Virus record (IMG/VR): IMGVR_UViG_3300005528_000235
Coordinates: 1 to 21,391 of that record
Source of the DNA: a virus
Reading direction: 5' to 3' (one strand)
DNA length: 21,391 bases
Shown: in pieces, positions 1-21,391 of the stretch
How the letters are laid out: every line of letters starts with the position of its first letter
How positions within the stretch are numbered: position 1 is the first letter of the stretch
The notes under the pieces: generated by a model
The model's input: only the letters and a program-made list of their open reading frames with translations
The model's database searches: none
Told to the model about the DNA's origin: nothing
Translations under genes and position numbers: made by a program

Positions 1-18
1 CAATCCACTGGAGGATTC

Positions 19-336
19 ATGACCGTTCCATGCCCAGTATGCCTGCACGTAGAAACCATCAGAAGAGCCGGCCATTCAGCCACGCCGGAGCTGAAATGGC
101 GAAAGATTCCGCGACGCAATCCCTTTAACACGGCCGACACACTTATTCAGCGCAGTGTTGCCATGCGCATCGCTCGATTGGATAACGGCTTTTGGGAGTG
201 CGAGGCCTGTGGAGCCGGTTTTAACAGGCGCGATGCAGTTGTTCTGCTGGATTCCGTGCTGAAGGCTGACTTGCTGGACGTTCCGGCCCAGGAAATCGAA
301 GAAATGATCTTTGAAGCTTTTAACGGAGGCAAATGA
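19..336 (+). CDS. Zinc-ribbon-like hypothetical protein (105 aa)
   Basis: This is a small basic protein with two CxxC knuckles: CPVC near residues 5-8 and CEAC near residues 61-64. That spacing suits a zinc-ribbon or zinc-finger fold, so nucleic-acid or protein binding is possible. The end is helical and acidic (DVPAQEIEEMIFEAF). The ATG at 19 is preceded by GGAGG at 11-15, a strong ribosome-binding site. It is the first complete gene of a plus-strand operon and its ATGA stop overlaps the next start by 4 nt. I do not recognise a family beyond the metal knuckles; the metal-binding role is inferred from the cysteine pairs alone. Confidence 0.8.
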   Translation: MTVPCPVCLHVETIRRAGHSATPELKWRKIPRRNPFNTADTLIQRSVAMRIARLDNGFWECEACGAGFNRRDAVVLLDSVLKADLLDVPAQEIEEMIFEAFNGGK

Positions 337-941
337 TTTATTCCGAAAAAAACCTCAACACGGCGATACTTTTTCGCGCACTTGCGGAACTTTCTGAAAA
401 GTATCCAGCCACCGAGTCCGGCATTGAACTGAAAAGCAATGAAGGCGAGCTTGGTAGATACATTGAGCGGCCTGTCTATATTGAGCAGCTCAGTGTAAGT
501 TGCCTGTTCCGCGAAGATCCACAAGAGCTTTGGCTTGAGGTTGGCCGGCTGTACGAAAAGCATGGGGGCAACCCAGAAGACCTGCTGGCATGTTGGGAGA
601 TCCGCAAGATGAGAGGGGCTACTGATGTACCAGCAGCAGGGGTCCAGCCCCTCCAGGAACCTGCAATCGCGGAAGATGAACTGAGTCGCGATGAGTGGGA
701 TATAGCAGCGGATGCAGTTGAAAAGGAAATCGACATACTCTGCGGAAAGCCGGTGTATTACGCAAGAGCCGTGATTCAAAGGAAAGACCGTAAAGTATTC
801 GAGAATCTAGTTGATAAAAAAATTAAACTTGCCGGTCAACTGTTTACCATTATCGGGGGACGCATGACTCATTTAGCCAGTGCGGACGGCTCTGCTTCTA
901 CAAGTGCTTATGTTTTGTGCAAATTTGACGGGAAACTGTGA
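333..941 (+). CDS. Hypothetical protein (202 aa)
   Basis: Unrecognised 202-residue protein, the largest in this operon. The first half is helical and acidic; a proline/alanine-rich linker lies near residues 98-113 (VPAAGVQPLQEPAIAE), followed by a second charged region (residues 115-200) ending in small residues. No signal peptide, membrane segment or catalytic motif is visible. GGAGG at 326-330 lies 5-7 nt before the ATG, which overlaps the upstream stop as ATGA. The stop is shared as TGATG with the next gene, so translation is probably coupled. The two-part layout suggests two domains, but no function can be assigned. Confidence 0.8.
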   Translation: MIYSEKNLNTAILFRALAELSEKYPATESGIELKSNEGELGRYIERPVYIEQLSVSCLFREDPQELWLEVGRLYEKHGGNPEDLLACWEIRKMRGATDVPAAGVQPLQEPAIAEDELSRDEWDIAADAVEKEIDILCGKPVYYARAVIQRKDRKVFENLVDKKIKLAGQLFTIIGGRMTHLASADGSASTSAYVLCKFDGKL

Positions 942-1261
942 TGCCATACGTCGCTCCACCCAGCATCCCTGGTGACTGGGATTTCGAGATCATCAAAGAA
1001 CAGACGGAAATCGTCGAATGTCCGTGGAGTTGCATCCATGACTTTATCAGATGGGACCATGGGCGCACTTTTTGCACGGTCAGGATGTGGCCACTGGCGC
1101 AAAAGGGCGTGTTCCTACTAGAAAGAGAGCTAGTTGGTCATGGATTCGTGTTGCACGGAAGTCAACATCGAATTCTTCGCGTTATCACATTCATTCCAAT
1201 GGTTGTTGAGACGCAAGCCGTAGCACTGTCCAGTGTTGTAGGCGAGGAGGAGCCTGAGTAA
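941..1261 (+). CDS. Hypothetical protein (106 aa)
   Basis: Unrecognised protein. The ATG at 941 overlaps the previous TGA (TGATG); a GTG one codon earlier is also in frame, but ATG is the simpler choice. The sequence starts with a proline-rich segment, then has aromatic and hydrophobic strands (CPWSCIHDFIRW, FCTVRMW, HRILRVITFIPMVV) and ends acidic. It looks like a small all-beta or alpha/beta domain. Three cysteines and several histidines are present without a clear metal motif. It sits mid-operon, between two genes that overlap it, and the next gene has a strong ribosome-binding site inside this gene's end (GAGGAGG, about 1245-1251). Confidence 0.75.
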   Translation: MPYVAPPSIPGDWDFEIIKEQTEIVECPWSCIHDFIRWDHGRTFCTVRMWPLAQKGVFLLERELVGHGFVLHGSQHRILRVITFIPMVVETQAVALSSVVGEEEPE

Positions 1262-1563
1262 TGAGCATCAGTGAACCCAAAAGAGCCATTCAAGACATGC
1301 CAGAACCGGAAAATCCATCCATCAAGCTGAGCGCCACCGCAATCATGATGAAGATCCAGCAACAGCTGGAGCAGATGGGAGCGGACAACCCACCAGTTGC
1401 AATTTGGATCGGATCGGAGGCGTATTACAGGATTCTGCAAGCGGCGATGGATGCCGAATGGCCGTTCAAGGCAGATTTTAACAATGAGAAAGCTTTGATC
1501 TTTGGCCATCGGTTCACTGTTTGCAACCAATACGGCGAGGATGCCATCACCTACTACCCATGA
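1261..1563 (+). CDS. Hypothetical protein, possible distant paralogue of 1648-1977
   Basis: Unrecognised 100-residue protein. The ATG shares one base with the previous TAA (TAATG) and has a GAGGAGG ribosome-binding site just upstream. The first 40 residues are charged and probably helical (MKIQQQLEQMG); the second half reads as a small alpha/beta domain with AIWIGSEAYYRIL followed by IFGHRFTVCNQYG. That order of motifs (IxxGxxAxxxL, then a hydrophobic residue, FG and a valine strand) is also seen in the gene at 1648-1977, so the two may share a fold. Function unknown. The end overlaps a tiny membrane-peptide gene by 4 nt. Confidence 0.78.
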   Translation: MSISEPKRAIQDMPEPENPSIKLSATAIMMKIQQQLEQMGADNPPVAIWIGSEAYYRILQAAMDAEWPFKADFNNEKALIFGHRFTVCNQYGEDAITYYP

Positions 1564-1655
1564 CAGCTGCAACCATCTTGTATATCACGATCTACGGCGT
1601 GATTCTGTATTTGTTTCTGAACATGATCCTTAGCGAGTGGCGGAATCGTGATTGA
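1560..1655 (+). CDS. Single-pass membrane micropeptide (31 aa)
   Basis: This short ORF fills the gap between two annotated genes. The ATG overlaps the preceding stop as ATGA, and the stop lies inside the start region of the next gene (8-nt overlap with its GTG). The product begins MTAATILYITIYGVILYLFL and ends with a charged tail (SEWRNRD), giving one predicted membrane helix over residues 3-24. The predicted topology is N-terminus out or buried, with a charged C-terminal tail. Phages often carry such peptides in lysis or host-modification clusters, but nothing here fixes the role. No strong ribosome-binding site is seen; translation would rely on coupling. Confidence 0.65.
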   Translation: MTAATILYITIYGVILYLFLNMILSEWRNRD

Positions 1656-1977
1656 CGCTTGTGAAGGCGAGGTGTTGGCGCAGATCATTGAAGATCTGAA
1701 GTTTTATGCCGACATGAAGCTGACAGTAAAGGCGATCCGGCTTGGCATGAGCGCTTGGGATGACCTGCGTAACAGCGATGTTCGGCTCGTCATCGAACCC
1801 GGCCATTTCGTTGCAGATTCGTACCCCAAGCTCTTCGGTATTCCGGTCATCGTACTTGATCGAGGAAATCCGTGGGCGCGGGGTTACACGTTTGCCGAAA
1901 CCAATGCTTCGGTGTTCCAGCTTCCTGCTGCAAAAGTGCGGGATGACTTTACAAATCCAATGAACTTCACAAAATGA
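1648..1977 (+). CDS. Hypothetical alpha/beta protein (109 aa)
   Basis: Unrecognised protein starting at GTG 1648, 8 nt inside the membrane-peptide gene; GAGTGGCGG just upstream could serve as ribosome-binding site. The first part is helical (VLAQIIEDLKFYADM), then AIRLGMSAWDDL, a short acidic strand region, and a conserved-looking LFGIPVIVLDRGNPWARGYTF segment near residues 63-83. Phage proteins often carry a FGxPVxV strand of this kind, but I cannot name the family. The layout parallels 1261-1563. It overlaps the next gene by 4 nt (ATGA). Confidence 0.75.
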   Translation: MIDACEGEVLAQIIEDLKFYADMKLTVKAIRLGMSAWDDLRNSDVRLVIEPGHFVADSYPKLFGIPVIVLDRGNPWARGYTFAETNASVFQLPAAKVRDDFTNPMNFTK

Positions 1978-2270
1978 GCGAAACATGGGTTGTGCGCGGT
2001 TGCTATGTTTACGCAATCGCCCAAACACAGCGCGAATGCCATGGTCACGGTGAATTCCCGGACGTACAGGCTATACGAAGGATCTACTCAAGACCGCCAT
2101 GGGAGCCATACTTACGGGAATATCCACCTTTGTTTTTGACAGAGAAAGAAGCGTGGGATTGGATCAAGAAGCAGAGTCACGCTTTTGATCTGGAACCAGT
2201 TAAATTGCGGCTGATGCTGCCGGAGAAAATTTGGCGAAAACTTCACTCTGAGGGTGAGACTGAATCCTGA
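1974..2270 (+). CDS. Hypothetical protein (98 aa), last gene of the plus-strand operon
   Basis: Unrecognised small soluble protein. The ATG overlaps the previous stop as ATGA. It begins with a beta-like segment (TWVVRGCYVYAIAQT), has a proline/aromatic middle (PPWEPYLREYPPLF), then a helix (LTEKEAWDWIKKQ) and a basic C-terminus (RLMLPEKIWRKLH). No motif identifies function. It is the last gene before a 780-nt gene-free stretch. Its TGA stop (2268-2270) forms the base of the long RNA stem described at 2268-2383, so the operon's 3' end is probably folded. Confidence 0.72.
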   Translation: MSETWVVRGCYVYAIAQTQRECHGHGEFPDVQAIRRIYSRPPWEPYLREYPPLFLTEKEAWDWIKKQSHAFDLEPVKLRLMLPEKIWRKLHSEGETES

Positions 2271-2383
2271 GGCCACTGGTTGACAAGGAGAAATCAGCGC
2301 GAATTACCGTCGGGCCTCCATCGGAGGGTTGTGTTGGGCTGGCAGCAACAGGGCTTACGTGGATCGCGCAACTGGTGGCCTCA
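2268..2383 (+). ncRNA. Candidate structured RNA, multi-branch
   Basis: Bases 2268-2282 pair with 2369-2383 over 15 consecutive positions: 13 Watson-Crick and 2 G-U pairs. The G-U pairs work only in plus-strand RNA; the other strand would have A-C mismatches. A second helix, CGCGA (2298-2302) with TCGCG (2364-2368), stacks directly on it. Inside are CCTCC-ATC-GGAGG (2315-2327) and a 5-bp helix GTTGT/GCAAC (2328-2332, 2345-2349). The 15-nt bulge 2283-2297 contains AAGGAG. No T-run follows, so it is not a simple terminator. It could be a 3' UTR element, a processed small RNA or an unusual termination structure. The fold is derived by hand. Confidence 0.45.
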
Positions 2384-2498
2384 GCTGCTCCCGGAATGCA
2401 GGGAAAAAAATTTGACGACTTCGCTCGGTAAATTGCTTGATCTCGAACTCTGGGCGGAAACTTGTGGGCTGACAACCTTATGGGTTGAGTAATTTGTA

Positions 2499-2517
2499 GG
2501 GATGGGTGGGGGATGGG
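2499..2517 (+). other. Canonical G-quadruplex motif 1
   Basis: The plus strand reads GGGATGGGTGGGGGATGGG: four G-tracts of at least three with loops of 2, 1 and 2 nt. This fits the standard G3+N1-7 pattern with very short loops, which favours stable folding. It lies in the first unit of the G-rich repeats, downstream of the plus-strand operon, so it would be present in any readthrough RNA. Confidence 0.6.
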
Positions 2518-2633
2518 TGCAAAGCTATAGCAGCGATTACTTACAAGTCTGAGAATCCGTAAAGATAGGTGGGGATGTAGAAAAAAGGTGGTGGAAGGGG
2601 GTCTTGCAAGTTAGACAATCTGTAAGGATGAGT

Positions 2634-2665
2634 GGGGGATGTGGGAAAAGGGTAGTCGAGGGGGG
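2634..2665 (+). other. Canonical G-quadruplex motif 2
   Basis: Four G-tracts (5, 3, 3 and 6 Gs at 2634-2638, 2643-2645, 2650-2652 and 2660-2665) are separated by loops of 4, 4 and 7 nt. The pattern meets the usual G3+N1-7 definition. It lies in the third G-rich repeat unit; the second unit has a shorter G-rich run near 2587-2601 that does not meet the rule as cleanly. Confidence 0.5.
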
Positions 2666-2670
2666 AAATT

Positions 2671-3008
2671 TTTAGAAAAGTAATTGCTTTTGGGTGGAGA
2701 AATAGGGAAAAAATTGCTAGAAGGGGGAGGCGCACCACCTCGCCCCTGGAACTACCCCACCCCACCCAACTTCCTGCCGACTTTCTATAGATTAGTCCGG
2801 CCGATAGCTTAACACTACCGGCCGGAAACTAGCATTATCTCCCGTAAACCTTAAGGCGGCACTCTGTAACGCTATTCTTGGTCTGACATTCTGACACCAG
2901 CGAGGCATCCTGCCGCGCAAGTTCAGAAACTAGACAGAATGTAAGATAGGTGGAGGCCACGATAATCAAAAGCCTGTTCATTGATTGAAACTAGGATGAT
3001 AGCAGGAA
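2671..3008. other. Gene-free convergent intergenic stretch
   Basis: No ORF with a plausible start and ribosome-binding site is visible here on either strand. The stretch holds an A/G-rich section (2671-2725), the hairpin at 2723-2746, the CCGGCCG dyad at 2797-2825 with a 15-nt loop, and the fourth diverged copy of the G-rich repeat near 2933-2957. It separates the plus-strand operon that ends at 2270 from the minus-strand unit that ends at 3054. Confidence 0.6.
2723..2746. terminator. GC-rich hairpin in the convergent gap
   Basis: GGGGGAGG (2723-2730) pairs with CCTC-G-CCCC (2738-2746) across a 7-nt loop, with one bulged base. No T-run follows on the plus strand. On the minus strand a run of six Ts starts about 12 nt past the stem, so a weak back-up terminator for readthrough from the minus-strand genes is possible. 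A second dyad with the same character, CCGGCCG/CGGCCGG, is at 2797-2825. Confidence 0.35.
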
Positions 3009-3039
3009 GGACAGGCCAACCCTAAAGGCTAGCCTGTCC
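3009..3039 (-). terminator. Strong hairpin after the 3054-3680 gene
   Basis: On the minus strand GGACAGGCTAGCCT pairs with GGGTTGGCCTGTCC around a three-base TTA loop: 14 pairs, of which three are G-T and therefore valid in minus-strand RNA. It begins 14 nt after the stop of the 3054-3680 gene. The following bases (TTCCTGCTATC) are only moderately T-rich, so termination efficiency is uncertain, but position and stem strength make it the likely end of this transcription unit. Confidence 0.65.
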
Positions 3040-3053
3040 GGTAGAGTTAGGTG

Positions 3054-3680
3054 TCAGGTCTCAGGCTGAACCTTAGGATCCTCGGTCGTCAGCCTCACCA
3101 TACCGTCAGTACTGACAGTAACGTAACGGCCCGAAAGGTTAGCCATAACCGTCAGAAGCCTGCTCAGGCTTTGCCAGGATTCCACCTTCCTGTAGACAGT
3201 GTGGTTAAGGTCTAGGATTGTCAGAATCCACTCGAGCGAGAGGGGATCCCCTGCTGACAGATTTGCGGGCAGTTGCACGCCATTGTAGGTTCCGTTAATC
3301 ACGTCGGTCAGGATCTGGGCGGAGATAACGGCACGCTTGGAGCTGCGGCGAATAGGGTTCTGGAGAGCCGATGCCTTGGCGGGTCTGCCGTGGGGGAGCT
3401 TCCGCGTTGCAAGGGCGAACGGTGGTTCCATGGCGCGGGCTGCTTCCCTGACCGCCTCTGGCCAGGTGATGGCACCATCACCAGAGCTGCCGCGCTGCCC
3501 CCTGACGGGCTCTCGCAGACTGGCGGGCACAGCGGCACCCATACCACGGAGGATCTCCAGCATTGCCGACTCGCGCCGCGCGGGCTTCTGCTCTGCGATG
3601 GGAGTCGCTCCAGCTTCTGGCGCGGCAGGCTTAATGATCTTGACGGCGCCATTGCGGCGGGACTGAGATGAGGATTGCAT
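3054..3680 (-). CDS. Hypothetical protein with a disordered N-terminus (208 aa)
   Basis: Unrecognised protein. The ATG at 3680 (MQSSSQSRRNG) is preferred; an in-frame GTG at 3746 would add 22 residues of translated intergenic sequence. Neither has a good ribosome-binding site. Residues 1-105 are rich in Ala, Pro, Arg and Ser and likely disordered and basic, as in DNA-associated phage proteins. Residues about 110-208 look folded: a basic helix (PIRRSSKRAVISAQILTDVI), LSLEWILTILDLNHTVYRKV, then a helix and a terminal hairpin (RYVTVSTDGMVRLTTED). The C-terminal part could be a helical DNA-binding domain, but no known family is evident. It follows 3764-4042 and probably shares its promoter. Confidence 0.68.
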   Translation of the reverse strand: MQSSSQSRRNGAVKIIKPAAPEAGATPIAEQKPARRESAMLEILRGMGAAVPASLREPVRGQRGSSGDGAITWPEAVREAARAMEPPFALATRKLPHGRPAKASALQNPIRRSSKRAVISAQILTDVINGTYNGVQLPANLSAGDPLSLEWILTILDLNHTVYRKVESWQSLSRLLTVMANLSGRYVTVSTDGMVRLTTEDPKVQPET

Positions 3681-3763
3681 GGTGTTAGTTGGGAGGGGTG
3701 ATAGGGGGGAGATTCCCCTAGGGTGCCAGACTTTAAGGACTGGCACAGTAGGGGAATCTATGA

Positions 3764-4042
3764 TTAGCGGTTGCGCGTTTTAATCAAGTAACCGTCAGAA
3801 TCAAGGCCATAGACTTTTCGACTCTCGCCAGTTAGCAGGCTAACGGCGTCCCGCGCCTCGTGCAAAAAGCGAAAAGCGCCATTAACGGTCAACCATCCGA
3901 CAATCCTAGTGTCGCCGAACGTATCTGTACGGCAGACTGCGGCACCATCGTTTGCCGCCTCCCATAGGCCTACGGCGAGGGGAGCAGTCCGACTCTCAGC
4001 GCAGGGGCCGTCAACTGGTGAGATAAAGGGGAATCCTTCCAT
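3764..4042 (-). CDS. Hypothetical protein (92 aa)
   Basis: Unrecognised protein. The ATG at 4042 (MEGFPFISPVDG) is preferred because a good promoter (4117-4145) lies about 75 nt upstream; the longer GTG start at 4168 would put the promoter inside the gene. Residues 25-55 look like two beta strands (GAAVCRTDTFGDTRIVGWLTV), followed by a helix with EARDAVSLLTGE and a short final strand (YGLDSDGYLIKTRNR). It would be the first gene of a two-gene unit with 3054-3680. The leader contains GGGAACC (4108-4114), which can pair with GGTTCCC just before the start codon. Confidence 0.62.
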   Translation of the reverse strand: MEGFPFISPVDGPCAESRTAPLAVGLWEAANDGAAVCRTDTFGDTRIVGWLTVNGAFRFLHEARDAVSLLTGESRKVYGLDSDGYLIKTRNR

Positions 4043-4116
4043 GGGGAACCTAGGGCTCTGGTTTGCGTGAAACCGGCGGTGAGAGAGACCTACGGCCCCG
4101 CCCCCCCGGTTCCCAT

Positions 4117-4145
4117 ATTGTACGGCATGGTGTCCCGGTTTGCAA
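4117..4145 (-). promoter_or_regulatory. Sigma-70-type promoter for 4042 and 3680
   Basis: On the minus strand TTGCAA (4145-4140) and TACAAT (4122-4117) are separated by exactly 17 nt. The predicted start site is near 4110, leaving a leader of about 68 nt before the ATG at 4042. The leader begins close to GGGAACC, complementary to the segment just upstream of the start codon, and contains long G-runs (GGGGGGGCGGGG). Confidence 0.6.
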
Positions 4146-4199
4146 GCGATCGGCCGGACGGATCCCACAAGCTACCAAACCGCCGATAGCCCATAAAGT

Positions 4200-4945
4200 T
4201 AGCTAGTGGCACAAAATAGCCCGCTAACTCACTCTATAGGCTGCGGAACCGTCAAAAATGCTCGCTGTAGCTTGTGACCGCGACAGTCTGCCGTACGTTC
4301 AGCGCAGATCAGGATGCGGCTCAAACAAAAACTAACACGAATCGCACCATACAGTTACGCTAACCTAACCGCCGTTACAGTTACGCTCGAAGCTAACAGC
4401 AAGCTCAGCACACCTTGCAGTTGAGCTAACGTCTCGCCGTTACAGTCTCGCCAGGACTGTTAGCCTGTCAGGCAGGTAGGCTCTCACGCTTTACAGTCAC
4501 GCTCCGCTGCTAGTCTCACCAGGATTGTAAGGTTACGCCTACCGTAGTTTCCGCACCATACAGTTACGGCACCTTCTACAGTCTGGCAGGTTAGCTTGTG
4601 ACGCTAGCAGGTAAGATCGGCCAGAGTTAGCTTAGTTGTAAGGTTAGCTAGTCTGGCAGGTTAGTTACGCTCATTCAGGTAAGTTTCGCCCGGATAGTGA
4701 ACACAACAGATACGCTAGGCTAGTGTATAGGTTAGCTTGCGCAAGTTACAGTTACAGATACTAGCCACAAGTTACAGTTACAGTAGCGCCAAGATTAACG
4801 TTCTGTCAGGTTAGGCTAGCGCCGGTCAAGTTAGGCTAGGCTCCGATCAAGCCAGTAGCCGATCAACCCAGCCAGCCTGTCAGATAGGTTAGGCTTCAGG
4901 TTAGCTAGTGGCCGCGGCGTTAAGTTAGCTGGCGCGATAGGTTCC
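4200..4945. repeat. Non-coding region packed with GTTAG, GTTAC and CTAG motifs
   Basis: About 750 nt without a credible gene. Short related words recur: GTTACAGTTAC (4373-4384, and twice within 4743-4784), GTCTGGCAGGTTAG (about 4580 and 4650), TCAGGTTAGGCTAG and TCAAGTTAGGCTAG (4806-4840), and GGTTAGCTAG. The tetranucleotide CTAG, usually rare in bacterial and many phage genomes, occurs about ten times. The ORF on the minus strand at 4831-5100 only reads through these repeats. The region runs directly into the iteron array, whose units also end in GTTAG-like sequence, so it may be a decayed extension of it. No function is established. Confidence 0.65.
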
Positions 4946-4950
4946 GCCAG

Positions 4951-5252
4951 GGAATGCAACTTAGCGGCGCAGCAAGCTAGCAATGAATGCAGTTGACAGG
5001 GGCGAATGCAACTCAGTGGTGAATGCAAGTTAGTAGTGAATGCAACTTGCGGGTGAATGCAAGTTAGACATGAATGGCATTTAGCAAGGGTGAATGGCAT
5101 TTATACATGAATGGCAAGCTAGCAGTGAATGCAACTTTACGCATGAATGGCAAATTGACATGAATGGCATTTAGCAACGTGAATGGCAAGTTAGTGTGAA
5201 TGGCCTCCAAGCGTGTGAATGGCGAAACCGATCAACAAGGGGAGTGAATGTT
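4951..5252 (+). repeat. Iteron-like array, about 16 units, TGAATG core
   Basis: TGAATG or a one-base variant starts at 4951 (GGAATG), 4984, 5003, 5020, 5037, 5054, 5071, 5091, 5108, 5126, 5144, 5161, 5180, 5197, 5216 and 5245. From 4984 to 5216 the spacing is 17-20 nt, most often exactly 17. Two subtypes are visible: TGAATGCAA-TTAG (4984-5054 and 5126) and TGAATGGCA-TTAG (5071-5108 and 5144-5216). The last unit overlaps the stop codon of the winged-helix gene 5251-5601. Direct repeats of 17-22 bp next to a small DNA-binding gene are typical of iteron origins of plasmids and some phages, so this is a candidate origin or autoregulatory site. Confidence 0.8.
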
Positions 5253-5601
5253 ACTTTCCTTGCTCGCCAGCTTCAATCCAGAGCCTGTACTTAAATGTTC
5301 GACGTTGAGGTGATGGAGTAACAGTGAATGTTGGATCAACCATGAATCCAACCATGTCCTTGTACTTTACTTTGCGAATGTAATTTAACTTGCGCAGCTT
5401 AGCAAGTGAGCGATAGGTAGCCTTGAAATGAAAGCCAAGATTCTCAGATAGTTGCGCTGGCGTCAAGCCAATGATGATGCGAGAGTTGGACAGGATTACA
5501 AGGTAGAGAAGAATGGTAAGGTCATTACCAGCAATGCCAAGTAGTTTACGGTTGCAGATAATTGATTGCATACGCTGTTCAGGACGCTGAGGTTTGTTCA
5601 T
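5251..5601 (-). CDS. RepL-like winged-helix DNA-binding protein, candidate replication initiator
   Basis: A basic 116-residue protein. GLTPAQLSENLGFHFKATYRSLAKLRKLNYI (residues 45-75) is a clear helix-turn-helix with a recognition helix, followed by a wing (RKVKYKDMVGFMVDP, residues 76-90). The ending GFMVDPTFTV resembles the YMINP segment of RepL-type plasmid replication proteins (family knowledge, from memory). GAAGG lies 7 nt before the ATG, supporting this start. The gene is alone between a dyad at 5827-5867 and the iteron array that begins at its stop codon. It may bind the iterons as initiator or as repressor; the sequence alone cannot separate these. A general transcription regulator is the main alternative. 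Confidence 0.75.
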   Translation of the reverse strand: MNKPQRPEQRMQSIICNRKLLGIAGNDLTILLYLVILSNSRIIIGLTPAQLSENLGFHFKATYRSLAKLRKLNYIRKVKYKDMVGFMVDPTFTVTPSPQRRTFKYRLWIEAGEQGK

Positions 5602-5895
5602 TTTACAGCCTTCAGCCAGCTTGGCAGGGAGGGAACGTTTTGTAGAAAACAGCGTACCATAGAACCCAGTCAGGGACTGGCCCGGTCATTCCACTTTGTA
5701 GAATATCTGAGTTTGAGATCCCTTGCGCCGCAGTCGATCTGAGGTCGTGCTTTTATACCAGTTAGATGGGTAAGGAACAGGGGGGTCTGGCAGGTAGGCG
5801 GTCAGGTAGGCAGGGGGGTCGCGAAGTACAGGTACTCAGCTGGACGTGCCGTTAATGAGTACCTGTAAGTTTGCTGACGTGCAGACAAAAGTTAC
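5602..5895. other. Intergenic control region with hairpins and direct repeats
   Basis: No gene is visible. It holds CCAGTC-AGG-GACTGG (5666-5680), a TATAAA on the minus strand near 5750 with no convincing -35, a G-rich direct repeat (two CAGGTAGGC copies between GGGGGG runs, about 5778-5820), and the perfect 12-bp dyad at 5827-5867. The promoter of the 5251-5601 gene should lie here, but I cannot assign it with confidence. Confidence 0.5.
5827..5867. promoter_or_regulatory. Perfect 12-bp inverted repeat
   Basis: TACAGGTACTCA (5827-5838) is repeated inverted without mismatch as TGAGTACCTGTA (5856-5867), with 17 nt between. It lies 28 nt past the stop of the small-terminase-like gene and about 225 nt upstream of the winged-helix gene, both on the minus strand. 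No T-run follows the stem on either strand, which argues against a standard terminator. It could be an operator or an mRNA 3'-end stem. Confidence 0.5.
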
Positions 5896-6666
5896 TTAGT
5901 CAACTTCAGACTCTTCGATTGCTGCAAGTAACTGGTCTACACCAAGTGCATTACTTTGTAGATTCTTTCCTACTTCAGCCAACTTGGATGCTGCATTTAA
6001 CATTGAGGGAAGATCACGTACATCGAGATCCTGTTCACTATCCAGCAATTTAGTCAACTTGCGATCTGCCAGGTATGCGATACGTGCTGCATTTAGGCTA
6101 AGTTGATGGCCAATCTGTTCCTGCTGCTCACGGTATGCTTCCAGTCTGTTAAGATGCTTCTGATGACGAGCATCCTGTACTTCATTTAACTTTTTGCTGA
6201 GTTGGTACCTATCAAAATCCCCCACCCTAACCAACCAGTTATTGCGTTTAGCTACTTGTTGTAGTTTAGAAATGCTGAAATTGGTAATCTGGGATACATA
6301 TTGTAGTGAACGTCCCCCACCCAACCTACAATAACAGGAGAACAATTCAAATTCTTTATCAGACTCAGAAGGTGCAAGGACACTATTTTTCAACCAAGTA
6401 GCATTACGGTTAGTGGTAGTGGAGGTAGTGAGGCTAGTGTTTTCCGAGAGGTTGTTACTTTGTTGGGGGGTGTTATTTGCTACATTAAGAGTATCAGTAT
6501 TGACGGTAGAGGGAGCTAGATGTTCAGTTTCTGTAAGCTCCTCACTATTTAATTCCTGTTCATCTACAAGTTCACCGAACTCATTGGTTGTTAAGTTAAT
6601 AGCATCATTTTCGATTTCTTCTGCATTTTGGAGTAGTTCCTCGAAATTAAAGTCAGAAGGTTCCAC
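5896..6666 (-). CDS. Terminase small-subunit-like DNA-binding protein (256 aa)
   Basis: Residues 1-95 are acidic and rich in Asn, Thr and Ser, probably disordered. Residues about 104-152 (KEFELFSCYCRLGGGRSLQ, then ISKLQQVAKRNNWLVRVGDFDRYQ) match a helix-turn-helix pattern common in phage small terminases and related proteins: a short helix, GxGRSL, a recognition helix and W-xR-xxxDR. Residues 155-256 are helical and charged, suited to oligomerisation. In the packaging motor the small subunit recognises phage DNA and the large subunit cuts and pumps; no large subunit lies in this window, so the role is inferred from the N-terminal domain pattern. It has its own promoter at 6690-6719. Another DNA-binding role is possible. 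Confidence 0.65.
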   Translation of the reverse strand: MEPSDFNFEELLQNAEEIENDAINLTTNEFGELVDEQELNSEELTETEHLAPSTVNTDTLNVANNTPQQSNNLSENTSLTTSTTTNRNATWLKNSVLAPSESDKEFELFSCYCRLGGGRSLQYVSQITNFSISKLQQVAKRNNWLVRVGDFDRYQLSKKLNEVQDARHQKHLNRLEAYREQQEQIGHQLSLNAARIAYLADRKLTKLLDSEQDLDVRDLPSMLNAASKLAEVGKNLQSNALGVDQLLAAIEESEVD

Positions 6667-6689
6667 GGTTAGTGTTCGGGTGCTTACGT

Positions 6690-6719
6690 ATTCTACGGCG
6701 GGAATCTGACAGCTGTCAA
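6690..6719 (-). promoter_or_regulatory. Sigma-70-type promoter overlapping a 12-bp palindrome
   Basis: The minus strand has TTGACA (6719-6714) and TAGAAT (6695-6690) with an 18-nt spacer; transcription would start near 6683, some 17 nt before the ATG at 6666. The -35 hexamer overlaps the perfect palindrome TGACAGCTGTCA (6707-6718), a plausible operator. The operon 1 terminator ends just upstream, so this gene appears insulated and separately controlled. Confidence 0.6.
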
Positions 6720-6727
6720 TAGCTACT

Positions 6728-6762
6728 AAAAAACCCGGCGCAGCGGTTAAGCTGGCCGGGTT
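6728..6762 (-). terminator. Intrinsic terminator of operon 1
   Basis: On the minus strand AACCCGGC (6762-6755) pairs with GCCGGGTT (6739-6732), extended by CAGC/GCTG with one bulged base around a TTAACC loop, and is followed by an unbroken T-run. This is the clearest intrinsic terminator in the window. It lies 28 nt past the last gene of the 10543-to-6790 operon. Confidence 0.9.
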
Positions 6763-6789
6763 CTGTAAGCTGATTAAATCTATAGGTTG

Positions 6790-6981
6790 CTACGCTTGCT
6801 GATCTACCAAGCCCTGTGGCTTCATTGAATCACTTATCACATCAACAATAGCATGTGGATACTTATCAGTGTGTTCATCTACCAAGCTATCGGCTTCCTC
6901 ATACGTTAAGTCAGTGGCGAGTATCTGCCAGCTTCCTTCATCATCAAGCACAACAACTTTCCACTTCGTTGAGTCAGGCAT
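6790..6981 (-). CDS. Hypothetical protein (63 aa), last gene of operon 1
   Basis: Small acidic protein (MPDSTKWKVVVLDDEGSW...). I chose the ATG at 6981 because GGAGG lies 7 nt upstream and it overlaps the previous stop as TGATG; an ATG two codons earlier is too close to the ribosome-binding site. The pattern (a strand WKVVVLDDEG, a strand SWQILATDL, a helix TYEEADSLVDEHTDKY, a strand HAIVDVISD) suggests a compact beta-beta-alpha-beta fold. Function unknown. It is followed by the terminator at 6728-6762. Confidence 0.8.
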   Translation of the reverse strand: MPDSTKWKVVVLDDEGSWQILATDLTYEEADSLVDEHTDKYPHAIVDVISDSMKPQGLVDQQA

Positions 6982-7154
6982 CACCATACCTCCTTGTAGC
7001 GTTTACGTTTGTGCGGGAAACTTTTAATAGGCACCACTTTGTAGCAGATACCCTTGCCAGGTATGTAAGCCGTGACCAACTTACGGTTCCTGGATAGTCG
7101 ATCTTCGATAGACTGAAGATCATCAAGTTTAGTAACGGGTCGCCAACCTGTCAT
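6981..7154 (-). CDS. Basic hypothetical protein (57 aa)
   Basis: This gene fills an otherwise empty stretch of operon 1. The ATG at 7154 overlaps the previous stop as ATGA and is preceded by GGAGG at a spacing of about 4 nt. The product (MTGWRPVTKLDDLQSIEDRL...) has a short helix followed by a strongly basic C-terminus (SFPHKRKRYKEVW), so nucleic-acid binding is possible. It ends as TGATG with the next gene. No family is recognised. Confidence 0.75.
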   Translation of the reverse strand: MTGWRPVTKLDDLQSIEDRLSRNRKLVTAYIPGKGICYKVVPIKSFPHKRKRYKEVW

Positions 7155-7393
7155 TCGACCTCCGTAAAGAATCTCTTGCCATTCAGCGTTTTACCGTGAC
7201 CAGATAGATCGGAGTCACCATCACGCCAAGTCAAACCGATGTACCAGTCGGTTAGCTTGCAATGGATCAGGTACTGGCCAATACAATCTCTGATGACAAC
7301 ATAAGCCAGTGAGTCAACGTAAACCACTTTTCCCTTGTCAACTGTCTGACGAATCAGGTCAGCATTGTTGGCCAGATCAACATAAGTCTTCAT
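7151..7393 (-). CDS. Hypothetical protein (80 aa)
   Basis: Small protein with a mostly beta pattern: MKTYVDLANNADLIRQTVDKG (helix), VVYVDSLAYVVIRDCIGQYLI, then HCKLTDWYIGLTWRDG and a terminal TLNGKRFFTEVE. The GQYLIHC...IGLTW section resembles small phage proteins I have seen in early regions, but I cannot name a family or function. It overlaps its neighbours by 4 nt on both sides, consistent with coupled translation in operon 1. The ATG at 7393 is the only reasonable start. Confidence 0.78.
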   Translation of the reverse strand: MKTYVDLANNADLIRQTVDKGKVVYVDSLAYVVIRDCIGQYLIHCKLTDWYIGLTWRDGDSDLSGHGKTLNGKRFFTEVE

Positions 7394-7866
7394 CGTGAGA
7401 ACTCCCGCAGATCACTTTTTAGCTGACTTACCTGAGCCTCAAACACAAGCAGTTCAGCGCGTTTGCTTGCAATCTCCTCAACGGTATAGTCACTGCGCCG
7501 TTCAGTGATCGGCTCAACACCTGATAGATGATCGCCGTTCAGTGAACACAAGCAGAACTCAACTTTCAGGTAGCCGACAGTTTCGCCGACATTACGGTAC
7601 GTTGTGCCAAGATCAACATACACGCTGTATTCATAGATGTTGTACGTCAGACGGTATCCATGCTCATACAACTTCTCAGTCGCCTTACGCAGCTCGTCAG
7701 CTACCTTCTTTGTCCATTGCTTGTAGGGTGTTGTCTTGACTATCTTACTGCCAATGTAAGGTTTCAGTACCTCTTGCAGCAAAGGCGCCAGCTCGTTAGC
7801 TTTGGCATTCAGCCTGTTACGCGCTTCAACCTGTTGGGTGAGCGCACGATCGTCACGGAGATTCAT
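7390..7866 (-). CDS. Hypothetical protein (158 aa)
   Basis: I chose the ATG at 7866 (MNLRDDRALTQQVEAR); an in-frame TTG at 7896, directly after the upstream stop, would add ten residues. Neither has a clear ribosome-binding site. The protein has a long helical N-terminal half (NRLNAKANELAPLLQEVLKPYIG... VADELRKATEKLYEHGYR), a beta middle (NIYEYSVYVDLGTTYRN, YLKVEFCLCSLNG) and a coiled-coil-like C-terminus (IASKRAELLVFEAQVSQLKS). This looks like a dimerising protein with a small beta domain. Function unknown. Confidence 0.72.
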   Translation of the reverse strand: MNLRDDRALTQQVEARNRLNAKANELAPLLQEVLKPYIGSKIVKTTPYKQWTKKVADELRKATEKLYEHGYRLTYNIYEYSVYVDLGTTYRNVGETVGYLKVEFCLCSLNGDHLSGVEPITERRSDYTVEEIASKRAELLVFEAQVSQLKSDLREFSR

Positions 7867-7896
7867 TGCTTTGTTGGTTGGTGGATGATTAGACAA

Positions 7897-8142
7897 TCAA
7901 GCAGTGGTCAAGTCAACTGGTGACTTTGCATAAAACTCCAATAGCTGAAACAGGTCATGCTTTGCATCACACACTCTCGCATAGCTTTCGCTATGGAGTT
8001 TATGCTTGCAGCTAAACTTGTAGCGGCCATCAACAGTTTCATAGATGGTTGCAACAAGTAGTCTGCGACCATCTTTCAACTCATAAACATGCTCGATGTA
8101 GCCAACGAGGTCATTGGCACGTTGCGTTGTGAACTTCGTCAC
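7897..8142 (-). CDS. Hypothetical protein (81 aa)
   Basis: Starts at GTG 8142, 2 nt after the upstream stop; no ATG start keeps the full domain. Sequence pattern: an N-terminal helix, GYIEHVYELKDGRRLLVATIYE and GRYKFSCKHKLH (beta hairpins), then a helical end (YARVCDAKHDLFQLLEFYAK). A small beta-sheet protein of unknown function. No ribosome-binding site is obvious, so the start is tentative; the reading frame itself is open across the whole gap between its neighbours. Confidence 0.65.
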   Translation of the reverse strand: MTKFTTQRANDLVGYIEHVYELKDGRRLLVATIYETVDGRYKFSCKHKLHSESYARVCDAKHDLFQLLEFYAKSPVDLTTA

Positions 8143-8144
8143 TG

Positions 8145-8327
8145 TCAGATAGCTGGTTGTGCAGTGTAGACAGTTGGAAGCCAGACAGGATCCTTGACAA
8201 CAGCGTTGTTGTCAGATACCCACTGCTGAAACTCTTGCAGCACTGGCAAGTTACTGCAAGTTGCAGGACACCTAACTTCGCCGCAGTACATTGACGTGCA
8301 GCATTGCGGATAGACGCGAGTTTGCAT
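8145..8327 (-). CDS. Cysteine-rich, possibly zinc-binding protein (60 aa)
   Basis: The ATG at 8327 is supported by GGAG 6 nt upstream and by its position 1 nt after the previous stop. The N-terminal half holds five closely spaced cysteines (QCCTSMYCGEVRCPATC, residues 8-24), a pattern of a small metal-binding knuckle. The C-terminal half (LPVLQEFQQWVSDNN... VWLPTVYTAQ) is helical then beta. It resembles a recurrent small phage protein with a CCTSxYCGxxxCPxC signature as I remember it; function unknown. Zinc binding is inferred, not shown. Confidence 0.78.
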   Translation of the reverse strand: MQTRVYPQCCTSMYCGEVRCPATCSNLPVLQEFQQWVSDNNAVVKDPVWLPTVYTAQPAI

Positions 8328-8328
8328 G

Positions 8329-8490
8329 TCAGGCTCCAAACACAAGTTGATCGTCCTCGTCAGTTACGCCAGTGATCTCACTGTTGGCAATCTGTTCGTG
8401 AGTGAAGCTGTAGTCGCATTCACTTACGACATCATGCGCATCAGCATCATCAACGATCTGAAGTTTGACAGTGACGTAGATTGTCTTCAT
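8329..8490 (-). CDS. Small acidic conserved-type phage protein (53 aa)
   Basis: I chose the ATG at 8490 because GAGG lies about 9 nt upstream and it falls 4 nt after the preceding stop; the longer frame adds a hydrophobic run that is the out-of-frame end of the previous gene. The sequence (MKTIYVTVKLQIVDDADAHD then VVSECDYSFTHEQI and SEITGVTDED) is strand-helix-strand and strongly acidic. Proteins with YVTVKL...ADAxxVVSExDYSF are familiar from many phage early regions; their role is unknown to me. The acidity could suit a DNA mimic, but that is speculation. Confidence 0.78.
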   Translation of the reverse strand: MKTIYVTVKLQIVDDADAHDVVSECDYSFTHEQIANSEITGVTDEDDQLVFGA

Positions 8491-8494
8491 TGCA

Positions 8495-8764
8495 TCAAGC
8501 CTCAACGATTTTGCGAAGTGCAGTATCAATGTGACTATCATTTAGATAGTCATTGAGAACGCTCATGTTACCTCTACCACCGCGAGTAAAGCTCTCAGGC
8601 AGAAACTTTTGCGCAGCGTAGAACAGATCCCAACGCCAACGCATTGCGTGATCTTTGCCAATGCCGTTAGCGATGTAGTTTTCCAGTGTTGCATCTGGAA
8701 ACTTTTCGCGAACTTTGGCAATAGCAGCCGAAAGTTCAGCGTAGTGTTCGGGTTTGATTTTCAT
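8495..8764 (-). CDS. Conserved-type phage protein with DxHIDTALR ending (89 aa)
   Basis: The protein starts with a helix (YAELSAAIAKVREKFP), then YIANGIGKDHAMRWRWDLFYAA, and ends YLNDSHIDTALRKIVEA. The RWDLxxA and YLND-HIDTALRxIV signatures recur in small phage proteins and make this one of the more recognisable families here, although its function remains unknown to me. ATG at 8764; no strong ribosome-binding site. It is separated by 36 nt from the upstream gene. Confidence 0.8.
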   Translation of the reverse strand: MKIKPEHYAELSAAIAKVREKFPDATLENYIANGIGKDHAMRWRWDLFYAAQKFLPESFTRGGRGNMSVLNDYLNDSHIDTALRKIVEA

Positions 8765-8800
8765 TGGAGTTGCTACAGTTGATTAGATGCGTGAACTTAA

Positions 8801-9139
8801 CTAGCCAAGGTCTTCGTCTTCATCAAAGACAAGATCGGCAATGTCATCATCACTAACCTTGTTCTTTTTCAGGAAGTCAACAACAGAGGCACGATCCTGT
8901 TCGTAGTAGTCGAACAGTTCCTCAACTAAAGCGTCAGTGTCAATAGACTTGCCGTCAACTGGTTTGTATGTATCAACCATAAGCTGAAGGCAGTATGCCT
9001 CAAGATCCTTTCTGTCCATGTTGACTACCACTCTGGAACAGTGAGCGATAGCAAGATGTGTAGCTTGATCCCGTGTCAAAGACATTGTAAACAAAGCGGT
9101 TGGTTGGGCAGCGGTTTCTGGAGGCAATGTCTTCGACAA
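8801..9139 (-). CDS. Acidic helical hypothetical protein (112 aa), TTG start
   Basis: The TTG at 9139 is chosen because GGAG lies 8 nt upstream on the minus strand; the first ATG (residue 19) has none. After a short variable start the protein is helical: MSLTRDQATHLAIAHCSRVV, DRKDLEAYCLQLMVDTY, then ALVEELFDYYEQDRASVVDFL, finishing with a very acidic tail (DDDIADLVFDEDEDLG). The acidic tail could mediate binding to basic partners. No family is recognised. It belongs to operon 1. Confidence 0.72.
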   Translation of the reverse strand: MSKTLPPETAAQPTALFTMSLTRDQATHLAIAHCSRVVVNMDRKDLEAYCLQLMVDTYKPVDGKSIDTDALVEELFDYYEQDRASVVDFLKKNKVSDDDIADLVFDEDEDLG

Positions 9140-9171
9140 TGCTGGTACTCCGCCAAACTTACAGTCAACAG

Positions 9172-9444
9172 TCAGCGCATCTCAAGTAAGCTGCGCTCAA
9201 GTGGAGTGATCTTGGCGCTTTTTGCTGGCCTGCCACTGTCAGCTAGCCACATCGGATTAGATACAAACTCACCGTATCTATTGATTCTCCTGTCAAGACG
9301 ACAAAGAACCTGCGTCCTACCGCTATCTGTTTCGCGATAGATGAACCTTGAGCCAGCGCCAGTTTCGTGACAGAAGCGCTCATGCTGCTTGATAGAATCA
9401 AACTTAACGATGATCTCGGTTTCATCGTTGACGGGGCTTCTCAT
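9172..9444 (-). CDS. Hypothetical protein (90 aa)
   Basis: The ATG at 9444 overlaps the upstream stop as ATGA. Sequence: TEIIVKFDSIKQHERFCHET, then a beta pair RFIYRETDSGRTQVLCRLDR and a basic C-terminus (GRPAKSAKITPLERSLLEMR). The opening (EIIVKFDS...HERFC) looks like a small RRM- or ferredoxin-like strand-helix unit, but I cannot assign a family. Net basic, so RNA or DNA contact is conceivable. Confidence 0.72.
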   Translation of the reverse strand: MRSPVNDETEIIVKFDSIKQHERFCHETGAGSRFIYRETDSGRTQVLCRLDRRINRYGEFVSNPMWLADSGRPAKSAKITPLERSLLEMR

Positions 9445-9767
9445 GATTCAGCACCAGAAGCTACGAAGTTTCTGTAGCTGAACCAGATTCGCACCGGAAC
9501 GTACTCATAGATGAACGAAGATACGCTGATTCGCCAGTCAACATCAGCATTGGCGTAAGTACACTCAAACACTGACAAAGTTTTCGCACCTTGGCGAACA
9601 TCACTGGAGATCAGCTTTTCAACGTAGTAGTCATCACTGGTGGCCAGCCACTCAAGAAACTTTCGCGGTTCCTTTGTGGCATGACCAGGCATGATAAGCT
9701 TACTGTAAATCTCGTCTGGCGTGTAGATCCAGATAGACTTTTCAGTTGTTGCAGTTGCAGTTGCCAT
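9441..9767 (-). CDS. Hypothetical protein (108 aa)
   Basis: Unrecognised. Starts MATATATTEKSIWIYTPDEI at the ATG at 9767. It continues with a helix (PRKFLEWLATSDDYYVEKLI) and a beta-rich C-terminal half (KTLSVFECTYANADVDWRIS, SSFIYEYVPVRIWFSYRNFV). The end is hydrophobic and aromatic but has no true membrane helix. It overlaps the next gene by 4 nt and lies mid operon 1. Confidence 0.72.
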   Translation of the reverse strand: MATATATTEKSIWIYTPDEIYSKLIMPGHATKEPRKFLEWLATSDDYYVEKLISSDVRQGAKTLSVFECTYANADVDWRISVSSFIYEYVPVRIWFSYRNFVASGAES

Positions 9768-9803
9768 TGCGTTGGCTGCGAGTTGGACAGTGAACGATTA
9801 CAG

Positions 9804-10190
9804 CTAGATTACGCCATGAAACACGTATCCACCTTCAGGAAACAACTCATTAACCGGATAGCCAAAACGGCTATCAACAACATGCAACTTATCGCCAACT
9901 TTGGCGATCCTATAACCTTCGATCAAGTTACAGAGTATCGCGTTAGCACGCCTGCGCTTGATGAACGTATCCAAGTTGCGCAACCACAGTCTTCCGGTCA
10001 GCGGATACAACGTTGCGATAACGTCGCCATCCACCTTGACATTGATCCAGCTGTCATAGCTAGGTGTCCACCTGATACCTGAGTAGCAGGACTCAACTAC
10101 GGTGTTGTAGAACTTGCCTTCTCCACAACAGTCCTTGTTTTGTAACCAGAAGCGAACACTGTTGACAACGTTGCGATTGATGGTTTCCAT
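9804..10190 (-). CDS. Hypothetical protein (128 aa)
   Basis: Unrecognised. The ATG at 10190 lies 59 nt after the upstream gene's end. Mixed alpha/beta: NRNVVNSVRFWLQNKDCCGE, then strands (SWINVKVDGDVIATLYPLTG, RLWLRNLDTFIKRRRANAIL) and a C-terminal half YRIAKVGDKLHVVDSRFG followed by GGYVFHGVI. The section VKVDGDVIATLYP...LWLRN resembles a small beta sandwich, and similar short sequences occur in phage early regions, but I cannot name it. Confidence 0.72.
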   Translation of the reverse strand: METINRNVVNSVRFWLQNKDCCGEGKFYNTVVESCYSGIRWTPSYDSWINVKVDGDVIATLYPLTGRLWLRNLDTFIKRRRANAILCNLIEGYRIAKVGDKLHVVDSRFGYPVNELFPEGGYVFHGVI

Positions 10191-10249
10191 GACAGAAGAA
10201 AGCGAAGTTGGTTGGACGCCGGTTTAACGATCACCGGCAACGCACTTAG

Positions 10250-10543
10250 TCAGTCTCGATACTCAACGATGAAGCGAAGACCAATGCGCGGCTCACCGTA
10301 CTTAGGACGGAACCAGTAAGCCTCAAACCCACCAGAACTTACGTTGCTGTCAAGTCGGCGAGCTTCCAACATCAGACCGTAGGCAGCACACTTAAGTTCC
10401 ATCGGATCAGGAACCTTAAGCTCGGGAACGTTAGGACCGCCCCACTTCCAGTCAAGAAGTTGCATCACACGATGCACTTTCTCAAAATCAAACCTTTCCA
10501 GCACTTCGTCAATCTGCTGGTAGACATCTTTGACAGTTTGCAT
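10250..10543 (-). CDS. Conserved-type phage protein, first gene of operon 1 (97 aa)
   Basis: First gene after the promoter cassette at about 10.7 kb, with a leader of about 135 nt. The protein has an N-terminal helix (VKDVYQQIDEVLERFDFEKV), then VMQLLDWKWGG, a proline turn, a helix (MELKCAAYGLMLEARRLDS) and a beta end SSGGFEAYWFRPKYGEPRIG then LRFIVEYRD. The order LDWxW... helix... GGF-A... L-F is a pattern I have seen in many small phage proteins; its function is unknown. ATG at 10543, no strong ribosome-binding site. Confidence 0.8.
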   Translation of the reverse strand: MQTVKDVYQQIDEVLERFDFEKVHRVMQLLDWKWGGPNVPELKVPDPMELKCAAYGLMLEARRLDSNVSSGGFEAYWFRPKYGEPRIGLRFIVEYRD

Positions 10544-10653
10544 GATGCAAGTAGCAAGTGAACAAGCTACGCAGAACAGTTAAGCTGCTGCGCAGTCAAC
10601 GTCAGAAGTTACAGCTAAGTGATTAACTTAGTTAGAAACTTAAGACAGCCAGC

Positions 10654-10740
10654 GGGAGATACAATCTCCCCACCGCTTGATGCCATGATACCCGATCCGC
10701 CCGGATCTGTCAAGTCGCATGTAACGGAAAAGTAACACGC
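10654..10740 (-). promoter_or_regulatory. Promoter cassette copy 1, drives operon 1
   Basis: On the minus strand: TTGACA (10713-10708), a 17-nt spacer, TATCAT (10690-10685), then GGCATCAAGCGG and a perfect leader hairpin, GGGAGAT/ATCTCCC with a 3-nt loop (10654-10670). Upstream are two GTTAC words 11 bp apart (10736-10732 and 10725-10721). A 31-nt stretch, 10709-10739, is identical in copy 2. Further upstream, 10781-10802 carries two TTAAAA words 11 bp apart, also shared with copy 2. The leader also has CTAAGT/ACTTAG, which can form a second hairpin. Confidence 0.88.
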
Positions 10741-11073
10741 AGCTATGGGGCGATTCCTTGCAAGTTACGCCCTGTCTCCCCACTTTTAAGCCTATTTTAA
10801 GGTGGCAGCTTGGCGGCCCTGTGGCGCACTTACCGGCGCTCTCCGCAGCTACCGGCCAGCCGCCACACCTAAGCCCGTTCCCGGCGATCCTACCGGCCGC
10901 TGGCGAAGCCTACGGCAGCCACCACAGACAGAATCGACTCCAGACAACGAAGCCAGCTGCACGAAGCAACTGGCCCGTATAAGTTAGCCGGATAGTGAAC
11001 ACTAACTTTTTAGTTAGTGGATGAGCGAAGCGATTAGTGAACACTACTGCTGAGGCCAACTTATCGCTTCAGT
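10741..11073. other. Gap between operon 2 and operon 1
   Basis: No convincing gene. From right to left it holds the operon 2 end hairpins (11000-11070), a GC-rich block (10806-10940) with repeated TACCGGC or TACGGC words (about 10830, 10850, 10890 and 10910), and the TTAAAA element at 10781-10802 just upstream of promoter copy 1. Two short plus-strand ORFs here only translate the GC-rich block and have no ribosome-binding site. Confidence 0.55.
11000..11070 (-). terminator. Two hairpins at the end of operon 2
   Basis: Immediately after the last gene of operon 2 the minus strand has GAAGCGAT (11070-11063) that pairs with ATCGCTTC (11034-11027) over a 28-nt loop, and then a perfect 8-bp stem CACTAACT/AGTTAGTG with a 4-nt loop (11019-11000). 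There is no T-run after the second stem, so this is a candidate 3'-end structure rather than a standard intrinsic terminator. Confidence 0.4.
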
Positions 11074-11337
11074 TCAGTTACGAATCCTGCTTGGTTCAGC
11101 TTCCTGAACCTCAACCTTACCTCGCCACATATTGACAAGGATCATTGCGGCACCGAAGTCAATCTTTCTGTCGGCCAGTAACTTACCGCTAACGGTTCGG
11201 CACTGATACACAAACTTATCCTCTCTGCCGGTAGTATCAGCATTGCGTGTGATCTGATGCGACAGATCGGTTGCCTGATCGTAGTTCGTTGCGCGATAGA
11301 TACCGCGCAGCCACTTGAATCCTTTAGGGTCAGCCAC
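11074..11337 (-). CDS. Hypothetical protein, last gene of operon 2 (87 aa)
   Basis: I chose the GTG at 11337 (reading MADPKGFKWLRGIYRATNYD), which overlaps the upstream stop by 8 nt, the same arrangement as the gene before it; a GTG at 11385 would add 16 residues and a 56-nt overlap. No ribosome-binding site is clear for either. Sequence is beta-rich with a basic N-terminal half, then KFVYQCRTVSGKLLADRKI and AAMILVNMWRGKVEV. Function unknown. Confidence 0.62.
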   Translation of the reverse strand: MADPKGFKWLRGIYRATNYDQATDLSHQITRNADTTGREDKFVYQCRTVSGKLLADRKIDFGAAMILVNMWRGKVEVQEAEPSRIRN

Positions 11338-11830
11338 TTGAGAGAAAGCGAAGTTTGATAGCTTGACACCAATACAGCTTATCACTGCAGCCAGGTATCG
11401 GGTTCGCCGGAGTCAAGCAATCCAGCGCTCCAGGTAAGTAGACATCAATCGCAGCTGAGAGAAACACCGGGCCAGTTTTCTCAGCTTCCAATGCAAATAA
11501 GCTCCGTCCACCTTGAGGTATCAGGTAAGCGATCCATTCAAGATAGTATGCACGCTCTTCGTCGTCAGCTATGAATCCTGGATTGTCAGACACCATTGCT
11601 GATGCCCAGTCAGCCGGGATCACATACTGATACTCACAGCTACCGACTTCTTCCACGTAGTATGGAGTGAAGGCTTTATAGGCTGCACCGACTTCGCGCT
11701 CGCTAAGTTGACTCACATCTGTGTCAAACAGTTCAGAAGCGTAAGCAATGAATAGCTCACGCAGTCTTTCTGTTTCCGGCAAGTTACCGAACCTAGCTGC
11801 GATCAACTTAGCAAGCGGAGTGTCAATCAC
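11330..11830 (-). CDS. Hypothetical protein (166 aa)
   Basis: I chose the GTG at 11830 (reading MIDTPLAKLIAARFGNLPET), giving an 8-nt overlap with the upstream stop; the longer open frame to 11887 lies within the upstream gene. The protein is mainly helical and acidic (ERLRELFIAYASELF, SQLSEREVGAAYKAF) with a beta section (EEVGSCEYQYVIPADWASAM) and ends in a hydrophobic, proline-rich part. No motif gives a function. Confidence 0.68.
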   Translation of the reverse strand: MIDTPLAKLIAARFGNLPETERLRELFIAYASELFDTDVSQLSEREVGAAYKAFTPYYVEEVGSCEYQYVIPADWASAMVSDNPGFIADDEERAYYLEWIAYLIPQGGRSLFALEAEKTGPVFLSAAIDVYLPGALDCLTPANPIPGCSDKLYWCQAIKLRFLSSG

Positions 11831-12356
11831 TAAAGTAACCGTCCTGCCAACTTTCAGACACCTCAATTTGCTTGAGGAATCTGTCACACGTTAGCCGCGC
11901 TTTTTCCTCCGTCAATGTTTCAGGGTATTGATCGAAGTTGACAGTACCATGATAATCAGACAGATGTCTGAAGCCGATAGCACGCTCAATCGGATCACTG
12001 CTAAGCAGTAAACGCATGAGGCTAAACAGATCCTCGCCAACACAGTCAGCAACTTTCTGTAAGCTAGCAAGATCACCAAACCACGTTGTTATGTCAGCAT
12101 GGTACTTGTTGTCACTTAGGCCAATCCAGCTATCTTCCGGCCGGCCAGTTTCGATAGAGCGATCCTTGATGACAGTCAGGCAGTCAAGGGTAACATTTGA
12201 CACCCTGCGCTCACCAGAATTATCAAAGCTCTCAATCAAGATAAGCTCTGGTGCATAGACACCGCGCCTGTCAACCAAGACAAATGCGCCACCGTGTTCA
12301 TACGGATCGGCGTCACCAATGCTGGCAACGCACCAAAAGGAAGGCTGTTCAGTCAT
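11823..12356 (-). CDS. Conserved-type phage protein (177 aa)
   Basis: ATG at 12356, overlapping the upstream gene by 4 nt. The start SFWCVASIGDADPYEHGGAF then VLVDRRGVYAPELILIE is a pattern (GDADP, GG, YAPEL) that I associate with conserved proteins of phage accessory regions. The middle holds a conserved-looking W (ITTWFGDLASLQKVADCVGE) and the end HLSDYHGTVNFDQYPETLTE resembles a repeat of the Y-G-xNFDxYP type. Its function is unknown. No catalytic motif or membrane segment is seen. Confidence 0.78.
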   Translation of the reverse strand: MTEQPSFWCVASIGDADPYEHGGAFVLVDRRGVYAPELILIESFDNSGERRVSNVTLDCLTVIKDRSIETGRPEDSWIGLSDNKYHADITTWFGDLASLQKVADCVGEDLFSLMRLLLSSDPIERAIGFRHLSDYHGTVNFDQYPETLTEEKARLTCDRFLKQIEVSESWQDGYFSD

Positions 12357-12604
12357 AGCTGCTTGAGTTTTTCGTAGGATTGTGGATCAACTTTTTTGAT
12401 TAAAAAGCTGGCAGTTAAGCCAAGCACTTCAACGTGTTCGTTGAGTTGGTCAACGTGTTCGTTGAGCTTGGATACCTGTGCCTCCAGCTTGCTGATTCTG
12501 TCGTTTAGGTTTGACAGCTCGGTAACCAATTCATCGTGTCTGGTTACTTCATCGCCCGGACAGCAGCTAAAGCTGCTAGGCTGAACGTAAGAAGTGTCAG
12601 GCAT
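12353..12604 (-). CDS. Coiled-coil protein (83 aa)
   Basis: The ATG at 12604 (MPDTSYVQPSSFSCC) overlaps the upstream stop by 8 nt; an ATG at 12628 is possible. Residues about 25-65 form a heptad-repeat coiled coil (LVTELSNLNDRISKLEAQVS then KLNEHVDQLNEHVEVLGL). A 17-nt sequence is repeated exactly with a 21-nt period (12429-12445 and 12450-12466), adding one heptad, LNEHVDQ. The end is a short hydrophobic/charged helix (ASFLIKKVDPQSYEKLKQL). Probably an oligomer-forming adaptor; function unknown. Confidence 0.75.
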   Translation of the reverse strand: MPDTSYVQPSSFSCCPGDEVTRHDELVTELSNLNDRISKLEAQVSKLNEHVDQLNEHVEVLGLTASFLIKKVDPQSYEKLKQL

Positions 12605-13007
12605 TGCCGGCAGGATAAAGGCCAGCATGACGAAACGTAGCTACTTTCTTTACGCTGCCATCAGGCTGGGGTTGCTCAATAGATTCGCGACGACTGAAAG
12701 CGTAGTAAACAGCGATTCCATTTTCTGCAAACGCATCTTCAAGGTTTGACATCAAGAACGGTGCGCCGCCAATCATAACTTGCAGCGAAGCTTCCTCCGA
12801 TGAGTAGTCATACGCAAGGTCAACCGCAACTTGCTCAAACAAGTCAGCGATCAAGCAGGCACGTTGCCATACTTCGGGATGATTAGGCAGCTCGTCAAAT
12901 GTCAAAAGCTTTTGCAGCTTCTCAAAATAGCTGTCAGGACAGTCAAGAATGCCAGCAGCAAGCTGCTCTGGCGTGCAGCGATGCTGCGTGAAATTGAGAA
13001 CAGGCAT
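12597..13007 (-). CDS. Csx20-like / NLTQH-family protein, candidate cyclic-oligoadenylate ring nuclease
   Basis: The ATG at 13007 (MPVLNFTQHRCTPEQLAAGI) is chosen over a longer frame. Residues 4-15 (LNFTQHRCTPEQ), 35-43 (LLTFDELPN), 78-92 (VMIGGAPFLMSNLED) and 98-129 (IAVYYAFSRRES... PDGSVKK... FRHAGL) match a family common in phages. The final DGSVKK-xxxFRH and the central GGAPFLM-helix-strand unit recall, from memory, the CARF-related Csx20 ring nucleases of type III CRISPR loci, which have HxLTxEQ at the start and DGxVxK-xxFxHxxF at the end. If so, it could degrade cyclic oligoadenylate and counter host defence. This homology is not confirmed; otherwise it is a conserved phage protein of unknown function. 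Confidence 0.72.
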   Translation of the reverse strand: MPVLNFTQHRCTPEQLAAGILDCPDSYFEKLQKLLTFDELPNHPEVWQRACLIADLFEQVAVDLAYDYSSEEASLQVMIGGAPFLMSNLEDAFAENGIAVYYAFSRRESIEQPQPDGSVKKVATFRHAGLYPAGNA

Positions 13008-13051
13008 GGAATAGACTGATTGACTGGTGCCGATCTCCAGCAAACGGCAAG

Positions 13052-13131
13052 ACGTTAATCAGGAATCGAACCTGAAACAAAGCCGCCAGGTAACGCTGTG
13101 GCAGTTTTGATGGGATCTGCCAACCCAACAA
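13052..13131 (-). tRNA. tRNA-like element, degenerate or atypical
   Basis: In the 125-nt gap between two genes, the minus strand contains a good T-arm: TCAGG-TTCGATT-CCTGA (13075-13059), fitting the GGTTCGANNCC box. Upstream, TTGTTGG pairs with TTAACGT over six of seven acceptor positions. Segment lengths 7-2-4-loop-4-1-5-7-5-5-5-7-5-7 follow a tRNA, but the D-loop would be 16 nt, the anticodon stem has two mismatches, the residue at position 33 is A rather than T and no CCA is encoded. An alternative D-arm TGGG/CCCA with a TTGGCAGAT loop also exists. It may be a decayed tRNA or a tRNA mimic. Confidence 0.3.
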
Positions 13132-13132
13132 G

Positions 13133-13561
13133 TCAGTAAACCTCAATCAACTCGCCAGTATCCATAGCTTTCTTGCCTTCCAGTGATTCAACGAAGTCAC
13201 CCCAGCTAGTGAGCAGCCACTTGCTGTCGCGATGATCCAGTAGGATCGTTGTGTTGTAAGTGTCACCAGTGTTCAGGTAGCTAGCACGAATGTCAAAGTG
13301 ATACCTATCAATGTGTTCACTGGTGCGAATAGCTTCAACGCCATGCGTTAGCAGCAGCTCATTCAGAGCACTCATGCGGCACTCGTTGTCAGTTCCAGCG
13401 CAACACTCAATCTGACCTGCCAAATGCCTATAGGTATTGAGCGTGTTGGGAAACTTATCCGGCATGTCAACTGGGTTGACCTTGTAGCGCATGATGCGCA
13501 ATGCAAGCTTGGCATCATCAAGTAAAACGTCAAACGCTTCGGCAATTTGCTCAGCTCTCAT
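13133..13561 (-). CDS. Conserved-type phage protein (142 aa)
   Basis: ATG at 13561, directly downstream of 13563-14153. It starts helical (AEQIAEAFDVLLDDAKLALR), then CRMSALNELLLTHGVEAIRT, followed by a beta domain FDIRASYLNTGDTYNTTILL and SKWLLTSWGDFVESLE. The LNELLxxHGxEAI and ASYxNTGDTYxxT signatures recur in phage proteins I have seen, always without assigned function. It is followed by the tRNA-like gap. Confidence 0.8.
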   Translation of the reverse strand: MRAEQIAEAFDVLLDDAKLALRIMRYKVNPVDMPDKFPNTLNTYRHLAGQIECCAGTDNECRMSALNELLLTHGVEAIRTSEHIDRYHFDIRASYLNTGDTYNTTILLDHRDSKWLLTSWGDFVESLEGKKAMDTGELIEVY

Positions 13562-13562
13562 G

Positions 13563-14153
13563 TCAGATACAGAATGAGGTTGACAGTGTTTTCAAGATAG
13601 ATTCAGCTTCGCTGCGAGCTTCTCGCTCACAGTCTTCGTAGCCATAGACTCCACAGCATGATGCAAGTAAGTTGCCGGCATCATCTTTAATCAGGTACTC
13701 CCACACGTCGCCACGCAGGTACTGATCGTAGACTTCAACTTCTGACAGCAAGCCGGCTTTCAGATCTGGATACTCAGTGCAGTTACGCTCCGCGTAGATA
13801 AAGCCAACTTGACCGCTATCCCACGGACAGCTAAACGGTGCCGCTTTGATTGTTAAGCCGCCATGATCGTACAGATAAAGTGGCAGCACAAAGAAGTGCT
13901 TGTTGATGTAAGCCTGAACGTGCTTGGTCTTGATCTCGTCAGGCACGTACTTACGATGCTTGTCAAACTCACGGTCACTCATGAGCCTGAATAGAAACTC
14001 GTCAGGCGAACAATCAGGTTGCTGGTCGCCAAGTTTGTAATTGCGATGCCAGCAAACCATTGTGCCAACGTTGTCCCATTCTCGCGAATTTACGGCAAAC
14101 GCATCATCATCTTCTTCAATACTGATGGTCAGATTGCCAACTTTGATTGTCAT
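13563..14153 (-). CDS. Conserved-type phage protein with LPLYLYDHxG and FSCPWDSGQVGFI (196 aa)
   Basis: The ATG at 14153 lies 1 nt after the stop of the small gene 14155-14319, so that start is preferred over a longer TTG frame. Near the start is REWDNVGTMVCWHRNYKLGD; the middle holds FFVLPLYLYDHGGLTIKAAP followed by FSCPWDSGQVGFIYAERN, and near the end is LASCCGVYGYEDCEREA. This combination is one of the most recognisable phage accessory families here, yet it has no known function that I can cite. Conserved Cys, Asp and Trp hint at an enzyme-like or metal site, but this is inference. Confidence 0.85.
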   Translation of the reverse strand: MTIKVGNLTISIEEDDDAFAVNSREWDNVGTMVCWHRNYKLGDQQPDCSPDEFLFRLMSDREFDKHRKYVPDEIKTKHVQAYINKHFFVLPLYLYDHGGLTIKAAPFSCPWDSGQVGFIYAERNCTEYPDLKAGLLSEVEVYDQYLRGDVWEYLIKDDAGNLLASCCGVYGYEDCEREARSEAESILKTLSTSFCI

Positions 14154-14154
14154 G

Positions 14155-14319
14155 TCAGTTAAAGGGGTTGCCCCAAGATTGAACTTGCTGGTCAGTGACT
14201 GAACCATCGCGATGTAGGCAGTCAATGAAGATGCACCATGCTTCGCGTGCAGCAGGTTTATCGGTCTTGTCGAAAGTAAACTGCTGATTAAACTGTTGCT
14301 TGGCTTGCTTGTAAGTCAT
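14155..14319 (-). CDS. Conserved-type small phage protein ending QSWGNPF (54 aa)
   Basis: This short gene fills the gap between 13563-14153 and 14316-14603. The ATG at 14319 overlaps the upstream stop as ATGA, and GGAGGAG lies 8 nt upstream, a strong ribosome-binding site. The product starts MTYKQAKQQFNQQF and has AWCIFIDCLHRDGSVTDQQ followed by VQSWGNPFN. The pattern AWxxFIDxLHxDGxITxxQxxxWxNPF is common among small phage proteins of unknown role. The stop is 1 nt before the next start. Confidence 0.82.
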   Translation of the reverse strand: MTYKQAKQQFNQQFTFDKTDKPAAREAWCIFIDCLHRDGSVTDQQVQSWGNPFN

Positions 14320-14603
14320 TCGCCGTACTCCTCCTGCAACCAGCTGAACACATCTTTGGCAAGTAGCTCAAGCGAACCCCAGTGTTCGTCTTTTTCAATC
14401 ATTGTCCAGTAAACAGTCTTGCCGTCAATGCTGAACTTTACGAACCACTGCTCATCATCAAGAACAGTGAAACAGACAGGCTGATACTTGATGAACCAGC
14501 TTGGCTCAATACAGTTTTCCTTGGCAATGCGAGAAGCGTAGAACTCCTCACAACTAGCCTCCTTGGCCGATGCAAGGAAGTCTTCAAATGTTGAACTTAC
14601 CAT
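14316..14603 (-). CDS. Hypothetical protein (95 aa)
   Basis: The ATG at 14603 overlaps the upstream stop. An N-terminal helix (TFEDFLASAKEASCEEFYAS) is followed by a beta section (SWFIKYQPVCFTVLDDEQWF then VKFSIDGKTVYWTMIEKD) and a C-terminal helix (LELLAKDVFSWLQEEYGE). A small alpha-beta-alpha protein with many aromatics. No family recognised. It ends with a 4-nt overlap to the 54-residue gene. Confidence 0.72.
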   Translation of the reverse strand: MVSSTFEDFLASAKEASCEEFYASRIAKENCIEPSWFIKYQPVCFTVLDDEQWFVKFSIDGKTVYWTMIEKDEHWGSLELLAKDVFSWLQEEYGE

Positions 14604-14800
14604 TTGATTGAAGTGGAACGTGGACGACAGTAAGCAACGCGACCAAACAGAAAGTGTCTGTAGCTATCAGGCTCCTCCCATGCAGGGCAGGTAAGTTGAT
14701 CGTTGTACTGGGCAGTACGTTGGCCAAGCGCAATAGTTACGCCGAGAACACCAAGCAGAGAACCGACGCAAGCACAGATAACAAGTCGAGTGAGTTTCAT
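14597..14800 (-). CDS. Small membrane-anchored or secreted protein (67 aa)
   Basis: The start MKLTRLVICACVGSLLGVLG with VTIALGQ has a positive N-terminus and one strong hydrophobic helix (residues 6-26): a membrane anchor or a signal peptide. Cleavage after LGQ is possible but not strongly motif-supported. The remainder (NDQLTCPAWEEPDSYRHFLF) would be outside the inner membrane, with two cysteines that could form a disulfide. It overlaps its neighbours (TGATG upstream, 7 nt downstream). Candidate envelope-acting early protein, for example for exclusion; inferred only. Confidence 0.7.
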   Translation of the reverse strand: MKLTRLVICACVGSLLGVLGVTIALGQRTAQYNDQLTCPAWEEPDSYRHFLFGRVAYCRPRSTSIKW

Positions 14801-15105
14801 CAGTTGTAGTTTGTTGGTTGGAGAACCCAGTGGTAACCATTCCAGTCACCGCCGCGTGCAACAACTTTGTAGTCAGCGACGAAACCCTTGGATTCCGAGC
14901 CGGTGAAGTTAGCGATCCATGCAGCTAACACTTTCTCGTGACCAGTATCACTACCCGGAGACTGTATGATCGTCTTCCAGGTAGTTTGCGCATCGCGCTT
15001 GTGAATTGCGCGGTAACTGTTGCGACCCCTGTAGATACAGAAGTCAGTTCGGACAATGATGCCAACCGGAATGTCAGCTGGCGACGGAATGACTGGAGTT
15101 TGCAT
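14800..15105 (-). CDS. Hypothetical protein (101 aa)
   Basis: ATG at 15105. It begins with a proline-rich turn (TPVIPSPADIPVGIIVRTDF), a tyrosine/arginine segment (YRGRNSYRAIHKRDAQTTWK), a helix (EKVLAAWIANFTG) and ends with WNGYHWVLQPTNYN. No motif or family is recognised. It shares TGATG with the membrane-protein gene that follows and lies 9 nt after the previous gene. Confidence 0.7.
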   Translation of the reverse strand: MQTPVIPSPADIPVGIIVRTDFCIYRGRNSYRAIHKRDAQTTWKTIIQSPGSDTGHEKVLAAWIANFTGSESKGFVADYKVVARGGDWNGYHWVLQPTNYN

Positions 15106-15114
15106 GATTGCCAG

Positions 15115-15384
15115 TTAGTTGCAAGGGATCAGAAAGAAAGCGTATCTCGAAGCTAAGCCACCCGGTACTTCGTGATCGGTGATCTCGGCTCTGTATAACT
15201 TGCCTGACTTGTCGGCTTCTGGATCATCTGAAGCAAACTTGAAGATAGCGTTGTCAGGCACCTCACACTCAAACGGAATCTGAACGTTTCCGCCGCGAAC
15301 AACCTGTCTACCGTACAAAGTAAGCGGTGGATTAGTGTGGCTACCTGGATAGTGAACGCCAGTATCAAAGTAGTGGGTAGTCAC
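15115..15384 (-). CDS. Hypothetical protein, near the head of operon 2 (89 aa)
   Basis: The GTG at 15384 is supported by GGGAG 8 nt upstream and a 4-nt GTGA overlap with the 24-codon ORF above it. The sequence is beta-rich: TTHYFDTGVHYPGSHTNPPL, LYGRQVVRGGNVQIPFECEV, then AIFKFASDDPEADKSGKLYR and a hydrophobic end. The overall look is of a small beta sandwich. Unrecognised family. Confidence 0.72.
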   Translation of the reverse strand: MTTHYFDTGVHYPGSHTNPPLTLYGRQVVRGGNVQIPFECEVPDNAIFKFASDDPEADKSGKLYRAEITDHEVPGGLASRYAFFLIPCN

Positions 15385-15455
15385 TTAGCGGACTCCCTTC
15401 CGCAACGGAAGAACGTGCCGTCAGCAGACAGCACAACGAACTTAGAAAGGTCCAT
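15381..15455 (-). CDS. Possible leader peptide (24 aa)
   Basis: MDLSKFVVLSADGTFFRCGR followed by ESAK. The ATG at 15455 has no clear ribosome-binding site, but the ORF stops inside the GTGA start of the next gene and contains that gene's ribosome-binding site, the arrangement of a translationally coupled leader. It is the first possible ORF after promoter copy 2. The evidence is limited to frame and position. Confidence 0.4.
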   Translation of the reverse strand: MDLSKFVVLSADGTFFRCGRESAK

Positions 15456-15525
15456 AGAAATGAAGTAGTTGAGTGAAGAAGTTACAACTAAGCGATCAGC
15501 TCAGTTAGAAACTTAGACAGCTGGC

Positions 15526-15613
15526 GAGAAGGTACACCCTCCCCACCGCTTGATGCCATTGTACCGCATCCGACCTTGAAGGTCAAGTCGCATGTAACGG
15601 AAAAGTAACACGG
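15526..15613 (-). promoter_or_regulatory. Promoter cassette copy 2, drives operon 2
   Basis: On the minus strand: TTGACC (15586-15581), a 17-nt spacer, TACAAT (15563-15558), GGCATCAAGCGG, then a leader hairpin GGGAGGG/CCTTCTC around TGTA (15543-15526; two pairs are G-U). The upstream 31 nt (15582-15612) match copy 1 exactly, including GTTAC words 11 bp apart. The TTAAAA pair is at 15633-15653. Farther upstream, GCGGCCTT/AAGGCCGC (15671-15678 and 15623-15630) forms a long-range dyad right after the operon 3 stop and may mark its end. Confidence 0.88.
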
Positions 15614-15679
15614 GCTTTACAGGCGGCCTTTGCACTTTTAATGCAATTTTAAGGCGGGGCTGGCGCACTCAAGGCCGCA

Positions 15680-16195
15680 TCATTCGTGCTCCATTAACGT
15701 AGGTTTACGCCTCAGATTAACGATAGTCGAAACAATCTCCTCCTTCGTCATCTTGTTAAAGCACTTCCAGCGAGTTGTGGCAACAACAGACCACATAGCA
15801 GATGGCATTGCTTTCTCAGACCACGGATACTCATAGAACTCGCCAAGATCATCCAGGCACAGCACGGAAATTTTACAGCGCTTGATAACTTCCTGTGCAA
15901 GTATGTGACGCTCAACCCATTCAATCAGTCGCTTCTCTGTATTTTCGTAACGATCTTCTTTGTAGTCAGGAACAGCTTTCTCCCAGCCTTCCTTTAGCTT
16001 GATCGGTTCGGTACTCAAGCGAATGTTATGCTTAGCTGCAAACCATTCAAGTACGTCAACACGTTGAGAATGGTTTGTCCATTCAAGAATGTCGGGACCA
16101 ACGAACGCAACCTTACGACCATTGGCAACAAGCGAAGCAGTGTGACCGCCTTCACAGCGGCGAATGCTTTTGACCTCAAGAAGGATGTTCCTCAT
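15680..16195 (-). CDS. Hypothetical protein, last gene of operon 3 (171 aa)
   Basis: ATG at 16195, overlapping the upstream stop. The start reads MRNILLEVKSIRRCEGGHTA then SLVANGRKVAFVGPDILEWT; the EGGHTASLVANGRKVAFVG section resembles short phage proteins with a small beta domain. A helical charged middle (EPIKLKEGWEKAVPDYKEDR) leads to VIKRCKISVLCLDDLGEFYE and a C-terminal helix. No catalytic residues stand out. It ends just before promoter copy 2. Confidence 0.75.
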   Translation of the reverse strand: MRNILLEVKSIRRCEGGHTASLVANGRKVAFVGPDILEWTNHSQRVDVLEWFAAKHNIRLSTEPIKLKEGWEKAVPDYKEDRYENTEKRLIEWVERHILAQEVIKRCKISVLCLDDLGEFYEYPWSEKAMPSAMWSVVATTRWKCFNKMTKEEIVSTIVNLRRKPTLMEHE

Positions 16196-16701
16196 TTAAT
16201 CAGATCAGAATACCTAGGAAGTGAGTCAACAGTGATAGATGGAGACTTGGCATGACGCCATGCAAGAATTGGAGCGTGATGCCACGTACCCAGCCAGACA
16301 GACGCAAACTTTGTACCAGTTTCGTCTTCTTTGTCAGGCTGATCGTGACGCTTGTACGAATAGAAGCCGATGTCAATGACAAGACCGATAGATGCTTGTC
16401 CGCCAAGATCCCAGCAAACGAAGTCAATGGCGTTCAGCTTCCTGAAGCTACGATCTTCATTCCAGTGCTTAGCTGTTAAGATGGTTGCTCGTTCGCCAAG
16501 CAGCGTCAAACGCTCTGGCTCAAGTCTTGGCGCAGAGTAGTAACTTTCATCATCATCAGGCAGGTAGCCATCAGGAAGCCATTGAAGCTTGGCGAAACGG
16601 AAAGCTAGACGCTCCTTGTTGCCAATGTAACTTTTGACTTCCTGTAAGCGTTCGACAGTCTCTTTGCGTGTGAAGCGCAACGGATCGCGTTGTTTGGGCA
16701 T
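16192..16701 (-). CDS. Hypothetical protein (169 aa)
   Basis: ATG at 16701, 125 nt after the end of the previous clear gene. The N-terminal third is basic and helical (RFTRKETVERLQEVKSYIGN), followed by a proline/tyrosine-rich loop (LPDGYLPDDDESYYSAPRLE). The rest is beta-rich (LNAIDFVCWDLGGQASIGLV then IDIGFYSYKR and FASVWLGTWHHAPILAWRHA). No family recognised. It overlaps the next gene by 4 nt. Confidence 0.72.
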   Translation of the reverse strand: MPKQRDPLRFTRKETVERLQEVKSYIGNKERLAFRFAKLQWLPDGYLPDDDESYYSAPRLEPERLTLLGERATILTAKHWNEDRSFRKLNAIDFVCWDLGGQASIGLVIDIGFYSYKRHDQPDKEDETGTKFASVWLGTWHHAPILAWRHAKSPSITVDSLPRYSDLIK

Positions 16702-16826
16702 CGTCGCAGGTAGCGTCAGGATCGGCCAGGAAGGGGCCTGAGTTGGCGGATAGGTAATGAACCGGGCCAGACAGTAGAGGCGTCTCAGACAGGTAGCTGG
16801 CAGCCGCAGACAGCGTTCTGACGCAG
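16702..16826 (-). other. Gap in operon 3 with an uncertain overlapping ORF
   Basis: A 125-nt stretch between 16827-17240 and 16192-16701. One frame from an ATG at 16850 (MARSAWNSCVRTLSAAASYL...) stays open, but it runs 130 nt into the next gene in another frame and has an atypical composition. It is left unannotated as a gene. No hairpin or promoter is obvious. Confidence 0.4.
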
Positions 16827-17240
16827 CTATTCCAAGCAGATCTTGCCATCGTCACCAACGTAAGCGTGGATCTCAGTTTCCTTTTGAGCCAGGGCTGTCA
16901 GAATCTCACCAGCAGCTTCCTGCCAGTCATGCTTCTCCCAGAAGCCAACACCATGACCATTGACAGTCAGGATGTAGTCGTGCTCGGTCTGGTAGCTGCC
17001 GTTGCTGGCTCCGATGTAGAAGTCGTCAATAGAGGACCAGTCACCGCCAAACTTGGCAGTTAGCAGCTGCTCAGCCCGCTCAACAAAAGACTGAAAGCGT
17101 TTATGCAGTTTCTGCAATGATGCTTCGTCGATGTCGGTTACGCTGTAGTTTGCGTCAAGCGGCTCGCCACCTGACTCATCGGCGTTGTCATTTTCTGACC
17201 ACAACAAGGTGATCGCCAGTTGCTCAAGTGATGGATTCAT
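16827..17240 (-). CDS. Conserved-type phage protein with LTVNGHGVGFW (137 aa)
   Basis: ATG at 17240 overlaps the upstream stop as ATGA. An N-terminal acidic helix (AITLLWSENDNADESGGEPL) precedes a charged helix, then YQTEHDYILTVNGHGVGFWE, and ends IHAYVGDDGKICLE. The HDxxLTxNGHGxGFW and YVGDDGxI segments are characteristic of a phage accessory family whose function I do not know. Length and motif order fit that pattern. Confidence 0.8.
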   Translation of the reverse strand: MNPSLEQLAITLLWSENDNADESGGEPLDANYSVTDIDEASLQKLHKRFQSFVERAEQLLTAKFGGDWSSIDDFYIGASNGSYQTEHDYILTVNGHGVGFWEKHDWQEAAGEILTALAQKETEIHAYVGDDGKICLE

Positions 17241-17446
17241 GATGCGTCAGCAATTTGTGCCATGTAGACAGTGCGACCGGATGCCGTACACATTCCACAA
17301 TCTGTCAGCTTGACTAGACCGCGACGCTCAAGAGACTTCGCAATCTTGACAGTTTGGTGATCGTGGCTGATGTAGTGACGCTTGCCAGTTTTAGCAAGGA
17401 AGTCATACACCTGTTGTTGCAGGTAGCCAAGGTGACGGTTAGCCAT
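17237..17446 (-). CDS. Small winged-helix-like protein (69 aa)
   Basis: ATG at 17446. The sequence LGYLQQQVYDFLAKTGKRHY, then HDHQTVKIAKSLERRGLVKLTDCGMC, has the order helix, helix, recognition helix (residues 31-43), then a wing-like strand, as in small winged-helix regulators. It is basic in the N-terminal half. It could bind DNA, but no operator is assigned. Overlaps both neighbours by 4-8 nt in operon 3. Alternative: a non-DNA-binding structural mimic. Confidence 0.7.
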   Translation of the reverse strand: MANRHLGYLQQQVYDFLAKTGKRHYISHDHQTVKIAKSLERRGLVKLTDCGMCTASGRTVYMAQIADAS

Positions 17447-17690
17447 TGCTCGGAAGTTTCAATGCGTAGTGCGTGTGCTCACAGGGTCCATCCTGCGGAC
17501 GAAAGATGGTTGCCCCGATAACTTGATTGCGACGGTTGCGGTAAAGCGTATAGCTAGTAAACCTTTCGGTCCGACTCCAGCCAAGCAACTTAAGCCGAGC
17601 GCCCATCACAATCTCGCCTGACTCAATCTGTTCCATGCCAGCTGAGTCGAAGATTGGCGAGTTAGTAGGCATGACGGTGTAGTTAGTCAT
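17439..17690 (-). CDS. Hypothetical protein (83 aa)
   Basis: The ATG at 17690 (MTNYTVMPTNSPIFDSAGME) overlaps the upstream stop by 8 nt and is preferred over an upstream start at 17705. Mostly beta: GEIVMGARLKLLGWSRTERF, TSYTLYRNRRNQVIGATIFR. A basic small protein, unrecognised. It ends with an 8-nt overlap to the winged-helix gene. Confidence 0.72.
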   Translation of the reverse strand: MTNYTVMPTNSPIFDSAGMEQIESGEIVMGARLKLLGWSRTERFTSYTLYRNRRNQVIGATIFRPQDGPCEHTHYALKLPSNG

Positions 17691-17877
17691 TGCGAGACTC
17701 TTCAAGTTTGAGTGTGCCGCCAGTTATGCGAGCAGCATCGCGACGCAAAATCTCAGCTTCGCCAAGCGACAGTGGAACAGGCTTGTTCCACGTCCAAGCA
17801 GGAAGACCGTCGGCTCCGCGAATAACATAGGCGTCGCAACGGTCGCTTGACTGAACGCGAACGTAATACAGAATCAT
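17683..17877 (-). CDS. Hypothetical protein (64 aa)
   Basis: ATG at 17877 overlaps the upstream stop (ATGA). The first part (MILYYVRVQSSDRCDAYVIR then GADGLPAWTW) is beta-like and the second is a helix (LSLGEAEILRRDAARITGG). A small soluble protein with no recognised family; its position between coupled genes is the main support. Confidence 0.7.
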   Translation of the reverse strand: MILYYVRVQSSDRCDAYVIRGADGLPAWTWNKPVPLSLGEAEILRRDAARITGGTLKLEESRND

Positions 17878-18248
17878 CGCACACCAGCAGGTAGCATTGA
17901 CAGCTCAGCAATACAACTATGGATTTCATTGATTAGATCGTTGGCTACTTCCTTGCAGTTTGAGCGTGGCTGCAATGAACAGGTGAACCATTTAGGGTGC
18001 CCATAGGCTCCACCCGTGGAGCTGTTGTCCCCGGTTTGGTAGCCCCAGTCAATCGTTGCGTCAATGAAGTTGAACGTGCAGCCGATTGTTACGTCAAGCC
18101 AGGGGGAGTCACCTTCACAGTAGTCGGGTGATTGCTTGAAGTCTGCTCTGAGAGTTTTCCAGTCAGTATCTTTCTTGATAGCAACCAGAAGCTCACACAG
18201 TTCGCGGCGAAGTTTGGGGATCTCGCCAAGGATTGTCAGGTTAGCCAT
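17874..18248 (-). CDS. Conserved-type phage protein with WGYQTGDNSxTGGAYG (124 aa)
   Basis: The ATG at 18248 has AGTAGG 5 nt upstream. The helical start (IPKLRRELCELLVAIKKDTD) precedes DVTIGCTFNFIDATIDWGYQ, TGDNSSTGGAYGHPKWFTCS, then a helix (NCKEVANDLINEIHSCIAEL). The YQTGDNSxTGGAYGxPxW signature is a pattern I associate with phage accessory proteins; function unknown. A conserved Trp/Tyr/Asp surface could be a ligand site, but that is inference. Confidence 0.82.
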   Translation of the reverse strand: MANLTILGEIPKLRRELCELLVAIKKDTDWKTLRADFKQSPDYCEGDSPWLDVTIGCTFNFIDATIDWGYQTGDNSSTGGAYGHPKWFTCSLQPRSNCKEVANDLINEIHSCIAELSMLPAGVR

Positions 18249-18249
18249 C

Positions 18250-18480
18250 TCAACCTACTGGTGTAACTGCGTTTGCATAAATAACAGAATCAACGACTTC
18301 CAATGGATCTATTCTGTATGTCTTCTCATTGAACACAGCTTGGACCTTGACGCCATGCGCAAGGGCAAGGCAAATTGCCTCACGAAGAAAGGAGCCAATG
18401 TCACAACCAGCTGGAGCGAGCACGCGAACAAAGTTAATAGACAGATCGCGGCTGTTCAGAGTAGATGAATTGTTCTTCAT
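18250..18480 (-). CDS. Conserved-type phage protein (76 aa)
   Basis: The ATG at 18480 (MKNNSSTLNSRDLSINFVRV) is chosen over a longer frame that would overlap the preceding gene by 80 nt. It lies 4 nt after the preceding stop. FVRVLAPAGCDIGSFLREAI, CLALAHGVKVQAVFNEKTYR, then IDPLEVVDSV is a strand-helix-strand layout; a similar P-G-xDI-FL-EAI...V-VxFN--xYxIDP pattern is found in small phage proteins. Function unknown. Confidence 0.75.
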   Translation of the reverse strand: MKNNSSTLNSRDLSINFVRVLAPAGCDIGSFLREAICLALAHGVKVQAVFNEKTYRIDPLEVVDSVIYANAVTPVG

Positions 18481-18484
18481 TGAA

Positions 18485-18832
18485 TCAAGCAGCGTAGAGA
18501 TCAGAGAAGTTACCAAGATCAAACTCTTGGCGTTCGCCATTGGCAATCGCAACAGCGGCAGCAGCAATCAACTTACTACGATTGTGAATCAGCCACTGAG
18601 TCTTAAAGCCATCACGTCCAGGAAACGCAGACCAGAAGTGCTGCGTTGCGTAGTCAATGCAGCAAGCAGTGGCAAGTGGCAGGTAGCTGTTAGGCTTGCT
18701 TGTTTTGTAGATAGACTCAAGCTCGCGCCTGAGCTTGTTCCAAGCATTGCCGTCAGCATTTTCAAGCGTGACGATCAGAACATTTAGACACTCAGGAAAC
18801 AACTGAGCATCAAGATGCGTAGCAAGAGTCAT
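18485..18832 (-). CDS. Hypothetical protein, first gene of operon 3 (115 aa)
   Basis: The ATG at 18832 (MTLATHLDAQLFPECLNVLI) is about 100 nt downstream of promoter copy 3. Helical overall: LNVLIVTLENADGNAWNKLR, SKPNSYLPLATACCIDYATQ, then LIHNRSKLIAAAAVAIANGE. No motif recognised. No ribosome-binding site is obvious, and the start could be an earlier ATG at 18856, but that lies in the tandem-repeat leader. Confidence 0.7.
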   Translation of the reverse strand: MTLATHLDAQLFPECLNVLIVTLENADGNAWNKLRRELESIYKTSKPNSYLPLATACCIDYATQHFWSAFPGRDGFKTQWLIHNRSKLIAAAAVAIANGERQEFDLGNFSDLYAA

Positions 18833-18851
18833 GCAGTAACTTTGGCAGAAG

Positions 18852-18896
18852 CTCAAGCTAGAAACTCAAGTTAGAAACTCAAGCTAGAAACTTAAG
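18852..18896 (-). repeat. Three 13-bp tandem repeats in the operon 3 leader
   Basis: The plus strand has CTCAAGCTAGAAA, CTCAAGTTAGAAA and CTCAAGCTAGAAA in tandem from 18852 to 18890, with a partial fourth unit (CTTAAG) to 18896. On the transcript this is TTTCTAGCTTGAG repeated. Single copies of the same word (AAGTTTCTAACT) occur at the matching place in leaders 1 and 2, so it is an expanded version of a shared leader element. Confidence 0.8.
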
Positions 18897-18907
18897 CGGT
18901 GGCACGC

Positions 18908-18964
18908 GAGGCGCACCTCTCCCCGCGCTTGATGCCATGATAGCACATTTTATACGGGGCGCAA
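18908..18964 (-). promoter_or_regulatory. Promoter cassette copy 3, drives operon 3
   Basis: On the minus strand: TTGCGC (18964-18959), a 16-nt spacer, TATCAT (18942-18937), GGCATCAAGCG, and then a GAGG/CCTC hairpin around TGCG (18919-18908). The -35 is weaker than in copies 1 and 2 and the upstream GTTAC pair is not conserved, but the region after -10 is the same. Operon 4 ends about 50 nt upstream, without a clear terminator. Confidence 0.75.
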
Positions 18965-19014
18965 GTCGATTTTTAACATGCGTTTACACGCCACTTCCTG
19001 TAAGATACGGGTGA

Positions 19015-19029
19015 GTCTCACGGTGAGAC
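19015..19029 (-). other. Perfect hairpin overlapping the stop codon
   Basis: GTCTCACGGTGAGAC forms a 6-bp stem with a CGG loop. It covers the TGA stop (19018-19020) of the last operon 4 gene. No T-run follows on the minus strand, so it may modulate termination or mRNA decay rather than end transcription cleanly. Confidence 0.4.
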
Positions 19030-19191
19030 GGGCCTGCTGGCGATACTACCGCCGCAGTTGTCGCACTTAAGGGGCAGGCCCGTGCGATTAACTTGATCGC
19101 CAATCACAAGCCAGCTTGCATCTAACGCAAACTTCTCGCGCTCGGTTCGGCAGCAGTCAACGCAAATCTTTTTGCGCTGGATAGTGAACAC
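19018..19191 (-). CDS. Zinc-ribbon-type protein, last gene of operon 4 (57 aa)
   Basis: CVDC (residues 10-13, with a further cysteine next to it) and CDNC (residues 43-46) with flanking basic and aromatic residues make a four-cysteine zinc ribbon. The GTG at 19191 follows the upstream stop at a short spacing and has AAAGG about 9 nt upstream; a longer frame to 19263 is open but overlaps the previous gene. The GTG lies in one copy of the dispersed GGATAGTGAACAC word. Function unknown; DNA or RNA contact is likely for such a fold. Confidence 0.65.
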   Translation of the reverse strand: MFTIQRKKICVDCCRTEREKFALDASWLVIGDQVNRTGLPLKCDNCGGSIASRPVSP

Positions 19192-19195
19192 ATAC

Positions 19196-19438
19196 CTAAA
19201 CCTTTGCCCGGTTACGGAAATGGTGTCGGTTAGTCTTAGGGTCTGGGATGCAGCCGTCATCAATACTATCCTTGATTCGTTTGTAAAGCTTTTTCATGCG
19301 CAGTTTACACTCTTCCCATGCCTCTTGTTTTGGTGGGTTGTCACCATCCCAAAGCATGGAAATGTAGTGAGGACCGGCACGATACAGAAACTTGATGCAG
19401 ACAAGAAGCAGACGCTTCTCAAAGTTGGAGAACTCCAT
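19196..19438 (-). CDS. Basic helical protein (80 aa)
   Basis: The ATG at 19438 (MEFSNFEKRLLLVCIKFLYR) is chosen over the much longer frame, whose N-terminal part mirrors the gene at 19419-20126; an ATG at 19444 is equally possible. It is helical and basic: ECKLRMKKLYKRIKDSIDDG, ending DPKTNRHHFRNRAKV. The basic tail could contact nucleic acid. Function not recognised. Confidence 0.6.
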   Translation of the reverse strand: MEFSNFEKRLLLVCIKFLYRAGPHYISMLWDGDNPPKQEAWEECKLRMKKLYKRIKDSIDDGCIPDPKTNRHHFRNRAKV

Positions 19439-20126
19439 TGTCATCAGGCAGGTGTTCGTTAAGCATGGACTCGATCTGTTTCCAGTCAACAGCTTTCTCG
19501 ACATTTGCAGAAGCTTCTGCGCGAATGTCGGCAAGCTCTGGCGCATCAAACTCTTTACTGAGGATGCTGCAGAACTCTGCCATGAACATTTCGTTGCGCA
19601 TGGACTCAAGCCGGTCAGCTACAGTGATCCCCTTCCGCTTCGTTGTCGAGCGTGGATAATTGTTGATAGTGAACAGCTTATGAATGCAATTATCAGGATC
19701 AAGCAGCGCATTGATCTGGGCATCGTTTAGCCCGACCTGCTTCGCTTGAATGACGATTTTCGCTTTAGCAACATTGTGCAGCGAAACACGCCAGGTAACT
19801 TCGCGCTTAATCAGCTTGTAGAACGAGTTGTAGACATTGATCTTTCGGCTCAGCTGGTTGAGCTTGGATTCAATGTGCTCCCTATCCTGACTGCTAGCAT
19901 GTGCAGCTTTTTGCAGCTCGATCGTGAACTCGTTGACAGCCTTGAACATGGACTGCCGATCACAATAAATTTCGTGATACAGCGTTCGCAGATCGTCAAC
20001 ATGGATGGTCGCCAGCTCGGTCACATAAACAGTGCGACCAAGCGCTTCGCTCTGAATGCGAAATGCGTGAGGCTTGCGATTTTCTGGATTGTCGTCGTGA
20101 TGAATGGCTTTGCTGGATGTTTGCAT
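19419..20126 (-). CDS. Long helical / coiled-coil hypothetical protein (235 aa)
   Basis: ATG at 20126, 4 nt after the dNMP kinase stop. The first 50 residues are soluble and mixed; residues 50-120 are predominantly helical (DDLRTLYHEIYCDRQSMFKA, EFTIELQKAAHASSQDREHI), then a basic stretch (FYKLIKREVTWRVSLHNVAK, AKIVIQAKQVGLNDAQINAL). The C-terminal half is acidic and helical. It may be a dimeric structural or DNA-associated protein. No family is recognised; length and frame support a real gene. Confidence 0.72.
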   Translation of the reverse strand: MQTSSKAIHHDDNPENRKPHAFRIQSEALGRTVYVTELATIHVDDLRTLYHEIYCDRQSMFKAVNEFTIELQKAAHASSQDREHIESKLNQLSRKINVYNSFYKLIKREVTWRVSLHNVAKAKIVIQAKQVGLNDAQINALLDPDNCIHKLFTINNYPRSTTKRKGITVADRLESMRNEMFMAEFCSILSKEFDAPELADIRAEASANVEKAVDWKQIESMLNEHLPDDNGVLQL

Positions 20127-20130
20127 GTAA

Positions 20131-20682
20131 TCAGCTAATGATTTGTTTTACGGATTCGTACAGATCGTCAAGCGTGCCATTGTTGTCAATGACGTGATCC
20201 CAGTCAGCAAAAGAAGATAGCTCTACGTCCGACTGGTGGGTATCGCTCAGGGAGCTGCGATCATTTTCGCGATGAACATGAACAAGTAAAAACTTCTTAC
20301 TCATGAGCAATGCGGCTTCATTGCGAAACCGCATGTCGTCAACAACGATCGGATACTTGCTTGAATGGCGGTCAAACTTTTGTTCAAACGCATCCAGCCA
20401 AGTTGTTTCCTTGACAAGACTGCGGCCCCATTCTGTGCCAAGCGTGCGGGCAAGATGCCTGTAGCTTTTGCCAACGCCAGGGATGGGCGTTTCTTTTGCT
20501 TCGTAGCAATAGTGCTCAATGTCCTCAATGTTGAGGCCGTGGTGCATCAAGAAAGTTTCCACCATCTCAAGCAAAGGAGATGCGAAACTCAGGGCCTGAT
20601 AGCCATGGCAATGAACAAGGTAGTGGGCAATAGTTGATTTACCCTGTTGCGGCGTTGAACTCCAGAGAGCGATGTGCTTCAT
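20131..20682 (-). CDS. Deoxynucleoside monophosphate kinase-like protein (183 aa)
   Basis: It belongs to the P-loop nucleotide monophosphate kinases that phages use to phosphorylate dNMPs for DNA synthesis. Residues 9-17 (STPQQGKST) are the P-loop, with Ser9 where Gly is usual. Residues 75-87 (RHLARTLGTEWGR) with W95, VVDDMRFRNEA (113-123) and the ending DNNGTLDDLY (166-175) match the dNMP kinase pattern as I know it. The ATG at 20682 shares ATGA with a 40-residue membrane-peptide gene. The altered P-loop Gly may be tolerated; activity is not established. Confidence 0.85.
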   Translation of the reverse strand: MKHIALWSSTPQQGKSTIAHYLVHCHGYQALSFASPLLEMVETFLMHHGLNIEDIEHYCYEAKETPIPGVGKSYRHLARTLGTEWGRSLVKETTWLDAFEQKFDRHSSKYPIVVDDMRFRNEAALLMSKKFLLVHVHRENDRSSLSDTHQSDVELSSFADWDHVIDNNGTLDDLYESVKQIIS

Positions 20683-20801
20683 TTGATAATCTTTGATGTG
20701 TAGTAGACCAGCAAAATGACTGCACAGACGACAGCAGCGGCTAAACCGGCAACTATTGTGGCCAGCAGTGAGATTTGTGCTACCTGAATGGCATTTTCCA
20801 T
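20679..20801 (-). CDS. Single-pass membrane micropeptide (40 aa)
   Basis: This short gene lies directly upstream of the kinase. ATG at 20801; its stop overlaps the kinase ATG as ATGA. The product (MENAIQVAQISLLATIVAGL then AAAVVCAVILLVYYTSKIIK) has a long hydrophobic helix over residues 8-35 and a basic end (SKIIK), so it should span the inner membrane with the C-terminus inside. The first codons contain TGAATGGCATTT on the plus strand, one copy of the iteron core. Function unknown. Confidence 0.7.
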   Translation of the reverse strand: MENAIQVAQISLLATIVAGLAAAVVCAVILLVYYTSKIIK

Positions 20802-20897
20802 ATCCGGCTGTCTAAGGTAGATGTATGCAAACAATAAGGAACACAAAAATGGTTACTACCAGCAATAAGATCATTGCCACGCTGACAGGATCAGCCA

Positions 20898-21170
20898 TCA
20901 ACCCAGCTCCCGAAACGGGCTTGAATGGCCGCCCAGGAGATCGACTGCCTCCAGCTCCCGGAAGTACCGGCGGCGGGCTTGGTGGGCCAGCTGGGCGCGG
21001 CTCAGGGCCTCCAGGTGAAAGGGGTTCGCGTCTTGAATGGTCGCCGGAGCCGGACCGCTCCTCTCGGCCAGCGCATCAGCCTCTTTTTCAAGAATCAGAG
21101 CCTCTGCGCCATACAAGTGAGCGCGAGCCGTGATGCAGTTACGCAGCTTGACTGACAGTTGATAATCCAT
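20898..21170 (-). CDS. Helical charged protein (90 aa)
   Basis: The ATG at 21170 (MDYQLSVKLRNCITARAHLY) is chosen; a TTG at 21179 with GGAAACG just upstream is an alternative. Nearly all helical: GAEALILEKEADALAERSGP, then LEALSRAQLAHQARRRYFRE. Its DNA is clearly more GC-rich than most of the window, like its upstream neighbour, so the two may have a separate origin. Function unknown. 96 nt separate it from the membrane-peptide gene. Confidence 0.6.
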   Translation of the reverse strand: MDYQLSVKLRNCITARAHLYGAEALILEKEADALAERSGPAPATIQDANPFHLEALSRAQLAHQARRRYFRELEAVDLLGGHSSPFRELG

Positions 21171-21387
21171 TTGGTTCAATTCGTTTCCAGTGATAACCAG
21201 CGCATGTTCCGCCGACTTTCATCGCTGAATGGATGCCCTGAGACGTTGCAAAAACATCCCTGGCGGCGGCGGTGACGCTTTCGTAGATGCGACCGCTTTC
21301 GACGGCCTGAACCATCTTACCAGATCCACGGGGTTTCGGGAAGTTCTGGGCGATGAAATCCGCAAGATCCTCGTCCTCCAGGAGCAT
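21139..21387 (-). CDS. NUMOD-like module protein, possibly partial
   Basis: The first ATG is at 21387, four nt from the window end, and the frame stays open beyond it, so the real start may lie outside. The segment AVESGRIYESVTAAARDVFA then TSQGIHSAMK...AGYHWKRI (residues 28-69) matches the pattern of NUMOD1-type DNA-binding modules (YxSxxxAAxxxxxxxxxIxxAxxxGxxxxGYxW) often found at the end of HNH homing endonucleases. If the gene extends into an endonuclease upstream, it could be mobile. No HNH residues are present here. Overlaps the next gene by 32 nt. Confidence 0.55.
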   Translation of the reverse strand: MLLEDEDLADFIAQNFPKPRGSGKMVQAVESGRIYESVTAAARDVFATSQGIHSAMKVGGTCAGYHWKRIEPNGLSTVSQAA

Positions 21388-21391
21388 AAAA

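Follow-up and report, generated by a model that had tools for sequence, protein, structure and literature searches.

An array of short repeats with the constant core CATTCAY is a real, conserved repeat family of probable cyanophages, and we tentatively read it, at a probability of roughly 45%, as a polar, cis-acting packaging-recognition site of the pac/cosB kind. The window, that is, the whole stretch of DNA analysed, is a 21,391-base virus record and forms part of the circular map of a tailed phage. Its features around the array are as follows.

4169 to 4950, no strand: non-coding; short degenerate repeats of the GTTAG/GTTACAG type, next to the array
4951 to 5250, plus strand: the array of 16 GAATG cores, RTGAATG on this strand and CATTCAY on the strand of the neighbouring genes; kept in relatives
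5251 to 5601, minus strand: gene of a 116-aa winged-helix protein, RepL- or initiator-like only via its homologues
5827 to 5867, no strand: perfect 12-nt inverted repeat with a 17-nt loop, between the TerS and winged-helix genes; possibly a terminator or operator
5896 to 6666, minus strand: gene of TerS, the terminase small subunit, 256 aa (phrog_6299, E 6.6e-11; the homologue at locus L178 matches annotated cyanophage TerS)

The preliminary description had reported a non-coding array in two interspersed subtypes, spaced at 17-20 nt and abutting a RepL-like winged-helix gene. The plus strand of 4951-5250 carries sixteen GAATG cores, of which 14 are TGAATG, one GGAATG (4951) and one CGAATG (5003). 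Dinucleotide shuffling of the stretch, repeated 2000 times, never produced more than 5 copies of TGAATG (mean, 0.48) against the 14 observed, which confirms that the array is real. Seven units are GAATGC and eight GAATGGC, the last unit being GAATGTT. The 15 gaps measure 33, 19, 17, 17, 17, 17, 20, 17, 18, 18, 17, 19, 17, 19, and 29 nt, so that seven equal 17 and 13 fall within 17-20; the 17-nt spacing is particular to this phage, and relatives keep only the 7-nt core. Each of the six frames contains 4-10 stops across the array, in agreement with a non-coding setting, and an 89-aa minus-strand ORF (4831-5100, a mechanical call) overlaps half of it. The last unit (5245) extends into the stop codon of the 116-aa gene. 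The abutment is thus direct, but at the 3' end of the gene, opposite to the promoter side.

The window is 100% identical, over the aligned stretches, to IMGVR_UViG_3300027806_000035 (86,446 bases) and IMGVR_UViG_3300031758_000836 (18,325 bases), and the overlaps of the three records close a circle with a computed length of 98,597 bases (~98.6 kb). The map encodes TerL and portal, a major head protein, an endolysin, a tail fibre, and a DnaB helicase, as well as a lambda-type exonuclease, a recombinase, a sigma factor, a thymidylate synthase, and a dCTP deaminase; this tailed-phage map bears out the phage setting proposed earlier. The best annotated match of its TerL is that of KBS-S-2A (41%), and most of the 849 matches belong to phages of other bacteria. 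At locus L178, the TerS homologue matches the annotated TerS of S-CBS2, PSS2, and S-CRES phages only, and the winged-helix homologue matches S-SRP02 at 27% and, weakly, Erwinia phage Pavtok. Judged from these annotated relatives, the window virus is probably a cyanophage with a cyanobacterial host. The array was absent from the whole records of S-SRP02, S-2L, and KBS-S-2A and from the examined stretches of S-CBS2, PSS2, S-CRES3, and Pavtok. Two relatives, G046 (98,034 bases) and G018 (79,539 bases), overlap themselves at their ends by 127 and 123 bases; this circular closure, with ends far from the array, is compatible with permuted genomes.

Fifty loci were fetched from viral contigs by TerS alone, blind to the array. 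They include two records of the window's phage (L191 and L192), of which L191 is too short downstream and was not counted. All 49 loci with downstream sequence have the order TerS, winged helix, CATTC cluster, and the winged-helix match after TerS has an E value of 1.2e-18 or better in each; the profile was built from 11 sequences (the window and ten relatives), which match by construction. The cluster lies on the coding strand, with 6-24 copies of CATTC per 300 nt, and GAATG there does not exceed 4 per 300 nt. After near-duplicates were merged, 36 of 38 distinct loci scored above every one of 200 shuffles over the 500 nt around the end of the gene, and the exceptions (L195 and L234) have clusters farther downstream. 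CATTC is the commonest 5-mer in 8 of the 38 loci and reaches at least five copies in 34, the overlapping ATTCA in 35. It is followed by A in 97% and then by T or C in 90%, which gives the constant core CATTCAY. The spacing varies from 17-20 nt in the window to 13/4/17, 14, 18, 22, 29-30 nt, or irregular elsewhere; gaps in relatives range from 4 to more than 60 nt, and most relatives are without regular 17-22 nt direct repeats.

Long flanks were available for 10 relatives, and in 7 of them TerS is followed by the winged helix, the array with non-coding repeats, TerL, and portal, the last two named by likeness to those of the window phage. In the window phage itself, the array is close to TerS and TerL lies about 14 kb off. 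Relatives likewise have low-complexity stretches 3' of the array, which differ in sequence and period: a clear period of 7 (GGTTACA/CCTTGCA type) was seen in L194-L204 and of 6 in L233 and L219, while 4169-4950 of the window has a weak period of 5, and similar post-array repeats were noted for L174-L180. These short-period repeats may perhaps serve strand opening or reflect slippage.

The array also occurs without the winged-helix gene. A scan for GCCATTCA three times yielded at least 119 viral loci; this selection demands GCC before ATTCA, so the GC flank of the units is partly forced, and arrays of 3-4 copies possibly include chance ones. Among the matches listed, the winged-helix gene was detected in 7 of the 119 loci, the same seven that carry the window-type TerS; L377 is apparently the window's phage (16 units, identical gene offsets), and L314 is a first-group relative with its neighbours cut off. 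The remaining 112 largely undo the tie between array and gene on which the earlier proposal depended, although the phages concerned are not wholly unrelated, having TerL, portal, and head genes in common. Second-group arrays were counted in at least 92 loci, with duplicates not merged, and the first group comprises 38 distinct loci. The matches listed by the first scan, for TGAATG three times, also included microsatellites and unrelated repeats, L036, L060, and L125 among them, which were excluded by eye.

Among the matches listed, 47 of the 119 loci have an array that starts -65 to +108 nt from an exonuclease stop codon and, without a winged helix, seven have one at the stop of a TerS-like gene. 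TerL lies 1.1-6.7 kb downstream in 58 (55 on the same strand, 3 on the opposite one), and 56 of these 58 have no winged helix; in 61 no TerL was seen, some of the fetched stretches being short. The reversed motif in the same collection gave TerL in 3 of 33 loci, two of them alike, and the same motif in bacterial genomes gave it in 0 of 119 among the matches listed. The TerL profile was made from array loci and searched the controls less sensitively, which favours low control counts; a plain three-query TerL search returned the same 58 loci in the motif sample, again among the matches listed. At L166 and L126, a TerS-like gene leads straight into a CATTCA array, and no winged helix is seen. Six distant TerL relatives, picked by TerL only, showed a cluster in L165 (a contig that the motif sample contains as L294) and L166 and none in the other four, some of which are short upstream.

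Both groups share TerL, portal, the major head protein, and a 112-aa protein. The 112-aa protein (phrog_7595; L008 4043-4381 and L087 3425-3703) is conserved to an unusual degree between them, its best pair reaching 73% over 82 residues. The TerS-like family of the second group had no PHROG match and no telling Pfam match, and no profile link between it and the window TerS was found. Its model (pLDDT 75) aligned with 4xvn, a solved small terminase, at Z 5.1 over 101 residues, tied with unrelated folds, and Foldseek returned no match at E 0.001 or better.

With TerL, portal, and head genes common to the two groups, the array goes with the packaging and head module rather than with the winged helix. 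Motif, polarity, and the vicinity of packaging genes stay constant while the neighbours change, which makes the winged helix unlikely as the sole reader and favours packaging. The same reading is favoured by the excess of downstream TerL over both controls, by the arrays directly after TerS-like genes (L166, L126, and the seven motif loci), by the TerS-selected loci, where all 49 are in order, and by the 7 of 10 long-flanked relatives with the array between TerS and TerL. As with pac or cosB sites, the array is located at terminase genes and generally occurs once per genome. Gaps as short as 4 nt are unlike the binding of one protein per iteron. The packaging reading is weakened by the winged helix, always present and initiator-like in one group; by the second group, whose commonest array neighbour is an exonuclease gene and not TerS; by the TerS-like family of that group, for which profile and fold searches gave no decisive match; and by the 3 of 58 TerL genes on the opposite strand and the 61 of 119 loci without TerL, both among the matches listed. 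If the array is a packaging site, the many 7-nt CATTCAY cores on the late-gene strand would be contacted jointly by the terminase, a TerS ring with TerL, perhaps joined at the array by the winged helix or another accessory protein, or by a host factor. Packaging of the concatemer would then begin at the array and proceed towards TerL and the head genes. Terminase binding, cutting, and this direction are what we infer from the arrangement.

One cluster per genome was found in G001 (the window's phage), G010, G018, and G046, and no second cluster of at least five cores occurs in the stretches making up the ~98.6 kb map. The exceptions are L126, which has two arrays, and G045, which has a second cluster of different sequence. 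The L126 arrays lie at 5900-6041 and 3313-3457; one of them adjoins the 3' end of an exonuclease gene, and the other follows a TerS-like gene. At the start of G045 (L287 1-600, a contig end), a GAATG cluster of TTCAGAATGGCGCC-type units, ~15-30 nt, probably represents coding repeats. Contig ends were also considered as evidence of a terminus: within 1 kb of the TerS stop, 13 ends lie upstream and 1 downstream, with ~3 expected on each side, a pattern that database selection can cause, and the 29 contigs of at least 20 kb have 2 ends upstream and 0 downstream. This evidence was set aside as suggestive but biased by that selection.

Direct repeats at a packaging site have a precedent that also favours the packaging reading: in the passages of the report cited, SPP1 pac has direct repeats, in three sets, where the TerS gene begins (PMC4737164). 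The array resembles the headful pac of SPP1 and P22 in being a cis site at terminase genes; it differs in that its 7-nt core is repeated 6-24 times per 300 nt and lies where the gene following TerS ends, whereas the SPP1 repeats are within TerS. Another headful-type pac site is that of P1. In lambda cosB, the R sites are bound by the winged-helix TerS, so cosB likewise combines several repeats with a winged-helix packaging protein as reader. The array differs from it in having many more copies and a shorter core, and its winged helix is encoded separately from TerS; a cohesive-end site belongs to cosB. In vitro, TerS-pac binding is mostly weak or sequence-independent, according to the cited part of PMC9611059.

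A bolder proposal, which we rate as doubtful, is that the CATTCAY array is a code common to phages that show no detectable relationship between their TerS-position proteins, with a reader other than a family-specific TerS. Such a reader might be TerL, some accessory protein, or a factor of the host, and the winged helix would be an add-on of one lineage. If this were true, packaging sites could be read from raw genomes. No earlier description of a CATTCAY motif array was found in the literature searched, mostly titles and abstract openings. The recognition by terminase of its own genome is poorly understood, and a countable, conserved motif array offers a sequence handle on it. With the natural presence or absence of the neighbouring DNA-binding gene, simple experiments would separate packaging from replication, and the genome starts of uncultured, probably cyanobacterial phages could become predictable.

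The nature of the winged helix bears on the main rival reading, a replication origin. Structure prediction confidently assigns the 116-aa protein a winged-helix fold plus a C-terminal helix (pLDDT 93.8). None of its own matches reaches significance, the best being at E 0.055 in Pfam and E 0.067 in PHROG. It shares size and fold with RepL (PF05732) but has no RepL match up to E 1. Of 34 homologues, eight match phrog_428 and five phrog_270 (replication initiation protein), five HTH_36, and four RepL, all at E 0.01 or better (best RepL E 3e-6; L178 scores 17.6 bits against a gathering score of 20.3). The label RepL-like thus suits the homologues, through weak matches to RepL and initiator families, and not the window protein itself. 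A homologue also matches the 'replication initiation protein' of Erwinia phage Pavtok (E 7e-3), and the viral fold matches include one RepL. VIA-align returned generic winged helices, all tied or close to a tie (Zur, Z 8.7; the initiator domains 4pql, 8.2, and 4pt7, 7.5; DnaD, 7.4), and Foldseek against solved structures gave no match at E 0.001. Sequence-profile matches in the PDB were SarX (E 2.2e-6) and TubR (4asn, E 5.8e-4). The window's own protein had no match in phages, and one homologue used as query had none in plasmids. On sequence and model grounds, an initiator role is plausible.

In the origin reading, this RepL-like protein would bind the repeats as initiator, DnaB would be loaded on the adjoining repetitive stretch, and the host polymerase would copy the genome; we regard this as rather unlikely. 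Beyond the initiator-family and tied fold matches, it draws on the winged-helix gene, which directly precedes the array in all 49 TerS-selected loci and into whose 3' coding end the repeats run in several, and on DnaB in 14 of 15 records with DNA_pol_A in 0 of 15, which makes a host-dependent start plausible. Iteron origins, such as that bound by lambda O, and those of iteron plasmids have 17-22 nt direct repeats at regular spacing, and the window array resembles them in having 13 of 15 gaps of 17-20 nt and a small winged-helix gene adjoining. Several observations speak against an origin: the spacing in relatives is irregular, the core stays constant although their winged-helix proteins are mostly 13-34% identical to the window's, DnaB is far from the array, and the gene accompanies the array in all TerS-selected loci but in only 7 of the 119 motif loci among the matches listed. 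GC skew, which is weak evidence of an origin in phages and had been put forward as a check, does not place a minimum at the site. Near the array, 10 of 11 genomes change from plus to minus and so have a local maximum there; for the window genome, the detrended skew peaks at 6.5 kb, also a maximum and within a rough random-walk estimate. G018 has its detrended maximum ~1 kb from the array, G046, G045, and G010 have their extremes elsewhere, and the minima of G046 and G045 are ~20 kb away. Being a maximum, within the random-walk estimate and inconsistent across relatives, the skew was discarded as origin evidence.

That the same core stands beside differing neighbour genes, an exonuclease gene in 47 of the 119 loci among the matches listed, would also suit a nucleoid, recombination, or regulatory protein of a shared host that the phage recruits or titrates; with the host itself only inferred and the listed bacterial-genome matches taxonomically scattered, we consider such an array improbable. 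Still less probable is a transcriptional or 3' RNA element that controls late genes or acts in the transcript. The array always lies on the sense strand of the preceding gene and upstream of TerL, but in the second group it is flanked by convergent genes, the exonuclease forward and a 148-aa ORF family whose 57 members all lie on the other strand, and no Rfam match was found within 2200-6700 of the window. The convergent genes make a promoter region, whether for late-gene or autoregulatory control, unlikely, and the autoregulatory array proposed earlier is further disfavoured by its place at the 3' end of the gene where a promoter position is expected. We give very little credence to a phage-plasmid partition site at which the winged helix would act as a centromere protein of the TubR kind: TubR is among the PDB profile matches, below SarX, but most array-bearing loci among the matches listed have no winged helix, and in 15 records, many of them fragments, neither ParA-type (PF13614) matches over the cut-off nor tubulin (PF00091) were found. 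PF13614 gave five weak matches, all within DnaB matches. A search of bacterial genomes for TerS relatives matched the pattern in 223 stretches and confirmed 0, so the earlier suggestion of a phage-plasmid is not upheld.

Other repeats in the window are unrelated to the CATTCA core: two 64-nt tandem units at 2540-2665 and four 13-nt tandem units at 18847-18897. A 138-nt stretch occurs twice (10604-10739 and 15477-15612; 83% identity). The window's phage also carries a transposase gene (phrog_506, E 6.5e-131; L007 6047-7255) inside its tail-gene region.
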